DNA of 64,000 nucleotides from Bacteroidia bacterium (GTDB lineage Bacteria > Bacteroidota > Bacteroidia > Chitinophagales > Chitinophagaceae), in assembly GCA_030429205.1 (NCBI GenBank), contig JAUICZ010000005.1, forward strand, positions 1 to 64,000. Reading direction: 5' to 3'. Below the pieces are notes generated by a model. That model was not told where the DNA came from. It saw only the letters and a list, made by a program, of their open reading frames with translations, and ran no database searches. Each line of letters begins with the position of its first letter. Position 1 is the first letter of the stretch. A program made the position numbers and the translations under genes. Shown one piece after another: positions 1 to 64,000 of this stretch.

Positions 1-70
1 TCCGAACAGAGAAGTTAAGCCCGCCATGGCCGATGGTACTGCGAAAGTGGGAGAGTAGGTAGCTGCCATA
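1..70 (+). rRNA. 5S ribosomal RNA, 3' part
   Basis: The first 70 bases match the 3' two-thirds of a bacterial 5S rRNA: the GAAGTTAAGC and GGTACTGCGAAAGTGGGAGAGTAGG segments (the latter being the conserved helix IV/V region) are present in order. The 5' part lies outside the window. A strong hairpin terminator follows within ten bases, so this is the end of an rRNA operon. The exact 3' end is judged by similarity and may be off by a few bases. Confidence 0.93.
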
Positions 71-77
71 CTAATTT

Positions 78-111
78 AAACACCCCGTGTATTAATTTAC
101 ACGGGGTGTTT
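78..111 (+). terminator. rRNA operon terminator
   Basis: A perfect 13-bp stem (78-90 pairing with 99-111, core CACCCCGTGT/ACACGGGGTG) encloses an 8-base loop, directly after the 5S gene. The arms start with AAA and end with TTT, so it could work in both directions. Confidence 0.85.
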
Positions 112-121
112 GCGTTTATGG

Positions 122-129
122 TATATTTG
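122..129 (+). promoter_or_regulatory. -7 box (TATATTTG) for the DinB-like gene
   Basis: TATATTTG fits the Bacteroidota -7 consensus TAnnTTTG. It ends five bases before the ATG at 135, so a transcript from it would have almost no leader. I see no convincing -33 TTTG at the usual distance. Confidence 0.4.
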
Positions 130-134
130 ATAAC

Positions 135-668
135 ATGAATTACAACATAGAAAAGGCTATACCTGTTTTAGAGAAAACACCGCATGTTTTAAAGCAACTA
201 CTATCTGGCCTTGACGAAGAATGGGTGAAAACGAATGAAGGAGGAGATAGCTGGAGTGCCTATGATATTGTAGGGCATTTGTTGCACGGTGAAAAGACGG
301 ATTGGATAGCTCGTATCAAGATCACGTTGAGTGACGAAGAGAATAAAGAGTACCAACCATTTGACAGGTTTGCACAATTTGAAACCAGTAAGGGTAAAAC
401 ATTAGAACAGCTACTAGATGAGTTTACTGATGCCCGAGCTAATAACTTAGAGGTGTTTAAGGGGTTTAATATAACAACTGCAGATCTTGCTAAAACTGCT
501 ACACATCCGGCACTGGGTACGGTAACACTAAGTAACTTATTGTCTGCATGGGTAGCACACGACCTGGGGCATATAGCTCAAATAAACCGGGTGATGGCCA
601 AACAGTATAAAGACGAGGTTGGCCCATGGAAAGAATACATGCCTATTTTGCACGACCGTGAATCTTAA
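135..668 (+). CDS. DinB-like four-helix metal-binding protein
   Basis: The 177-residue protein fits the DinB/YfiT-like four-helix bundle superfamily. His48 (in DIVGHLLHGE) and His142/His146 (in AHDLGHIAQ) are in the positions of the usual three-His metal site, and the C-terminal half has the expected HDxxH signature. Members include thiol-dependent transferases and many proteins of unknown substrate; nothing here tells which reaction it catalyses. No signal peptide, so cytoplasmic. Its last codons overlap by 4 bp the 3' end of the convergent histidine kinase gene. It stands alone after the rRNA operon. Confidence 0.8.
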   Translation: MNYNIEKAIPVLEKTPHVLKQLLSGLDEEWVKTNEGGDSWSAYDIVGHLLHGEKTDWIARIKITLSDEENKEYQPFDRFAQFETSKGKTLEQLLDEFTDARANNLEVFKGFNITTADLAKTATHPALGTVTLSNLLSAWVAHDLGHIAQINRVMAKQYKDEVGPWKEYMPILHDRES

Positions 669-2620
669 CTTTTTAACGGTACATCTATAATTACAGTTGT
701 GCCTTTACCTGATGTGGAGTCAAATACAACATCTCCATTAATATATTCAATACGAGACTGAATATTTTTGAGTCCGATACCTTCAACGTTATTAGTGTCT
801 TTTGTATTGAAGCCTATTCCATCGTCTTCTACAATAATGTTCAGCATGTCGTTGTCGTGTTTGATCATCTGAATCATTACTTTCTTTGCCTGTGCATGTT
901 TAATAGTGTTATTGACCAGCTCTTGTATAACACGATACAAAATTATTTCAGTTGTTTTATTGAGAGAGTCGTCTAGCCCCACTATTTCCAGATCTGCTTT
1001 AATTGCTCCTGTTGCAGAAATTTTTTGAACGAACTCTCTGATAGCAGAAGACAGTCCCAGTTTATATAATGCGCTTGGCATCATGCTATGAGATACAGCC
1101 CTGACATCTTTTATAGATTCGTCCAACATATTGCTTAGCACACCTATCTTTTCATTTCTTTTTTCTTCGTCTGTCAGGTTATCTAAAGCATTGATGGCTA
1201 GTTTTGCTGCTGATAGTTGTTGCCCTATGCCATCATGAAGATCTTTAGCAATACGGGTGCGTTCTTTTTCTTCAGCATCAATAATAGCTATACTGCGTAG
1301 ATCTTTTTGTCTGATCAATTCCTGGTCCAGCTCTTGCTGCTTTTTTAGTTTGTATCGGTTATAGAGAAGGTATATTATTAGAAGAATGACTATTAGCAAA
1401 GTAATTAGTGTGATTGTAATAATGTTTTTTTGCTTTAGTTCAATATTCGCATTGTTAAGTTCCAGGGCGTTTTTCTTCAACAATAGGTCTTTTTTGTCAG
1501 ACTCATATTTCTCTTGCATTTCAGTGATCAGCCTATTGTTATCTGCATTGACCAGAGAGTCTTTGTATCGATTGTAGGTTGCTAATGCATCATACGCCTT
1601 ATGATAGTTCTTGCCTTTTTTATGTATTTCAGACAGGAGTAAGTAGGTGTCCTTATACATTTGGGTGATTGCGCTTATATTGTCCAAAATGCTTACTGCT
1701 TTATTAGCATAGCTTTCTGCCTTGTTGTATTTGCCCGCAATTAAATATGTTTGTGCCAGGCTTAAGTAAGAGGTGAATATCCCAACGGAGTCTTTGGTGT
1801 CTATCTGTATTTGCAGGGCTTGTTCATGATAAGGAATGCCTTTTATGGGGCTGCCGGACTCTGCCTGTATGTTACCCATATTGTTAAGTAATGCGGCTGT
1901 TTCATATTTGTCTCCCAGCGTTTTTAAAATAGTTAAGCCTATAGAGCAGTAATGTATAGCACTGTCGAAATGGCTTTGAAAATAATGTATGAACCCCATA
2001 TAACCATATGCCCGTGCCAGCTCAAAAGAGTCTTTTGCCTGAGCAAACAGTTCAATGCTTTTTAAGTTGTTTTTAGTAGCTAATTGAAAGTTTTGAATGT
2101 CGGTATATACATATGCGAGGTTGTTGTGTGCCGATGCCATACCCCCTATGTCTTTGCTTTGCTCCCTTAGCTTAAGTGTATTCAAAAATACTTCTGCAGC
2201 CTTTACGTGGTTGCCTTGCAGTCTATACAGATTGCCTAAGTTATTAGTGACGTCTGCAACTAGTTCAATGTTGTTGATTTTTTTAGCAATGTTTATGCTG
2301 GAGTCGTAGTATAGAATTGCTTTATCAAGTAAGCCTTTGTTCTTGTATAGTATCCCGTATCTGTTATAAGCACCGGATAGACCTTCGTCGTCACCAATGA
2401 GTGTAGCTAAGAAAATGGCACTATCCAGAAAGGCTGCAGCTTTATCTTTGTCTGTAGACCTATACAGAAAACCAAGGTTATTATAAATATCTATTTGTAT
2501 ACTATCCTTTATATCTCTTGTATGCAGTAAAGTTTCTAGACTATCTATCTCTTTTTGATTTTGTGCAAAAGAAATAAGCGGGTAACAAAATAGTATTAGA
2601 GCTGCCAGCACTTTTCTCAT
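665..2620 (-). CDS. TPR sensor histidine kinase (HisKA_3 type)
   Basis: A 651-residue membrane sensor kinase. A signal peptide (residues 1-19, ending SFAQ) precedes a periplasmic run of tetratricopeptide repeats to about residue 360, one transmembrane helix near 400-420, a short coiled coil, then a NarL-type dimerisation/phosphoacceptor domain with the H-box KDLHDGIGQQLSAAK and a HATPase_c domain (N box VIQELVNNTIKHA, G1 box DDGIGF, G2 GIGLKNIQSR). This class normally phosphorylates a LuxR-type response regulator, but none is encoded nearby, so the partner is elsewhere. The TPR part is likely a protein-interaction or signal-input region; the signal is unknown. Convergent with the DinB-like gene; 18 bp downstream of the glycosyltransferase gene on the same strand. 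Confidence 0.88.
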   Translation of the reverse strand: MRKVLAALILFCYPLISFAQNQKEIDSLETLLHTRDIKDSIQIDIYNNLGFLYRSTDKDKAAAFLDSAIFLATLIGDDEGLSGAYNRYGILYKNKGLLDKAILYYDSSINIAKKINNIELVADVTNNLGNLYRLQGNHVKAAEVFLNTLKLREQSKDIGGMASAHNNLAYVYTDIQNFQLATKNNLKSIELFAQAKDSFELARAYGYMGFIHYFQSHFDSAIHYCSIGLTILKTLGDKYETAALLNNMGNIQAESGSPIKGIPYHEQALQIQIDTKDSVGIFTSYLSLAQTYLIAGKYNKAESYANKAVSILDNISAITQMYKDTYLLLSEIHKKGKNYHKAYDALATYNRYKDSLVNADNNRLITEMQEKYESDKKDLLLKKNALELNNANIELKQKNIITITLITLLIVILLIIYLLYNRYKLKKQQELDQELIRQKDLRSIAIIDAEEKERTRIAKDLHDGIGQQLSAAKLAINALDNLTDEEKRNEKIGVLSNMLDESIKDVRAVSHSMMPSALYKLGLSSAIREFVQKISATGAIKADLEIVGLDDSLNKTTEIILYRVIQELVNNTIKHAQAKKVMIQMIKHDNDMLNIIVEDDGIGFNTKDTNNVEGIGLKNIQSRIEYINGDVVFDSTSGKGTTVIIDVPLKS

Positions 2621-2638
2621 AGGGCAATAATAATACTA

Positions 2639-4108
2639 TTATCTAGCTATTTCATATATAGTACCTATGCGGGTACGCGATTGCCAGTCGTTAAAGTTGA
2701 ACTGTAATACCCATTCAGGCATAGAACAGTAAGCACGAGTTAAATGATTGCTTTCAACAACGTCTTGCGGTAACATTTTTCGATTATACACATAAACAGG
2801 TTGCTCTGTTTGTCTGGTTATTTCTGTGGCCTGTTCTATGCTGTCTATAATTTGTATGTTGAGGTTAGGGTGTTTGTAAAAGTTAGCCTGTAGTGTAACG
2901 CTGGTGTATGGAGACTCTTCTAAACAAAGCAATGTGACTTCTGATTGTATCGCTTTGCTGTACATGAATTTGTAGTACTTGATCAGGTCTTGCGCGGGTG
3001 AAAACGCACGGAATATTAATAACCCTACATTCATAAACACCAATACCTTAAAGCCTATGTTGTATGCTTTTTTATAGGGTAGTTTTTCAATCCATACATC
3101 TATGCCTGTGCTGGCCAGGTATATAAATGGTAAGCTTAGCGGGAACAAAAACCTCATTTCTTTGTGAGCGATAAAGAAGTGCCCCAGAAAGAAGATTATA
3201 CAAGCCAAACTGAATAAATGTGTAGGTTTTCGCCACACTCCTCTAAAGAAAAGTATAAGTAGCACTATGCTAATAGGAGGTACCCCGTTCATCAGAAACT
3301 GTTCAAAGTAACCCCACCAAGGGCTTTCTCCAAAGCTGGAAGCTTTGCTTTCTAATATATTTACAGCAAAGTAGTTGTAAGGGGTAAATATCCAATTGCC
3401 ATAAAACCAGTGGTCTATTACTACACACAACCCTACAGCAGCGGCAAAAGATAACAGCATAAGTGCCCACCTTTTAAAAGCCCATTTTTTTACGAATAGT
3501 ATCCAGGCTGCTATACCAACAAGTGCAAACCCAATTTGTATTCGGCTGAACCATGCAATGCCCAGGAGGAATCCAGCACCGAGTAGTTTTATAGTAAGGT
3601 TTTTAGTGTTTCCTCTTTCAACGGCAACAATATTGTATATAGCGAAGCATAGAAATACAGCAGCAAAATTTTCCGCAGAAAACCGTACGCCTATATATGG
3701 GACAAACCACAAGAATAAACTACATAGAACAAATAACTTCCTGCCTCGCTCTGTACGAAAATCATCAACCAGTAGTACTACCAACCTAGCGGTAGCATAC
3801 CAGCATAGCAAGGCCATCATTACTCTGAGTATAGTAGCTAATAAAAAAGGAGTGTACAGCCCGGTAAGGTTCAGTGCATTTGCAAATAGATATGCAATAG
3901 ATGGTTGTAAAGCAGGGCGTATTTGTTCTGAAAACTCCCATGCTAATTGCTGGGCAGGAGATAGCCCTAACTTGTAATTACAGAACTCAAGTATTTGGAA
4001 ATGCTCATCGAAATGGTGGTACCCTGCGCTGAAAACAGAGGTGACAAGCATTACTACAAGGCTGACGAGTAAAAAGGGTTTGTAACGGCTGCTGAGTATT
4101 TGTTTCAT
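2639..4108 (-). CDS. multi-pass mannosyltransferase-like glycosyltransferase (GT-C fold)
   Basis: The 489-residue protein has roughly ten hydrophobic membrane segments and a first periplasmic loop with the acidic motif HHFDEHFQ, the place where GT-C enzymes of the Alg9/PIG-B (GT22) type carry their catalytic HxDE. These enzymes move a sugar from a polyprenyl-phosphate carrier to an acceptor on the outer face of the membrane. The substrate in this organism cannot be told. The stop lies 18 bp before the kinase start, so the two genes may be co-transcribed. The start ATG at 4108 directly opens a membrane-anchor sequence, supporting it. Confidence 0.75.
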   Translation of the reverse strand: MKQILSSRYKPFLLVSLVVMLVTSVFSAGYHHFDEHFQILEFCNYKLGLSPAQQLAWEFSEQIRPALQPSIAYLFANALNLTGLYTPFLLATILRVMMALLCWYATARLVVLLVDDFRTERGRKLFVLCSLFLWFVPYIGVRFSAENFAAVFLCFAIYNIVAVERGNTKNLTIKLLGAGFLLGIAWFSRIQIGFALVGIAAWILFVKKWAFKRWALMLLSFAAAVGLCVVIDHWFYGNWIFTPYNYFAVNILESKASSFGESPWWGYFEQFLMNGVPPISIVLLILFFRGVWRKPTHLFSLACIIFFLGHFFIAHKEMRFLFPLSLPFIYLASTGIDVWIEKLPYKKAYNIGFKVLVFMNVGLLIFRAFSPAQDLIKYYKFMYSKAIQSEVTLLCLEESPYTSVTLQANFYKHPNLNIQIIDSIEQATEITRQTEQPVYVYNRKMLPQDVVESNHLTRAYCSMPEWVLQFNFNDWQSRTRIGTIYEIAR

Positions 4109-4224
4109 ACAACTAAATATCGATATGAAAGATATAAAAATGATTGTCAGTTGTGTAACAATGAGGTAAACAAAAGCCCGTTTGTTAATAGCCGACTAAC
4201 AAATCGTTAACAGCATGTTTACAT

Positions 4225-4238
4225 TTATTTGCAAATAA
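4225..4238. promoter_or_regulatory. 14-bp perfect palindrome in a divergent intergenic region
   Basis: TTATTTGCAAATAA is a perfect 14-bp palindrome in the 203-bp gap between the divergently transcribed glycosyltransferase and metalloprotease genes. Position and symmetry suit a repressor site, but AT-rich palindromes of this size occur by chance. Nothing else is evident in the gap. Confidence 0.2.
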
Positions 4239-4311
4239 GATGTTATTGAATTTGATATGATAAGTAAAGAGATATTGTTTTCGTATTCTTGTAGTTGAGA
4301 ATAGATACATT

Positions 4312-5079
4312 ATGAAAAAGCTAGCAATATTACTACTTGTAGTGGTTATAGCCGGTTGTAAAAGCAACCAGGTTGGGTATACTACACCGGTAATAGATCC
4401 TACCCCTGCCTATAATAACAGGTCTGTGGGGGCATCTGCTAACGACTTTTTGAGTCAAACAAGGTTTAAAGCGATGAACCTTGAAGTTGTTTACGCTACA
4501 AGTAAGTTTAAGTTGGATAAAAGCGTGATAGACGAAGCCGTAGCATTTATTGAAAAGTATTGCCGCAAACCATACGGAGTAAAAGTATATGAGCACGAAA
4601 TACCTATGCAAGGCAACTCATTGGCAATAGATCAATTAACAGCTATTGAGGGAATATACAGAACCAGATATACAGATACCGGTAATGGTGTAGATACTAT
4701 TTCACTCTTTGTTTTAGTGACAGATGGTACTTACATTCAAAACAATGTGTTGGGTATAGCTTACAGAAATACATCTGTATCACTTTTTGGTGCTAAGATC
4801 AGAGAAAGCTCGGGCGCAATTACACAACCTGATGAGAACATGCTGGCTGCTACTGTTTTGAAGCATGAAATTGGCCACTTGTTAGGTTTGGTAAATACAG
4901 GTAGCGAAATGCAAACAAACCACCAGGACGAAGCGCATGGAAAACACTGTAATAATAAAGACTGTTTGATGTACTATACCACTCAAACAACAGACGTTTT
5001 AGATGTGTTGTTGAGCAATGGCGTACCTGTACTCGATGCGAATTGCGAAGATGACCTGAGTGCGAACGGTGGTAAATAA
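4312..5079 (+). CDS. lipoprotein zinc metalloprotease (metzincin-like)
   Basis: The 255-residue protein starts with a lipoprotein signal peptide (lipobox IAGC, Cys16). The catalytic motif HEIGHLLGLVN lies at residues 185-195, with a Met-turn candidate in KDCLMYY around Met220. It resembles archaemetzincin-type gluzincin/metzincin lipoproteins of Bacteroidota, but the third zinc ligand normally found at HExxHxxGxxH is replaced by Asn195; His204, His209 or His212 in the following Cys/His-rich stretch may take its place. Predicted to be anchored in a membrane and face the periplasm or outside. Substrate unknown. Its stop abuts the convergent gene at 5080. Confidence 0.75.
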   Translation: MKKLAILLLVVVIAGCKSNQVGYTTPVIDPTPAYNNRSVGASANDFLSQTRFKAMNLEVVYATSKFKLDKSVIDEAVAFIEKYCRKPYGVKVYEHEIPMQGNSLAIDQLTAIEGIYRTRYTDTGNGVDTISLFVLVTDGTYIQNNVLGIAYRNTSVSLFGAKIRESSGAITQPDENMLAATVLKHEIGHLLGLVNTGSEMQTNHQDEAHGKHCNNKDCLMYYTTQTTDVLDVLLSNGVPVLDANCEDDLSANGGK

Positions 5080-5727
5080 TTACCGCTTGTTCTTTTTAAA
5101 GTCACCACGTTTCCAGGCTTCATAAAACTCTGCCCAAGACAACGGGTTGAATAAATTACTAGGTGGTTGCTGGCCATAGTAAACCGCTCTTTGTGCTTTC
5201 ATGTTTTGGTATGCACTTTGATGTTCTCCACCATCTTTTGGGATGCTATAAGCAAGTGCACGCAGCATCAGCGCTTCTGTATTTTTACGGGCACGCTCGT
5301 AGCGGTCGTCAGGAATATCCCAGTATTTAAATGCATAGTTGAACTCCTCTCTGGTAGGGTATGGGCGAATGACTGTTTCTGATAAGTAAAAAGTATCCTG
5401 AACCATTAATTGCACCATAGAAAATTGTGAGCCTTCAATATTTTCAGGTATCACATATAGTTTTTTACGAAAACCAAGGTGGCTGAACTCCAGTGTATCT
5501 CCTTTATAAGCAACGATAGAGAATACCCCCATTTGGTTAGACGTGGTGCCCCTATAATGGTTTTTGAGCATAATTACCGCATTAGGCACTGCGCGCAGGC
5601 TGTCTGCCGTCATAGTTACACCGTTAATCTGTACTATTTTATCGTCGTCGTCGCCTTGAGCATAAGCAGTACATGCTACTAAAACTATCAAGGCAGAAAG
5701 TATATACTTTTTCAGGATCAATTGCAT
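5080..5727 (-). CDS. secreted protein with a carboxypeptidase-D regulatory-like domain
   Basis: A 215-residue exported protein: signal peptide to about residue 23 (ending AYAQ), then a beta-sandwich of the CarboxypepD_reg-like type (PNAVIMLKNHYRGTTSNQMGVFSI followed by LEFSHLGFRKK is the usual pattern, quoted here in two parts). Such domains head TonB-dependent receptors in Bacteroidota but also occur alone, as here. The C-terminal third is basic and helical with no recognised domain. Function unknown; envelope location likely. Its stop touches the end of the metalloprotease gene, with convergent transcription. Confidence 0.65.
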   Translation of the reverse strand: MQLILKKYILSALIVLVACTAYAQGDDDDKIVQINGVTMTADSLRAVPNAVIMLKNHYRGTTSNQMGVFSIVAYKGDTLEFSHLGFRKKLYVIPENIEGSQFSMVQLMVQDTFYLSETVIRPYPTREEFNYAFKYWDIPDDRYERARKNTEALMLRALAYSIPKDGGEHQSAYQNMKAQRAVYYGQQPPSNLFNPLSWAEFYEAWKRGDFKKNKR

Positions 5728-5850
5728 TTAGCTTCAAAAATACATTGTTTCAGTGGTTTCCCGAAAACTGAGTATGAGTACCCAATATATTACTGATACA
5801 TCTATTAATAAACTATATCGGGATTGTTCACAAAGAAACGTGCTAAAGCT

Positions 5851-5858
5851 TATTTTTG
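5851..5858 (+). promoter_or_regulatory. -7 box (TATTTTTG) for mrp
   Basis: TATTTTTG fits TAnnTTTG. Transcription would begin near 5862-5866, downstream of an in-frame ATG at 5856, which supports the ATG at 5892 as the true mrp start and gives a leader of about 28 bases. Confidence 0.4.
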
Positions 5859-5891
5859 TGGCATTGTCAATTTACTTTAACAAAGGTTTGT

Positions 5892-6995
5892 ATGATTACG
5901 AAAGAAGCAGTTTTAAAAGCGTTAGGAAATGTAGATGACCCGGATCTGGGGAAAGATCTGGTGACATTGAACATGGTAGAGGATGTTGAGATTGATGGAA
6001 ACAAGGTTTCTTTCACCGTGGTTTTGACCACCCCTGCCTGCCCTATGAAGGAAATGATAGAAAAGGCATGTATCAATGCTGTGAAAATGCTGGTGAGTCA
6101 AGATGCTGAGGTTACGGTAAAAATGACATCGAACGTAAACAGCAATCGTAAGGATAACGAGGCCTTATTACCGGGGGTTAAGAATATTATCGCTGTAGCA
6201 TCAGGGAAAGGCGGCGTAGGTAAATCTACAGTAGCTATAAACCTGGCACTGGGTTTGGCGCAAGAAGGTGCAAAAGTAGGTTTGCTGGATGCGGATATAT
6301 ACGGCCCGTCAGTACCTATCATGTTGGGTATACGCGATGAGCGCCCTAAGATGATGGCGGTAGAGGGTAGTGAAAAAGGTAAAATAGTACCGATAGAAAA
6401 ATATGGCATCAAGGCGATGAGCATTGGTTTGCTGGTAGATGAAAAACAAGCTATTGTATGGCGTGGTCCAATGGCCAGCTCTGCTATTAAACAGTTTATT
6501 ACAGATGTACATTGGGGTGATTTAGACTACTTAATAATAGATTTACCACCGGGAACGGGTGATGTACACTTGACTATGGTGCAGTCAGTACCGGTAACGG
6601 GTGCTGTAGTAGTATCTACACCACAGCCTGTAGCTGCAGCAGATGCCAAAAAGGCTATCATGATGTTCAAGCAGCCGCAGATCAATATTCCTATACTGGG
6701 TATGGTAGAGAATATGGCATACTTTACGCCTGCAGAATTGCCGGATAATAAATACTACATATTTGGTAAGGGTGGTGCTGCACAAATGGCAGAACAGTTT
6801 GAACTGCCTTTCCTTGGAGAAGTACCACTGGTACAAAGTATACGCGAAGGTGGAGATAAGGGTATGCCTGCCGCACTGGATAAAGAGAATCCGGCTAGAG
6901 AAATGTTTATAGAACTATCTCAGAACGTAGCACGTAATGTAAGTATGCGTAATGCTAACATGGAGCCTACCAAAGTGGTAGAGATGGAAGGGTAA
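5892..6995 (+). CDS. mrp: Mrp/ApbC family iron-sulfur carrier ATPase
   Basis: A 367-residue cytosolic protein: an N-terminal MIP18/DUF59 domain (about 1-90, with the conserved Cys50 in TTPACPMK) fused to a Mrp/NBP35 P-loop ATPase with deviant Walker A GKGGVGKST at about 105-113. The family carries or transfers Fe-S clusters. The C-terminal CxxC that bridges a cluster in E. coli Mrp is not visible: the matching stretch reads MAYFTPAELPDNKYYIFG. I believe this is normal for Bacteroidota homologues but could not check. The start at 5892 is chosen because it begins the DUF59 fold and lies downstream of a -7 box; a longer reading from 5856 would add 12 residues without similarity. Confidence 0.9.
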   Translation: MITKEAVLKALGNVDDPDLGKDLVTLNMVEDVEIDGNKVSFTVVLTTPACPMKEMIEKACINAVKMLVSQDAEVTVKMTSNVNSNRKDNEALLPGVKNIIAVASGKGGVGKSTVAINLALGLAQEGAKVGLLDADIYGPSVPIMLGIRDERPKMMAVEGSEKGKIVPIEKYGIKAMSIGLLVDEKQAIVWRGPMASSAIKQFITDVHWGDLDYLIIDLPPGTGDVHLTMVQSVPVTGAVVVSTPQPVAAADAKKAIMMFKQPQINIPILGMVENMAYFTPAELPDNKYYIFGKGGAAQMAEQFELPFLGEVPLVQSIREGGDKGMPAALDKENPAREMFIELSQNVARNVSMRNANMEPTKVVEMEG

Positions 6996-7196
6996 TTACT
7001 GTAGCGTACATACCCTACTCAGACTGTTGGTCTCACATTCTTTGATTGCAGCTTCTCTTGTTTTTGCTTTGATCTCCGTATTCGTGTTATCATAAACATT
7101 GAGGTGGTTGCTGCAATGGCAGTTGTATGTTTTTTTACAAGAATAGAGTGATGTAAGAAGCAACATTGTAGAAAGAGTCAATAGCAGGTTTCTCAT
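6996..7196 (-). CDS. small Cys-rich lipoprotein
   Basis: A 66-residue protein with a lipoprotein signal peptide (lipobox LYSC) followed at once by CKKTYNCHC and a short mostly helical tail containing two more cysteines. The start after the processed cysteine matches that of the 87-residue lipoprotein at 18196-18459 (CKKHHDCNC), suggesting a common family of tiny surface or periplasmic lipoproteins. Function unknown. Its stop abuts the mrp stop. Confidence 0.6.
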   Translation of the reverse strand: MRNLLLTLSTMLLLTSLYSCKKTYNCHCSNHLNVYDNTNTEIKAKTREAAIKECETNSLSRVCTLQ

Positions 7197-7222
7197 AATA
7201 GGCGGTTTTTATAAAAATACGG

Positions 7223-7843
7223 TTATATGCCGAAATGCTCTTTACACCAGGGGTGTTGCAGATGGTCTATAGCATCAGGGTTAACTGTATGTGCAGGGTT
7301 TAATTTGTGATACAAGGCTTCCATGCTGGCGTAGTCTCTCTGGCTGATGACCTTATAGCCATTGCGTATCAACAGCGCCGCAGCTACACCTGCGCCTACC
7401 TGATAAACAGGGTTTTCTGCACGGCGCATTCCTTCATATATTACCTGGCTGCCGCATGCCGCACTTACATCCATCAGTACACATAGTTCAACATTGTTTT
7501 TCTGTGCTACTTCAAGCATCTTTTTTGCACCCTCTATCATGCCTGCTGTCCAGTCGTCGCCTTCTTCTGTCAGTACTTTTGCTTTGCCATTCAACACATC
7601 AAAGCCGTCGCCACCATGTATATCGCAGAGCCTGCGTGGTGTACCGAATGAAAAATCCTCAGGGCAAAAACGACTCACTTTTATTTTATCGTACTTCAGT
7701 AGCTGAATAATGGTGGGGTAGTCTGCATATGCCTGGTTATCGAACCCGCAGACAATACCTGTAAAGCAAGCGCTCATTAACAGGCGTAAAGGATCTTCTG
7801 TACTCGGGGTGCGCAGGTTGCGGATGTATTCAATGTCTGTCAT
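7223..7843 (-). CDS. DUF523-like protein
   Basis: From the ATG at 7843 the protein has 206 residues. It contains the DUF523-type pattern: SACFTGIVCGFDNQ near the N-terminus, SRFCPEDFSFGTPRR, and a third cysteine in SAACGS. Conserved cysteines suggest metal or cluster binding, but no activity is known to me. The reading frame stays open upstream to 8044; those extra 67 codons are translated from the palindrome array at 7895-8057 and should not be annotated as protein. The ATG at 7843 begins MTDIEYIRNLR, consistent with the family start. Confidence 0.72.
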   Translation of the reverse strand: MTDIEYIRNLRTPSTEDPLRLLMSACFTGIVCGFDNQAYADYPTIIQLLKYDKIKVSRFCPEDFSFGTPRRLCDIHGGDGFDVLNGKAKVLTEEGDDWTAGMIEGAKKMLEVAQKNNVELCVLMDVSAACGSQVIYEGMRRAENPVYQVGAGVAAALLIRNGYKVISQRDYASMEALYHKLNPAHTVNPDAIDHLQHPWCKEHFGI

Positions 7844-7894
7844 TGGGTGGAGTGTATGTGTACCCCAAATATACAAGTTGAGATTGGCAAGACT

Positions 7895-8057
7895 GTGCCG
7901 TGTGCCAAAAAGTGGCACAGGAACACTCGAATTTGTATAGGTGTTCGGTGTTCGGATTTTAGAACAGCGAACAATGAGGGTTATATGATAGCGTTCATCG
8001 TTCACTTTTTTGAACGGTGAACGTTTTATTTCATTCCATCCCATTTTTGGGATGTGG
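7895..8057. repeat. palindrome array, copy A (four hairpins)
   Basis: Four consecutive hairpins with centres about 48, 50 and 39 bp apart: 7895-7924, 7942-7973, 7992-8023 and 8036-8057. In each, both arms hold a short word twice, for example GTTCATCGTTCA pairing with TGAACGGTGAAC, and TGTTCGGTGTTC with GAACAGCGAACA. The linkers are conserved too: the first three hairpins with linkers match 12670-12797 closely (I estimate over 80% identity by eye). The array fills the gap between the DUF523-like gene and the esterase gene. It is not a known element to me. Confidence 0.9.
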
Positions 8058-8062
8058 TATGT

Positions 8063-9091
8063 TTAAAATGGTTTTTTATTTAGCCAGTTAATGAGTGTCC
8101 ACTCTTCTTTTTTACCGTTTACTATAGCAGCAAATACTAAGTTGTCCTTATTATTCAACTCATTTTTATTGATAGTTATAGGTTGTAAAGAGATGGTATA
8201 CTCATTGAGTAGCTTGCTTATTTTCTTATAGTTGTAATCGTCTCTATTATTATCCTGCTCAGCAACAGAGTAGCGTTTGCCTATTTTACTTTTAAAAGGA
8301 TATAACTCTTTAATAACTCCGTTTAATACAAAACCATCTATAGGTGGATATACTTTAATTTCATCACCTGATGAAGCAGTTTCTGTTTTAAGAGATAATA
8401 TGTTTATCCCTTGCTCTATATCTTCTTGCGTATACTCTTTAAAAGAGTGGCTGCCTGCTCTTAAATAGAAGTAAGTATGCTCATTCAATATCTTTTGCCT
8501 GCGGTATTCTAATAAAGGAAATTCATAGGGTATTACTTTATCCGACTCGGTAGCATAGAATATGATATGCTTGCCCATGCCTTTATAATGATCTACTGTT
8601 TTGTAATAGTTTTTGTGTTGAGGGTAGCCATTGAACATCCACAGCCCTGCGAACAGCTCGGGGTGTTGATAGAAGATGCGGAATGCTCCTGTGCCGCCAT
8701 CAGAGAACCCCGATATAATAACTTCCTGATAGTTAGCAGCATGTTTATTAACCAGCTCTGTAATAAACTTTACTCCTCCCTCTTCCAGCCAGTTATATTC
8801 GTTATAAGCTATAGGCGTGATGACATCGTATCCTGTGGCAAATACAGTTGGTAAGAAAACAGTATTCCCCTCAAACATATTATCCAAAGAGATTGATTTG
8901 GGTGTTTGCAACCCTTTGAACTGGCTGACACCACCATGCATGTATATAATAACCCCTTTTTTATCTGCTTTGTCAGAAGTAGTTATATGATATAACAGTG
9001 AATGACCATCTACTGTAATAGTATCAGGTGCTGTCGCCCTGCTGAGTAGTGGAAGTAATAATACGATCAGGTAAAAGAGGTGTTTGCTCAT
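8063..9091 (-). CDS. secreted alpha/beta-hydrolase (esterase-like)
   Basis: From the ATG at 9091 the protein has 342 residues with a signal peptide ending near LLSRATA. An alpha/beta-hydrolase fold is indicated by the strand-HGG oxyanion segment (GVIIYMHGGVSQF), nucleophile elbow ISGFSDGGTG, acid candidate ATESDKVIP and histidine in AGSHSFKEY. This fits a PHB-depolymerase/feruloyl-esterase-like enzyme acting on an exported substrate; specificity is unknown. The C-terminal 100 residues do not look like hydrolase core. An in-frame ATG at 9112 would add seven residues ahead of the signal peptide and is less likely. Confidence 0.75.
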   Translation of the reverse strand: MSKHLFYLIVLLLPLLSRATAPDTITVDGHSLLYHITTSDKADKKGVIIYMHGGVSQFKGLQTPKSISLDNMFEGNTVFLPTVFATGYDVITPIAYNEYNWLEEGGVKFITELVNKHAANYQEVIISGFSDGGTGAFRIFYQHPELFAGLWMFNGYPQHKNYYKTVDHYKGMGKHIIFYATESDKVIPYEFPLLEYRRQKILNEHTYFYLRAGSHSFKEYTQEDIEQGINILSLKTETASSGDEIKVYPPIDGFVLNGVIKELYPFKSKIGKRYSVAEQDNNRDDYNYKKISKLLNEYTISLQPITINKNELNNKDNLVFAAIVNGKKEEWTLINWLNKKPF

Positions 9092-9135
9092 AGTAATAGA
9101 TCTAATATACAAAGGTTATGCCAAGGTAAAGGAAA

Positions 9136-9167
9136 TGTGCCGTGTGCCATTTTTGGCACATGGCACA
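9136..9167. repeat. single palindrome of the array family
   Basis: A solitary hairpin (GTGCCGTGTGCC pairing with GGCACATGGCAC around a short T-rich loop) of the same double-word design as the first hairpin of copy A. It sits just upstream of the esterase start. The rest of the 9092-9429 gap is AT-rich and shows nothing I can name; it must hold the promoter of the lectin-like gene at 9430. Confidence 0.8.
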
Positions 9168-9429
9168 CATGAGATTTTTATGAGTATCATTCTTAAATCT
9201 CTCCTTTTGGTAGAACAGTATTTCTGAAATGTTGTGTGAAAAGAGGTTTTAAGCAAACCAAACAGTTAATTAAACGAATGGCTGTATTTAAAGAGGGGGC
9301 TTAGTACGACATTTATCTTACCAATTAATTCACTTAAAAACTCTACTTCCAATTATGATAGATACAAGTTAACACTAACCGTATTGCTCAACAGTTTCTA
9401 ACACATTTTATTATCTAAAAATTTATTAA

Positions 9430-10722
9430 ATGAAAAAAATAGTTTTTCAAATAGGCATGCTATGCTCCATTAGTAGTATAGCATGGGCACAAAACCCACC
9501 GGTTACACAAGATCTAAAGCTGTACCTGGAGGTGTTGAATAATGCTGCCAGCTTTACCCCTGGCTCAGTTCCTCAATATACATTAGGTACTACACCTGCA
9601 TATTGGAGCGATCAATCAAACTCAGGAACTGATGTTCAAACCTTTTTTGATCCGAATACTCCTCTAAATAATCCCCAATATGTTTTCAATGCTCACAATA
9701 CAGGATTTGATGCTGTAAGGTTTGACCAATCAGTGATGGAAAATGTCATAATACCTTTTGATCCAGCTTTTGATGCTGCAGAAGCTACTCTTTTTGTTGT
9801 ACGCATAGCAGAGACTGAAGTTCAGCAGGTATTGCCGGGTAGTAATGGAGTCATGAATCGTCCTTATCAAAGTATGGTTTCTATAGCAGAACCTACTGCT
9901 TTAGGTTTTCAGGATTATAATAATGAATTTGGTATAGGTGGAGATGTAGGGCTTCATCATACTACATCAGGTACTTATAACTACAGAAATCAACAATGCT
10001 TCGGTGTTGTAGGTAGCCAACTGCCTGATGACAGGCCCGTTGCATTATGTGCAAGGTTAGGGCAACAGGCAATGGATATTGATTATTGGGTAAATGGAGT
10101 TCTCTCAACCAACGTTATTCAGCAAACAGTTAATGTGGCACAGCCATACACAGTCGCTGACAGACGTTGGGTAGTAGGTGGACGATTCAAAAGTGGAGCA
10201 CTGCTTAGAGATGAATCGTTCAACGGAGACATCCTGGAGGTTCTAGCGTATGAAAGAAGGTTAACAGATGCGGAAGTAGATGCGGTTAATGATTACCTGA
10301 AGTGCAAGTACAACATCAACTACTCCAACGCGCAATGTAATGACCCTATTAATTGCGACTGTTCATATGAGCTGAATGGTAGTATGGTAATTGCACTAAA
10401 TGCCGCATTGAATGTACAGTATACAGGTCCCGATGCAAACGGTAATTGTCAATTTACTGCTACAGCAAGCGCTACATTGGCCCCAGGCTGGATAGTAGAT
10501 GGGTATGAATGGACAATACCGGGTGTAGGGCATATTAGTACATCTACATCGGCACTGACAGACACTCAGGTTTTTTCATTGCTAAATAATTCTACTGATG
10601 ACGTTACTGTGCGTGTTTTAGCACACAATAATAATTATGGAGATATGGATCCTCATTGGTGTTGTAATCATGAGGTTACTGTAAATGTATGGTGTCAGGG
10701 TAGTCAAGGAGGTACAAACTAA
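9430..10722 (+). CDS. secreted lectin-like (LamG/concanavalin) protein, no sorting domain
   Basis: A 430-residue exported protein: signal peptide to about residue 20 (ending AWAQ), then a jelly-roll concanavalin-A/LamG-like domain to about residue 290 (WSDQSNSGTD near the start, ILEVLAYERRLTDAEVDAVNDYL at its end, quoted in parts: LEVLAYERRL and DAEVDAVNDYL), then a Cys-rich beta-domain to the C-terminus. The pattern closely follows that of the next gene, its paralogue, but this one stops after WCQGSQGGTN and lacks the T9SS C-terminal domain the other carries. It is therefore probably released to the periplasm, or displayed through the partner. Ligand unknown; carbohydrate binding is an inference from the fold. 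Confidence 0.72.
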   Translation: MKKIVFQIGMLCSISSIAWAQNPPVTQDLKLYLEVLNNAASFTPGSVPQYTLGTTPAYWSDQSNSGTDVQTFFDPNTPLNNPQYVFNAHNTGFDAVRFDQSVMENVIIPFDPAFDAAEATLFVVRIAETEVQQVLPGSNGVMNRPYQSMVSIAEPTALGFQDYNNEFGIGGDVGLHHTTSGTYNYRNQQCFGVVGSQLPDDRPVALCARLGQQAMDIDYWVNGVLSTNVIQQTVNVAQPYTVADRRWVVGGRFKSGALLRDESFNGDILEVLAYERRLTDAEVDAVNDYLKCKYNINYSNAQCNDPINCDCSYELNGSMVIALNAALNVQYTGPDANGNCQFTATASATLAPGWIVDGYEWTIPGVGHISTSTSALTDTQVFSLLNNSTDDVTVRVLAHNNNYGDMDPHWCCNHEVTVNVWCQGSQGGTN

Positions 10723-10755
10723 ATGCCGATCAATTTCTAACTAAAAAATTTTAAA

Positions 10756-12417
10756 ATGAAGAAAATAATATTAGCAGCCATAGCTTTACAGCTATGCTAT
10801 ACAACAGCATATTGTCAGACGCCACCGGTAACTAGCGGGCTGGTGCTTCACCTTGATGCAAAGGTAGGGTTTACACCCGGAGACCCTCCTCTTACTGTAC
10901 CATCTCCCCCTGTTTGTACCGGAGGTACACTTGCAGGTACTCCTGTTTATGCTACATGGCAAGATCAATCGGGTATGGGTAATGATGTAACTACGGGAGA
11001 TGTTGTAACGTGGACTACCGCTCAATCAATCATAACATGTAATAATGCGAATCCAAGGTATGTTACTAATGTTCACAATACAGGATTTGATGCGATCTAC
11101 TTTGATGGTAATGACTACATGACCACTTCTCCAAGCTTTTCGGGTGGCTTATCTGCTGCAAATGGATTGTCAAGTGCTGATAATGTTACAGAAACAACAT
11201 TGTTTGTAGTACGTATCGGAGCGCCAGGGTACCAGGGGCAAGCAGGAGATGACAGAAATGGGATTATGGTTTCTTTGACAGATACAGACCCTGCTTCCTT
11301 ACCCGGTTATAATATACCTTATCCTCCAACTACACCAACTAATGTGCGGGATGAGTTCTCATTAATGAGAGACTGGGCAGCAAATATTGTAACATTGACA
11401 TCAGCTGGTCACACTATAGCGTATAAAGAGCATCAATGTTTTCAGCAGTTATATGGTTATAGGCCAGTTGTATTATCTACAACATTGGGTACGAACTATT
11501 CTGACGTAGAGTACTATATAAACGGTTTGCAGTCTACAGAGCCGCTACAGGTTAATCCACCTGCCGTTAGTACATATACCCACCTGCCTGTAGACAGGGT
11601 TATCTCTATAGGTGCAAGGCATGGCGCAGCGTATTATGCACTGGGGTTTCACTTTTCAGAACCATTAGAGGGGTATATTTTTGAGGTGTTGGTTTATAAC
11701 AGAAAACTATCTCCGGCTGAAGTAGATGAGGTAAATGATTTTCTGAAATGTAAATACGACATCAGGTACTCAACTTGTAATACGCCGATCGTTTCATGCC
11801 CAAAAGTATGTTGGACATCTCCAAGCTTAGACATTAATTATATAGGTAAAGATGGTTTAGGCAATTGCATTTTTGAATGTACTGCAAATGCACAAACTAT
11901 GAGCGGTGTGACCAACTTTGCATACGAATGGTCGGTACCGGGTATGCCAAATATGTTGGTTCATTCGTCAGCACCAACTGATGTTCAAACATTTACGATT
12001 CCGTTGGGTTCTGCAAATATTAGTGTAAAACTATTGGGGGTAAATGATGGTACTAGTGAAGACCTCCCGTGTTGCGAATATACTCTTAGCAGGCCTGTGT
12101 ATTGCGGAGACCTTGATGGAGGAACGGAAGATTATGAGAAACCTGGAAGGACAACTACTGTGCAGGCTATTGAAAGTATTGATGGTATAGCGATATACCC
12201 TAATCCTACTTTTGACAAGGTGAATATTAAGTTGCCGGATAATAATGCTTATGAAATAGCTGTGTACGATTTTACAGGTAAACTTACCCAAAAGACTACC
12301 AGCGAAGGAAATGTTACTACTTTGAATTTTGGAGCATATGCTAAAGGTATATACATGATAAGAATAAGTGATAATACAGGCAGGGAAGTGAAAGTAGAGA
12401 AAGTGATGCTTAAGTAG
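10756..12417 (+). CDS. secreted lectin-like protein with T9SS type A sorting domain
   Basis: A 553-residue paralogue of the gene 33 bp upstream. Signal peptide to about residue 20 (ending AYCQ), a LamG/concanavalin-like domain (WQDQSGMGND, FEVLVYNRKLSPAEVDEVND), a Cys-rich beta-domain, and a C-terminal T9SS type A sorting domain of about 75 residues (IAIYPNPTFDKVNIKLP to MIRISDNTGREVKVEKVMLK). The sorting domain directs export across the outer membrane by the type IX system and is normally cleaved, with anchoring to the surface. With the preceding gene it likely forms one operon. The stop is followed by palindrome arrays. Confidence 0.85.
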   Translation: MKKIILAAIALQLCYTTAYCQTPPVTSGLVLHLDAKVGFTPGDPPLTVPSPPVCTGGTLAGTPVYATWQDQSGMGNDVTTGDVVTWTTAQSIITCNNANPRYVTNVHNTGFDAIYFDGNDYMTTSPSFSGGLSAANGLSSADNVTETTLFVVRIGAPGYQGQAGDDRNGIMVSLTDTDPASLPGYNIPYPPTTPTNVRDEFSLMRDWAANIVTLTSAGHTIAYKEHQCFQQLYGYRPVVLSTTLGTNYSDVEYYINGLQSTEPLQVNPPAVSTYTHLPVDRVISIGARHGAAYYALGFHFSEPLEGYIFEVLVYNRKLSPAEVDEVNDFLKCKYDIRYSTCNTPIVSCPKVCWTSPSLDINYIGKDGLGNCIFECTANAQTMSGVTNFAYEWSVPGMPNMLVHSSAPTDVQTFTIPLGSANISVKLLGVNDGTSEDLPCCEYTLSRPVYCGDLDGGTEDYEKPGRTTTVQAIESIDGIAIYPNPTFDKVNIKLPDNNAYEIAVYDFTGKLTQKTTSEGNVTTLNFGAYAKGIYMIRISDNTGREVKVEKVMLK

Positions 12418-12443
12418 TTTAGTGAATAGTTGAATAGTATAAG

Positions 12444-12560
12444 TGTTCCGCGTTCTATTTTCGGAACAGGGAACAATACGATTTAGATCATAGCGTTCAT
12501 CGTTCATTTTTTTGAACGGTGAACGTTTTGTTTCATTCCATGCCATTTTTTGGCATGCGG
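12444..12560. repeat. palindrome array, copy B (three hairpins)
   Basis: Three hairpins: 12444-12474 (GTTCCGCGTTC with GGAACAGGGAAC), 12494-12525 (CGTTCATCGTTCA with TGAACGGTGAACG) and 12538-12560 (CCATGCCA with TGGCATGCGG). Centres are about 50 and 40 bp apart, matching hairpins 2-4 of copy A in order and spacing. Located immediately after the stop of the T9SS lectin-like gene. Confidence 0.88.
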
Positions 12561-12669
12561 GATACTTACAACACTATTATTATAACAAGTTGTTTTATTA
12601 ATAAATATTATATATATTAGGGTGTTAAGAGCGTATAGTAGCGATTAAAATCAAAAAGCAGTTTTACAT

Positions 12670-12890
12670 GTACCGTGCCATTTTTTTGGCACAGGAACAG
12701 TTGAATTTATATGGGTGTTCAGTGTTCGGGTTTTAGAACAGCGAACAATAAGGGTTATATCACAGCGTTCACCGTTCAACTTTTTGAACGATGAACGATT
12801 GTTGAACAGAATATATGCCACATGCCAAAATTGGTACAGATGATATAGCTTTATCAGATGTTCTGCGTTCTAAAAGTCGAACACCGAACA
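12670..12890. repeat. palindrome array, copy C (five hairpins)
   Basis: Five hairpins with centres about 48, 50, 48 and 46 bp apart: 12670-12698, 12716-12747, 12766-12797, 12816-12845 (weak) and 12859-12890 (TGTTCTGCGTTC with GAACACCGAACA). The first three and their linkers repeat copy A. The array ends about 110 bp before dnaE. The 580-bp gap 12418-12997 is largely made of copies B and C; 12561-12669 and 12891-12997 show nothing else I recognise, though the latter must hold the dnaE promoter. Confidence 0.88.
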
Positions 12891-12997
12891 CTCGTACACG
12901 TGGTATTACTTCTTATCCCCCCTTGTGGATAATTGCGGCACTATTCACCATCCCTTTTCCGTAATTTTATAATTACCTCAAAAATCAGGATAGGACA

Positions 12998-15900
12998 GTG
13001 CAGTTTTCTCATTTACATAATCATACTCAGTTCTCTTTGCTCGATGGTGCGTCGGCTATTCCGCGTTTGTACCAAAAGGCAGAGGCCGATAATATGTCGG
13101 CAATGGCCATCACCGATCATGGTAACATGTTCGGAGTGTTCGAGTTTGTATCGCAGGCGTGGAAGAACACCAAAGTAGTAGGTAAAGACGAGAATGGAAA
13201 TGATATTGTAGAGCCGGTAGTAAAACCCATTGTGGGTTGTGAGTTCTACCTGGTAGAGGACAGGCACAAAAGGCAGTTTAGCCGTGAGGAGCGCGATGTG
13301 CGTTACCACCAGTTACTACTGGCAAAAGACGAGGTAGGGTATAAGAACCTTGTTAAACTGTGCTCTCTGGGGTATATAGAAGGTTTGTATGGTAAGTACC
13401 CGCGTATAGATAAAGAACTGATAGAAAAATACAGCGAAGGGTTGATAGCCACTACCTGTTGTTTGGCAGCAGAAGTGCCGCGTACTATTTTGCGTAAGGG
13501 AGAAGAAGAGGCAGAGAAGGTGTTTCAATGGTGGCACAACCTTTTTGGTGATGACTATTATGTAGAACTGCAACGCCACGACATACCAGACCAGATAAAA
13601 GCCAATGAGGTGTTGGTGAAGTTTGCCCGCAAGTATAATGTGCCCATTATAGCTTCTAACGATAGCCACTATGTAGAGCAGGAAGATGCCAACGCACACG
13701 ACATTTTGTTGTGTATCAATACAGGCGAGAAGCAGGCAACGCCTAAGATGAAGGACTTTGACGATGAAGGTAAAAAAGCAAAAGATTCGCGTTTTGCCTT
13801 TTATAACGATCAGTTCTTCTTCAAGACAACAGACCAGATGACCGAGGTGTTTAAAGACATACCCGAGGCCATTGACAATACGCAGCAGATAGTAGATAAG
13901 GTAAAACCTTTGAAGCTGGAGCGAGACATATTACTACCACACTTTAAAGTACCAGCAGAGTTCAACGATGATCAGGATGCATACCTGCACCACCTGACGA
14001 TGGAGGGCGCAAGGGAGCGTTACAAGGAGATCACAGCAGAGATAGAAGAGCGTTTGAACTTTGAGCTGTTCACCATTAAAACAATGGGGTTTGCAGGGTA
14101 CTTCCTTATTGTGGCAGACTTTATACAGGCTGGTCGTGATATAGGCGTGTTTGTTGGTCCGGGTAGGGGTAGTGCTGCAGGTAGTGCGGTGGCTTATTGT
14201 ATTGGTATCACTAATATAGATCCCATCAAGTACAACCTCCTGTTTGAGCGTTTCTTGAATCCTGAGCGTAAGAGCATGCCCGATATTGATACCGACTTTG
14301 ATGATGCGGGCAGGCAGAAGGTGATAGACTATGTGGTAGATAAGTATGGTAAAAATCAGGTAGCACACATCATTACCTATGGCACGATGGCTGCCAAAAT
14401 GAGTATCAAGGACGTAGCGCGTGTGCTGGATCTGCCATTGGCAGATGCCAACGCATTGGCAAAGATGGTGCCCGACCGTCCAGGTATATCACTTAAAAGA
14501 TTATTGAACGCTCCTATAAAAGGAGATAAGAGTTTGTCAGATAAAGAGGGGCTGGGTAGTGATGAGATACAATTGGTAGAAAAGCTGAGAGAGTTGCATA
14601 TCTCCCAATCCATTCAGGGAGATGTACTCCGCGAGGCAGAGAAGCTGGAAGGTAGTGTACGCAATACAGGTATACATGCGGCAGGTATCATCATTGCACC
14701 TAAAGATCTTTCTGAACTAATACCCGTTGCTGCCAACAAAGATGTAGAGCTACTCATTACACAGTTTGAGGGTGGTATTATCGAAGACTCGGGTGTAATT
14801 AAGATGGACTTTTTGGGATTAAAAACCCTGACCATTCTTAAAGATGCCCTTGAGCTGATAAAAAGAAATTACGATGTAGATATAGTGTTGGATGATCTGC
14901 CATTGGACGATCAGAAAACATTTGAATTATACCAGCGCGGAGAGACTAATGGTACTTTCCAGTTTGAGAGCCCGGGTATGCAGAAGTACCTGCGCGAACT
15001 AAAGCCCGATAAGTTTGACGACCTCATTGCGATGAACGCCTTGTATCGTCCGGGGCCGCTGGAGTATATCCCGAACTTTATTAAACGTAAACATGGCTTA
15101 GAAGAGATCAGCTACGACTTGCCGGAGATGGAAGAGTATCTGGGTGATACTTATGGTATTACCGTGTATCAGGAGCAGGTGATGCTACTATCGCAAAAGC
15201 TGGGCGGGTTTAGTAAAGGAGATGCCGATGTGCTGCGTAAAGCCATGGGTAAGAAAAAGAAGGATGTACTGGATAAAATGAAAACCCAGTTTGTAGAGGG
15301 TGCCGTTAAAAAAGGACATCCTGAAGACAAGCTAAATAAAGTATGGAAAGACTGGGAAGCCTTTGCGCAATACGCCTTCAACAAATCGCACTCTACTTGT
15401 TACGCCTTTGTAGCCTACCAAACAGCCTACCTCAAGGCACACTACCCCGCAGAGTATATGGCGGCGGTACTCAATAACCAGAATACGATTGAAAAGATCA
15501 AGTTCTATATGGAGGAGTGCCAGCGTATGGAGCTGAAGGTATTGGGACCTGATGTAAATGAAAGCTTGAAAGGTTTTTCGGTTAGTGATGAGAGTGTGAT
15601 TCGTTTTGGTATGAATGCCATTAAAGGTGTGGGTGAAGCAGCAGTAGAAGACCTGATAAGAGAACGAGAGGAGAATGGTTTATATACCTCTCCGTTTGAC
15701 ATGATAACAAGGGTAAACCAAAGAACGGTTAATAAGAAATCTTTAGAGAACCTGGTACTGGCAGGTGCTTTCGATAATTTTGAAGAGATGCACAGGGCGC
15801 AGTATTTCTATGCACCACCAACAGACCCTGCCACTGGTTTAGAGCGCTTGGTGCGTTTTGGTAATCAGTTTCAGGCAAATAAAGATCAGGCGACGAATAG

Positions 15901-16609
15901 CTTGTTTGGGGAAGCGCAGATGCCGGAGATACAACCACCGCAAATGCCCGAGTGTGAGCCATGGCCTTTGCCGGAGCTATTGGAAAGAGAGATAGATGTG
16001 GTAGGTATATACTTGAGTGCGCATCCGTTAGACGGTTACGCCTTTGAGATGAACAACTATGGCTTTACCAATATTGTTGATGTTGAAAAATGTAAAGACA
16101 GAACCATACGCATAGCCGGTTATGTTACTGATGCGGAACATAGGGTTACCAAAAAAGGAAGCAAGTTTGGTAAGCTGGTACTAAACGATTACTCGGGACA
16201 CCAGGAGATCATGTTTTGGCAGAACAACTATGTGAAGTATGCCAACTTTATAGATAACGGGCAGAAGCTGATGATACAGGGCATATATAAAGAGCATAAA
16301 TACAGGCCGGGAGTGATGGAGTTTGAGATACACACAGTCATATTGTTAGATGATGTGAAAACACGCTACACTAAAAAGATGAAACTGTTGATGCCGCTAA
16401 ATAAAATTGATGATGATTTGGTAGCCTTTTTAGGCAAAAACCTGAATGAGCACCCGGGTAATACTGATTTGGTTTTACAGGTGTATGACCAAGAGGAGGA
16501 AACACAAGCAGGATTAAAAACAGCAAGTAAAAGAATAGCGATAAATGACGAGTTGGTAGAATATGTTAATGAGCGCGATTATATGCAATTTGCACTGGAA
16601 ACTCAGTAA
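12998..16609 (+). CDS. dnaE: DNA polymerase III subunit alpha
   Basis: A 1203-residue replicative polymerase. N-terminal PHP domain with intact metal-site residues (HLHNHTQFSLLDG at residues 4-16, ITDHGN), the alpha-subunit catalytic core (GRGSAAGS; the PDIDTDFDD aspartates), helix-hairpin-helix region, and C-terminal OB-fold (FGKLVLNDYSGHQEIMFW in parts). It synthesises DNA within the Pol III holoenzyme. The start is GTG at 12998, chosen because the protein then opens MQFSHLHNHTQ as in the family; there is no ATG at that place. Length is normal for Bacteroidota DnaE. No partner gene nearby. Confidence 0.97.
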   Translation: MQFSHLHNHTQFSLLDGASAIPRLYQKAEADNMSAMAITDHGNMFGVFEFVSQAWKNTKVVGKDENGNDIVEPVVKPIVGCEFYLVEDRHKRQFSREERDVRYHQLLLAKDEVGYKNLVKLCSLGYIEGLYGKYPRIDKELIEKYSEGLIATTCCLAAEVPRTILRKGEEEAEKVFQWWHNLFGDDYYVELQRHDIPDQIKANEVLVKFARKYNVPIIASNDSHYVEQEDANAHDILLCINTGEKQATPKMKDFDDEGKKAKDSRFAFYNDQFFFKTTDQMTEVFKDIPEAIDNTQQIVDKVKPLKLERDILLPHFKVPAEFNDDQDAYLHHLTMEGARERYKEITAEIEERLNFELFTIKTMGFAGYFLIVADFIQAGRDIGVFVGPGRGSAAGSAVAYCIGITNIDPIKYNLLFERFLNPERKSMPDIDTDFDDAGRQKVIDYVVDKYGKNQVAHIITYGTMAAKMSIKDVARVLDLPLADANALAKMVPDRPGISLKRLLNAPIKGDKSLSDKEGLGSDEIQLVEKLRELHISQSIQGDVLREAEKLEGSVRNTGIHAAGIIIAPKDLSELIPVAANKDVELLITQFEGGIIEDSGVIKMDFLGLKTLTILKDALELIKRNYDVDIVLDDLPLDDQKTFELYQRGETNGTFQFESPGMQKYLRELKPDKFDDLIAMNALYRPGPLEYIPNFIKRKHGLEEISYDLPEMEEYLGDTYGITVYQEQVMLLSQKLGGFSKGDADVLRKAMGKKKKDVLDKMKTQFVEGAVKKGHPEDKLNKVWKDWEAFAQYAFNKSHSTCYAFVAYQTAYLKAHYPAEYMAAVLNNQNTIEKIKFYMEECQRMELKVLGPDVNESLKGFSVSDESVIRFGMNAIKGVGEAAVEDLIREREENGLYTSPFDMITRVNQRTVNKKSLENLVLAGAFDNFEEMHRAQYFYAPPTDPATGLERLVRFGNQFQANKDQATNSLFGEAQMPEIQPPQMPECEPWPLPELLEREIDVVGIYLSAHPLDGYAFEMNNYGFTNIVDVEKCKDRTIRIAGYVTDAEHRVTKKGSKFGKLVLNDYSGHQEIMFWQNNYVKYANFIDNGQKLMIQGIYKEHKYRPGVMEFEIHTVILLDDVKTRYTKKMKLLMPLNKIDDDLVAFLGKNLNEHPGNTDLVLQVYDQEEETQAGLKTASKRIAINDELVEYVNERDYMQFALETQ

Positions 16610-16678
16610 TGTGGGTATTTATGTGGATTGCTTATGTGAGTATTTGGCTCATCTATTGTAGTAAATGTAATATGGTTG

Positions 16679-16686
16679 TACTTTTG
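16679..16686 (+). promoter_or_regulatory. promoter for trxA (TACTTTTG, with ATTG upstream)
   Basis: TACTTTTG fits the TAnnTTTG -7 box; ATTG at 16655-16658 is 20 bp upstream, close to the usual -33 spacing. The predicted leader to the ATG at 16735 is about 45 bases. Confidence 0.5.
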
Positions 16687-16734
16687 ACGTCTTAACCTTT
16701 GAAACAATTTTTTTAATACATAAATTATATTGAA

Positions 16735-17055
16735 ATGGCAGCTGAATACACTGATGCGAACTTTGAAGAGGAAGTACTAAAGTCTGATAAATTATCTATT
16801 GTAGATTTTTGGGCAGAATGGTGTGGTCCTTGTTTAGCGCTGGGTCCTACAATAGAGGCTTTAGCAACAGAATATGAGGGTAAGGTAAATGTAGGTAAAG
16901 TAAATGTAGACAATAACCCTAATACTGCAATGAACTATGGTATCACCAGTATACCTGCTGTATTATTCATAAAGAATGGTGAGGTGGTAGACAAGCAGGT
17001 AGGTGCAGTACCTAAAGGCGTTTTCGATAAGAAAATTGAACAACACTTAAGCTAG
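16735..17055 (+). CDS. trxA: thioredoxin
   Basis: A 106-residue classical thioredoxin with active site WAEWCGPC (Cys30 and Cys33) and the cis-proline segment SIPAVLFIKNG. It reduces disulfides in cytosolic proteins such as ribonucleotide reductase and peroxiredoxins, being recharged by thioredoxin reductase. No signal peptide. A monocistronic unit with its own promoter and terminator. The residue after CGPC is Leu rather than the common Lys, a modest variation. Confidence 0.95.
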   Translation: MAAEYTDANFEEEVLKSDKLSIVDFWAEWCGPCLALGPTIEALATEYEGKVNVGKVNVDNNPNTAMNYGITSIPAVLFIKNGEVVDKQVGAVPKGVFDKKIEQHLS

Positions 17056-17077
17056 TATAGGTTTAGATATTGTTTGG

Positions 17078-17109
17078 ATCCCGGTCATTTTATGATCGGG
17101 ATTTCTTTT
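17078..17109 (+). terminator. trxA terminator overlapping the neighbouring gene end
   Basis: An 11-bp stem (17078-17088 with 17092-17102, ATCCCGGTCAT/ATGATCGGGAT with one G-T pair) is followed by a T-rich tract. The stop codon of the convergent DUF1801 gene (17090-17092) lies in the loop and its last codons in the 3' arm. Confidence 0.8.
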
Positions 17110-17515
17110 TCTTAGCCCCTTGTTCGTCTAAGAAGATGGCTTCGAAGATATAGCTGCGCAACAGATCAACATCAATGTCTTTAAATGATCTGAATTTCAC
17201 GGTAGCGATCTCTTTTCTTCCGTTCTTATTGAGGTAACCTGTCTCGTCCGTTATGTATTGACCTTTACAAAACCCAAGTACAACTACATCTTTTTCTTTT
17301 ATACCTCCCCATGGAACTGACGATGGCCATATATAAAGTACTCGTTTGTTCAGGTAGTAAAAGGGAGTATTATATGCCAGCTTTTCTTTGCAGTCAGGCA
17401 TACAATCAAAGATGATCTTACGTAACCTGTCAACTATTTTACGTTCGTGATCGGTAATGTATTCCAGAAAATCATCAACATTACTAAATGATATCCCTTT
17501 CTGAAACTGGTTCAT
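17090..17515 (-). CDS. DUF1801 family protein
   Basis: A 141-residue cytosolic protein of the DUF1801 (YdhG-like) fold: an N-terminal helix region with DDFLEYITDHERKIVDRLR, then the typical KEKLAYNTPFYYL and VVVLGFCKGQYI strands. Proteins of this family have been linked to frataxin-like or small-molecule binding roles, without a settled activity. It begins 3 bp after the stop of the redoxin gene, so the two are surely co-transcribed. The C-terminus is highly basic (KKKKSRS). Confidence 0.8.
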   Translation of the reverse strand: MNQFQKGISFSNVDDFLEYITDHERKIVDRLRKIIFDCMPDCKEKLAYNTPFYYLNKRVLYIWPSSVPWGGIKEKDVVVLGFCKGQYITDETGYLNKNGRKEIATVKFRSFKDIDVDLLRSYIFEAIFLDEQGAKKKKSRS

Positions 17516-17518
17516 CTG

Positions 17519-18115
17519 CTATAAGTTGTTCAAAATAGCCAATAGTAATTCCCCGCTCATGCGTTGGCTGTATTTGGGGTTTACATATTCAAAAAGTATT
17601 TCGCCTTTCTTATTCAGTATAAATATGGAGGGGACAGGTAAAAATCCACTGTTTTTACCACCAGAGTATTTTTGCAGCTGGTTGGTCTTCCATTTCTTAT
17701 CAGGAGCTTTAAAAGCAATGCCCATTGCTTTGGTGAACTTGCCGTCACCATCGGACAACAGGGTGTATTTCAGCTCTTTTTTATCAATCGTGTTTTGCAA
17801 CTGCGCCGGCTCATCAGGGCTGATAGCCACTACCTGATAACCTGCTTTTATTATTTCATCCTCAACCATACCAATATCACTCAGGTGTGCATTGCAGTAT
17901 GGGCACCAACCACCCCTGTAAAATATCAGCACTGTCGGTTTGTCTTTGATAGCTGACAGGCTAGATGATTTTTTATTATCTGTAGTTACTAGTGCGATAT
18001 CAGGAATTGTTTCTCCCACTTTTACGGGACATACTCTATCAGCCGTTTCCGGTAATTGTGCAGATATTTTGCTGAATGTCAGTATTGTAATGGCAAAGAG
18101 TAATAAATGCTTCAT
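17519..18115 (-). CDS. exported peroxiredoxin-like (AhpC/TSA) protein
   Basis: A 198-residue protein with a signal peptide (to about residue 19, ending KISAQ) and a thioredoxin/peroxiredoxin fold. The active site reads YRGGWCPYC, with Cys in both the peroxidatic position and a CPYC resolving position, followed by PTVLIFYRGG and VPSIFILNKKG strands. It likely reduces peroxides or disulfides in the periplasm. Co-transcribed with the DUF1801 gene. Substrate and reductant are unknown. Confidence 0.82.
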   Translation of the reverse strand: MKHLLLFAITILTFSKISAQLPETADRVCPVKVGETIPDIALVTTDNKKSSSLSAIKDKPTVLIFYRGGWCPYCNAHLSDIGMVEDEIIKAGYQVVAISPDEPAQLQNTIDKKELKYTLLSDGDGKFTKAMGIAFKAPDKKWKTNQLQKYSGGKNSGFLPVPSIFILNKKGEILFEYVNPKYSQRMSGELLLAILNNL

Positions 18116-18144
18116 CTATTGTTGTTTAGCTAAAGTTACGGCAT

Positions 18145-18171
18145 AAAAAATGCCCCGCATTTGCAGGGCAT
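18145..18171 (-). terminator. terminator of the small lipoprotein gene
   Basis: On the minus strand, TGCCCTGC and GCGGGGCA form a stem with one mismatch, followed by TTTTTT. It lies between the lipoprotein gene upstream and the redoxin gene downstream, so the latter needs its own promoter. Confidence 0.7.
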
Positions 18172-18195
18172 CAATATAAATAAGTTAAAGTTTTT

Positions 18196-18459
18196 TTAGT
18201 CTTCGTCTTTAATAGCGCAATAGTGGTACACAATTGCAGGACGCCCTAGGTGAAACTCTTCCGTTTCGTAGTATTTACAAGCATCTTCAGCATCGTCTAG
18301 TGTCCCTTTTATCGTGTGGTGAGATGTTGTTGATTTTACAGTATCTACCTCGTTAATGACTGTTTTGATGTCACAATTACAGTCGTGATGCTTTTTACAA
18401 GACGAAAAAGCCAGCAATACAACACAAATCAATGCAGATACAGATAAGATATTTTTCAT
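18196..18459 (-). CDS. small Cys-rich lipoprotein
   Basis: An 87-residue lipoprotein (lipobox FSSC) whose mature end begins CKKHHDCNC, like the 66-residue lipoprotein at 6996-7196. A Thr/Ser/Asp-rich middle and two more cysteines follow. Both have cysteines in a CxC arrangement just after the lipid anchor. No function is known to me; a terminator follows. Confidence 0.65.
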   Translation of the reverse strand: MKNILSVSALICVVLLAFSSCKKHHDCNCDIKTVINEVDTVKSTTSHHTIKGTLDDAEDACKYYETEEFHLGRPAIVYHYCAIKDED

Positions 18460-18601
18460 GAAATACTATTTATCCTCTAAAAATATAGTTAGTAATTGAA
18501 AAAAACAAGCTAACCATTAATAGAAACAACTAAATAGGGCTAGTTGTTATGATACAATTTTCTGTGCATTATATATAGTTGTTAATTAAAATGTGTTAAG
18601 G

Positions 18602-19132
18602 TTACTTTTTGACCACAGTATATATGATGCTAGTAGTGTAAGTACCAGACGGGTATGCAAACCCGGGATGAGCTTTGTATTTAAACTTAAAAGTTCTGAC
18701 ACCTAGTTTGCCGGAGCTTATGGCGAGTTTTTGTGTAGTGCCGTTAATGGGTTGATATTGAGTGAATCCGTTTATAATGGTACCCCCTGTATTATTTTCT
18801 GTTATCATGATACTGAGTACATCTTTCACTTTCATGACAGGAGATGTGGTACCTGGACCATTGAAAGAAAAGTTAGTTGTTGATGACGATACGCTCAGGT
18901 CGAAATCTGAGCTGCATAAAAGAGAGACTTCTATTTCCTGGCTTTCAATTCCGTTTTTAAGCGTATTCATACCATTCATAGGAAGGTTTACTGTTGTTCC
19001 TGAACTGCCGCTGCCGGTAAAACCGATATTAAAGATGTCTTTTAAGTTTATTTCAGCAGTTTGTACTGGTACGCTTTGTGCAAGGGCATAGTGAAAGGTA
19101 GAGAGTAAAATAATAGTCAGGCAGGCTTTCAT
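18602..19132 (-). CDS. secreted beta-rich protein of unknown function
   Basis: A 176-residue exported protein with a signal peptide to about residue 18 (ending ALAQ). The body is rich in Ser, Thr, Gly and Asn and reads as a single beta-sandwich; the C-terminal strand segment YPSGTYTTSIIYTVVKK resembles the closing strand of DUF4402/spore-coat-U-type pilin-like proteins. No sorting domain or anchor. Function unknown; a structural surface protein is a guess. Confidence 0.6.
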   Translation of the reverse strand: MKACLTIILLSTFHYALAQSVPVQTAEINLKDIFNIGFTGSGSSGTTVNLPMNGMNTLKNGIESQEIEVSLLCSSDFDLSVSSSTTNFSFNGPGTTSPVMKVKDVLSIMITENNTGGTIINGFTQYQPINGTTQKLAISSGKLGVRTFKFKYKAHPGFAYPSGTYTTSIIYTVVKK

Positions 19133-19448
19133 AAATAGTAGTGTGCGTGTTTAAGCCCATCAATATTGTTACCGTTAGTCAGACTTTAAAGTACATTGCT
19201 GTCTTTAACATGTCTTTTGTGAGTGCTTAACAAGTAGATTGCAATTGAAGTAGCTGATTATGAATAAGTAACCATATCAAACACTTCATTGGGTGAGGTT
19301 ATATGGTATTGCCGTTGTATTGTTTGATGATAATATGTGATTGTCAATTAACATGAATTTTGCATTGTATTTAACAGGCGCTCTACGAACTACACGTTTA
19401 ATAAAGTATTTTGTCAGTAGTATTTCTTCACTTTCATATATCGTTCTA
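19133..19448. other. 316-bp gap without a recognised feature
   Basis: AT-rich spacer between a minus-strand secreted-protein gene and the plus-strand A2M gene. It must contain two divergent promoters, but I find no exact TAnnTTTG box. The in-frame ATG at 19341 upstream of A2M would add a 36-residue non-lipoprotein leader and is not preferred. Confidence 0.5.
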
Positions 19449-22400
19449 ATGAAAAGTACCCTCATCTATAATTTTCTGTTTGTATTACTTAGTGTTAGTG
19501 TCTTGTCTGCCTGTACCAGCAATAATCAACTAAAGGTTGATGAAAGCGGTTTTAAAAAAGAAGTGTCTCTGCGGGAAAATGTCTATTTCTCTTTCAATAA
19601 AGACATTTACCCGGATAGCCTGATAGGTAGGTGGGATACTACAGAGTATGTTAGTTTTTCTCCGGCAGTGGCAGGTTCTTTTAAATGGAACAGTTCTAAC
19701 GAGTTGGTTTTCTCTCCGTCTGATGGGTTTATGCCTGAAACAGAATATACGGCTAAGGTCAACACTGTAGTAACACAATTAAGCCAGAAGAAATACAAAA
19801 TGGCAACCAGTGAGTTGAGGTTTAAAACCTACCCACTGGTTGTAACACAAACCAATATTTCGTGGACGAGAGGACAGAATAGGTCGAATGTAATGGTGCA
19901 GCTGGATGTAGATTTTAATTATCCTGTGTCGGTTACGGAAGCTGCGAAGAAGATTGTACTTGAATCGAATAAGAAGAACATTACAACCACAAGCATTGGC
20001 GAAGGTGTTACAACTCGTGTGTCGTTGCAGTTTATGCCTTTGAATGACCTGGATGCGTTAACGCCTTTGGTGATAAATATTGATAAGGGTGTGTTGATAG
20101 CAGGTGTTGATAAAGCGTCTGCGCTGGATACCTCTATCAAGGCAATGATACCAAGCAGGTTCTCATTAGCAGTAACAAACCTTACCAGTCAGCATACGGG
20201 TGAAGAAGGCATTGTAATGATCAATACAACACAACCGCTAGTTGAAGAAGGATTGAAAAAGCATATTAAGTTAGAGCCGTCAATACCGTTTGAAATTGAA
20301 GTGACAGAATCCGGTATCAATCTCATCAGTGATAAATTCTCCGTTACCTCTAACTATGACGTAACGATCTCTAAAGAAGTAGAAGGGCTTTTTGGAGGTG
20401 CTATGAAAACCGATTATACCGCACAGATATCTTTTAAGGAGTTGTCGCCGTCTATTGAGTTCACCAGCAGCAAGGGTATGTACTTAAGTACTAAGGGGAA
20501 CAGAAACGTAGGGCTGCGCATAGTAAACACAGATAAAATAAAACTCCGCATCATAAAAGTGTATGAGAATAATATCAGCCATTTTATGCGTAGGGGTACC
20601 AGTTACCATTATGCGTACTACGAAGATGAATACTATGATTATTCTGATTACAACACCTATAATATGGGAGATGAAGTATTCTCACAAGAATATGATACGA
20701 AAGATCTGCCTCGCCAAAATGCTGCGAGAGTATTAAAACTAGATTTTACAGATAAGATAAAGAGTTTTAAAGGTACTTATATAGTACAGGTGCAATCATT
20801 AAAACATCATTGGGTTAGAGACTCGAAAGTGCTCAACTATTCAGACATAGGCCTGATTGCAAAACAAGATAAAGATGATGTATATGTTTTTGCTAACTCC
20901 ATTCGTAATGCAACACCAATGTCCGGTGTGACGATATCTTTCATCAGTACTACCAACCAATTGCTGGAAGAGGTTGTTACTGATGATCAAGGTGTAGCAA
21001 AACTTTCTGGTATAAAAGATAAGTACCCTGGTTTTAAGGTGGGCCTGGTTACAGCAAAGGCAAATGAGGAATTCAGTTTTATTTCTTTAGAATATAAAGG
21101 TGTTGAAACTTCTCGTTTTGATGTTGGTGGGCGTTACCCTCATACTACAGGGTTGAATGCAATGATATATGCCGAACGTAATCTGTACCGTCCGGGAGAA
21201 AGGGTAAAAGTGAGTACAATAATCAGAGATGAGGCATGGAATAACCCCGGAGAAATACCGGTGAAAATGCAGTTGATGATGCCTAATGGTAAAGAGCTGG
21301 CCAACAATAAAAAAATACTGAATAAAGAGGGTGCTTGTGAAACCTACTTCGATATACCGCAAGCAGCTGTAACAGGAACATATACGCTGAACATTTTAAC
21401 AGGTAATGATGTACATCTGAACTCTTACAACATCAGTATTGAAGATTTTATACCGGACAGAATTAAGGCGAGCATGACACTGAATAAAGAAGAGTATGTG
21501 CAGGGCGATAGTATACTGGCATCGTTACAAGTAGATAATCTTTTTGGTACACCTGCAACAGGACGGAAGTTTGAGGCAGAGATGAACATGTCTAAAAAAG
21601 AGTTTAGTGTAAAAGCATTATCTGATTATGACTTTGATATAGAAAACGATATAAACGTGGGCTATGAATCGAGAGAAGGTAAAACAGATGATAAAGGTGC
21701 CGCTAAGTTTGGTTTTAAGTTGAAGAAAGAACTAAAGGGGACAGGCATGCTACAAGGGAGCATCATGGCAACTGCTTTTGATGAAACCGGAAGGCCTGTG
21801 CATAGATACAGCAATTTTAAGGTGTATACACAGCCCGTGTTTATCGGTATAAAAGAAGGCCGTCATTATGTAAGTACAAAAACACCGAATAAGCTACAGC
21901 TGGTAGCAGTGGACAAAAAAGGAAATGTAAAAAGCGGCGTTAAAGCAAAAGTAACCCTGATAAAAATAGAGTGGCACAGTGTTATACAGAAAGATGGTAA
22001 TCGATATCGTTATGTGTCGCAAAAACAAGAGAAGGTTTTGAGAGAGCGTACGATAACCATCAACGGGAAAAACACGGTTTATACGTTCACTCCTGAGTTG
22101 AGCGGAAGGTACGAAGTGCGTATTTCGCCCGAAGGTTCTGATAGTTATGTGTCGCGCAGGATATACGCATGGGGCTTTTACGATACCCATTATACCTCTT
22201 TCGAGGTGAATACAGAAGGTAATGTGACCATCAAGGCAGATAAAGAGAAATATAATATTGGAGATGACATGAAGCTATTGTTTACTACTCCTTTTGAAGG
22301 GCGTATGCTGGTAACACTTGAGCGTGATAATGTTATTGAACATGTGTTCCTGAATACGGAAAACAGGTCCGCATCTTACACCGTTAAAGCTGATGATAAA

Positions 22401-24836
22401 CACATTCCGAATGTTTATGTATCGGCTACATTGTTCCGCCCGATGGATAATTCTCAGTTGCCGTTAACTGTTGCACATGGATATAAGTCGATAAGTGTAG
22501 AAGATAAAGAAAGGCATATACCTGTAACTATAACAGCTACAGAGAAATCAAGATCTAAAACAAAACAAACCATCAATGTAAAAACAGAACCCAATGCGTA
22601 TGTGACAATCGCAGCGGTTGATGAGGGTATACTGCAGGTGAAGAATTATAAAACCCCTGACCCATATAGCTATTTCTATCAGAAAGTAGCATTGGCGGTA
22701 AAAGCATTTGACGTATACCCATACCTGATGCCGGAGATTTCTACATTGCTGACCAGTACCGGTGGTGATGGTGGCGAGATGAGCGCGATGCGTGCTAATC
22801 CGCTTTTTGTGAATAGGGTTAAGAATGTTTCTTTCTGGAGTGGAATATTGCAAGCAGATGGAAATGGTAACCTTAGTTATGATATTGATATACCTCAGTT
22901 TTCAGGGGATATACGTGTGATGGCCTTAGCATATAAGCAGAAGAAATTTGGTAGCGCGGAAGAACATATGAAAGTGGCAGACCCGATTGTTATCAGTACT
23001 GCATTGCCAAGGTTCTTCAGCCCGGGCGATGAGTCGAAAGTAGCGGTAACCATTAGTAATACCACAGCTAAAAGTACACCTGCTACTGTTACTATTAACA
23101 CAGCAGGACCATTAGGCGTTAATGGTGTAACATCTCATTCCGTTACTATTGATGCCAACAAAGAACAACGGGTAGTGTTCGATGTAGCTGCGGCTTCCTC
23201 TATCGGAAAGGGTAAAGTAACAGTGTCTGTAAAAGCATTGAACGAAACATTCTCACATGAAACAGAAATGTCTGTACGCCCGGCAGCCGGCTTGCAGAAA
23301 AGATATGCAGCGGGGCAAGTACAGGCTGGTAAAACAGAAACAATCGGCGTTGAGAATAACTTTATAGAGGGCAGTCAAAATGGTAAGTTGGTGGTGAGTA
23401 AGTCGCCTTTAGTAGAGTTTACAAAAGATATTACAGATTTGGTACGTTACCCTTATGGGTGTATTGAGCAAACTACGTCAACTGCGTTCCCGCAATTATA
23501 CTATTACGATCTGGTGAAAAGTATAGCAGGCTCAGAAGATAAGGATATGAACCCGGGCTATAATGTTCGTGAAGCCATACTTAAAATACAGTCTATGCAA
23601 ATGTATAACGGTGGTATGTACTATTGGCAAGGGGGCGGTTATGAAAGCTGGTGGGGGACAGTCTATGCTACTCATTTCTTAATAGAAGCTCAAAAAGCAG
23701 GTTATCAGGTAAATAGTAATACTATTAAGAAGGCACTGGGCTACATGAAGCAAAAGGTTAAATCGCGTCAAACCGAAGTGTTGTTCTTTAATGAGAATGA
23801 GCGTAAAGAGATCGCTGTAAAAGAGATCCCGTATTCGCTGTTTGTATTAGCATTGGGTGGAGACCCTCAGTATTCTACCATGAACTACTACAAAGCACAT
23901 ATTGATATGTTGAGTCTTGATGGGAAGTACATGCTGGCAGCGACTTTTGCTATGTCCGGTCAAAAACAAAAAGCAAAAGAAGTATTGCCAAAAGAGTTTG
24001 CTGGAGAAAGGGCAAAGCAAGTATTTGGTGGCAGCTTCTACTCATACATAAGAGACTTGGCAATATCGCTATATGCTTTACAAGAGATTGACCCTAATGA
24101 CCCGCAGGTAGGTACTATGTCGCGCATGTTGTCGGAAAAAATGCGCAATACTTATTATTTAAATACACAGGAAAAATCTTTTGGTATTCTTGCATTGGGT
24201 AAGATCGCGCAGCGTGCAAACAAGACAAAAGCAAATGCATCTGTATTGGTAGATGGTAAAGCGATTGCATCTACAAACGGTAAAGACCTGAATGTAAATC
24301 TGAAAAAATATTTGAGACAAGCTACAAAACTGAAAGTAGAGGGAACGGGTGGTTACTATTACTTTGCTGAAGTGTCGGGTATTACTGCAGATGGCAGTTT
24401 TAAAGAAGAAGACAGCTATTTACGTGTTCGTCGTTCGTTCTACACCAGAAGCGGTAAACCAATAACTAACAATATATTTAAGCAGAATGATCTGATTGTA
24501 GTAGAGCTGACTTTGCAAACACAGTACAATACAGATGTAGAGAATGTGGTGGTGACAGATATATTACCTGCAGGCTTCGAGATAGAGAATTCCAGGTTGT
24601 ACGAAATGCCGGATATTAAATGGGCGAAAAATATCGATCATCCACAGCATGAAGATTTCCGTGATGACCGTGTAAATATGTTTGGCACAGCCCGTAAGAA
24701 AACACAGCATTTTTATTACATGGTTCGTGCGGTAACCCCGGGAACATATAGAATGGGACCAGTACAAGCAGATGCTATGTATAATGGTGCTTTCCATTCG
24801 TATAATGGTGCAGGTACTATAAAGGTGGTTGAATAA
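19449..24836 (+). CDS. bacterial alpha-2-macroglobulin lipoprotein
   Basis: From the ATG at 19449 this is a 1795-residue lipoprotein (lipobox LSAC) built of macroglobulin-like beta-sandwich domains, an A2M domain (ITISNTTAKSTPATV region) and a thioester domain with the intact motif GCIEQ (Cys1338, Gln1341), then an alpha-alpha toroid and receptor-binding-like end. Family members trap proteases that breach the outer membrane: cleavage of a bait region exposes the thioester. The pbpC gene starts 2 bp later, the classic A2M-PBP1C pairing thought to couple protease defence with cell-wall repair. The 19449 start is chosen because it gives a lipoprotein signal peptide. Confidence 0.93.
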   Translation: MKSTLIYNFLFVLLSVSVLSACTSNNQLKVDESGFKKEVSLRENVYFSFNKDIYPDSLIGRWDTTEYVSFSPAVAGSFKWNSSNELVFSPSDGFMPETEYTAKVNTVVTQLSQKKYKMATSELRFKTYPLVVTQTNISWTRGQNRSNVMVQLDVDFNYPVSVTEAAKKIVLESNKKNITTTSIGEGVTTRVSLQFMPLNDLDALTPLVINIDKGVLIAGVDKASALDTSIKAMIPSRFSLAVTNLTSQHTGEEGIVMINTTQPLVEEGLKKHIKLEPSIPFEIEVTESGINLISDKFSVTSNYDVTISKEVEGLFGGAMKTDYTAQISFKELSPSIEFTSSKGMYLSTKGNRNVGLRIVNTDKIKLRIIKVYENNISHFMRRGTSYHYAYYEDEYYDYSDYNTYNMGDEVFSQEYDTKDLPRQNAARVLKLDFTDKIKSFKGTYIVQVQSLKHHWVRDSKVLNYSDIGLIAKQDKDDVYVFANSIRNATPMSGVTISFISTTNQLLEEVVTDDQGVAKLSGIKDKYPGFKVGLVTAKANEEFSFISLEYKGVETSRFDVGGRYPHTTGLNAMIYAERNLYRPGERVKVSTIIRDEAWNNPGEIPVKMQLMMPNGKELANNKKILNKEGACETYFDIPQAAVTGTYTLNILTGNDVHLNSYNISIEDFIPDRIKASMTLNKEEYVQGDSILASLQVDNLFGTPATGRKFEAEMNMSKKEFSVKALSDYDFDIENDINVGYESREGKTDDKGAAKFGFKLKKELKGTGMLQGSIMATAFDETGRPVHRYSNFKVYTQPVFIGIKEGRHYVSTKTPNKLQLVAVDKKGNVKSGVKAKVTLIKIEWHSVIQKDGNRYRYVSQKQEKVLRERTITINGKNTVYTFTPELSGRYEVRISPEGSDSYVSRRIYAWGFYDTHYTSFEVNTEGNVTIKADKEKYNIGDDMKLLFTTPFEGRMLVTLERDNVIEHVFLNTENRSASYTVKADDKHIPNVYVSATLFRPMDNSQLPLTVAHGYKSISVEDKERHIPVTITATEKSRSKTKQTINVKTEPNAYVTIAAVDEGILQVKNYKTPDPYSYFYQKVALAVKAFDVYPYLMPEISTLLTSTGGDGGEMSAMRANPLFVNRVKNVSFWSGILQADGNGNLSYDIDIPQFSGDIRVMALAYKQKKFGSAEEHMKVADPIVISTALPRFFSPGDESKVAVTISNTTAKSTPATVTINTAGPLGVNGVTSHSVTIDANKEQRVVFDVAAASSIGKGKVTVSVKALNETFSHETEMSVRPAAGLQKRYAAGQVQAGKTETIGVENNFIEGSQNGKLVVSKSPLVEFTKDITDLVRYPYGCIEQTTSTAFPQLYYYDLVKSIAGSEDKDMNPGYNVREAILKIQSMQMYNGGMYYWQGGGYESWWGTVYATHFLIEAQKAGYQVNSNTIKKALGYMKQKVKSRQTEVLFFNENERKEIAVKEIPYSLFVLALGGDPQYSTMNYYKAHIDMLSLDGKYMLAATFAMSGQKQKAKEVLPKEFAGERAKQVFGGSFYSYIRDLAISLYALQEIDPNDPQVGTMSRMLSEKMRNTYYLNTQEKSFGILALGKIAQRANKTKANASVLVDGKAIASTNGKDLNVNLKKYLRQATKLKVEGTGGYYYFAEVSGITADGSFKEEDSYLRVRRSFYTRSGKPITNNIFKQNDLIVVELTLQTQYNTDVENVVVTDILPAGFEIENSRLYEMPDIKWAKNIDHPQHEDFRDDRVNMFGTARKKTQHFYYMVRAVTPGTYRMGPVQADAMYNGAFHSYNGAGTIKVVE

Positions 24837-24838
24837 GC

Positions 24839-27157
24839 GTGAAGGTGAGCTGGCGAAATATTGGTAGAAGGACAGGGATATCTGTAGTAGCTGCAGCAAT
24901 AATATTTATTGTGCTGGACATTACATTTCCTGTGCACACTGATATAGAATACGGTCAGCTCATATATGCAGAAGATAGCACGGTATTGCATGCTTTTTTG
25001 ACCAGCGACGAGCAATGGAGAATGAAGGCTAACTTGGGTGAAATAACGCCGGAGTTAAAGAAAGCAATCGTTTTTAAAGAGGATAAATACTTTTATTCCC
25101 ATCCTGGTATAAATGTGCTATCTGTATTGCGTGCCGTTTATTTTAATGCAATCAAACAGCAACGTACCTCCGGGGCTTCTACCATTACCATGCAGGTTGC
25201 CAGAATGTTGGAGCCTAAACGACGGACTTATTTCAATAAGTTGTGGGAGATGTTCAGAGCCTTGCAGTTAGAGCTGCACTATTCAAAAGATGAGGTACTG
25301 CAAATGTATCTGAACCTGGTGCCTTATGGTTCTAATATTCAGGGAGTAAAAGCAGCAGCACTCTTATATTTTGATAAATTGCCGGAGCAGTTGTCGCTGG
25401 CAGAAATTACAGCCTTGAGTATTATCCCAAATCGTCCTAACTCTCTTGTTATAGGTAAGAATAATGACTTGATTGTAGAGCAGCGGAATAAATGGCTACG
25501 ACGTTTTGAAGAAAATGAAGTGTTTCCTGAACAGGACATTAAAGACGCGATCAACGAAACATTAAATGCTACACGTCTTGATGCGCCAAAATCGACACCA
25601 CAGTTTGCATGGCGTATGCACAACCAATACCCGGGGTTGCCCGAAGTATACACTGCTCTGAATGTTTCTACACAACGAGAGGCCGAAGATGTGGTACAAG
25701 AATATATGCGTGGGCTACGCTTGAAGGGGATCCATAACAGTGCCGTTATAATTATTGATAATAAAACGGAGGAAGTAAAAGGGTACATTGGCTCGCCTGA
25801 CTTTTTTGATAAAGAACATAATGGACAGGTAGATGGTGTTGCATCGGCACGTTCACCGGGTAGTACATTAAAGCCGTTATTGTATGCAGTTTGTGCAGAT
25901 AAAGGAATCATTACGCCCAAAACTATTATAGCTGATGTGCCTATAAACATGGATGGTTACATGCCGGAGAATTACGACTTAGAATTTCATGGTAACCTGA
26001 CTACAGAGGATGCACTAAAACGATCTTTAAACATACCCGCTGTAAAGCTGCTCAATGAAGCCGGGACGGAAGTATTTATCAAAGCCTTATCGCTTGGCGG
26101 TGTGTCTACTGTTTGGGATGAACGTAAGAATTTGGGTCTGTCATTAATTTTAGGTGGATGTACCATAAGGCTGGATGAATTAGCTACGTTGTACAGTGCC
26201 CTTGCAAATAAAGGTGTATACCGTCCGTTACAGTGGAGTAAGGATACTTCGGGGACAGTAATTGCTACCCAGCCGGTCAGTTTGGTATCAGAAGCCGCTG
26301 CCTATATGATTACCGGTATTATTACAGATTTGTATCGGCCAGATCTGCCCAATCTATTCGAGAACGCAAAAGGAGTACCTGCGATAGCATGGAAGACAGG
26401 GACATCTTATGGTAGAAAAGATGCGTGGAGCATTGGCTATAATAAAGATTATACCATAGGGGTTTGGGTAGGTAATTTTGATGGTACAGGAGTAGCAGAG
26501 TTGAATGGAGCAGGTATTGCTACGCCTTTACTATTTCGTCTATTCAATACAATTGATAAAAGCGCGATTAAGGAATGGAATAAACAGCCTGCAGAAGTAG
26601 GTTTTAGGTATGTGTGTAAAGAAACAGGTAAGGTGCCTAATGATTACTGCTCTGAAACCATCATGGATTACTTTATACCGGGCATATCAGACAACCATCG
26701 TTGCGATCATATAAAAAAGGTACGCCTATCGGCAGATGAAAAAATAAGCTATTGCACTAGTTGTATGCCGCTTACCGGTTATAAGTTTAAATCGTTCCCT
26801 AACGTATCTGCAGAGCTCACCGCTTATTATGAACAACAACATATCCCTTATACAAAAGTACCGCCACACAATCCGTCTTGTGCCAGGGTTTTTGAAGGTG
26901 TTGCACCTTATATTACATCGCTGACGGATAATTCAACTTATATAATAACAGATAAGGGTAAACAACAGTTGCAATTACAATGTACGGCTGCAAATGATGT
27001 GAAAACGGTATACTGGTATATAAACGATAAGTATTACACTAGTACGGCTGTTGGAGAAAGAGCCCTTTTTTACCCGGAGAGTAAGGATATTAAAATATCA
27101 TGCGCTGATGATAAAGGGCGAAATGTAGATATCCGAATAAAAGTGGAGTTTATATAA
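24839..27157 (+). CDS. pbpC: penicillin-binding protein 1C
   Basis: A 772-residue bifunctional peptidoglycan synthase. N-terminal membrane anchor (about 12-30), GT51 glycosyltransferase domain (EDKYFYSHPGIN, ASTITMQVARM), transpeptidase domain with SPGSTLKP (SxxK serine) and KTGTS, and the C-terminal PBP1C-specific beta-domain ending at IKVEFI. It polymerises and crosslinks peptidoglycan on the outer face of the inner membrane. Start is GTG at 24839, 2 bp after the A2M stop, giving strong translational coupling. A bidirectional terminator follows, and right after it the mobile element begins. Confidence 0.95.
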   Translation: MKVSWRNIGRRTGISVVAAAIIFIVLDITFPVHTDIEYGQLIYAEDSTVLHAFLTSDEQWRMKANLGEITPELKKAIVFKEDKYFYSHPGINVLSVLRAVYFNAIKQQRTSGASTITMQVARMLEPKRRTYFNKLWEMFRALQLELHYSKDEVLQMYLNLVPYGSNIQGVKAAALLYFDKLPEQLSLAEITALSIIPNRPNSLVIGKNNDLIVEQRNKWLRRFEENEVFPEQDIKDAINETLNATRLDAPKSTPQFAWRMHNQYPGLPEVYTALNVSTQREAEDVVQEYMRGLRLKGIHNSAVIIIDNKTEEVKGYIGSPDFFDKEHNGQVDGVASARSPGSTLKPLLYAVCADKGIITPKTIIADVPINMDGYMPENYDLEFHGNLTTEDALKRSLNIPAVKLLNEAGTEVFIKALSLGGVSTVWDERKNLGLSLILGGCTIRLDELATLYSALANKGVYRPLQWSKDTSGTVIATQPVSLVSEAAAYMITGIITDLYRPDLPNLFENAKGVPAIAWKTGTSYGRKDAWSIGYNKDYTIGVWVGNFDGTGVAELNGAGIATPLLFRLFNTIDKSAIKEWNKQPAEVGFRYVCKETGKVPNDYCSETIMDYFIPGISDNHRCDHIKKVRLSADEKISYCTSCMPLTGYKFKSFPNVSAELTAYYEQQHIPYTKVPPHNPSCARVFEGVAPYITSLTDNSTYIITDKGKQQLQLQCTAANDVKTVYWYINDKYYTSTAVGERALFYPESKDIKISCADDKGRNVDIRIKVEFI

Positions 27158-27158
27158 C

Positions 27159-27183
27159 AAAAGCCGCTGAAAAAGCGGCTTTT
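27159..27183. terminator. bidirectional terminator of pbpC, formerly also of tRNA-Arg
   Basis: A perfect 10-bp stem, AAAAGCCGCT (27159-27168) with AGCGGCTTTT (27174-27183), symmetrical and so usable in both directions. It lies 7 bp left of the attachment core. If the element is removed, it falls 7 bp past the 3' end of the tRNA-Arg gene, and would terminate that gene as well. Confidence 0.85.
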
Positions 27184-27189
27184 ATGTTC

Positions 27190-27351
27190 TTGGTAGCCCC
27201 GACAAACCAGTTATCGAACCAAATTATTCCCATATTCAAGGAATTATATGAACAACGCAAGTATATTGATACAAATGGGCAATTTTATCAAAGCCTTATG
27301 AATGCACCGAAGTCTGTGAATAAAGGGTTTACATCCCTAATAGGTATATAA
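27190..27351 (+). other. displaced 3' end of the recombinase gene
   Basis: Read in the frame set by GTA GCC at 27193-27198, this stretch is open for 52 codons to a TAA at 27349-27351. The peptide runs VAPTNQLSNQ ... FKELYEQRKYIDTNGQFYQ ... SVNKGFTSLIGI and looks like real protein. The recombinase gene at the other end of the element reads ATG GTA GCC C at 36841-36850 in the same phase. Circularisation through TGGTAGCCC therefore joins recombinase residues 1-500 to these 52 codons, giving a 552-residue protein. In the integrated state this segment is orphaned: an ATG at 27184 in host DNA is in frame, but no promoter or ribosome site is evident. Confidence 0.8.
27191..27201. other. attL core
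   Basis: TGGTAGCCCCG, sharing nine exact bases and then a pyrimidine and G with TGGTAGCCCTG at the tRNA end. Left of it is host DNA (pbpC terminator), right of it is the in-frame recombinase tail. Confidence 0.75.
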
Positions 27352-27408
27352 CCATATTAGTATTATAAATAGAATAGTAATAAGAAGATATTATAGTTAA
27401 TATATAGG

Positions 27409-27416
27409 TATATTTG
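27409..27416 (+). promoter_or_regulatory. -7 box (TATATTTG) for the micropeptides
   Basis: TATATTTG fits TAnnTTTG and lies 18 bp before the first micropeptide ATG at 27435, implying a leader of about 12-15 bases. The -33 region is not clear. Confidence 0.45.
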
Positions 27417-27434
27417 TATAAATAAATAGGAAAA

Positions 27435-27500
27435 ATGCCAACAGAAAATGTTGAAGTAGGTGTAGATATTCCTTCTACATCAACACGAGGTGGTAAATAG
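27435..27500 (+). CDS. micropeptide 1 (21 residues)
   Basis: ATG at 27435 to TAG at 27500 encodes 21 residues, beginning MPTENVEVG, then VDIP, and ending STRGGK. A second copy with the same first nine residues follows 24 bp later; the two differ at synonymous and non-synonymous sites in the second half but keep an S-T-(R/K)-G-G-(S)-K end. Nine shared residues followed by divergence and a shared Gly-Gly suggests a peptide family under selection, such as a secreted or modified peptide precursor or a toxin/signal, but no processing enzyme is recognised nearby. A -7 box lies just upstream. Function unknown. Confidence 0.55.
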   Translation: MPTENVEVGVDIPSTSTRGGK

Positions 27501-27524
27501 TATAATAATTTAAAGTTGAATGTT

Positions 27525-27593
27525 ATGCCAACAGAAAACGTTGAAGTAGGAACAGATTTAGGTAACTTATCCACTAAGGGCGGTTCGAAGTAA
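27525..27593 (+). CDS. micropeptide 2 (22 residues)
   Basis: ATG at 27525 to TAA at 27593 encodes 22 residues, beginning MPTENVEVG, then TDLGN, and ending STKGGSK. It is a tandem paralogue of micropeptide 1. The shared N-terminal codons differ at a wobble base (AAT versus AAC for Asn5), so the pair is not a fresh duplication. Its last 27 bases overlap, tail to tail, the end of the membrane-protein gene on the other strand. Likely transcribed with micropeptide 1. Confidence 0.55.
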   Translation: MPTENVEVGTDLGNLSTKGGSK

Positions 27594-28106
27594 TTGAACA
27601 ATCATTACAGATGAACCTATAAACGTAATCAGAAAAAGCATTAGGGCTTTTTTATAATATTTAGCCCGTTCATTATTTCTGTCTATCATGTAGTAGATAT
27701 TTCTTTGTAGTGTAACGATTAACGTATAATAGGTTAATTGGACTTGATTGTCTTTGTTTTCATCATAATCAATAACCTTATTTATACTTAAATCTGGTGG
27801 TACACCACGTCCTTTTACGTGTTTTGGTGCAATAAGCTTGTATAGAAGCCATACATCTACAAGTATGATAGCCAGCAAAAAATAAATAGGTACTATTTCC
27901 TTGAAATTCTGTTTAATAGCAAAATCAAGTGTAAAACCAATGAACGCTGCTAATGCAATAAGCATTCTAATTGACTTATTAGTGATTGATTCAGATTCTG
28001 ACATAATATCTTCATAGCGTTCTTTAGCTTCATCATAAATCAATCTATATGCTTCAGGTGTAATTTTATACCACTTAATATTGGGTTCCCACTTATTATT
28101 GTTCAT
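27567..28106 (-). CDS. small membrane protein (about three TM helices)
   Basis: A 179-residue protein with an amphipathic, charged N-terminus (residues 1-44), TM helices at about 46-64, 70-89 and 151-172, and a cytosolic loop of about 60 residues between the last two. The architecture recalls membrane effectors that accompany nuclease or sensor proteins in phage-defence cassettes (for example SLATT-type proteins), but I cannot assign it to a family. It starts 11 bp after the HNH gene stop, so the two form a unit. Part of the mobile element cargo. Confidence 0.7.
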   Translation of the reverse strand: MNNNKWEPNIKWYKITPEAYRLIYDEAKERYEDIMSESESITNKSIRMLIALAAFIGFTLDFAIKQNFKEIVPIYFLLAIILVDVWLLYKLIAPKHVKGRGVPPDLSINKVIDYDENKDNQVQLTYYTLIVTLQRNIYYMIDRNNERAKYYKKALMLFLITFIGSSVMIVQLLRTALSG

Positions 28107-28117
28107 ATATAAATATA

Positions 28118-29056
28118 TTATTTTTCCCTGTCAGATATGAACTTAGTGTACAAAGGTTCGGGTAAAATAGGGTATGCCAATGTTCCTTTATCTATATCGG
28201 CTTTAAATATTTTGACTAATTCAATAGCACTAATCAAATCCTTACGTTCTGGTCTATTTAAAGTTGATTCAAGTTCTTCATACCTTTTATATACTTCATT
28301 AATTAGCTTGACATTTTTTGTTCTTTTAGCTTCCTTATAAGCGATTTTAAATATAGATACCCCATTTGCAGCTAAGTAATAATTATCAAGTTTAATAAAT
28401 GCATCGTAAGCCATATTAAACCCAATATTGAGTACTACCTTCCCAAGATCATATACTTTTTGCTTACTGTCCTTTCCATTAATAGGTGGAAAATAGCATA
28501 TTATAAGACTATGTATTTTAGATGCTACACTATATGGCATCCCATGTCTTGTGGAATTTGAAGCTTTTAGTAAGAACTCAATTACATATGCCGAAATTCG
28601 ATAAGTTGAAAAATCATAATGCTTTGATAATTCATCAAGAATTTCATCCTTCTTATTCCATGATGCCTTAAAGTAGGAATCTTCAATTTTTACAATTTCT
28701 AATAGGATGCCAGCAGATAATGCTGCATTAAATAAGTCAGTATCATTAACCTTATTTATTGTTCTGGTAGGCGTCTGTAACATACTGCTTCTTTGGGCTT
28801 CAATTACAGCATATTGATGATTACGATACTTTTTGATTGTATTAGCTGATAGCTTTTTACCCAGGTTCCCGAATGATGAAGCATTATCATGACAGATAAA
28901 ACATAGTAATGCAAGATTGTCAAATTCATTGTTTGAATTATTACCGTCTATATGGTGGATATGATGTCCAAGTTCATTGCAAACACAACATTTTCTGTCT
29001 GCCTTAAACATGATTTCTGCTTCAGTTGTACTATTGATTTTTTTTCGTTTTGCCAT
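28118..29056 (-). CDS. HNH endonuclease-like protein
   Basis: A 312-residue protein whose N-terminal 60 residues form an HNH nuclease: zinc cysteines in CCVC (23-26), the HHIHHIDGNN core (31-40) with catalytic His, Asn in FDNLALLC, and the second zinc pair LCFICHD (52-57). The remaining 250 residues are helical with no domain I know and may sense or bind a partner. HNH proteins with a membrane partner in a mobile island fit a defence role (nuclease plus membrane effector), but a homing or restriction enzyme is also possible. Transcribed with the 179-residue membrane protein. Confidence 0.75.
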   Translation of the reverse strand: MAKRKKINSTTEAEIMFKADRKCCVCNELGHHIHHIDGNNSNNEFDNLALLCFICHDNASSFGNLGKKLSANTIKKYRNHQYAVIEAQRSSMLQTPTRTINKVNDTDLFNAALSAGILLEIVKIEDSYFKASWNKKDEILDELSKHYDFSTYRISAYVIEFLLKASNSTRHGMPYSVASKIHSLIICYFPPINGKDSKQKVYDLGKVVLNIGFNMAYDAFIKLDNYYLAANGVSIFKIAYKEAKRTKNVKLINEVYKRYEELESTLNRPERKDLISAIELVKIFKADIDKGTLAYPILPEPLYTKFISDREK

Positions 29057-29144
29057 ACCCTATATAGTCTTACGTAAATGCTAATTTAGGACATGTGAAT
29101 AGAATAAGCTTGCAGATGAAATAGTTGCGTTAAAGCTATTGGTA

Positions 29145-29588
29145 TTAGTATAAATCACCCCGAATGTCTAATGGTTCCCATCCATTATCAGTTTTTTGCA
29201 TAATAACGTTACTTGTGTATTGAATTATATCACCAGGTTTAACGCTTCTTACTTCTTTTATAGTTGGAATAAAGTCAAAATAATTAGGATCACCATTTGA
29301 TGGATCCGTTTCAAAAATTGTATTGTTATTTACCATGTTATTTTCATTGATAAATACGAAACCATTATCATTAACGGTACATATGGCAACAAATTCAAGT
29401 GCATATAGATCTTCGCCAGTGTATTTGCTGGTATAACTAATACCATTTATTTTTTTTACAGTATTGACTGTTACGTTAAATCCATTTTTTGGAAGATTTT
29501 CTTCTATAAACTGTTTAGCTGTATTTTCCCTTTCAGTATTACAAGAACATAGGAAAATGGGTATTAGTAGTAATAATAGATGTTTCAT
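29145..29588 (-). CDS. lipoprotein of unknown function
   Basis: From the ATG at 29588 this is a 147-residue lipoprotein (signal peptide MKHLLLLLIPIF, lipobox LCSC). The mature part is a small alpha/beta domain with conserved-looking segments (ALEFVAICTVNDNGFVFI) and no enzymatic motif. A longer frame from 29645 would hide the signal peptide behind 19 residues and run through a structured repeat, so it is rejected. Some plasmids and islands carry such lipoproteins for exclusion functions, but that is only a possibility. Confidence 0.6.
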   Translation of the reverse strand: MKHLLLLLIPIFLCSCNTERENTAKQFIEENLPKNGFNVTVNTVKKINGISYTSKYTGEDLYALEFVAICTVNDNGFVFINENNMVNNNTIFETDPSNGDPNYFDFIPTIKEVRSVKPGDIIQYTSNVIMQKTDNGWEPLDIRGDLY

Positions 29589-29589
29589 T

Positions 29590-29747
29590 TTGTGGTAGTT
29601 TAGAATGTGTGCAAAAAAATAGCGTAACCAGGGATCCAAAGCCATTCAAGGTCTACCACGACCTATCTGCACAAAGGATATAGCTACGCCGTTAGGCGTA
29701 TCATATTCTATTGCTGTGCAGATATTCAATTGTGGTAGTTTAGAATG
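29590..29747. repeat. structured repeat block with 18-bp direct repeats
   Basis: TTGTGGTAGTTTAGAATG occurs exactly at 29590-29607 and 29730-29747. Between them, CATTCAAGGTCTACCAC (29643-29659) is an imperfect inverted copy that could pair with either; ATCTGCACA and TGTGCAGAT form a 9-bp inverted pair further in, enclosing the hairpin TACGCC/GGCGTA. The block thus could fold into alternative structures. It sits directly upstream of the lipoprotein start and inside the 256-bp gap 29589-29844 between cargo units. Could be a transcribed regulator, a recombination site or a remnant of a small non-autonomous element. Confidence 0.7.
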
Positions 29748-29844
29748 GCACAAATAGATATAATACAATTATATCAATACTGTTATGTTATTATTTCATC
29801 GGCTAATGGTATTTGTACAAAAGTAATAATGCAACTAATTAATT

Positions 29845-31008
29845 TCAGACTTTTAAATTTTCAATATCTTTTTTACTAATGACTTGGGCACAAACACCAT
29901 GCAAAACATTCTTTAAATATGTTTGTCCTGATTTGCTTTTTAGCCTTTTTAGAACCTTTTCTATATCATCGTGATTCCCAGAAATTCTATATATACAGTC
30001 AGTAAATGCAATGTTGCCTTTTTGGATATAAGCTATTTGTTTATATGAATTTCTGCCTACTCTTGCGATAAGAATATCACCCTTCTTCGCTATAGTAGGT
30101 TTTTTATCAAGGTTGTATGTGTTTCTAATTAATGAACAGTTCTTATCGTGTTGTTTAAAGGATGTTGTGTGAAAGTAAGGCACCTTTAATGCTTCTAATT
30201 CATGTTTTGAATAGTTGCCACGTGTGATACTAATGTTGAGTGATGACAAAGGTTTACCGTGCTTATTTTTAAAGGTTGAAGTGTGGAATTTATAATCCAT
30301 GCGATGAAATAAAGCTGATTTATTTACTTGGATTTTGTCTGTAATATTTCCATCCTTGTCAGCACTACTTAGAATTACGGTGTTTTTCTTGTTTTTGCCC
30401 TTTTTGATAATTAAGATGTGAGTTTTTGCTTCAGTTTTACAAAAGATTTTAGGTTCAAGTTGTATGCACATTTCTATGCTATGGTTTTCTAAAAGATCTT
30501 GACGTAATAGTTTAAATGAGTGGCTGCAAACTATTCCTTCAGGCACAATGATTCCAAGAACCCCTTTAGGTTTAAGCATGTTAATATTTTGGGCGATAAA
30601 TATTACATCACTGGTGTATGATTTCAAATTGATTGATCTGGTTAAATTGGCTTCCGTTAATAGGCGGTTATATTTTTTTGATTTTCTTATTGTCAAATAT
30701 GGTGGGTTGCAGATTGCTATGTCAATACTGCCTAATTTGATATTTGTCTTTTCTGCAAGGTTTATATTTAAAGAATTTACCTTGAATAGATTAATGTCAC
30801 TTATTGTATCCGAAAGATTGCTGATGCATTTTTTGTCTATGTCAACTCCATAATAGGTTGCATTTTTCCACCTTTGTTTTGCTGCTGTTGTTAGAGAGCC
30901 GTTACCTATTCCTAAGTCTAACACAGTTTGTGGATTCTTATGACTAATACTATCAATTAGTAAATTAGAAAAAGATTTTTCCGTGAAAAATTGTGCAAAT
31001 TGCTGCAT
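29845..31008 (-). CDS. N6-adenine DNA methyltransferase with a specificity-like C-terminus
   Basis: A 387-residue class I methyltransferase: SAM-binding motif I VLDLGIGNGSL (29-39) and catalytic motif IV NPPY (101-104), in the order of the type I/IIG N6-adenine family. The C-terminal 130 residues carry the pattern GDILIARVGRNSYKQIAY typical of target-recognition domains in HsdS and type IIG enzymes, so it may recognise DNA by itself. No restriction nuclease domain is fused. Last gene of the four-gene operon; its ATG overlaps the upstream stop as TAATG (31006-31010). Likely marks host DNA as self for the module, by analogy with other methylation-guarded defence systems. Confidence 0.8.
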   Translation of the reverse strand: MQQFAQFFTEKSFSNLLIDSISHKNPQTVLDLGIGNGSLTTAAKQRWKNATYYGVDIDKKCISNLSDTISDINLFKVNSLNINLAEKTNIKLGSIDIAICNPPYLTIRKSKKYNRLLTEANLTRSINLKSYTSDVIFIAQNINMLKPKGVLGIIVPEGIVCSHSFKLLRQDLLENHSIEMCIQLEPKIFCKTEAKTHILIIKKGKNKKNTVILSSADKDGNITDKIQVNKSALFHRMDYKFHTSTFKNKHGKPLSSLNISITRGNYSKHELEALKVPYFHTTSFKQHDKNCSLIRNTYNLDKKPTIAKKGDILIARVGRNSYKQIAYIQKGNIAFTDCIYRISGNHDDIEKVLKRLKSKSGQTYLKNVLHGVCAQVISKKDIENLKV

Positions 31009-31970
31009 TATTTAATATAATTTGAAAGGTGGTATATATACGACTTCAGAACGCCCATACTTCTAAAGGCTTTTTCTATAGGGAAATCATAAATTAAATG
31101 GCATTGCTGCTGATGTAGGCTGGCAAATAATACACATCCTAATGAATGAGGTCTTGTACCGAGTGGTGCAATTAATATTTTATAGTCATCGGCGTAATTA
31201 TTGTAAATCTTAGTAAGTATTTCATACAATTCAAATGGACATGCAGCATCACAATGTTCTATCCTGCCTTCAGAACTTGAATCTGACAAAACATTATAAT
31301 TCATATACAGGGCTGTCAAATTCCAGCCAGGAATGACTGGTGGGTATCCTAAAATTGGAATTAATCCACCCTTAGGTTCAACATTTTCATATAAAGACAG
31401 TAATCTTTGACGTTCAAAACCAAAAGGTGTGACTAACAGTTCATTGTCATTTCGATTGATTTTAGCAAAGCCAGGTAAGCTATAATTACATCCCACAATC
31501 CTATCATATAATTCATATTCTTCTTCACCAACGTTAATATGATTTACCTTTTTGTATTCTTTAGGAGCTGTATATGCTGCAAATAATCTTTTAGGTTTTA
31601 TTTCTGATAGTAGAAGCTTGATTAATAGAAATAAAATAGGTTGCTTTAAGCTGGTTATATCTATGCATATACTTGCTTGATTTGCATTATTGTCTTTTAG
31701 AATTTTCCTTAAATCAGGAATGAGGCTAAGATTTTCCTGTTTGTCAATAATTGTACCTTCTTTGTCTTTTATTACATAAGATAAGTCATTTGCATTTTCA
31801 TCTGTATTGAAGAAATAGGTATCACCATTGTGATTGATCAGTGTAGGTACATGTTTTGCACGGTCATCAGCTTCAATGTCACTTCGAAATCCACATATTA
31901 GGAAATCAATCTGACTTGAAAAGTATTCACTACTATTATTGTCTAAGTCAAATTTTTCATGCAGGATCAT
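31008..31970 (-). CDS. Rossmann-like protein of unknown family, operon with ATPase and methyltransferase
   Basis: A 320-residue cytosolic protein without a family I recognise. Two short segments stand out: ICIDITSLKQPILF (101-114), a strand-turn-helix, and ILIAPLGTRPHSLGCVLFA (265-283), another strand followed by a Gly/Pro turn and helix. Both have the look of Rossmannoid nucleotide-binding loops and recall the D-x-T-G-G-T-K turns of CARF-type sensors, though the key glycines are not kept in the first. It overlaps the ATPase gene by 14 bp and the methyltransferase gene by 1 bp, so it is a fixed part of the operon. Sensor or effector role is inference only. Confidence 0.7.
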   Translation of the reverse strand: MILHEKFDLDNNSSEYFSSQIDFLICGFRSDIEADDRAKHVPTLINHNGDTYFFNTDENANDLSYVIKDKEGTIIDKQENLSLIPDLRKILKDNNANQASICIDITSLKQPILFLLIKLLLSEIKPKRLFAAYTAPKEYKKVNHINVGEEEYELYDRIVGCNYSLPGFAKINRNDNELLVTPFGFERQRLLSLYENVEPKGGLIPILGYPPVIPGWNLTALYMNYNVLSDSSSEGRIEHCDAACPFELYEILTKIYNNYADDYKILIAPLGTRPHSLGCVLFASLHQQQCHLIYDFPIEKAFRSMGVLKSYIYHLSNYIK

Positions 31971-33861
31971 CAGATTCGAAATTTAGTTTTCCTTGTACTG
32001 TAGGGCTGCTTGGCTTTTTAGAAATTGATCGAATAACTTTATCGATTTCATTTGATTTGCCTAATAATAAAATGCTTAAATCGTTAGGTTCAATATATAT
32101 TTTCCTTTTTCTTCTATGCGAAATTTTAAAATAAGGGCAATAAATATGATTTATATGATAATCTGAAGTTTCCAGTGTTCCTGCATTTTTTTCTTTGGTA
32201 GGTAAATCAAGCTGCAATACATTATGCATTACAGCATTATCAAGTACACGTTTTGCATCTTCTGAAACCGTTTGTAGATCCAAGGTTTTTGTGAAAAAAT
32301 GGTTTGGTTCTGGTTCTCCTAATGTTGAATCAGGATCAGTATGTTTTAAGTAGAAAATTTTACCTAAAGCCAAAATAAAGCGTTTAAGTAATATGCCATC
32401 TGGAATAAAGCCTTCTATTTTTGAAACTTTTGACTGACTGACATAGTGTGCTGCTTCTGTTTGTTCTTCTAATGTAAGAGGTCTTGGGCTATCAAATGTA
32501 AATCCTTTACTGAATGCGTATTCAAATGCACTTTCACATATTTCAAGAAAACTACGAATCACACCAGAAGACAGCATGGCATAAGTTGTAAAGCCTGAAT
32601 ACTTTTTTACGATATCCAGTTCTTTACATAATAAAAAATGAGTTGCAAATAGCATGTTATGCTTCCAATCCCTATACTGCTTGGTTTCATTTATAGCAGC
32701 CTTGTATAGTGAATCAACATTAACTTTGCCGTTTCGTTTTAGCAAACTAAGGTGCATTCTAACAATGTCAGGTGGTTTGTTTACTAATGCTTCAATGACT
32801 TCTGTCTTGTCGCCCTTTATGTTTTCTTCAATTATTTTTTGGAGTTCCTTTTTTAAATGGTTAAACCGTGAAGATTTGCTGAATTCATCAAGTTCTTCAA
32901 GGTTGCCATAGTCTTTTAAATAATAGGTTATATCAGTATAATTTTCATCATTAACATCCCCTGAAAAATAATCTTCTAACCTTTTTTTGCAAATGGAAGA
33001 CAGTAGTTTTTTATACGTTTCACGTCTTTCATAACTGTCTACTTCAGGGTAATAGTGTTGAAAATCATGGGGTTCCTGTATTATTTCACCAGACATGGTT
33101 TCATTAGTATATCTACCGTTAGTTTTTACGCCTATGTCGTACACTAACCAATATTTGCTTTGTTTTAATAGGGTATTAAGTTGCTTTTGTTGCAGTTGGT
33201 TCAGTTCTTCAAATTCATCAATAAAGACATGAAACCTACTACTACTAAATAGTGGGATTTTTCGGATGTTTTCAAGTGTCAAATTAACTAATGTGCCTGC
33301 GTGTAAACCAATAGGTTTAGCCTTTTCAGGATCATTCGAAAAACATTCAACTTCATCGAGTATTTTATCAAGGTTAACCAAAAGCTTTTCAAGGGTAGTA
33401 GTGTCTTCTTTTTCTATTTTGTTACTTATTCTTTGTATCGTTTCTGATATATCACTTGTTTGAATGTAGCCTTTTACGATGCAGTGATTTAAGAAACTAA
33501 ATATTTCTTTTGTAATGATAACATTGAAATAAGTATTAAATACTGTCTGCCATTCCCAGTCTTCTACGCCCTTTCCTGTAAGATTTTTGCCAACAAACTT
33601 TCCATCTACTTTATAGTAAAAGGCAATGAATTTATCAGAGCCAAATAGTTCATTGATATCTTGTTTGTTAGTTTCGTATTCACTAAAGACTTCTTTCCAT
33701 GAATTACATAAAAAGAACATTGTTTTACCACATCCCCTGCTTCCTTCAAATATTAAAGGCTTTTCAGATAGCAGGTTGCTAAATGGTTCCCGAACAAAAT
33801 ACTTCCAACTGGTTTCACCCATTTGTTCAGCTCTGTTTCTATTGAATGGGTTCTGTTTCAT
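31957..33861 (-). CDS. AAA ATPase, ORC/CDC6-like, of a conflict operon
   Basis: From the ATG at 33861 the protein has 634 residues. The N-terminus KQNPFNRNRAEQMGE leads into Walker A GSRGCGKT (40-47), and Walker B is FHVFIDEFEEL (210-220); the layout resembles ORC1/CDC6-type AAA ATPases found in prokaryotic defence cassettes. The C-terminal 250 residues include a possible winged-helix/DNA- or protein-binding region. The chosen start overlaps the stop of the PRTase-like gene as TAATG; an upstream in-frame ATG at 33936 would run 75 bp into that gene and is unlikely. Probably the regulatory or switching subunit of the module. Confidence 0.8.
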   Translation of the reverse strand: MKQNPFNRNRAEQMGETSWKYFVREPFSNLLSEKPLIFEGSRGCGKTMFFLCNSWKEVFSEYETNKQDINELFGSDKFIAFYYKVDGKFVGKNLTGKGVEDWEWQTVFNTYFNVIITKEIFSFLNHCIVKGYIQTSDISETIQRISNKIEKEDTTTLEKLLVNLDKILDEVECFSNDPEKAKPIGLHAGTLVNLTLENIRKIPLFSSSRFHVFIDEFEELNQLQQKQLNTLLKQSKYWLVYDIGVKTNGRYTNETMSGEIIQEPHDFQHYYPEVDSYERRETYKKLLSSICKKRLEDYFSGDVNDENYTDITYYLKDYGNLEELDEFSKSSRFNHLKKELQKIIEENIKGDKTEVIEALVNKPPDIVRMHLSLLKRNGKVNVDSLYKAAINETKQYRDWKHNMLFATHFLLCKELDIVKKYSGFTTYAMLSSGVIRSFLEICESAFEYAFSKGFTFDSPRPLTLEEQTEAAHYVSQSKVSKIEGFIPDGILLKRFILALGKIFYLKHTDPDSTLGEPEPNHFFTKTLDLQTVSEDAKRVLDNAVMHNVLQLDLPTKEKNAGTLETSDYHINHIYCPYFKISHRRKRKIYIEPNDLSILLLGKSNEIDKVIRSISKKPSSPTVQGKLNFESDDPA

Positions 33862-34799
33862 TAATAGTTCGAATTTTTCCTTTTTAATAAAGGTGTCCAG
33901 CTTGAATTTTCTGTCCAAAATATTGGTAGTGACCAATCGGGAGTAGTACTATGCATAAATACAGCAAAGTCCAAGTCATTATATCCAAGCTTTTTAACGC
34001 CAAGAGTTTTTTCTATTTCATCTAAATATTCAGAAGCAAAATTATGTTCTTCAGGTGTATTCCATATTTCCGTATTCCTATTGAAAAATATCCTATTGTT
34101 ATCTTTTAATAGATCACACATTATAACACGTAACCCCAATAAGTTACCATCCATTTGCAGTTGCATTACATTCTTTTCATATGCTACCAAGCTTAAATAA
34201 TATACAGGCAGGCTTAATTCTTGTGCTTTACTTTTAATTTTTTGCATATCCGTATCATGGTTCCAAAACCCATCAATTTGATCCCCACTTCCAATGCAGT
34301 CATCTAATATTACTATTCGGTTGTACCCATCTATGTTGTCTGGAACTAAATTGAAATGATGTGCAACATTTTTATTATTTACGCCAAGCTTGTGTACCAG
34401 GTACCTTACCATTGCGTTGCCACTTTCGGAAGGATTCTTAGAATCGGAAAGTGGGATAAATAATGTTTTTTCTTTTTCTTCGTTAAGAATAGCATTTGTT
34501 GTAGTGACAGGTTGATAGATATTATTGCTTTCTATCAGGTTGTTTTTAATCTCATTCCCGATAATACGTTGATATACACCCGTTTTTAGTAATGATATAA
34601 TGTTTTGTTCGCTGTAGTAAAGCCCATTGGTAAGTAATTTTGTTGCAATATACCTTCCTTCTATATCCTTGAAATTCCCATTCATCCAATCATACACATT
34701 GGATTCCTTTAAACCACTCCATTGATCAGTTCTACAAATAGTTCTGATTTGAATTGTTTTATTAGATACATAAAGTTGCATTTCAGCTTTTGATATCAT
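33861..34799 (-). CDS. phosphoribosyltransferase-like protein of a conflict operon
   Basis: A 312-residue first gene of the operon. The PRPP-binding loop is visible as IVILDDCIGSGDQ (162-174), the form DDxxxSG(T/D) of type I phosphoribosyltransferases. A second signature, TPDWSLPIFW followed by WTPLLKR near the C-terminus, matches my recollection of a PRTase family described in computational surveys of bacterial conflict systems. Such proteins are proposed effectors acting on nucleotides or bases, but an enzymatic reaction is not established. The short N-terminal helical part may bind partners. A 400-bp spacer upstream separates it from the divergent recombinase unit. Confidence 0.75.
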   Translation of the reverse strand: MISKAEMQLYVSNKTIQIRTICRTDQWSGLKESNVYDWMNGNFKDIEGRYIATKLLTNGLYYSEQNIISLLKTGVYQRIIGNEIKNNLIESNNIYQPVTTTNAILNEEKEKTLFIPLSDSKNPSESGNAMVRYLVHKLGVNNKNVAHHFNLVPDNIDGYNRIVILDDCIGSGDQIDGFWNHDTDMQKIKSKAQELSLPVYYLSLVAYEKNVMQLQMDGNLLGLRVIMCDLLKDNNRIFFNRNTEIWNTPEEHNFASEYLDEIEKTLGVKKLGYNDLDFAVFMHSTTPDWSLPIFWTENSSWTPLLKRKNSNY

Positions 34800-35043
34800 T
34801 TGCTACTGTTCAGGTGTTATGCAGGGATAACTGTAAATATATTAATTAGTTAGCCTAAAATATATGGAAATTGCAAGAAAAAAGTTTAGAAGCCGTACAT
34901 GTTAAATGCAGGTCGTAACTTGCAGATATATAGGTGTTTATGATTTTTTTGTCATCTGAATTACTGTTAAGTATTTTCAGTACTTTCTAAATTGTATAAG
35001 TTTTTCTTATAGAACAATTGGCTTCAGTATAGATTGCTATTGG

Positions 35044-35051
35044 TAAATTTG
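35044..35051 (+). promoter_or_regulatory. -7 box (TAAATTTG) for the recombinase unit
   Basis: TAAATTTG fits TAnnTTTG, about 148 bp before the small ORF at 35199, giving a long leader. The 34800-35198 gap is otherwise AT-rich; apart from this box and the dyads at 35165-35210 I see nothing. It should also hold the promoter of the divergent PRTase operon, which I could not locate. Confidence 0.35.
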
Positions 35052-35164
35052 TATCGAAAGATTTACAGCAGTAACTAAATCTATTCAAATCGAATTGCCA
35101 TTTATAGTCCATAATTCTTCAGGACGGATCGTGTAGGCATTAAAAATCGTTTTATTAATTCAGG

Positions 35165-35210
35165 CATTTCACTGCATGAAATGTTTCAATGAAACGTAAT
35201 GCTTAGCATT
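35165..35210. promoter_or_regulatory. cluster of three dyads at the start of the recombinase unit
   Basis: CATTTCA-5-TGAAATG (35165-35183) overlaps GTTTCA-1-TGAAAC (35183-35195), giving four alternating TTTCA/TGAAA half-sites; AATGCT-1-AGCATT (35198-35210) then spans the ATG of the small ORF. This suits an autoregulatory operator or an RNA fold masking the start. Confidence 0.5.
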
Positions 35211-35396
35211 GATAAGTGTAAAAAGATCCTATCCCAAAACGGCAACCATTATTCTACAGAGCAGGTGAAAATGATACTTGAATTTCTACAAGTAATAGGT
35301 TCTTTAGATTATCATTATTTTACAAATAGCAATAAACTTCAAAATGAAGAACGTAATAATCTATACGAGGGTATCAACAGAAGAACAGAAAACTAA
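35199..35396 (+). CDS. small protein upstream of, and overlapping, the recombinase gene
   Basis: A 65-residue cytosolic protein, helical and charged, with MLSIDKCKKILSQNG and YSTEQVKMILEFLQ segments that suggest a small helical or HTH-like bundle. Short proteins of this look often precede serine recombinases in Bacteroidota islands, as I recall. It overlaps the first 53 bp of the recombinase gene in another frame, so the two are probably translationally coupled. A dyad lies on its start codon, which fits self-regulation. Could be a recombination directionality factor or a repressor; unproven. Confidence 0.55.
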   Translation: MLSIDKCKKILSQNGNHYSTEQVKMILEFLQVIGSLDYHYFTNSNKLQNEERNNLYEGINRRTEN

Positions 35397-36882
35397 CTTC
35401 AGTTTAAGGGCACAAAAAGGTCGACTTGAAAACTATTGTAGTCGAAACGGTTATAGAATAGTTGGGCATTATGAAGATAATTGTTCAGCCAAAACCTTTG
35501 ATAGACCAGAGTTTCAGAATATGCTGAAGTACATTCAAAACAACAAAAATAAGGTAGACGAAGTCTTGTTTCTGAAGTGGGATAGATTTTCCAGGAATAT
35601 TATTCAAGCATATAACATGATTGATAAGTTGGCAAAACTTAATGTGTCTGTTAATGCAATCGAACAAAAGGTAGATACTAATGTGCCAGAAAACAAGGTG
35701 TTTCTTGCGTTGTATTTAGCTACTCCCGAAGTGGAAAATGAAAGACGTGGTTTAAATACACGAACAGGTATGATAAAAGCAAAAGAAGAAGGTAAGTGGG
35801 TTGCAGGTGCCCCGTATGGTTATAAACATTCTGGAAGTCAAAAAGGGATGTTAGTAAAAAATGAAAAGGCACCTTTAGTGTTAGAAGCGTTTAGTTTATT
35901 ATCTAAAGGAATATATAGTAGGGAAGAAGTAAGAGCTATATTGAAGAAAAAGGGGATGACTTTAAGCAGGTCTGCATTTTGGAATATGCTTAACAATATT
36001 ATGTATTGTGGATATATTAAAGTTCCTGCGTACACAGGTAAGCCTGAAGATTTAGTAAAAGGCATTCATGAACCGATTATTCCAGTTGAGTTGTTTAATA
36101 AAGTTCAGCAGATATTAAAAAGTAAAGGCAATCAAAAGTCTAAACCTAAAACAATAAAAGAAGGCTTACCACTTCGTGGTTATTTGATTTGTCCTGAATG
36201 TGGTAGGAATTTGACAGGTAGTACTTCAAATGGGAATGGTGGTAAGTATAGCTACTATCATTGTCAGAAAGGATGTGCAGCCCGCTTTCGTTCTGAACAC
36301 TTAAATAATAGCTTCTGTAACTGGCTTAGTGATATTAGTATTAAACCTGAAATAAGGGATCTGTATATTGAAGTAATGCGTGATATTTTTAAAACAAAAG
36401 AAAAAGATAAAAGCAGTGAACTTGATGAGTTAAAGAAAAAAATTTCAAAAAAGGAAGACAATCTAAATAAAGCAGTTGAAAAGTATTTGGATCAGGATTT
36501 AGATAAAACCGAATTTGAGCTATACAAAAAGAAAACGAAAGAACAGTTGAATAGCTTAACATTACGTGTACACGAATTAGAAAGGATGCCAGATTCCTTT
36601 GATATTTACCTGTCTTATGGCTTTTTTCTATTAAATAACATGGCAGAATACTACCAAGGCGTTAATATAGATGGAAAAAGAAAGTTTCTTGGTTCGATAT
36701 TCCCAAATAAATTGAAAATTTCAGGAAATAGTTATCGAACCAACGGTGATAATGTACTAATCGACTTGATATGTAATACAGGTAAGCCTTTCCCTAAATT
36801 GAAAAATGAAAAAGCCAGCAAAAATGCTGACTTGTTTCGTATGGTAGCCCTGCCAGGAATCGAACCTAGATCTAAAGTTTAG
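35344..36882 (+). CDS. large serine recombinase (integrase), 3' end replaced by tRNA sequence
   Basis: A 512-residue large serine recombinase in the integrated state. Resolvase catalytic domain with YTRVSTEEQ (nucleophile Ser11), the recombinase domain to about residue 270, zinc ribbon (CPECG at 283-287, Cys307, Cys311) and coiled coil near 350-400. It catalyses insertion and excision of the element through paired attachment sites. From codon 500 (ATG at 36841) the frame enters the tRNA-Arg gene and ends after LPGIEPRSKV, a tRNA-derived tail. The native tail of 52 codons, in the same frame, is at 27193-27351. Integration thus changes the C-terminus. It may control direction of recombination. 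Confidence 0.92.
   Translation: MKNVIIYTRVSTEEQKTNFSLRAQKGRLENYCSRNGYRIVGHYEDNCSAKTFDRPEFQNMLKYIQNNKNKVDEVLFLKWDRFSRNIIQAYNMIDKLAKLNVSVNAIEQKVDTNVPENKVFLALYLATPEVENERRGLNTRTGMIKAKEEGKWVAGAPYGYKHSGSQKGMLVKNEKAPLVLEAFSLLSKGIYSREEVRAILKKKGMTLSRSAFWNMLNNIMYCGYIKVPAYTGKPEDLVKGIHEPIIPVELFNKVQQILKSKGNQKSKPKTIKEGLPLRGYLICPECGRNLTGSTSNGNGGKYSYYHCQKGCAARFRSEHLNNSFCNWLSDISIKPEIRDLYIEVMRDIFKTKEKDKSSELDELKKKISKKEDNLNKAVEKYLDQDLDKTEFELYKKKTKEQLNSLTLRVHELERMPDSFDIYLSYGFFLLNNMAEYYQGVNIDGKRKFLGSIFPNKLKISGNSYRTNGDNVLIDLICNTGKPFPKLKNEKASKNADLFRMVALPGIEPRSKV
36809..36832 (-). terminator. element-borne terminator for tRNA-Arg inside the recombinase gene
   Basis: On the minus strand, beginning 10 bases past the CCA end of the tRNA, AGTCAGC and GCTGGCT form a 7-bp stem (one G-T pair) with a 6-base loop, followed by TTTT. 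It can replace the host terminator that integration moved 9.6 kb away. It is also codons 490-497 of the recombinase gene. Confidence 0.6.
36842..36850. other. attR core (tRNA 3' end)
   Basis: TGGTAGCCC, the complement of the last nine bases of the tRNA-Arg gene including CCA, repeated at 27191-27199. Left of it is recombinase coding sequence, right of it the rest of the tRNA. Confidence 0.75.
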
Positions 36883-36916
36883 GAAACTTCTATTCTATCC
36901 ATTGAACTACAGGGCC
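36842..36916 (-). tRNA. tRNA-Arg (anticodon CCT)
   Basis: On the minus strand the 75 bases fold into a cloverleaf: acceptor GGCCCTG with CAGGGCT (one G-T pair), D arm, anticodon stem GAAGT/ACTTT with loop TTCCTAA giving anticodon CCT, T arm CTAGG-TTCGATT-CCTGG, discriminator A and encoded CCA. It decodes AGG. The gene is intact despite serving as the attachment site, because integration rebuilt the 3' end. Confidence 0.93.
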
Positions 36917-37043
36917 AAAAATGAGAGGCGAAATTAAGAAAATGTTGTCACAGATAAAGAAGTTAATACACGAATATTGCTAAAAGCCATACCTTTTATT
37001 AGTTTGGCGTAAATATATTATTAGAGGACATTGATTTTTATAG

Positions 37044-39113
37044 ATGACTATACCCTACAGGTTGTATAATTATTTATTGTGTTTTCTTACAGGTTTTGTA
37101 ATAATGACATCTTCTTGCAATACAGAAGAGCAAAAAAAGCCTGAAGAAACAGATTACCTGCATCAGCAAATTGAGCGGGCTGTTGATATTTGGGAAAGAG
37201 GTGAAAAGGACTACGCTTTCAAGTATATAGACTCTGTTTTTTCTCATTTTGATGAGCCTACGCCGGCAGACTGGTATGACCTGTACTATTTTAAAAGCGA
37301 CAGACTTTTTAGAGAGGGGCAGTATGAGTTGTCTAAGCTTTATTGTGATAGCTCTTTAAAAGTTATAGAGGAAAGTCACAATACAGAAACCTTACATACA
37401 CGTTACGCACAGGGAAACTTTCATATGGGAGACCGAGTGTTGCAGGATGGAGACTATAAGAGTGCTTATGTGTATTACTATAAGGCTAAAACGGTTGCCA
37501 AGAATTACGGAGATAGTTGCACTCTGGCATATTATAACTACAAAACCGGCTTAGTTCTTTACAGGGGAGAAAGATACGACGATGCGATAAAGTATTTTCA
37601 AAACGCCTATCACGAGTTTATGTACTGCGGTAACGATTATGCTTACTATTACCGCACACAACAGATTATAGATAATATCGGTCTGTGTTATTACCATATG
37701 AATATGCCTGATAGTGCGATACATTATTACGAGCGGGCAATTTCATTTATTAACGAACACAAGGACAACTACAGAGAGTCCAGGTTATGGTTGAGCGAGT
37801 CGGCGGTAGCGGTAGTATGGGGAAATATGGGTAGTGCTTATGAGTTGAAGGGTGACTATGAAAAGGCAGAATCATATTACAACAGGAGTATTAAAGTAAA
37901 TGAACAGCCGAATTATGACAACGGAGATGCATTACTAACGAGAGGTAAGCTGGGTTTGTTGTATTTAGCACAAGGGTATGATTCAAAAGCATATAAACAA
38001 GCTCAAATAATAAATGCTTCACTGTCTGCTATCGATATGCCGGTTGTTCGCAGGAGATTGAACAAATTATTATGGAAGTATTATGATGCTCAAAATAATG
38101 CTCAGCTGGCATACCGTTATCTAAATGATTATGTCGCCCTTAAAGATTCTTTGGCGGCTTTCAACAAGATTTCACATCCAATAGATTTGGATGAACATGT
38201 AAGTACACTAGAAGGTAAAGATGAAGTTGCCTTATTAAGAGCGACTAACGAGTCAAGAGGTTTTTATTTGGCAGTAGCATTGGTGGGGTGTGCGTTGTGT
38301 ATAGTTATAGTATTGCTGATTGTTAGAAACTGGCGAAGGTCCAGAAAACATGTGCATCAACTTAAGAAAATGAATAGCCATGTGAAGGAGCAGAGAGAAA
38401 AGTTGAAATATGCTTTGGATGAGCTGGAAAATGCCGGAAAAGAAAAAGATCGGATTTTAAAAGCAGTATCTCATGATATGAGAAGCCCAATAAACTCCTC
38501 GTTGGCACTGGTAGACCTTTTGAGCCACGAAGCTGATAACTTAACGGATGAGCAGCAAGAGTATATGAAGCTTTTAAAAGTGTCTGGCAATAATGCACTG
38601 AACTTAACGAAGGACTTGTTGGAGGTTGCTACACTTAATAATGAGAAGCTGGAAAAAACGCTAACTGATATCACAGCCCGTTTAGAAGACAGAGTTAAAC
38701 TTCTACAGTTTAAAGCAGCAGAAAAAGAACAAAACATATTACTCCAAGCACCTCAGAATCATATATCTGCCTCTGTAAATATTGATAAGTTACTCCGTGT
38801 GGTTAGCAACTTGGTTAATAATGCTATTAAGTTTAGCCCTAAAGGAGGTGAATTACATGTAATACTAAACGCCAGCTCAGACCACTTTGTTATTAAGGTA
38901 AAAGATAGCGGTATTGGCATTCCTGAAAACATTAAAGACAAGGTGTTTGATCTTTTCTCAGAAGCTAAGCGCTTTGGTACATCCGGAGAACAGCCATATG
39001 GATTAGGATTGTCGATATCTAAACAAATAGTAGAGGCTCATAACGGTAAAATATGGTTCGAGAGTGAGGAGCAGAAGGGTACTACTTTCTTTGTAGAGAT
39101 ACCATTACATTAA
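37044..39113 (+). CDS. TPR lipoprotein sensor histidine kinase (HisKA type)
   Basis: A 689-residue kinase starting with a lipoprotein-like signal (MTSSC). The outer part is TPR repeats to about residue 390, one TM helix (about 410-430), a coiled coil, then HisKA with the H-box KAVSHDMRSPINSSLA and HATPase_c (NLVNNAIKFSPKGG, DSGIGIPE, GLGLSISKQIVEAHNG). Unlike the kinase at 665 it has the classical HisKA type, which usually pairs with OmpR-type regulators, yet no regulator or receiver domain is present. Its stop is 2 bp from the convergent gldD stop. Whether the signal is really processed as a lipoprotein is uncertain, as the protein also has a TM helix. Confidence 0.87.
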   Translation: MTIPYRLYNYLLCFLTGFVIMTSSCNTEEQKKPEETDYLHQQIERAVDIWERGEKDYAFKYIDSVFSHFDEPTPADWYDLYYFKSDRLFREGQYELSKLYCDSSLKVIEESHNTETLHTRYAQGNFHMGDRVLQDGDYKSAYVYYYKAKTVAKNYGDSCTLAYYNYKTGLVLYRGERYDDAIKYFQNAYHEFMYCGNDYAYYYRTQQIIDNIGLCYYHMNMPDSAIHYYERAISFINEHKDNYRESRLWLSESAVAVVWGNMGSAYELKGDYEKAESYYNRSIKVNEQPNYDNGDALLTRGKLGLLYLAQGYDSKAYKQAQIINASLSAIDMPVVRRRLNKLLWKYYDAQNNAQLAYRYLNDYVALKDSLAAFNKISHPIDLDEHVSTLEGKDEVALLRATNESRGFYLAVALVGCALCIVIVLLIVRNWRRSRKHVHQLKKMNSHVKEQREKLKYALDELENAGKEKDRILKAVSHDMRSPINSSLALVDLLSHEADNLTDEQQEYMKLLKVSGNNALNLTKDLLEVATLNNEKLEKTLTDITARLEDRVKLLQFKAAEKEQNILLQAPQNHISASVNIDKLLRVVSNLVNNAIKFSPKGGELHVILNASSDHFVIKVKDSGIGIPENIKDKVFDLFSEAKRFGTSGEQPYGLGLSISKQIVEAHNGKIWFESEEQKGTTFFVEIPLH

Positions 39114-39115
39114 TG

Positions 39116-39709
39116 CTATTGCCATTCCAGCGTTTCCAGTAAATGATAAATATCTTCTGCTAAAAACTCGTAAGCAGGCTTTAGCGAATCTGCATTTGGT
39201 GCAGTGTCGAAATATAATGCGCCTCTAATAAAGTGATTGACAGAATCCGTAGCATAAAATTGATATGCTGATGCCGCATCGCCTGTTACATAATACAGGT
39301 TACCATAAACAGCTCGTGCAGGGTCGTTTATGGTGTGGTCGTATATGTACTCTGCTTTTTTAGTGTGTGCAGCATAAGTCATCTGGTATACATCTTCCTT
39401 CAGTTGATACAAAGGGTAGTTAGGCCCAACAGGTTTATAACTGAAATATATTTTGCCGCCAATATCAGGAAAGTCTATATTAATCCAATAAGGGTTTTCC
39501 GGTGTTTCTCCGAAAAACTTGGGGTTAGACAAGATGTTTCCATATGTTGGGTATTCAAATTTATATGGGAAGCCACTGCTATCAAATTGTTGATAGTTGT
39601 GTTTAGGTAAACTTATTTGAAAATAACCTCTCGGTTTAGGTGTATACACCTCTGGCTTACAAGATATAATAGAAACAAATAAGAATAATAACAGTATGTG
39701 CCTACCCAT
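39116..39709 (-). CDS. gldD: gliding motility lipoprotein GldD
   Basis: A 197-residue lipoprotein (lipobox SIISC, Cys17) with the GldD opening YTPKPRGYFQISLPKHNY and later NPYWINIDFPDIGGKIYFSY segments (quoted in parts). GldD is required for gliding and type IX secretion in Flavobacterium, and is present in T9SS-bearing Bacteroidota without gliding. Its usual neighbour gldE is absent here, at least within the window. The presence of four T9SS cargo or cargo-related genes in this window agrees with a working system. Confidence 0.85.
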   Translation of the reverse strand: MGRHILLLFLFVSIISCKPEVYTPKPRGYFQISLPKHNYQQFDSSGFPYKFEYPTYGNILSNPKFFGETPENPYWINIDFPDIGGKIYFSYKPVGPNYPLYQLKEDVYQMTYAAHTKKAEYIYDHTINDPARAVYGNLYYVTGDAASAYQFYATDSVNHFIRGALYFDTAPNADSLKPAYEFLAEDIYHLLETLEWQ

Positions 39710-39791
39710 GTGTCAAAACTATAACCTTTCGGTAATATATACTACCGCATTGCGTGTAATTATTTTTTATCATGCACTGGTATAGTTTTTT

Positions 39792-39799
39792 TAATTTTG
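39792..39799 (+). promoter_or_regulatory. -7 box (TAATTTTG) for the DUF3467-guaA unit
   Basis: TAATTTTG fits TAnnTTTG; it lies 26 bp before the ATG at 39826. The -33 element is unclear. Confidence 0.4.
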
Positions 39800-39825
39800 C
39801 AGTTTACATCATATAAAATAATATA

Positions 39826-40137
39826 ATGGAAGAGCAACCTCAAGAACAGCAACTAAATATTGAGTTGACAGAAGAAATGGCAGATGGAGTATATTCAAAC
39901 TTGGTTATCATAACTCATTCTTTTGCTGAATTTGTTATAGATTTTGTGAATGTAATGCCCAATGTGCCCAAAGCAAAGGTGAAATCTCGTGTGGTGATGA
40001 CTCCTCAACATGCTAAAAGATTGATGCGTGCTATGGTGGAGAACGTTAAACGTTTTGAGGCACAGCACGGAGTAATACAAGAAGAAGAGCAAGCAACAAT
40101 GCCATTTAATTTTAGCGGCCCGAAAGGAGAAGCTTAA
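39826..40137 (+). CDS. DUF3467 family protein
   Basis: A 103-residue cytosolic protein: an acidic start, then GVYSNLVIITHSFAEFVIDF and SRVVMTPQHAKRLMRAM, the DUF3467 signature of a small beta-alpha domain, then an acidic Gln/Glu-rich tail. Function unknown. It is 11 bp upstream of guaA and likely expressed with it. Confidence 0.85.
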   Translation: MEEQPQEQQLNIELTEEMADGVYSNLVIITHSFAEFVIDFVNVMPNVPKAKVKSRVVMTPQHAKRLMRAMVENVKRFEAQHGVIQEEEQATMPFNFSGPKGEA

Positions 40138-40148
40138 TACAATACTGA

Positions 40149-41687
40149 ATGAACGAAAAGATATTAATACTAGACTTTGGTTCGCAATACACGCAACTGA
40201 TTGCAAGAGGTATTCGCGAGTTGAATATTTATTGTGAGATACAGCCTTGTACAAAGGAAATAGAATATGACGAATCTTTGAAAGGTGTGATACTTTCAGG
40301 TAGTCCATATTCTGTTAATGATCCTCAGGCACCCAAACCTGATGTAAAGGCGATTGCTGATAAGCTGCCTGTACTGGCTATTTGCTATGGAGCACAGCTG
40401 TTGGCTCAACAGGCAGGTGGCGTGGTAGGAAAGTCTACTCACAGAGAATATGGCAGGGCACATTTGCATGCGGTTACTCATAGCGAGCTACTGGCAACAG
40501 TGCCGGACAGCTCTCAAGTGTGGATGAGCCATAGTGATACTATTAAAGAACTGCCGGAAGGTTTTGATATAATTGCGAAAACGGATAGTATACCTGTTGC
40601 TGCATTTAGAGCGTCAGAAAGCTATGCCAAGAATAAAGTTTTTGCTATACAGTTTCACCCGGAGGTGACACACAGCACAAATGGCAGACAAATATTGAAA
40701 AACTTTGCAGTAGACACATGTGGTTGCACCCAGGATTGGACACCAGCCGCATTCGTTCAGGAAACCGTTGAACGTATTAAAGATCAGGTTGGCGATGGCA
40801 AAGTTGTTATGGCGCTAAGCGGTGGGGTAGATTCAACAGTGGCTGCAACTTTAATACATAAAGCAATTGGTGATAACCTTTACTGCATATTTGTAGATAA
40901 CGGGCTGTTGCGTAAAGATGAGTTTGAGCAAGTTTTAGACGGGTATGCACATTTAGGACTAAATACTAAAGGGGTAGATGCTAAACAACGCTTCTATAAT
41001 GACCTTGCAGGTGTGACAGATCCTGAAAAGAAAAGGAAAATAATAGGCGGTTTGTTCATAGATGTGTTTATGGACGAAGCGGCAGAGATCAAAGATGTTG
41101 CTTTTTTAGGTCAGGGTACTATTTACCCCGATGTAATTGAAAGTGTTTCTGTTGCGGGTCCTTCTGCTACAATCAAGTCTCACCACAATGTGGGTGGCTT
41201 GCCGGAGAAGATGCATATGGAGCTTGTAGAGCCTTTGCGTTTCTTGTTTAAAGACGAGGTACGCAAGATTGGTAAAGAAATGGGTATAGACGACGTGTTT
41301 TTGCAAAGGCACCCCTTCCCGGGGCCGGGCTTAGGCATTAGAGTTTTAGGAGAAGTAACTGCCGAAAAAGTTCATTTACTACAAGAAGCAGATGCGATAT
41401 ATACTCAACAATTAAGAGACTCTGGTTTGTACAACGAAATATGGCAGGCAGGAGCGATTCTGTTGCCGGTGCAAAGTGTAGGGGTAATGGGAGATGAGCG
41501 TACATATGAATATACTGTTGCATTACGTGCTGTGACATCTGTTGACGGGATGACTGCAGACTGGGCGCATTTACCATACGACTTTATGGCAAAGGTGTCT
41601 AACGATATTATTAATAAAGTAAACGGTATCAATAGGGTGGTATACGATATCAGCTCTAAGCCACCTGCAACTATCGAATGGGAATAG
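40149..41687 (+). CDS. guaA: GMP synthase (glutamine-hydrolysing)
   Basis: A 512-residue enzyme converting XMP, ATP and glutamine to GMP. Class I glutamine amidotransferase domain first (nucleophile Cys in [11 protein letters not shown], His and Glu in FHPEVTHS), then the ATP-pyrophosphatase domain ([12 protein letters not shown]) and the dimerisation domain ending KPPATIEWE. Length and domain order are normal. Second gene of a unit with DUF3467 upstream and a binding protein 19 bp downstream. Confidence 0.97.
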
Positions 41688-41706
41688 CACCCTATAAAAA
41701 ACAAAA

Positions 41707-42999
41707 ATGAGAAAAACATCCAGGTTCATATTATTTGGTATACTAATACTCACATCATACAGTAATGATGCCGACGCTCAGTTTTGGAAAAACTGGTTCA
41801 AGAAGAGTAAGAGAAACGCTGAGCGCAGGCAAGACCTGGATGGACGTGTACAGCCACCAGATGTGATATATGAACCGGTTGATAAACCCACCGATACAAG
41901 ACCAATACAACCTAAGAAGAATAGGTATAGAGTAGACTTGTTGATGCCTTTGTACATGAATGAGTTGGTAAAGGAAGGGGAAATCATAGACAAGAGCAAC
42001 TTGCCAACTAAGGTATTACCGTCTTTGTATTTTTACGAAGGGCTTAAAATGGCTGTTGATACACTTAAGAAACAAGGCTACTTGTTTGATGTATATGTGT
42101 ACGATGTAACAGATCCTTATGAAACGCCGGAGCTATTAGTGAAAAATAACGCATTTCATGGGGCTGATATAATAATAGGGGTATTACAGTCTAAGGACTT
42201 TGCGGTGCTAACAGATTATGCTAAAGCGCATAAAATAAATTTTATATCAGCATTGTCACCCTCTGATGAAGGTGTAGGGTATAACGAATATTTTACGCTG
42301 CTTCAGCCAACCTTAGAGAGCCATTGTGCATCTATAGAGCAGAATTTATACAAGAAACACAGTACTACTCCGGCTACTTTGTTTTACAGAGATAATGTTA
42401 CAGTTGATAAAATTGCTTTCAGCTGTTTTATGGAAAATAACCCTGATAGGTATAACAGGGTGTCTTGTAATGACATACCTACTTATAGTGACTTAAAACC
42501 TTATTTTTCTCCTGATGGTAAGAATATTATAGTAATGTCTATCCTGAATGACAGGTATGCTCAAAATATCATTGCTAAACTGTACGAGTGGTTTCCTGAT
42601 TACGAATTTGAGGTATGGGGTATGCCGTCTTGGAATGATATGCCTTCGCTTAATAAGCCTTCAGCGTACCCTAATGTAACTGTTTACTTTACAAGACCTT
42701 TTTATTTTAATGCTACTACAGGTATTGGCAAAGCTATAGATACAAAGTACAGGCAAAAGTATGGAGGCAAGGCAGATAATATGGTATATCGTGGTTATGA
42801 GGCTTTTTACTACTATGCTTACTTGCTAAAAAAGTACGGACCTTCATTTAGCCAGAACTTCAGAGATAACGGAGGTGCTCCTTTTACAAGGTTTGATATA
42901 CGCCCGGTATATGATACGCAAAGAAGGTTGATGTATTATGAAAACCAGCACACTTGCTTGTATCGTTACCAAGCCGGTAGCTACATGGTAGAGCAGTAA
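41707..42999 (+). CDS. exported periplasmic-binding-fold protein downstream of guaA
   Basis: A 430-residue exported protein: signal peptide (to about residue 24, ending DADAQ), a basic stretch, then a type 1 periplasmic-binding-protein fold (RVDLLMPLYMNE; GADIIIGVLQSKDFAVL; IIVMSILNDRYAQ). Homologues of this kind in Bacteroidota are often annotated as amino-acid ABC transporter substrate-binding or LysM-associated, but no transporter genes are here. Ligand unknown. Convergent with the WecA-like gene 9 bp away. Confidence 0.7.
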   Translation: MRKTSRFILFGILILTSYSNDADAQFWKNWFKKSKRNAERRQDLDGRVQPPDVIYEPVDKPTDTRPIQPKKNRYRVDLLMPLYMNELVKEGEIIDKSNLPTKVLPSLYFYEGLKMAVDTLKKQGYLFDVYVYDVTDPYETPELLVKNNAFHGADIIIGVLQSKDFAVLTDYAKAHKINFISALSPSDEGVGYNEYFTLLQPTLESHCASIEQNLYKKHSTTPATLFYRDNVTVDKIAFSCFMENNPDRYNRVSCNDIPTYSDLKPYFSPDGKNIIVMSILNDRYAQNIIAKLYEWFPDYEFEVWGMPSWNDMPSLNKPSAYPNVTVYFTRPFYFNATTGIGKAIDTKYRQKYGGKADNMVYRGYEAFYYYAYLLKKYGPSFSQNFRDNGGAPFTRFDIRPVYDTQRRLMYYENQHTCLYRYQAGSYMVEQ

Positions 43000-43008
43000 T
43001 TTTTTTAC

Positions 43009-44163
43009 TTAATCGTTATTAGCAGCGGCAGCATCTTTTGCTAATGGTAATTCTTTTGTTTTGCCGGGGCCGGAAGTTCTGTTCTTGGCAAGTTTAGCTT
43101 TACGCATAAAATAAAGGATGCCAAATAGGCTCAGCGTAAATGCCACAATACACAATATCGCAATATTAGGGTTGAAGTCTTGAGTGATCAACGATACTGT
43201 GATAATGAGAATGTTTGAGATAACCAAGATCGTTACAGTTTGGCTATGAGTAAAACCCATGTCCAATAGATAGTGATGCAGGTGGGTGCGGTCTGCTTTA
43301 AAAGGTGAAGAACCTTTCATGATACGTGTAATGAAAACCCTAAAGGTATCAAACACAGGAACAAATAGTACTGACAAACCAATTACTAAAGCTCCGCCGG
43401 CAGAGTGTATTACCAAGCGAGAGTAGGTAGATAGCCCGTTAAATGAATTGACAGAAATAATACAAAGCAGAGATATGATGAATCCTATAAGCAACGATCC
43501 TGTATCGCCCATAAATATTTTAGCAGGGGATATGTTGTAGCGTAAAAAACCCACGATACCACCGAGTAGACAGAAAGATAAACAAGCAGCTCCGGGATGC
43601 CCGAAGCCCGCCAATGTAATACCCAGTAGCAGGGCGGATAGTGTTGCTATCGATCCGGCCAGCCCGTCTATACCATCTATGAGGTTGTAAGCATTAGTGA
43701 CGAATATGATACCAACAATACTGAATACCACACTCCACCAGTACCTTAGTTCATAAAGCCCTAATACGCCATGTAGCGACTTGAGCCTGATGTCTGCAAT
43801 ACAAACAACTATAAATGCAGCAATAAATTGGGTTAAAAACTTTTTTGAAGGGCTAAGAGATATAAGGTCATCCGCAATCCCTACCAGAAACAATAGAAGA
43901 GAAGCAGCAATAATGAAGTTCCACTTTGTAAATGCTTCCGGAGATATAAATAGAGATGCGGTTGTAATAAACCCAAAAAAGATACCAATACCACCCAGAT
44001 TAGGGATGACACGCAAGTGTATCTTACGTTCCCCGTCAGGAGTATCGTATAAACGTTTTTTTGCTGCTACTGATATTATTTGCGGTATAGAAATAATACT
44101 TATGATCAGCGAACTGACAAAGCACAGCAAGTAAAGTAGTTCTGATGGTATCTGTTGTATCAT
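43009..44163 (-). CDS. polyprenyl-phosphate N-acetylhexosamine-1-phosphate transferase (WecA/MraY family)
   Basis: A 384-residue inner-membrane enzyme with about ten TM helices and the family signatures NAYNLIDGIDGLAG, KIFMGDTGSLLIGF and the HLHHYL loop motif. It moves an N-acetylhexosamine-1-phosphate from UDP-sugar to undecaprenyl phosphate, starting O-antigen, capsule or similar glycan synthesis. It could be wecA or tagO by function; MraY itself is less likely because no cell-wall gene cluster surrounds it. The Ala/Asn/Asp-rich C-terminus is a soluble tail. With the O-antigen-ligase-like gene 2 kb away it suggests surface glycan assembly. Confidence 0.85.
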   Translation of the reverse strand: MIQQIPSELLYLLCFVSSLIISIISIPQIISVAAKKRLYDTPDGERKIHLRVIPNLGGIGIFFGFITTASLFISPEAFTKWNFIIAASLLLFLVGIADDLISLSPSKKFLTQFIAAFIVVCIADIRLKSLHGVLGLYELRYWWSVVFSIVGIIFVTNAYNLIDGIDGLAGSIATLSALLLGITLAGFGHPGAACLSFCLLGGIVGFLRYNISPAKIFMGDTGSLLIGFIISLLCIISVNSFNGLSTYSRLVIHSAGGALVIGLSVLFVPVFDTFRVFITRIMKGSSPFKADRTHLHHYLLDMGFTHSQTVTILVISNILIITVSLITQDFNPNIAILCIVAFTLSLFGILYFMRKAKLAKNRTSGPGKTKELPLAKDAAAANND

Positions 44164-44342
44164 ATCAAATAATGATATGTGTATATATCACTGGTAAAGT
44201 TATAGTAATAACCCCGCTATTTATAATGAAATTGGGTTATTTGACTGTTAATGACCAGAGGTTTTATCAACGAATTGTGGAAAAGCATGCTTCTGTGTAG
44301 AGGGGTTAGCGTATTTACAGAAGGTATTGACGCTCAAACCAA

Positions 44343-45257
44343 TCAGCGCATATATTTTTGAGTGTATGTATACAGGTTAAACTCATCGTTGTTCATGATC
44401 GCTGCTAATTCATCCTTCAATAAGGTCTTATTAACGTCTTGCATTCTGTTAGCCTGTATGAGTTGCCAACATTTCTCAGTAAGCAAATAGAGTTTTTTAT
44501 CGTTGAAATGATTGTTGTTGAAGAACTTATTTATAGCCTCTGTTAACTCTGCGATACCATCGCTTTTGGTGGCAATGGTTTTTATAACAGGTGTTTCCTG
44601 CTCATCAGCGCCTGCTTTTTGGTGTACCATTATGCGTAAACTGGCATATAACGCATCAGCAGCGTCACGGTCTGCTTTATTGATGACGAATATATCCGCA
44701 ATCTCCATAATACCGGCTTTGAGGGTTTGAACTTCATCTCCTGCTTCCGGTACCAGGGTGACAATACTGCAATCAGCCAGCCCTGCAATTTCTACTTCGC
44801 TTTGTCCTACGCCTACAGTCTCAATCAATATTATGTCAAAAGGAGCTTGTTTAACTACATCTGTAATCTCAATTATCTTAGGGTTTAAACCTCCCAGAGC
44901 ACCACGGCTTGCTAGGGAACGTATATATACTTGTTGGTTATTGTAAAATTCACTCATGCGTATACGATCGCCGAGCAAAGAGCCGTAGTTGAATGGAGAA
45001 GAAGGGTCTACAGCTATAACTGCAATATTTTTGCCCTCTTCAACCCAGTGCTTTATTAATGAGCTGACAAGGGTGCTTTTCCCTGCTCCCGGAGGACCTG
45101 TGACACCTACTACCTGTGCCTTACTTTTATTATTCAGCTGTTTTAGCAGGGAGTCGTATCCATGTAGATTATTTTCTACAATAGTAATGGCTCTGGCAAG
45201 AGCTTTATAGTTGCCCTCTTGTATGTCTGATATAAGTTGTATTATCTTGTCCTGCAC
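44343..45257 (-). CDS. meaB: methylmalonyl-CoA mutase-associated GTPase MeaB
   Basis: From the GTG at 45257 the protein has 304 residues, typical of MeaB. G1 motif GVTGPPGAGKSTL, IAVDPSSPFNYGSLLGDRIRM, the ETVGVGQSEVE switch segment, and NKAD specificity motif. It guards methylmalonyl-CoA mutase from inactivation and helps load its cobalamin. The mutase genes are not in this window. The open frame runs up to an ATG at 45317, but that part would overlap the divergent gene at 45297 and lacks family similarity; the GTG leaves a 39-bp divergent promoter space. Confidence 0.9.
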   Translation of the reverse strand: MQDKIIQLISDIQEGNYKALARAITIVENNLHGYDSLLKQLNNKSKAQVVGVTGPPGAGKSTLVSSLIKHWVEEGKNIAVIAVDPSSPFNYGSLLGDRIRMSEFYNNQQVYIRSLASRGALGGLNPKIIEITDVVKQAPFDIILIETVGVGQSEVEIAGLADCSIVTLVPEAGDEVQTLKAGIMEIADIFVINKADRDAADALYASLRIMVHQKAGADEQETPVIKTIATKSDGIAELTEAINKFFNNNHFNDKKLYLLTEKCWQLIQANRMQDVNKTLLKDELAAIMNNDEFNLYTYTQKYMR

Positions 45258-45296
45258 TAAAATGAAGTTACGATCGTTTAAGTATATACGGTATAG

Positions 45297-46538
45297 GTGA
45301 ACAAAGATATATTTCAAGAGTATAATAAACGGTATAAAGCCAATATTGCCATTGCATTGGCGCTCATGATGCTGGCAGGCTTTTTTGTTTCAAGGGCCAT
45401 GTTGTCCGTGAGTATCGTAGCTTTCGGCGCTAATGCACTTATTGGTGTGCACCCTAAGGTGTGGTTGAAAAGTAAATGGTGGTTGCTGGGTTGCGCATGG
45501 GTGGGGCTGTATACTTTATCAGGGGTTTGGTCTGACGATTGGGGTCAGGTGGCGTATGGCTTTTCTTCTAAACTGCCGATACTGTTGTTACCTCTTGCAT
45601 TTTCTTTATTACCTGCTTTTACAAGGTATCAGTTGAAGGTGTTTACCATATTAGCAACCATGCTGTATTTGGGTAGTATAGGTTACAGCCTTTATTTTCT
45701 TATTACAGACCCTGATTACTACATAGAGCAATACCGCTTTTCAAAGGTGTTGCCCACGCTTGCCGGGAAAGACTACATAAGGTATAGTTTGTCTATTTCC
45801 TTATTCATTATCTGGTGTATATATGTATGGGGTAAATTGCAGAATAAAGCTGCAAAGTGGTTCGTTGGTATTACCATTGTACTGCTGATACTGCATTTAC
45901 ATATCGTGGCGGTTAAAACGGGCATTTTGGTGTTTTATGTGTTTATTGTATTAATCAGCATATACATTACTGTTCGTAAACGCAGCATAATAGGTGTAGC
46001 CTTGCTGGCAGTTATGGCAATATCTGCTGTTAGTGCTTATAAATACGTGCCTACTTTTTCTAATAAAATAGACTACTTCAGGTATTCGATAAAGATATTT
46101 AAGCAGAATAATGCAGATGTAAACTACAGTGATATTGGCAGGTTAGTTTCATATAATGTTGCATTAAATATCATGGAAGACAACTGGTTAACAGGAGTAG
46201 GTGTAGGAGATATGCGTGCTGAGATGCATAATGGCTACAAAAGACTTTACCCCCATGTGCCGGAAAATATGAGGTTAAAACCCCACAATCAGTTTTTGGT
46301 AGTAGCTGTCTGCTGCGGATTACCTGTTATGTTGTTGTTTTTGTACTGGGTTATATACCCCGTTCGCTGGGTAAGAAAGGGCAGGGATGGCTTTTTTGTG
46401 TTTGCAACATGGTTTGTAATGTTTATTCCGATGATGGTTGAGCCTTTTTTAGAGCTTCAGCTCGGTGTATATGTATATTTGTTCTTTATTTTAATGATAT
46501 CGCATAACCTTAATGCAAATAAAGCAGCAATAGAATGA
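45297..46538 (+). CDS. O-antigen ligase/polymerase-like membrane protein
   Basis: A 413-residue protein with 10-12 TM helices and a large periplasmic loop; the segment NIMEDNWLTGVGVGDMRAEM followed by LKPHNQFLVVAVCCGL carries the HNxxL signature of the Wzy_C/WaaL ligase family. It joins or polymerises undecaprenyl-linked glycans on the outer face of the inner membrane. Start is GTG at 45297. First gene of an operon whose next start overlaps its stop by 4 bp. Ligase versus polymerase cannot be settled from sequence. Confidence 0.82.
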   Translation: MNKDIFQEYNKRYKANIAIALALMMLAGFFVSRAMLSVSIVAFGANALIGVHPKVWLKSKWWLLGCAWVGLYTLSGVWSDDWGQVAYGFSSKLPILLLPLAFSLLPAFTRYQLKVFTILATMLYLGSIGYSLYFLITDPDYYIEQYRFSKVLPTLAGKDYIRYSLSISLFIIWCIYVWGKLQNKAAKWFVGITIVLLILHLHIVAVKTGILVFYVFIVLISIYITVRKRSIIGVALLAVMAISAVSAYKYVPTFSNKIDYFRYSIKIFKQNNADVNYSDIGRLVSYNVALNIMEDNWLTGVGVGDMRAEMHNGYKRLYPHVPENMRLKPHNQFLVVAVCCGLPVMLLFLYWVIYPVRWVRKGRDGFFVFATWFVMFIPMMVEPFLELQLGVYVYLFFILMISHNLNANKAAIE

Positions 46539-47179
46539 TCAACTTTCTACCGATTTTTCCATTAGATATTGTAGTGTATCCAAATGAACGATTGAATCTG
46601 CACATATTTGAGCCCAGGTATAAGCAGTTGATCAAAGAATGTATACAAGAAGAAAAGCGTTTTGGAATACCCACTGTTCTAGATAAAAAGATTCAGGAGT
46701 ATGGCACAACAATGGTAGTAACAGAGTTGGTAAAAGAGTACGAAGATGGTGAGATGGATATAAGGGTGAAGGGAGAAGATGTTTTTCGTGTATTAGAGGT
46801 AATAAAAGAACTGCCCGATAAAATGTATTCGGGAGCTATAGTTAATTATCCCGAAAACATAGTAGAGCAGCAAGACACGCAAATAGCAGATCTAATACTA
46901 AAAGAAGTTAAACGGTTTTACGAACTGCTTAATGTGGAGGATAAGTTCCCAGGTGAAAATATAGATGTTGTTTCATACAGTATTGCTCATTTTATTGGTA
47001 TGAACAAGAAACAAGAGTATGAGCTGCTACATCTTTTTACAGAAACACAACGTTTAGAGTACATTCGTCGGCATTTGAAAGATGTTGTTCCGGTTGTTTC
47101 TGAGCTGGAAACCTCAAAAGCACGTATTAAGATGAATGGTCATTTCAGGGATTTGTCGATAGATGACCTTGATTTTTAA
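46535..47179 (+). CDS. Lon-type substrate-binding (LON_substr_bdg) domain protein
   Basis: A 214-residue cytosolic protein consisting of a Lon N-terminal-type domain only: MINFLPIFPLDIVVYPNE, NLHIFEPRYKQLI are the usual opening, with DIRVKGEDVFRVLEV further on. No ATPase or protease domain. Function unknown, possibly substrate recognition. Overlaps the upstream stop by 4 bp (ATGA). Confidence 0.85.
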   Translation: MINFLPIFPLDIVVYPNERLNLHIFEPRYKQLIKECIQEEKRFGIPTVLDKKIQEYGTTMVVTELVKEYEDGEMDIRVKGEDVFRVLEVIKELPDKMYSGAIVNYPENIVEQQDTQIADLILKEVKRFYELLNVEDKFPGENIDVVSYSIAHFIGMNKKQEYELLHLFTETQRLEYIRRHLKDVVPVVSELETSKARIKMNGHFRDLSIDDLDF

Positions 47180-47261
47180 TAATCAGCGTATTATCTGATA
47201 TTAAACTTCTTTAATCCTTATCATTTTACTAATTTGTGCGTCCTAACAAAAAAAACGTCAA

Positions 47262-48002
47262 ATGTCTTGTAATCTTTGTATCGACTGGGGAAATACCCTT
47301 GTTAAAGCAGCTATATTCGTAAAAGGTGAGTTATCTGAGAGCTTTAGTTTTGAGCCTGATACTGCTGAAAACGGAATAGGTGGTGTTATTAACGAGTTCA
47401 ATCCTCAATATGCAATAATTTCAAGTGTATCAAGCAGTTCTGCAGATACAGAGAGTATGTTAGAGTCGACAGTGAAGAGGTTGATCAAAATGGATGACCG
47501 TACGCCTACACCTGTTATGAATGCTTATTCGTCTGATTCAGTAGGTGCAGACCGTCTGGCTATGGCTGTAGGAGCAAACAATATGTTCCCTGACAAGAAC
47601 AATCTTGTTGTTTGTCTGGGCACTTGCGTTACATATAACTTTGTTCAAAATACCAGAACATTTCGAGGTGGTGCCATTTCGCCGGGCTTACACATGAGGT
47701 TAAGGGCTATGCATGAGTTTACAGATAAGCTACCACAAGTAGAAATGGAAGGTGAAACTTTGCTTTTAGGTTACGATACCGATACTTGTATGCGTAGTGG
47801 TGCGTTTTTTGGGATACAGTCAGAAGTAGATGGAATGATCAAGGAATTCTCTGATAAATACAATGATTTTAACGCTGTGTTAACTGGTGGGGACATGAGA
47901 TACTTTGAGGGCAAGTTGAAAAGTAAGATATTTGCAGACCCTGATGTGATTTTGAAGGGACTGAATATAATCTTGAAACACAATGTTCCACTTGCTGTAT
48001 AA
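47262..48002 (+). CDS. coaX: type III pantothenate kinase
   Basis: A 246-residue enzyme for the first step of coenzyme A synthesis. Phosphate-binding CIDWGNTLVKAAIF (Asp8), VCLGTCVTYN and the GAISPGLHMRLRAM segment are all in place; GADRLAMAVGA precedes. The start is the ATG at 47262, 82 bp after the preceding gene, with a possible weak promoter between. The last 20 bp overlap the next gene. Confidence 0.93.
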   Translation: MSCNLCIDWGNTLVKAAIFVKGELSESFSFEPDTAENGIGGVINEFNPQYAIISSVSSSSADTESMLESTVKRLIKMDDRTPTPVMNAYSSDSVGADRLAMAVGANNMFPDKNNLVVCLGTCVTYNFVQNTRTFRGGAISPGLHMRLRAMHEFTDKLPQVEMEGETLLLGYDTDTCMRSGAFFGIQSEVDGMIKEFSDKYNDFNAVLTGGDMRYFEGKLKSKIFADPDVILKGLNIILKHNVPLAV

Positions 48003-49281
48003 GCGTTTTTTACCCCTTTTTTTAGTTGTTGCTGCTCAGCCGGCTTTTGCTCAGCTTAACAATGTTGCTACAGATAACTTTGTTACCAAATCGAACAGGG
48101 AAAATGCTCCCTATTCAAGGTTTGGCATTGGTGAGTTCAGAAACGGTATCAACCCTGTCTTGAAAGGTATGGGTAGTATTTCTGCTGCATACAGTAGCCC
48201 TTTTTCTGTAAATACAGATAATCCGGCTTCATATGCTTCTATACTATTAACTACATATGAGGGAGGTTTGCAAGGTAGTAGACGTACTATAAGGTCTGGT
48301 ACTGATAAGGTACGTGCAGGTATGGCTACAATCAACCACATGAATATAGGTGTGCCGGTAGGTAAACACGCAGGTTTAGCATTGGGTTTTAAGCCAGTGA
48401 CGCATATATATTACCGTTTGCACGACTCTGCGACTATCCCCGGTTATGGAGATGCAATAAGAACTTTTGCCGGTGATGGGTCTTTAAACTATGCTTTTAT
48501 TGGTGCTGCAGGTAAGTATAAAGGGTTGAGTGTGGGTGCTAACTTTGGTTATATGTTTGGTACTACGTTGTATTCCAGCTTGTTGGAGAGTATTGATGCT
48601 ACACAGCATGTTAGTGACGCTTTTTTTGCAAAAGCAGTAAAAACAGGTGGCATCTACTGGAATACAGGTGTTATGTACGATGTAAAGCTAAAGAACGAAA
48701 GGTGGCTTCGTTTTGGTGCTACATTTACAATGAACCAAGAGTTGAACAGTAAGCTAGACGACTTGCACATTGCTTCTAACGGTGGAGGCAGTGATACCAC
48801 ATTCAGCGATCTTGGCCAGAAAGGTACTTTAACCATGCCTATGATGTACAGCTTTGGTGTACAGTATACAGATAGTGCTCATTGGACTGTTGGACTTGAT
48901 TTTAAAGGTGCCAACTGGGGTCAGTATAAAAGCTTTGCGAGGACTGATTCTGTTGGAGATATGTCATACAAATTTGCTGTAGGAGGGGAATACACTCCGG
49001 ACCCTACCAGCATTCGTAAATATTTTAGTAGAGTTACATACCGCATAGGTGCATACTACGGACAGGATTATGTTTATGTTCGTAATACGCCGATCAACTA
49101 CTATGCAGTAACTTTTGGATTTGCTCTTCCTTTTAAGAAGTTTACAGATAGAGTAAATACCGCTTTTGAGATTGGCCAGAGAGGTACGGAAACAAATGGT
49201 TTGTTTACAGAATCATTTTTTAAATGTACAGTAGGTATTACACTGAATTCAAGATGGTTTATCAAGCGCCAGTATGATTAA
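47983..49281 (+). CDS. outer-membrane beta-barrel protein
   Basis: A 432-residue protein with a signal peptide (to about residue 23, ending PAFAQ) and alternating aromatic/polar strands typical of an outer-membrane barrel. The opening ENAPYSRFGIGEFRNG and LKGMGSISAAYSSPFSVN (OmpP1/FadL-like start with a plug-like segment) recur in Bacteroidota. May import hydrophobic compounds; substrate unknown. Overlaps coaX by 20 bp upstream and lptC by 8 bp downstream, so operon membership is firm. Confidence 0.75.
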   Translation: MFHLLYKRFLPLFLVVAAQPAFAQLNNVATDNFVTKSNRENAPYSRFGIGEFRNGINPVLKGMGSISAAYSSPFSVNTDNPASYASILLTTYEGGLQGSRRTIRSGTDKVRAGMATINHMNIGVPVGKHAGLALGFKPVTHIYYRLHDSATIPGYGDAIRTFAGDGSLNYAFIGAAGKYKGLSVGANFGYMFGTTLYSSLLESIDATQHVSDAFFAKAVKTGGIYWNTGVMYDVKLKNERWLRFGATFTMNQELNSKLDDLHIASNGGGSDTTFSDLGQKGTLTMPMMYSFGVQYTDSAHWTVGLDFKGANWGQYKSFARTDSVGDMSYKFAVGGEYTPDPTSIRKYFSRVTYRIGAYYGQDYVYVRNTPINYYAVTFGFALPFKKFTDRVNTAFEIGQRGTETNGLFTESFFKCTVGITLNSRWFIKRQYD

Positions 49282-49846
49282 CTTCAGATCTTTTTCGATA
49301 GGGCATTGTGCTTTGGTAGCAATGTGTTTGCTATTGGTGATGTCTTGCAAAAATGATCCTGATGAAATTAACGAGTTGGTCAATAAAACTGCACCTAAAG
49401 TAGATAAGGCCGATGATGTGTCTATTATCTATAGTGAAAAGGGCAGGACAAAAATCCGCATGTTCACCAAAGAGTTTGTACGCAACGAGGTGGCAAAACC
49501 TGCGTATACAGATATGCGCAATGGTCTGAAGATTGAGTTTTTCAACGACAGTACGGTTATAGAAACTACACTTACGGCTTTGTACGGCAGGTATTATGAA
49601 GAAGAGGGTAATGTGTTGATCAGGGATAGTGTAGTGGTTATCAATAAAAAAGGAGATACCTTACGTACAGAAGAGCTAATATGGCATCAGGATGCCAAAA
49701 AAATATACACAGAGAAATTTGTGCGCATTAATACTCCGGATCAGATCATGTATGGCGATGGGCTAGAGGCCAACGAAGACTTTTCGTGGTACAGAATATT
49801 AAGGCCTAAAGGAGTAGTTAAGGTAGAAAAAGAAAAGGCTCCCTAG
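49274..49846 (+). CDS. lptC: LPS export protein LptC
   Basis: A 190-residue lipoprotein-like protein (lipobox VMSC, Cys25). The LptC/OstA-type beta-jelly-roll is seen in repeats such as YGRYYEEEGNVLIRDSVVVIN and DTLRTEELIWHQDAKKIYTE (in parts), ending VRINTPDQIMYGDGLEANED. It carries lipopolysaccharide across the periplasm between LptB2FG and LptA. Most Gram-negative LptC have a TM anchor; Bacteroidota forms are lipidated. Neighbouring glycan genes agree with envelope assembly. Confidence 0.88.
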   Translation: MINFRSFSIGHCALVAMCLLLVMSCKNDPDEINELVNKTAPKVDKADDVSIIYSEKGRTKIRMFTKEFVRNEVAKPAYTDMRNGLKIEFFNDSTVIETTLTALYGRYYEEEGNVLIRDSVVVINKKGDTLRTEELIWHQDAKKIYTEKFVRINTPDQIMYGDGLEANEDFSWYRILRPKGVVKVEKEKAP

Positions 49847-49898
49847 TAAAAGCTAAAATCACTCTTTTTATCCCCTTAGGAGCTTTGCTGTTATTTGT

Positions 49899-49906
49899 TA
49901 ATTTTG
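49899..49906 (+). promoter_or_regulatory. -7 box (TAATTTTG) for the S46 peptidase gene
   Basis: TAATTTTG fits TAnnTTTG and lies 47 bp before the ATG at 49954. No good -33 element is visible. Confidence 0.4.
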
Positions 49907-49953
49907 CAGTCTTATTCAGATTAATAAGTTCACTAATAAGTTAAAAATACGTA

Positions 49954-52104
49954 ATGAAAAAACTATTGTTATCGCTACTATTAGCGGCTTCATTATTGCC
50001 GGCAAAGGCAGATGAAGGTATGTGGATACCTATGCTAATAGGTAAGAACTATCAGGAGATGGTGAAAATGGGTCTTACTTTATCAAAAGAAGATCTTTAT
50101 AGTATCAATAACAGCAGCCTGAAAGATGCGATTGTGCAATTTGGCGGTGGCTGTACCGGAGAAATGATCTCTGAGAAAGGTTTATTGATTACTAACCACC
50201 ACTGTGGTTATGGTGCTATTGCTTCTTTAAGTTCTGTAGAGCACAACTACCTTGATAATGGTTTCTGGGCATATAGTTACGATCAAGAACTACCAGCAAA
50301 AGGTATTACTGCATTGTTTCTGGAGCGTATGGAAGATGTTACAGACGAAGTAATGAAAGCTGTAGGTAACAAGAAAGGTGAAAAGTTTGAGAAGCATTAT
50401 AAAAAAGTAGTAGAAGAGATCAAAGAGCGTACTGAAGCTGAAGGTAATTACGAAGCTCAAGTAAAAAGCTATTTTGAAGGTAACCAGTATATCTTATTAG
50501 TGTACAAGCGTTATACTGATGTGCGTTTGGTAGGTACGCCTCCAAGGTCGATTGGTAAATTTGGTGGTGATACCGATAACTGGATGTGGCCACGCCATAC
50601 CGCAGATTTCTCAATCTTCCGTGTGTATGCAGACAAGAATAACGAGCCTGCTAAGTATTCTGAAGATAACGTGCCGTACAAGCCTAAGAAATTCTTACCT
50701 ATATCAATTCGTGGTGTAGAAGAGAATGATTATACAATGATATTTGGTTATCCTGGGCGTACAAACCGTTATGAAGTTTCTTACGGTATTGATGTTGCTA
50801 TCAACGAGGTGAACCCATCTATCGTTATCCCTCGTGAGAAACGTTTGGAGATTATGCGCAAGCATATGAAAAAAGACAAGGCTGTTTATTTAAAGCTTAC
50901 ATCTTATTATTCTCGTATCTCTAACTACTGGAAGTATTTTATAGGTCAGACAGAGCAATTGAAAAGACTTAAAGTTATTGACAGAAAGCGTGCAGAAGAG
51001 GCAGAGTTTACAAAATGGGCACGCAAAAGTGCACCAGAGTACAAAAATGTCATGAAGGATTTCGAGACATTATATAATACGTATCGTCCTTACGCTAAGC
51101 ATAATTTATATTATAGCCAGTGTTTTAAAGGTTCTATGGTAGCAGCTTACGGAGCTTCTTATTACGATTTATATCAGGAGTTGAGTAAGAATAAGCCAGA
51201 TGAAGAAGAAGTAGCTAAGCAGATCAAAAGAATTAAGAGAGGCTATCAGTCGCTACAACACTCTGCAGACATACCAACGGAGCGTGAGATATTTGCTGCT
51301 ATGGCGCATATGTTCTACAACGATATTCCAAAAGGACAGCACCCTGACATCTATCAGAAAATATTTAAGAGCTTCACCGGAAACAATATGGCTCAAATAT
51401 TCTCTGAGTTTACTGACTATGTGTTTGATAATACATTATTGTTAGACAGTAACAAGTTCAACGAATTTGTAGAGAACCCTACTACAGAAGCTATGGACAA
51501 AGATCCGGGTATTATGTATGCTTTGAGCTTTGTGTATAACTACGATGAGCATTATAAGCCAATCATTGATAAGTACTACGATGATAAAGAAGTACTGAAG
51601 AAGAAGTACATCAAAGGTTTGATGGAAATGAAGAAGAACGACCTGTTCTACCCTGATGCAAACTCTACTATGCGTATTACATACGGACAGGTTAAGAGTT
51701 ACAGCCCTCAAGATGCAGTACATTACGATTACTATACAACCCTTGATGGTTTTGTAGCGAAGTATAAGCCGGGTGATGATGAGTTTGATGCTCCTGAGCA
51801 GTTATTAGATCTTTACAACAGAAAAGATTACGGTAAGTATGCTGATAAAAATGGTCAGCTACGTACATGTTTCATCACAACAAATGATATTACAGGTGGT
51901 AACTCCGGTAGCCCGATCATCAACGGACAAGGTGAGTGGGTTGGTATCGCGTTTGATGGTAACTGGGAAGCAATGAGTGGTGATATTGCTTTTGATAAGC
52001 AATATAAACGTACCATTTGTACGGACTCTCGTTTCATTTTTTGGATCATTGAGAAAATGGGTAAAGCTCACAACCTAATAGAAGAGGTAGAGCTACACAG
52101 GTAA
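49954..52104 (+). CDS. S46 family dipeptidyl-peptidase
   Basis: A 716-residue exported serine peptidase (signal peptide to about residue 19). The chymotrypsin-like triad is visible: His in LLITNHHCGYG (82/83), Asp in RHTADFSIFRVY, Ser in TGGNSGSPIING. S46 enzymes (DPP7/DPP11) remove dipeptides from peptide N-termini in the periplasm and feed amino-acid use. Near the active site the sequence reads AFDGNWE; a Gly there would fit a DPP7-like preference for hydrophobic P1, but I am not certain of the residue register. Ends at a strong terminator. Confidence 0.92.
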   Translation: MKKLLLSLLLAASLLPAKADEGMWIPMLIGKNYQEMVKMGLTLSKEDLYSINNSSLKDAIVQFGGGCTGEMISEKGLLITNHHCGYGAIASLSSVEHNYLDNGFWAYSYDQELPAKGITALFLERMEDVTDEVMKAVGNKKGEKFEKHYKKVVEEIKERTEAEGNYEAQVKSYFEGNQYILLVYKRYTDVRLVGTPPRSIGKFGGDTDNWMWPRHTADFSIFRVYADKNNEPAKYSEDNVPYKPKKFLPISIRGVEENDYTMIFGYPGRTNRYEVSYGIDVAINEVNPSIVIPREKRLEIMRKHMKKDKAVYLKLTSYYSRISNYWKYFIGQTEQLKRLKVIDRKRAEEAEFTKWARKSAPEYKNVMKDFETLYNTYRPYAKHNLYYSQCFKGSMVAAYGASYYDLYQELSKNKPDEEEVAKQIKRIKRGYQSLQHSADIPTEREIFAAMAHMFYNDIPKGQHPDIYQKIFKSFTGNNMAQIFSEFTDYVFDNTLLLDSNKFNEFVENPTTEAMDKDPGIMYALSFVYNYDEHYKPIIDKYYDDKEVLKKKYIKGLMEMKKNDLFYPDANSTMRITYGQVKSYSPQDAVHYDYYTTLDGFVAKYKPGDDEFDAPEQLLDLYNRKDYGKYADKNGQLRTCFITTNDITGGNSGSPIINGQGEWVGIAFDGNWEAMSGDIAFDKQYKRTICTDSRFIFWIIEKMGKAHNLIEEVELHR

Positions 52105-52125
52105 ATAAAAACCTTTCAAATAAAT

Positions 52126-52154
52126 AAAAAGGCTGCTCAACGAGCAGCCTTTTT
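52126..52154. terminator. terminator between S46 peptidase and gpsA
   Basis: GGCTGCTC and GAGCAGCC form a perfect 8-bp stem with a 3-base loop, extended by AAAAA/TTTTT to 13 bp (52126-52138 with 52142-52154). The symmetry lets it serve both convergent genes. Confidence 0.9.
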
Positions 52155-52176
52155 ATTTATGACTCAATGAACTTAT

Positions 52177-53244
52177 TTATGATAATACTTTTTCCAGATC
52201 AAGAAAGATTTCTGCCGGTGATACTTTATTCCATAACACCTCATATATAGCTGTTGCTATAGGCAAATCAATTTTGTACTCTTTAGCAATGTGTTGCATG
52301 CCTCGAGCCGCATAGTAGCCTTCTGCTACCATATTCATTTCCATGATAGCAGTTTTTACAGAATACCCTTTACCTAAATAGGTGCCTAGCATTCTGTTGC
52401 GGCTATGTAAAGAGTAGCCTGTAACAAGTAAGTCGCCAAGGTATGCGCTTGTATGAAAATCAGGGCGCTCGTCAGATGGGTGTACCTTCTCAAAATGATC
52501 TTTTAAGAAATGGTACATCTCTCGGTAGCAATTAGTAATGTACACACTTAAGAAGTTGTCTCCATAGTCTAGTGCATGCGCCATACCTGCTCCTATTGCA
52601 TATATGTTTTTAAGTACGGCAGCAAACTGTACGCCCCATATATCGTGGTTTGTAGTAGTGTGTATAAATGTGTTTTCAAAAGCATTGGCAATGCTGTTTG
52701 TAAGCTCGTCATTCAACCCCGAGAATGTCAGGTAAGAGATTCGCTCATCAGCAACCTCTTCTGCATGGCATGGACCAGTGATGGCCATGTATTTATTAAT
52801 ATCAAACTCACCTCTATGCTCCAGATAATCATTCAGTAACATGTTGCTATCGGGCAATATACCTTTGATTGCAGAAATAATATTCTTGCCTTGCCATAGT
52901 TTAGCATCAACACTTTCAATAACTCCCTGTGCATAGGCAGATGGTACGCATATGATGACCGTCTGGCAACTATTTAAAACCTCTTCCAGATTGTTAGTGG
53001 GTTTGATTGTTTCAGGTAGAAATGTAACAGACGTTAAGTAGTGGGGGTTATGGTATCTGTTTTGCAGATGGTTCACTGCTTCTTTATTTCTTACCCACCA
53101 GTAAATACTATGGTTATTATCTGTTAGTATTTTGGCAATAGCTGTTCCCCAGCTACCATTACCAATTATCCCTATTTGTCCGAGTGTATTGTTACTCAAA
53201 TTATGTGTATTAAGTGAACTAATCTTCAGACTTAGCTGATTCAT
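52177..53244 (-). CDS. gpsA: glycerol-3-phosphate dehydrogenase (NAD(P)+)
   Basis: A 355-residue enzyme making sn-glycerol-3-phosphate for phospholipids. NAD-binding GIIGNGSWGTAIAKIL, then GPCHAEEVADE, and the catalytic-lysine region AVLKNIYAIGAGMAHALDYGDN (in parts). The ATG at 53244 is preferred; it overlaps the upstream adaptor gene by 26 bp. An ATG six codons earlier (53262) is also possible, and the N-terminal 25 residues before the Rossmann strand are unusual, so a later non-ATG start cannot be excluded. Third gene of the metG operon. Confidence 0.92.
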   Translation of the reverse strand: MNQLSLKISSLNTHNLSNNTLGQIGIIGNGSWGTAIAKILTDNNHSIYWWVRNKEAVNHLQNRYHNPHYLTSVTFLPETIKPTNNLEEVLNSCQTVIICVPSAYAQGVIESVDAKLWQGKNIISAIKGILPDSNMLLNDYLEHRGEFDINKYMAITGPCHAEEVADERISYLTFSGLNDELTNSIANAFENTFIHTTTNHDIWGVQFAAVLKNIYAIGAGMAHALDYGDNFLSVYITNCYREMYHFLKDHFEKVHPSDERPDFHTSAYLGDLLVTGYSLHSRNRMLGTYLGKGYSVKTAIMEMNMVAEGYYAARGMQHIAKEYKIDLPIATAIYEVLWNKVSPAEIFLDLEKVLS

Positions 53245-54550
53245 ACAGCTTGTCTTTGTCAACCACGGTAACAGTTGATTTATCTTTCAAGCTACGAGCA
53301 ATAGCCCCATAAGGTGCAATTACTACTTCCTCACCTTCTTCTATACCACTGGTGATCTGGATGTACTCATTATCCTGTATGCCGGTTTGTACATCACGGA
53401 TAAAAACCTTGTCTTTTTCCTTATTATATACAAATACTACCTGACGTATTTCGTCGATACCCTTGGCATCCATTTCTTTTTTTACACTGTCAGACCATTC
53501 TCTTGTTGTAACTGCATTTACAGGAATAGCCAGTGCATCTTTTTCTCTCTTTGTTTGTATCTCTACTGCAGAACTCATACCCGGCTTAAAAACAAAACTA
53601 CCACGCTGTAGTTCTGTGCTTAAATCGCTATAGCTGTTTTGTAGTATCAATATGTGAACGGTATAGTTCGTTACCTGATCGGTAGTCATAGACGCTACGC
53701 CTGCATTTGTGCTAGATACCCCCACTTTAGAAACCACACCTGTAAAGGTTCTGTTGCGGTATGCATCAGCAGTAATAACTGTTGTATCGCCAAGTTTAAC
53801 CTTTGCAATATCGGTTTCACTCACTTCAACACGTACTTCAATACGGCTCATGTCTGCAATAGTTAACATTTCTGTACCGGCCATTTGCGCAGTACCAACA
53901 ACACGTTCGCCTTGTTTTACATTGAGTTGTGAGATGACACCCGATACAGGAGCTATAATAGTAGTACGTCTTAAATTTTCTCTGGCCTGGCTAAGGTTCG
54001 CTTGTGCTGCCTCTACACTGTATGTACCACCACTATTACTGGCCATGGCAGCTTCGTAACTAGCTTTTGCACTCAGGTATGATGCTTCCAGTTGTTCAAA
54101 CTCCAAAGTAGAAATTACTTTATCCTTATAAAGCTTTTGATTACGCTCGTACTGAGATTTAGCCTGCATGTACTGTGCTTTGGCTTGTGCTTCCATCTTG
54201 GCAGCATTTTGAGCTCTTGCTTTTGCTTCAGAAGCACCTGCAGATGCTTGCGTAACCATAGATGAATATATAGCAGGGTTTATTTTTACGAGTAACTGTC
54301 CTTTGTACACACTGTCGCCTTCTTCTATAGTTAGTTGTGTGATCTCTCCACTAACTTCCGGGCTGATCTTAACCTCTGTTTCCGGGTATATTTTACCGCT
54401 GGCAGTTACCGTTTCAATAATAGTATGCGGGCCCGCAGCCTCAACAGATACTCTAATGCCTTTGTCTCCAGTTGCTTTACCAAAGATGATTATAATCACT
54501 AATAAAACAGCTGCTCCAGCTATGATCCAAGATAAAGTTTTCTTTTTCAT
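53219..54550 (-). CDS. periplasmic adaptor (HlyD/RND/MacA family)
   Basis: A 443-residue membrane-fusion protein: N-terminal anchor helix (about 5-25), lipoyl half-motif KISPEVSGEITQLTIEEGDSV (in parts), a long alpha-hairpin (about 100-190; Ala-, Gln-, Lys-rich), the second lipoyl half and beta-barrel domains. Such adaptors bridge an inner-membrane pump and an outer-membrane channel. No pump (RND or MacB) or TolC-type gene adjoins it; the neighbours are metG upstream and gpsA downstream, so the partners are elsewhere or follow outside the operon. Confidence 0.87.
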   Translation of the reverse strand: MKKKTLSWIIAGAAVLLVIIIIFGKATGDKGIRVSVEAAGPHTIIETVTASGKIYPETEVKISPEVSGEITQLTIEEGDSVYKGQLLVKINPAIYSSMVTQASAGASEAKARAQNAAKMEAQAKAQYMQAKSQYERNQKLYKDKVISTLEFEQLEASYLSAKASYEAAMASNSGGTYSVEAAQANLSQARENLRRTTIIAPVSGVISQLNVKQGERVVGTAQMAGTEMLTIADMSRIEVRVEVSETDIAKVKLGDTTVITADAYRNRTFTGVVSKVGVSSTNAGVASMTTDQVTNYTVHILILQNSYSDLSTELQRGSFVFKPGMSSAVEIQTKREKDALAIPVNAVTTREWSDSVKKEMDAKGIDEIRQVVFVYNKEKDKVFIRDVQTGIQDNEYIQITSGIEEGEEVVIAPYGAIARSLKDKSTVTVVDKDKLYESAKSED

Positions 54551-54574
54551 GTATCTGTTTGTATGGTTTACTGT

Positions 54575-56647
54575 TTATTTTACTTCGCTACCGGCTGTAG
54601 CCTTGTCTGCCGGTGATACAAATATAAGCTTCCCGTTGTCATCTTGCGCCATTAGTATCATGCCCTTGCTTTCAATACCTCTCATTTTTCGTGGGGCAAG
54701 ATTGGCGACAACAGTAACTTGTTTGCCAATAATCTCTTCGGCATTATAATGCTCTGCTATACCTGAAACTACGGTTCTTTTTTCAAAACCCATGTCCAGG
54801 TCTATCTTCATCAGCTTATCAGTTTTAGGTACCCTTTCTGCATGTATGATAGTTGCCGCACGCAGGTCCATCTTTACAAAATCATCAAAAGATATCTCGT
54901 CTTTTACAGGAGCAATGTTTGTTGTTTCTTCTTTACTAATTGTATTCTCTTTCAAATTTGCATGTAATTTTTCTACCTGAGCGGCAACTTGCTCGTCTTC
55001 AATTTTTTTGAATAGTAGTTCCGGAGCTCTAAGTGGGTAGCCTACCTTTAACAGGTCTAGTTTGCCTGCATTCTCCCAATCCAGCATTCTTTCCACCACT
55101 TTCATCATATGCAGCATTTTTTGTGCAGTATCGGGAAGAAATGGATTTACTAAAATTGATAGATTAGCGCATAGTTGCAGGCATAGATGCAAACAGTTAT
55201 CAATTAGTTTTTGGTTCTCAGGTTGTTCCTCCAGTGTTTTTACGACCTTCCATGGCTCCTTGTCCTGCATGTATTTATTGCCTTTTCTGGCTAGGTCTAT
55301 TACCTCAAATAATGCGTCACGGAATTTATAATGTTCAATGTTATGCTCTACAGAAACTTTGGCTGCTTTTATAGCCTCTATCAAGTCTTTGTCGGCATCG
55401 TCCAATACGTCTTCGTGTAGTGGTGGTACTTTACCGCCACAAAGTTTATGCATCAATACAAAAGCACGGTTCACAAAGTTGCCGAAAATGGCTACTAGTT
55501 CACTATTATTTCTATCCTGAAAATCCTTCCACGTAAAGTCGTTGTCTTTAGTTTCCGGTGCATTGGCACATAACACATAGCGCAATACATCTTGCTGGTC
55601 TGGAAAGTCTTGAGTATACTCATGTACCCAAACAGCCCAGTTGCGCGAGGTTGATACTTTATCCCCTTCAATATTCAGGAACTCATTGGCGGGTACGTTA
55701 TCTGGCAATACATATCCGCCATGCGCTTTTAGCATAGACGGGAATATGATACAGTGGAAAACAATATTGTCCTTACCGATGAAGTGTACCAGCTTTGTAT
55801 CTTCTTGTTGCCAGTAGTCGGCCCAGTTTGGAGTTAGCTCTTTTGTTGCACTAATATATCCGATTGGTGCATCGAACCACACGTATAATACCTTGCCTTC
55901 TGCATCGGTCAGTGGAACAGGTACACCCCAGTCGCTATCACGTGTCATAGCACGAGGTTGTAAGCCATTATCTAACCAGCTTTTACACTGCCCGTAAACA
56001 TTGGGTTTCCATTCATCTTTTTTGCCATCAACTATCCATTTGTTCAGGAAGTCTTCGTATTTATTAAGCGGGAAATACCAGTGCTTAGTTTTCTTTTTAA
56101 CAGGAGTAGCGTTGCTTAAAGCACTGCGTGGGTTCTTCAGCTGTTCAGGCGAAAGACTGCTGCCGCATTTTTCACATTGATCTCCATATGCATTCTCATT
56201 GCCACAAACAGGGCATGTGCCTACAATATACCTGTCTGCCAAAAAAGCTTTAGCCTCTTCGTCATAATACTGCTCAGTTTCTTTTTCTTCAAAAACACCA
56301 TCGTTGTATAGCTTCGTGAAAAAGTCTTGTGCAGTTTTGTGGTGGTTGGCATTAGAGGTGCGAGAGTATATGTCGAAGGATATGTTCATATCCTTGAAAC
56401 TCTCTTTGATCATGTTGTGGAACTTGTCTACCACAGCTTGTGGGGTAGTGCCTTCTTTTCTGGCACGTATAGTGATGGGTACACCGTGTTCATCACTACC
56501 ACAAACAAATTTTATATCCTTTTTTTGAGCTCTTTGATAGCGTACATATATATCAGCAGGTAAAAAACAACCTGCCAGGTGGCCAATGTGTATAGGGCCA
56601 TTGGCATAAGGTAATGCTGCTGTTACTAAAATCCGCTTATGATCCAT
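54575..56647 (-). CDS. metG: methionyl-tRNA synthetase
   Basis: A 690-residue class I synthetase charging tRNA-Met. Signature [14 protein letters not shown] (HIGH box), zinc knuckles [18 protein letters not shown], the KMSKS loop as [11 protein letters not shown], anticodon-binding helical domain, and a C-terminal EMAP-II/Trbp111 tRNA-binding domain ([25 protein letters not shown]). The STS variant of KMSKS is common in this group as I recall. Start at ATG 56647; an ATG three codons earlier adds MTR only. First gene of the operon with the adaptor and gpsA. Confidence 0.96.
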
Positions 56648-56726
56648 TCTTGTCAACCTTCTATTTTAAGGCTGCAAGATAATGAAGATTGGCGGCTTAT
56701 TCAGACTGCAAGGCGCTGTTGTATGG

Positions 56727-58784
56727 CTATTTTTCTACTATAATTCTTTTTATGTACCTGTGCTCATTTGTTTTAGCCTCAAATATGTATATACCCGGTT
56801 GTATATGCGAAAGGTTCACTTGTTCATCTACAGTTACATTATTCACATATACTCTTTGTCCGTATATGTTGCTTACAGTAACTAAAACAGGATGTTGTGT
56901 ATGGTTACCTGCTTTTAGATGAATAGTAAATGTTCCATTATTCGGGTTAGGGTAGACTTCTATTACTTCGTCAATGTTCCTTTCGCTAATGCCACTGGTT
57001 ATGGTAACCGTAATATCGTTACTTATAGTTATGCGTGGTTGCGGGCAAGTATCATTACATGTTAGCTCACAACTAATAATATCCTGATCTGACAGCGTAT
57101 TAGTAGTCCAGGTGGCATTTACAGCACCGTTTACAGGGCTCCCGTTTTTTATCCATTGATAACTGGTGTTGTTACAGTTTGAGTCTGTAGCTGTAAATGT
57201 GATATTAGTGTTTTTAGGTACTGTTGTTGCCGGAGCAGCATTAATACTTATACCCGGGGTTGTTATAGCTGCGGTATGAATATCTACTTTAACGGTGTCG
57301 TTATAGTAAGGACTGTTTATACACACATTTGGAGCAGATCGTACAGTATACGATGATGTTGTAGTTGGTGTAGCATTTGGGTTTTGGCAATTCATACAAC
57401 TCAAGCTATTTGCTGTTCCTCCGGGTAAAATATTCCACGTATAATTTTTTGTGCCTCCTGTTGCATTGAGTCTGGCAGCCGTTCCGCTACAAATGGTAGT
57501 ATCTCTTCCTGCAGAAACCGGTGCTGGTATTTCAATAGTAAGCGTTACCATTTTTGTAAACATTAACCCTAGCGGATGTGTACAAGCTGTGTCTCTTATA
57601 AAGAAATATATAGTACGTGTACCTGTATCACTTAGTGTTGGCATCCAATTAAAACAACCTCTTACCGTGTTGCTACCTTGATTAGAATAATTAACCGTTA
57701 CTCCCGGTATTGCATAGTTCATGTTAGATGATACAACGTATTTTGATGATGAGTTGGTAGACCGCACATCAATACATGCTTGTATTTGGCGGCCAATACA
57801 TCCTAAAAGTTTATTACTGGCCCAGTCTGCACCTTGTATAGATGCCATGTCCAGTATAGGTTTAGGAGAAGTTGGTGTGCCGCAAGGCACACTTATCATT
57901 AGTACATCTCTGATGACAGAGCCGATAATACTACCGTTTCTGTATTCGTCAATTTGGATAGTTATAATATCTTGAGAGGCACTACTTGTGGGCGTATACC
58001 CGAAAAAAGGTGTGTTGTTACTTGCAGTAAATGTTCTAGCTGTTGGGAATGGATTAGTAGGTATACTCAAAGATGGTGTGTGTGTCTTAAAGCTTACGTT
58101 TGTAGGATTTGTACTACAGTTATTTGATGTTAGCGGGTTAATCACGCGCCAAGATATAGAGTCTCCGTCAGGATCACTGGCATCGCTATTATAAAAACCT
58201 TGTTGGTTTTGACAGTTGTAATGAACGGCATTTGAAGAAAATGTAGGTGAAGAATTTTGCCACGATATTGTAGGGTTAAAAGTTGTTGATACATACATAT
58301 GAGAGCCCGCAAGGTTACCGGTTGTAACTCTGCCGGCTATCACACTAGATATTCTCCATAAACTACATTTAAAAGGGATTGTGACAATAGCTGAATACCA
58401 CCACTCTTTATATCCTTGTATGGTTGCCGAAGGAGATTGGCATTTAGTAACTGTATTAGCACAAAGTTCCGGTACTTCTTTCCCGTTAGAAGAATTGAAA
58501 GGAGGAATGGTGCCGATCCATTTAGACAGCGTTTTTGTAAAAGACTGACTGGTGCAACTGTTATAAAAACACAGGTTAACTGTGCTTGGTTCTGCCGGTC
58601 CTGTACACTCAAGGAATAGTTTGAAGAACACACGATAAGTAGAGTCACTGACCCACTCATATTCTATACTGCCTCCAACAGCATCAGCGTTGGCTTTTGC
58701 AGGGTTCAATAAAAAAACTAGACAACTAAGGACTAAGGTCAGAACAGATTTACTAACAGCATTGTAGTATGCGGGCTTTTTCAT
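56727..58784 (-). CDS. T9SS-exported surface protein with PKD-like repeats
   Basis: A 685-residue secreted protein: signal peptide to about residue 34 (ending ANADA), a Cys-rich N-terminal region (VGGSIEYEW ... FKLFLECTGP), an Ig/PKD-like series (SDASDPDGDSISWRVI; ATGGTKNYTWNILPGG; CNNTSYQWIKNGSPV) and a T9SS type A C-terminal domain (VIEVYPNPNNGTFTIHL ... YIKRIIVEK). Probably an adhesive or structural surface protein. Ligand unknown. It stands alone, divergent from the YdeI-like gene. Confidence 0.83.
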   Translation of the reverse strand: MKKPAYYNAVSKSVLTLVLSCLVFLLNPAKANADAVGGSIEYEWVSDSTYRVFFKLFLECTGPAEPSTVNLCFYNSCTSQSFTKTLSKWIGTIPPFNSSNGKEVPELCANTVTKCQSPSATIQGYKEWWYSAIVTIPFKCSLWRISSVIAGRVTTGNLAGSHMYVSTTFNPTISWQNSSPTFSSNAVHYNCQNQQGFYNSDASDPDGDSISWRVINPLTSNNCSTNPTNVSFKTHTPSLSIPTNPFPTARTFTASNNTPFFGYTPTSSASQDIITIQIDEYRNGSIIGSVIRDVLMISVPCGTPTSPKPILDMASIQGADWASNKLLGCIGRQIQACIDVRSTNSSSKYVVSSNMNYAIPGVTVNYSNQGSNTVRGCFNWMPTLSDTGTRTIYFFIRDTACTHPLGLMFTKMVTLTIEIPAPVSAGRDTTICSGTAARLNATGGTKNYTWNILPGGTANSLSCMNCQNPNATPTTTSSYTVRSAPNVCINSPYYNDTVKVDIHTAAITTPGISINAAPATTVPKNTNITFTATDSNCNNTSYQWIKNGSPVNGAVNATWTTNTLSDQDIISCELTCNDTCPQPRITISNDITVTITSGISERNIDEVIEVYPNPNNGTFTIHLKAGNHTQHPVLVTVSNIYGQRVYVNNVTVDEQVNLSHIQPGIYIFEAKTNEHRYIKRIIVEK

Positions 58785-58862
58785 AGGTTGTACATTTAGT
58801 GTTATTAACTAAGACATAATAATACATGAAAAAGTTGGTATCATTTTTAATTTACACATAAT

Positions 58863-59438
58863 ATGAAACCGAAGTTTTTTAAAAAGCAAGAAGATTTCAG
58901 AAAATGGCTGGCAAAGTATCACGATCAAAAAGAAGAGTTATACGTGGGGTACTACAAAAAATCTACAGGTAAAACATCTATTACATGGCCGCAATCTGTA
59001 GATGAAGCTCTTTGTTATGGTTGGATTGATGGTGTCCGAAAGAGTATCGATGAAGAAAGCTACATGATACGATTTACCCCCAGACGTGCCAATAGTATAT
59101 GGAGTGCAGTAAACCTAAAAAAAGTTGAAGAGCTTAAAAAGAAAGGTCTCATGCAAGAAAAGGGTTTGGCTATACATGCAAAAAGAAAGGACCCAAATTC
59201 AAAAGGTTACTCTTTTGAACAAAAAGAGAATGATGTAAAACTATCAAACGAGTTTGAAGCTATATTTAAGAAAAATAAAAAAGCATGGGCCTGTTTTCAG
59301 TCTATGGCACCATCCTACAGGCGAGCTGCAATATGGTGGGTGATCAGTGCAAAAAGAGAAGAAACCAGATTGCGTAGGTTAAATACGTTAATAGATGATT
59401 CAGAAAATAAACTAAAAGTTAAAGTGCTGAGAAGGTGA
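58863..59438 (+). CDS. YdeI/OmpD-associated family protein
   Basis: A 191-residue cytosolic protein of the YdeI family: KSTGKTSITWPQSVDEALCY GWIDGVRK is the usual core (quoted in two parts), followed by FTPRRANSIWSAVNLKKVE and the C-terminal helix MAPSYRRAAIWWVISAKREETR (in parts). Homologues have been linked with bacteriocin or polymyxin tolerance, but activity is not established. No partner genes. Start at the ATG at 58863, directly before the conserved domain. Confidence 0.85.
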   Translation: MKPKFFKKQEDFRKWLAKYHDQKEELYVGYYKKSTGKTSITWPQSVDEALCYGWIDGVRKSIDEESYMIRFTPRRANSIWSAVNLKKVEELKKKGLMQEKGLAIHAKRKDPNSKGYSFEQKENDVKLSNEFEAIFKKNKKAWACFQSMAPSYRRAAIWWVISAKREETRLRRLNTLIDDSENKLKVKVLRR

Positions 59439-59495
59439 TGGTTTAATTGTATTTAAATTCGTTATATTTAAATATAGGTATCAAACTAATTCACT

Positions 59496-61133
59496 ATGAA
59501 GTTCTTCCTGCTAATCTTAACTAGTGTTTTAATCCATGTTAACTCATTTTCTCAAAACAAAGTTTCAACAAATGGTGTAAAGCATGTGCTGTTAGAGCAT
59601 ACAGCAGGTGCATGGAATGCCTTGTCTCCCGATGCCATTAGTATATCAGATAAAACGAAAGTCCTTTATCCTGTTACCATCATTGCGCGTCATCATTCAA
59701 ACGATGCGATGCAGCAACCTTCTACCCAACAGTATCATAATGCATTTAATGGACAAGGGTATCCGAAAGGGTCTGTAGACAGGAACTTATTTGCAGGAGA
59801 GAATAATGTGATAACCTCCAGATCTGTATGGCCTGATTATACTTTGATACAGAGCCAGCTTAGCCCAACTTTTGATATAGATATTATATATAGCTACGAC
59901 ACATTAACCCGAGGTGTTGATGTTACAATAGAAGCTACAACATTAACTGCTTTACAAGGAAAATATGCAGTTAACCTTTTTGTAGTAGAAGATAGTGTTA
60001 CTGGTACAGGTAGTGGATATGACCAGAAGAATGACTATGATAATACAACAGGGCATGCATATTATGGTGCTGGTGACCCTATAAAAGGCTTCATTCATAT
60101 GAATGTTGTAAGAATGGTGCTGGGTGGTGTGTATGGTGATGAGATACTAACTAACCCCGCGGCAAGTGCAAAAGGTGCACAGACATATAGTTTCGTATTG
60201 CCACAAGCATATAATGCCAGGCAAATAAGGTTAATAGCCTTTGTTGCAAAGTATACCCCTTCAAACCCACAGGATTGTGAAGTGCAAAATTCAATTGAAA
60301 CTGATAATGATTTGTATTGTGCTTACCTTACCCCCAAAGAGAAACTTTGTATCGTTTCAGTAGATACTACAAGTAATAAAATTGTATTAGGGTGGGAGCC
60401 TGCTTTGTTACCAATCAAGCAGTATAGAGTTTACAAAGAGTCATCCGGTGGTTACCAGTTAATAGGAGCTGTGCCATGGAATACAAATACATACACTGAT
60501 AATAATGCTAATCCGAAAAGCCAGAGCTATAAGTACAAAATAACTACTGTAGATAGTTGTGATAAAGAATTGTTTCTGGATTCTGCTACAACACACAACA
60601 CAATACATTTATCATATGCAGTAATTTATGGCAATAAGCGTTTTGTTACCTGGACTCCATATACTGGTAGTGAAATTTTATCCTATGTTGTTAAACGTAG
60701 TAATATTGGTAATGGGTATAACACAATAGCACAATTACCACCCGGCACTACAGGTTATGTAGATACAAACGCACCTGCAGGTGTAAATGAATACAGGGTA
60801 GAGGCAGAGTTAAAGAATGTATGTAATTTTGGTTCGCCTCAGAATAAATATGTCTACTCAAATACAGCCACAGCATGGCCTACTGGTATATCAAAGATGT
60901 CGACAGAGGCTATTGCCGTAATACCCAACCCCGCAAAAAATACAATAACAATAAGTGGTTTAGAGGATAACGTTTGCGCTGTTCAGGTTTATAATACCGT
61001 CGGTCAACAGGTTATTTACAGCACTTTAAACACGAGGAAATTATTAGACGTTAGTACAATTCCTTCAGGCTTGTACATTTTGAAAATTAGTAGTAAAGAA
61101 AAAAACTACATCATTCAGTTTAGGAAACTATAA
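59496..61133 (+). CDS. T9SS-exported protein with fibronectin-III-like domains
   Basis: A 545-residue secreted protein: signal peptide to about residue 19 (ending NSFSQ), an N-terminal alpha/beta region of about 260 residues (VLLEHTAGAWNALSPD; WPDYTLIQSQLSPTFDIDI in parts) reminiscent of Omp28-like thioredoxin-fold lipoproteins but lacking an active-site Cys pair, two fibronectin-III-like modules (KIVLGWEPALLPIKQYRVYK; KRFVTWTPYTGSEILSYVV), and a T9SS type A sorting domain (AVIPNPAKNTITISGLEDN ... NYIIQFRKL). Surface location expected. Its 3' end overlaps surE by 14 bp in convergent orientation. Confidence 0.8.
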   Translation: MKFFLLILTSVLIHVNSFSQNKVSTNGVKHVLLEHTAGAWNALSPDAISISDKTKVLYPVTIIARHHSNDAMQQPSTQQYHNAFNGQGYPKGSVDRNLFAGENNVITSRSVWPDYTLIQSQLSPTFDIDIIYSYDTLTRGVDVTIEATTLTALQGKYAVNLFVVEDSVTGTGSGYDQKNDYDNTTGHAYYGAGDPIKGFIHMNVVRMVLGGVYGDEILTNPAASAKGAQTYSFVLPQAYNARQIRLIAFVAKYTPSNPQDCEVQNSIETDNDLYCAYLTPKEKLCIVSVDTTSNKIVLGWEPALLPIKQYRVYKESSGGYQLIGAVPWNTNTYTDNNANPKSQSYKYKITTVDSCDKELFLDSATTHNTIHLSYAVIYGNKRFVTWTPYTGSEILSYVVKRSNIGNGYNTIAQLPPGTTGYVDTNAPAGVNEYRVEAELKNVCNFGSPQNKYVYSNTATAWPTGISKMSTEAIAVIPNPAKNTITISGLEDNVCAVQVYNTVGQQVIYSTLNTRKLLDVSTIPSGLYILKISSKEKNYIIQFRKL

Positions 61134-61905
61134 TGCCTTCCCAGTCTTTATTTAATTTATTCATCATCTTATGGTCTGTTAAATCGAATGATACAGGAAC
61201 AATAGAAGCATATCCTTCTTGTAATGCCACAACATCAGTATCATCTCTTTCATCCATATTGATGAACTTTCCGGTCATCCAATAGTAGTCTTTACCTCTC
61301 GGGTCTGTTCTTTGGTCAAACTCTTCTTGCCATTTGGCATTGGCTTGCCTGCATATTTTCATCCCCTTAAAATCGTCTTTTGTGCGTTTAGGGATGTTTA
61401 CATTCAACAGCGTATGCTCCGGCATAGGGTTGGCCAATAGTTGTTTGGTCAAGGTGTTCGCTACTTGTTGAGCAATTGAAAAGTCTGCATCGTATCTGTA
61501 ATCTAATAAAGAGAAGCCTATTGACGGAACCCCTTCAATAGCCGCTTCCATAGCCGCACTCATTGTTCCTGAGTAAATGATGTTTATAGAGTGATTGGCG
61601 CCATGGTTTATACCGCTGACACAAATATCCGGTTTGTGATGAAGAATGATGTCTCTGGCCAACTTTACACAGTCTACAGGTGTGCCACTGCATTCCCATG
61701 CGTCGATACCATCAAATATATCAACCTTGTGTAAACGTAAAGGCTCACCAATAGTTACCGCATGCCCCATGCCCGATTGAGGACTGTCTGGTGCTACCAC
61801 TATAATTTTACCTAACCCTTTTACGGCTTCTACCAGGGCACGTATACCAGGTGCTGTAATGCCATCATCGTTTGTAACGAGAATAACAGGTTGTTTTTCT
61901 GCCAT
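61120..61905 (-). CDS. surE: 5'/3'-nucleotidase SurE
   Basis: A 261-residue metal-dependent nucleotidase. N-terminal VTNDDGITAPGIRALVEA with the Asp-Asp pair (residues 12-13) that binds the metal, APDSPQSGMGHAVT, and SGINHGANHSINIIYSGTM are all intact. It removes phosphate from nucleoside monophosphates, a role in stationary-phase survival. Last gene of an operon with an ABC transporter and an SDR enzyme. Confidence 0.95.
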   Translation of the reverse strand: MAEKQPVILVTNDDGITAPGIRALVEAVKGLGKIIVVAPDSPQSGMGHAVTIGEPLRLHKVDIFDGIDAWECSGTPVDCVKLARDIILHHKPDICVSGINHGANHSINIIYSGTMSAAMEAAIEGVPSIGFSLLDYRYDADFSIAQQVANTLTKQLLANPMPEHTLLNVNIPKRTKDDFKGMKICRQANAKWQEEFDQRTDPRGKDYYWMTGKFINMDERDDTDVVALQEGYASIVPVSFDLTDHKMMNKLNKDWEGIIVS

Positions 61906-61914
61906 ATTGCAAAG

Positions 61915-62709
61915 TTACCAATCAGAACGTAGTAACCTAAAACGTCCGATTAAGTAATAAATAACTATCCATACAATAGAAACTGTCAGGTAAACAGTTG
62001 TGGATAGACCCTCATCACCAGAGGCCATTTTTTTTACCATTTCGATAACTGGAAATGGAATTAGTTCATCGCTGGATTGTAACGGCATCAAATTGCCAAA
62101 CTCTGTTTTTGTTGCCCAGTTGGTAAGTCCTTTTATCAGAGATTCTAAAAACATGAAGTACATAAAAAATATACCTATGGCAATACCACTACGTTTTAGT
62201 AATACCGCTAATAGTAAACCAAAGCCGTAGTAGTTAATAGATAGAACAAACAAATAAAACAAGCTGCTGATCTTACCGGGGAAGTTGCTTAAATCTCCTG
62301 CAGACATGCCAAAAAAGAAACCAACAATGAATACGTATACTGTTGTGAGTAAGGAAAATAGGATTACCAATAGCCATTTTGAATGGTAAAACTGGATCCT
62401 TGTTTGTCCGTCAATAACGTTTTGTCTTTTGGTTCTGAATGTATATTCGTTAGTGGTTAGGATGATCATTAACACAGAAATAAATGCAACAAAGTAGCTG
62501 GCCCAGTAACTAAGGTTCGCCCATATATTCGCAAAGTCGTATGATTTGCTAATGAAGCTTTCACCAAGATTTTTTTTGTCGAACTTAATGATGCCACTGT
62601 AGAAACTGTAGTTCCAAAGAGGTACCAGTATCGCAAACAGCGCCAACAATACCCAAAAAGTACGGTACTTGCGGATTTTCATCCATTCTATGGAGAGTAA
62701 TTTATTCAT
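61915..62709 (-). CDS. ABC-2 type transporter permease
   Basis: A 264-residue inner-membrane protein with about six TM helices and no enzymatic motif; KIRKYRTFWVLLALFAIL at the start and the run of Ser/Asn-flanked helices fit the ABC-2 permease fold. It begins 5 bp after the ATPase gene, so the two form one exporter. Substrate unknown. Confidence 0.85.
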   Translation of the reverse strand: MNKLLSIEWMKIRKYRTFWVLLALFAILVPLWNYSFYSGIIKFDKKNLGESFISKSYDFANIWANLSYWASYFVAFISVLMIILTTNEYTFRTKRQNVIDGQTRIQFYHSKWLLVILFSLLTTVYVFIVGFFFGMSAGDLSNFPGKISSLFYLFVLSINYYGFGLLLAVLLKRSGIAIGIFFMYFMFLESLIKGLTNWATKTEFGNLMPLQSSDELIPFPVIEMVKKMASGDEGLSTTVYLTVSIVWIVIYYLIGRFRLLRSDW

Positions 62710-62714
62710 AGTGA

Positions 62715-63605
62715 TTATTTGCCGGTTAGTTCAATGAATTTTGTTTCTAAGCTTTTCTTTTTCAGTACCAGGTGGGAAAGAGTAATCCCATTTTTATTAC
62801 AGTGCTCATTTACAGAAAGTGTTGAAACTTCATCAGTACATAATAATGTTAAGTACTTGCCGGATTGTTTTATATCGCTAACACCATTTAAGCTCAATAC
62901 AATATTTTTTAAATGGTCAATATCATTAGCCGATATTTCTATAAGGTCTTCGCTGGATAGTACAAGATCTACTTCTCCTGAAACAAGCAAGTCTCCTTTT
63001 TTTAGTATTGCTACATGAGTGCAAACCTTTTCCACCTCATCCAGTAAGTGGCTGGCCATAATAATAGTTTTACCTCCTTTGTTGAGCTCTATTATCAGCT
63101 CTCGAATTTCTGCGATGCCAACAGGGTCTAACCCATTTGTAGGCTCGTCAAAAACCAATATGTCAGGGTCTCCTAACAGTGCAGAAGCTATAGCTAGCCT
63201 CTGTTTCATACCCAATGAATATGTTTTAAATGCACTGTCTTTTCGCTCCCAAAGGCCTGTTATCTTTAATACTCGCTCTCTGTCGTCGTATGTTAACCCT
63301 TTAATAGCTGCATTGATCTGCAGGTTATCCCAGGCAGACATGTAGTGATAAAAGTTGGGCGTTTCTAATAATGAGCCGATCTGCTTACGTGCAACATAGT
63401 GTGGTATATTGTTCAACCAGGTATATGTTCCTGCATTAGCATTTAATACATCCAGAAGGATACCCAAAAGGGTGGTCTTGCCACTACCGTTGGGCCCCAA
63501 AACGCCAAAGACAGAACCTTTAGGTACATCAAAAGATACTCCTTTAAGTGCTTGTATCGGACCATACGACTTGGATATAGAATTAATGGAAAGTATAGTA
63601 TCCAT
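62715..63605 (-). CDS. ABC transporter ATP-binding protein
   Basis: A 296-residue ATPase: Walker A GPNGSGKTTLLG (about 36-47), signature YSLGMKQRLAIA, Walker B DILVFDEPTNGLDP and the H-loop ASHLLDEVEKV. The C-terminal part (to LETKFIELTGK) resembles the extension of ABC-2 exporters of the CcmA/drug-export class. Paired with the permease downstream; begins 14 bp after the stop of the SDR gene. Confidence 0.92.
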   Translation of the reverse strand: MDTILSINSISKSYGPIQALKGVSFDVPKGSVFGVLGPNGSGKTTLLGILLDVLNANAGTYTWLNNIPHYVARKQIGSLLETPNFYHYMSAWDNLQINAAIKGLTYDDRERVLKITGLWERKDSAFKTYSLGMKQRLAIASALLGDPDILVFDEPTNGLDPVGIAEIRELIIELNKGGKTIIMASHLLDEVEKVCTHVAILKKGDLLVSGEVDLVLSSEDLIEISANDIDHLKNIVLSLNGVSDIKQSGKYLTLLCTDEVSTLSVNEHCNKNGITLSHLVLKKKSLETKFIELTGK

Positions 63606-63619
63606 AAGTAGTAGTAGGT

Positions 63620-64000
63620 TTAATCTAAAAATAGGTCTTTTTGAAGTTCGCTGTTAGGGTCAACAGCATACTTTGTGAAATCCTTAACGCCCGCTTGTTG
63701 TAAAACATCTTCGTCTATAAGAGTTTGTCCTGTATAGGTTTCAGAAGGTTGTTGTAGTATGTGCAGAACCGTGTCTGCAACAATCTCTGGCTTTCTGCTT
63801 CTTTTTATCAAAGCATCTCCACCCAGCAGGTTTTGTACAGCAGCAGTAGCAATTGTGCTTGCCGGCCAAAGAGCGTTGGATGCAATGTTTTGAGCTTTTA
63901 GTTCGGCCGCCCAGCCCAAAGCCATCATACTCATGTTGAATTTACTCATAGTATAGGGTAGCGACATAGCTAACCATTTTGGTTGCATGCTAATTGGTGG
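63620..64000 (-). CDS. short-chain dehydrogenase/reductase, C-terminal part
   Basis: The right edge of the window cuts this gene; only its last 126 codons or so are present, ending at 63620. The catalytic YTMSKFNMSMMALGWAAEL (SDR YxxxK) lies close to the edge and the rest fits the C-terminal half of an SDR resembling hydroxysteroid dehydrogenase-like protein 2 (SNALWPASTIATAAVQNLLGG in parts). Oxidoreductase with NAD(P); substrate unknown. The frame is open to the window edge, so the apparent ATG at 63988 is internal. Heads the operon with the ABC transporter and surE. Confidence 0.85.
   Translation of the reverse strand, partial: PPISMQPKWLAMSLPYTMSKFNMSMMALGWAAELKAQNIASNALWPASTIATAAVQNLLGGDALIKRSRKPEIVADTVLHILQQPSETYTGQTLIDEDVLQQAGVKDFTKYAVDPNSELQKDLFLD

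What the first reader, a model, noticed from the sequence alone, without database searches (positions are those of the whole stretch)
7895..12890. Ordered arrays of double-word palindromes, a repeat family I do not recognise
Twelve hairpins in arrays of 4, 3 and 5 plus one solitary copy (9136-9167; thirteen in all). Each arm contains its word twice (GTTC n GTTC, GTTCA n GTTCA, TGCC n TGCC, CCA n CCA), so arms can pair in two registers. Hairpin order and centre spacing (about 48, 50, 39 bp) are kept between arrays, and linkers are also conserved between 7895-8023 and 12670-12797. This is not ordinary terminator sequence: T-tracts are in loops rather than after stems, and several stand in a row. 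It resembles bacterial REP/BIME elements in habit, but the nested direct-plus-inverted design with different words in a fixed order is unusual. Possible roles: protein binding arrays, processed RNAs, or mobilised units.
Basis: seen in the sequence. Interest (0 to 1): 0.72.

Follow-up and report, generated by a model that had tools for sequence, protein, structure and literature searches.

The report
Hairpins built from seven-base repeats
A bacterial genome carries one small cluster of DNA hairpins whose arms are built from repeated seven-letter words, and related bacteria carry the same design with other words, mostly just after genes, which points to a widespread but poorly described kind of repeat rather than a mobile REP element.

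Summary
The hairpins are real. Eight share one strict 30-nt design: word, 3 nt, word, 8 nt, complement, 3 nt, complement (word GTTC or GTGC, so the arm step is 7). Across these eight, 89 of 96 stem cells pair, with changes on both sides at 6 of 12 pairs. The fixed order comes from one block present three times. The GTTC design occurs 7 times in the 3.64-Mb genome, all within 5 kb. REP/BIME is not supported: no Y1/RAYT match, no tag, no dispersal. A word-free scan of 1.81 Mb from relatives finds 13 such palindromes at step 7 against 1.8 expected, with different words. Of 29 such loci lying between called genes, 21 are tandem, 8 convergent, 0 divergent. Heptamer repeats are in print for other bacteria, with inverted pairs in Xanthomonas. 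Best reading: degenerate heptamer-repeat palindromes working as hairpins at transcript 3' ends; new variant of a known kind, function inferred. Against: the most perfect hairpin (9136-9167) lies in a divergent gap; step 6 is also enriched in the scan, probably from codons; DNA-level roles or a neutral origin are not excluded.

The parts
7894..7925 (+). Array 1, hairpin 1 (TGTGCCG TGTGCCA ... TGGCACA GGAACA); outer word of right arm diverged
7942..7973 (+). Array 1, hairpin 2, strict GTTC N3 GTTC N8 GAAC N3 GAAC
7992..8023 (+). Array 1, hairpin 3, strict GTTC design, terminator-like T tail on + strand
8032..8057 (+). Array 1, hairpin 4 (CATTCCATCCCA/TGGGATG, step 5), 5 nt from the stop codon of ORF 8063-9112
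9136..9167 (+). Solitary 14-bp hairpin (TGTGCCG TGTGCCA tttt TGGCACA TGGCACA), in a divergent gap
12443..12475 (+). Array 2, hairpin 2, strict GTTC design
12494..12525 (+). Array 2, hairpin 3, strict GTTC design, terminator-like T tail
12534..12560 (+). Array 2, hairpin 4 (CATTCCATGCCA ... TGGCATG), step 5
12669..12699 (+). Array 3, hairpin 1 (TGTACCGTGCCA ... TGGCACAGGAACA), left arm two bases shorter
12715..12747 (+). Array 3, hairpin 2, strict GTTC design
12766..12797 (+). Array 3, hairpin 3, strict GTTC design
12816..12838 (+). Decayed hairpin-1-like copy (TGCCACATGCCAAAATTGGTACA)
   Evidence: weak
12859..12890 (-). Hairpin 2 in inverse orientation, strict GTTC design
7913..8026 (+). Block copy 1 (ungapped 114 nt); other copies at 12415-12528 and 12687-12800
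8063..9112 (-). ORF (weak Abhydrolase_2 match, below the curated cut-off) whose 3' end abuts array 1; no match at E 1e-15 in 38 relatives
10756..12417 (+). Protein with a T9SS sorting tail; first hairpin of array 2 starts 25 nt after its stop
12998..16609 (+). dnaE, downstream of array 3; dnaE-trxA order conserved in relatives, upstream region not

Best explanation
These are palindromes whose arms are short tandem heptamer repeats (two units per arm here), a local Bacteroidota example of the heptanucleotide-repeat hairpins described in some other bacteria. The likely history: one 30-nt hairpin of N-GT-K-C-NN units gave a block of three to four hairpins about 49 nt apart, and the block was copied within 5 kb. 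SHOWN: the geometry, the block copies, the constancy of the words, and covariation that keeps the stems paired. INFERRED: they act as hairpins in the RNA 3' of genes (ending transcripts or shielding them from 3' exonucleases), because loci of this design sit behind stop codons and were not seen between divergent genes elsewhere. What is selected is pairing, not one particular word; slippage at a step of 7 supplies the raw material (inferred).
For: Words identical at 32 of 32 positions across the three block copies against 29 of 48 others, Fisher P 1e-5. On 8 strict hairpins 89 of 96 cells paired, 6 of 12 pairs with changes on both sides (4 of 500 shuffles reach this), covariation score reached by 0 of 500 shuffles and by no slid version. 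Other words at step 7 in relatives: 13 against 1.8 expected in 93 stretches, 1.81 Mb; in the 66 of these stretches from genomes not chosen for hits, 9 against 1.1, P 2e-6. CAAG version: 15 matches at 14 places in 7 family genomes, a third unit at offset 7 in 22 of 28 arms against 0-2 of 28 at other offsets; for GTTC loci elsewhere 15 of 46 against 0-6. 29 loci between called genes: 21 tandem, 8 convergent, 0 divergent; baseline divergent 19% by number, 24% by length; P 0.002 or 0.0003; for the 21 family loci alone 0.012 or 0.003. Hairpin 4 of array 1 and its two relatives on contig 4 lie 4-10 nt from a stop codon. Published parallels: PMC4692102, PMC2700814, PMC3488679 (passages).
Against: The best hairpin (9136-9167) is in a divergent gap, behind no gene. 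G.U cells and A.C cells are about equally frequent (4 against 3, counted by eye), so RNA is not favoured over a DNA cruciform. The 8 copies are related, so the covariation reflects few events, and one of its five measures does not beat the shuffles (further pair types, 142 of 500). Step 6 is as common as step 7 in the unselected genomes (9 and 9); I read it as codon periodicity because its outer units match at chance level (0.26). Arms here have only two units, with no third outside (0-5 of 14 at word phases). The 3'-bias test dropped 22 loci in called ORFs and one at a contig edge, with crude ORF calls. No transcript data.
Confidence: 0.45

Rival explanations
1. Neutral by-product: replication slippage at a 7-nt step plus template switching at fold-backs makes and edits such palindromes; they persist only where they do no harm (3' intergenic space).
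For: Words differ between and within genomes while the step stays 7; not found in the three genus mates, two of them incomplete, and locally clustered; the slippage idea for heptamers is in print (quoted in PMC4679880 and PMC4692102); template switching would also make both arms agree.
Against: Words more constant than spacers and linkers between block copies.
Confidence: 0.27
2. Binding array for a DNA-binding protein (global regulator or nucleoid protein) that reads pairs of half-sites 7 bp apart on each strand.
For: Same length, 30 nt, in 8 of 8 strict copies; constant words; in Geobacter metallireducens, pairs of tandem octamer (class 1) or heptamer (class 3) repeats on opposite strands were annotated as predicted global-regulator binding sites (PMC2700814 passages).
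Against: The word changes in concert in all four places (GTTC to GTGC); words differ within one relative's genome; no GTTC copies elsewhere in this genome. Constant length may only reflect common descent.
Confidence: 0.13
3. Mobile REP/BIME or MITE-like elements moved by a RAYT or other transposase.
For: Palindromic, intergenic, in groups, one inverted copy. REP criteria are not absolute: REPtrons can be lost, CGTC REPs lack a dedicated transposase, and one GTAG family is clustered at few loci (PMC3733652 passages).
Against: No Y1_Tnp match in the genome while 3 of 3 genus mates have one; all 7 GTTC copies within 5 kb; no GTAG/CGTC at the strict hairpins; no match of the first array in plasmids or phages and none of the hairpin-3 pattern in viral contigs.
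Confidence: 0.07
4. Ordinary intrinsic terminators that happen to be repeated.
For: Hairpin 3 of arrays 1 and 2 has a T tail; clusters of hairpins, mostly within 80 nt of stop codons, are reported to terminate without U tails (PMC8355165, abstract and one section).
Against: 10 of the 13 are not listed as terminator-like; the region has 8 such sites against 4.1 (sd 2.0) in shuffles; strong hairpins elsewhere in this genome look different; array 1 lies behind a minus-strand gene but its listed terminator-like sites are on the plus strand.
Confidence: 0.08

Closest known systems
Heptameric GGGAATC repeats of Xanthomonas and GGGGA(C/T)T of Nostoc (PMC4692102; passages seen)
   Same: Step 7; mostly intergenic; often within 50 bp of a stop codon; under-represented between divergent genes; 70 and 75 convergent (inverted) pairs in two Xanthomonas genomes that could form stem-loops
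   Different: G-quadruplex words, many genome-wide copies, longer runs, few inverted pairs in Nostoc; here GTTC/GTGC words, two units per arm, one locus
Geobacter metallireducens tandem heptamer and octamer elements (PMC2700814; passages seen)
   Same: [quoted passage not shown] predicted regulator sites of classes 1 and 3 are tandem octamers or heptamers in opposite-strand pairs
   Different: Step 8 in the two-unit case; multicopy across the genome; roles proposed, not tested in the passages seen
Degenerate heptanucleotide hairpin P6b of the cyanobacterial tRNA-Leu intron (PMC3488679; passages seen)
   Same: Degenerate heptamers pair into a hairpin; copy number varies
   Different: Inside an intron; no Rfam intron match here
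TAACTGA heptamer repeats of Beggiatoaceae, Cyanobacteria and five Bacteroidetes (PMC4679880; abstract and passages seen)
   Same: Step 7, largely intergenic, also in Bacteroidetes
   Different: 169 direct sets and one indirect in the main genome, mostly just upstream of start codons
REP/BIME with RAYT (PMC3733652; passages seen)
   Same: Short palindromes, close to 3' ends, mostly between tandem and convergent genes
   Different: GTAG/CGTC tag, RAYT, dispersal: not found here

Membership tests
Heptamer tandem-repeat elements (STRR / long simple sequence repeats) | Unit length 7 repeated head to tail | tested here: met
   Step 7 in 8 of 8 strict hairpins, but only two units per arm
Heptamer tandem-repeat elements (STRR / long simple sequence repeats) | Long runs and many copies genome-wide | tested here: not met
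   All 7 GTTC copies in 5 kb; 0 step-7 palindromes in 315 kb of the same genome; in 379 kb two period-7 runs at 13 of 16 and none at 14 or more
REP/BIME | GTAG or CGTC tetranucleotide at the hairpin foot | tested here: not met
   Neither, on either strand, in the 8 stretches holding the 8 strict hairpins
REP/BIME | RAYT (Y1 transposase) in the genome | tested here: not met
   No PF01797 match at E 0.001 in G000; 13 of 18 relatives, including 3 of 3 genus mates, have matches. Absence alone does not exclude CGTC REPs
REP/BIME | Many copies dispersed in the genome | tested here: not met
REP/BIME | Located between tandem or convergent genes | tested here: inconclusive
   Arrays yes, solitary hairpin no (the script called array 1 convergent because it dropped ORF 7223-8044, which overlaps the array; with that gene array 1 is tandem)
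Intrinsic terminator | GC-rich stem followed by a T tract | tested here: inconclusive
   3 of 13 hairpins listed as terminator-like (7990-8025, 12492-12527, 8037-8054), all on + strand
Known structured RNA | Match to an Rfam family | tested here: not met
   Only tRNA and 5S in the window at gathering scores
3'-end RNA hairpin | Transcribed and defines or protects RNA 3' ends | not testable with these tools
   Needs RNA-seq or Term-seq

The most novel reading that the evidence does not exclude
A sequence-blind process shared by distant bacteria makes and keeps palindromes with a fixed 7-nt step: the words turn over freely, within and between genomes, while the step and the pairing of the arms are held. 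That would make 7 nt a property of a machine (polymerase, nuclease or an RNA-binding factor), not of a sequence family.
Probability: 0.13. Interest if true: 0.75.

Novelty: new variant of a known kind. Interest (0 to 1): 0.42.

Why it matters
Heptamer repeats are reported as the most abundant class of longer simple repeats in most of the repeat-rich genomes surveyed (quoted in PMC4679880), and why 7 is open. Here the same step appears in palindromes with unrelated words in one bacterial family, and with the GTTC word in loci of other phyla, with pairing kept while letters change. That makes 'why seven?' testable by Term-seq and by strain comparison, and gives a word-free detector for finding such elements.

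Tried and rejected
REP/BIME with RAYT: disfavoured. Plasmids and phages: no match of the first array; viral contigs: no match of the hairpin-3 pattern, the only form scanned. Same array in relatives: 58 relatives gave 3 hits (L008-L010), all judged chance on reading them. Homologues of ORF 8063-9112: none at E 1e-15 in 38 relatives, so arrays could not be compared at orthologous places. TGCC double-word search in the own genome and three genus mates with one mismatch: the solitary hairpin in the own genome and 7 unconvincing places in the mates. Period-7 runs outside the cluster: 2 weak ones in 379 kb. A mistaken pattern (CTTG...CAAG) gave 0 of 7 genomes; the true reversed control (CAAG...CTTG) turned out to be a repeat family itself, so it was no clean control. 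Of the 9 GTTC places in 9 other family genomes, 5 lie in called ORFs and are probably chance, three of them in one gene region of one genus. Steps other than 7 in the word-free scan of 93 stretches: 6 (10 against 1.9), 9 (5 against 1.3), 12 (5 against 1.7), 8 (5 against 1.6), 11 (4 against 2.2). Outer-unit identity is 0.26 for step 6 and 0.18 for 12 (codon-like noise), but 0.46, 0.41 and 0.48 for 8, 9 and 11, against 0.48 for 7; so 7 is the main step but not the only one. In the 66 stretches from genomes not chosen for hits: step 6 9, step 7 9, step 11 4, step 8 3, steps 9 and 12 2 each, 4 and 10 1 each. Eight of the first 12 step-7 hits fell inside open frames of 100 aa or more. Spacer complementarity in other loci is only weakly above shuffles (P 0.04 and 0.04; own 0.08). 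Two-register pairing: not competitive. Paper searches; no paper on Bacteroidota hairpins of this kind appeared in those listings. Mazel 1990, Costa 2002, Mrazek 2007 and Elhai 2008 are recalled or known only as cited in the papers seen.
Full report
WHAT IS THERE. The window is contig 6, bases 1-64000, of a 3,641,557-base genome in 12 contigs. A T9SS sorting domain on ORF 10756-12417 says Bacteroidota (inference); no name is given. The thirteen hairpins lie at 7894-8057, 9136-9167, 12443-12560 and 12669-12890. A hairpin scan of the window finds 14 against 6 and 9 in two Markov controls. Four of five array stretches and the solitary hairpin fold with z between -3.1 and -8.7, while 12800-12905 does not stand out (z -1.2).

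THE DESIGN. Reading h1, h2 and h3 in one register shows a single plan: GTKC N3 GTKC N8 GMAC N3 GMAC, 30 nt, without gaps in 8 of 8 strict copies. The arm step is 7. A detector that knows no word (any 4-mer with three or more different letters, twice per arm at step 4-12, complement twice in the other arm, loop up to 16) finds exactly these 8 in the window, all at step 7; in 315,314 bases of the same genome (16 stretches, two of them chosen next to the contig-4 hairpins) it finds 3 hits, none at step 7. The CCA hairpin (h4) is built differently, with step 5; two relatives lie on contig 4 (L061 14731-14754 and 15965-15992), 4 and 10 nt from a stop codon.

COPIES AND CONSTRAINT. An ungapped 114-nt block is present three times (100, 83 and 79 of 114 identical). 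Inside h2 to h3 the word positions are identical in all three copies at 32 of 32 places, the rest at 29 of 48 (Fisher P 1e-5); the words were defined from the first copy. Across the 8 strict hairpins 89 of 96 cells pair; 6 of 12 pairs show changes on both sides; 0 of 500 shuffles reach the covariation score, 4 of 500 the number of such pairs, but 142 of 500 the number of further pair types; sliding the partner by 1-3 columns lowers all of them. The change GTTC to GTGC in the solitary hairpin is made in all four words. So pairing is kept while letters change. The copies are related, so few independent events stand behind this, and the tool warns that related rows can beat every shuffle. The middle spacer pair is unpaired in 4 of 8.

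NOT A GENOME-WIDE REP FAMILY. The GTTC pattern occurs 7 times in the genome, all here, control 0. BLAST of the first array at E up to 1 finds only places inside the finding and one h4 hairpin on contig 4. 58 relatives have no copy (three chance hits read). No Y1 transposase match is found in the genome, although 13 of 18 relatives, including 3 of 3 genus mates, have one. There is no GTAG or CGTC at the strict hairpins. Plasmids and phages have no match of the first array, viral contigs none of the hairpin-3 pattern. None of the ten window proteins tested from before dnaE was found upstream of dnaE in the relatives' loci, including 11.9 kb of the best genus mate, and ORF 8063-9112 has no homologue at E 1e-15 in 38 relatives.

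THE SAME DESIGN ELSEWHERE. Nine of 243 other family genomes carry the GTTC pattern once each; five of these places lie in called ORFs. A scan of a large genome collection with a stricter form gave 8 loci: Verrucomicrobia (two, one of them Opitutaceae), Armatimonadetes (three in one genome), Planctomycetota, Methylomirabilota and Streptomyces; several are plainly runs of heptamers that turn into their complement. The reversed control of the pattern search, CAAG, proved to be a family of its own: 15 matches at 14 places in 7 family genomes, with a third unit at offset 7 in 22 of 28 arms against 0-2 at offsets 4-6 and 8-10; GTTC loci elsewhere 15 of 46 against 0-6. In 93 stretches (1,814,533 bases) of family genomes not picked around hits, the word-free detector gave 13 at step 7 against 1.8 per Markov control (P 6e-8); seven stretches picked around hits were left out. 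Some of the 93 come from genomes that had been chosen for having hits; in the 66 stretches (1,274,533 bases) from genomes not so chosen it gave 9 against 1.1 (P 2e-6; three of the 9 in one stretch). Results against a pure '7': step 6 gave 10 and 9 in the two sets, and steps 8, 9, 11 and 12 were also above control in the first. Step 6 and 12 look like codon periodicity (outer units at chance identity), but 8, 9 and 11 do not.

WHERE THEY SIT. Of 52 loci outside the own genome (14 CAAG, 9 and 14 GTTC, 15 step-7; the one step-7 hit's extra stretches was not placed), 22 fall in called ORFs and one at a contig end; the other 29 are 21 tandem, 8 convergent and 0 divergent. Among 960 gaps of 30 nt or more in the family stretches, 19% by number and 24% by length are divergent, so P is 0.002 or 0.0003 (0.012 or 0.003 for the 21 family loci alone). 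ORF calls were crude. In the window, array 1 abuts the 3' end of ORF 8063-9112, array 2 starts 25 nt after the stop of 10756-12417, array 3 follows further on, but the solitary hairpin lies in a divergent gap, against the rule.

WHAT IS KNOWN. Passages of PMC4692102 report heptameric repeats in Xanthomonas and Nostoc, often within 50 bp of a stop codon, under-represented between divergent genes, with 70 and 75 inverted pairs in two Xanthomonas genomes, and state that no detailed literature on heptameric repeats was available. PMC4679880 (abstract and passages) reports TAACTGA repeats in Beggiatoaceae, Cyanobacteria and five Bacteroidetes, and cites the slippage idea for 7. PMC2700814 (passages) lists tandem heptamer and octamer elements, one set with two units in tandem on each strand. 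PMC3488679 (passages) describes degenerate heptanucleotides pairing into a hairpin. PMC3733652 (passages) gives the REP criteria. PMC8355165 (abstract and one section) argues that hairpin clusters behind stop codons terminate without U tails.

VERDICT. The best reading is a small, locally multiplied set of heptamer-repeat palindromes, acting as RNA hairpins at gene ends (inferred). A purely mutational origin is the strongest rival. It is a new variant of a known kind; the word-independent step of 7 in palindromes is the part a specialist should look at.

Noticed in passing
window 9430-10722 and 10756-12417: Two adjacent paralogous proteins (33% identity over 485 aligned columns); the first has no Pfam match at E 0.001, the second a T9SS sorting tail.
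   Followed up: partly
L099 1501-1527 (Methylomirabilota genome): A GTTC heptamer palindrome about 35 nt upstream of a tmRNA gene (1562-1915).
   Followed up: partly
L094 1501-1528 (Armatimonadetes genome): A perfect GTTCAAC heptamer palindrome inside a long open frame that reads like a non-ribosomal peptide synthetase (name recalled, not tested).
   Followed up: no
L061 14731-14754 and 15965-15992 (own genome, contig 4): Two step-5 hairpins like the fourth hairpin of array 1, each 4-10 nt behind the stop codon of a minus-strand ORF.
   Followed up: partly
L123 around 1501-1529 (family genome G214): Long CAAG/CTTG array with about eight and six units; the 4-letter word is nearly constant while the 3 other letters vary, which simple slippage does not explain.
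   Followed up: partly
genus mates G001-G003: All three have Y1-type transposase matches while the window's genome has none.
   Followed up: no
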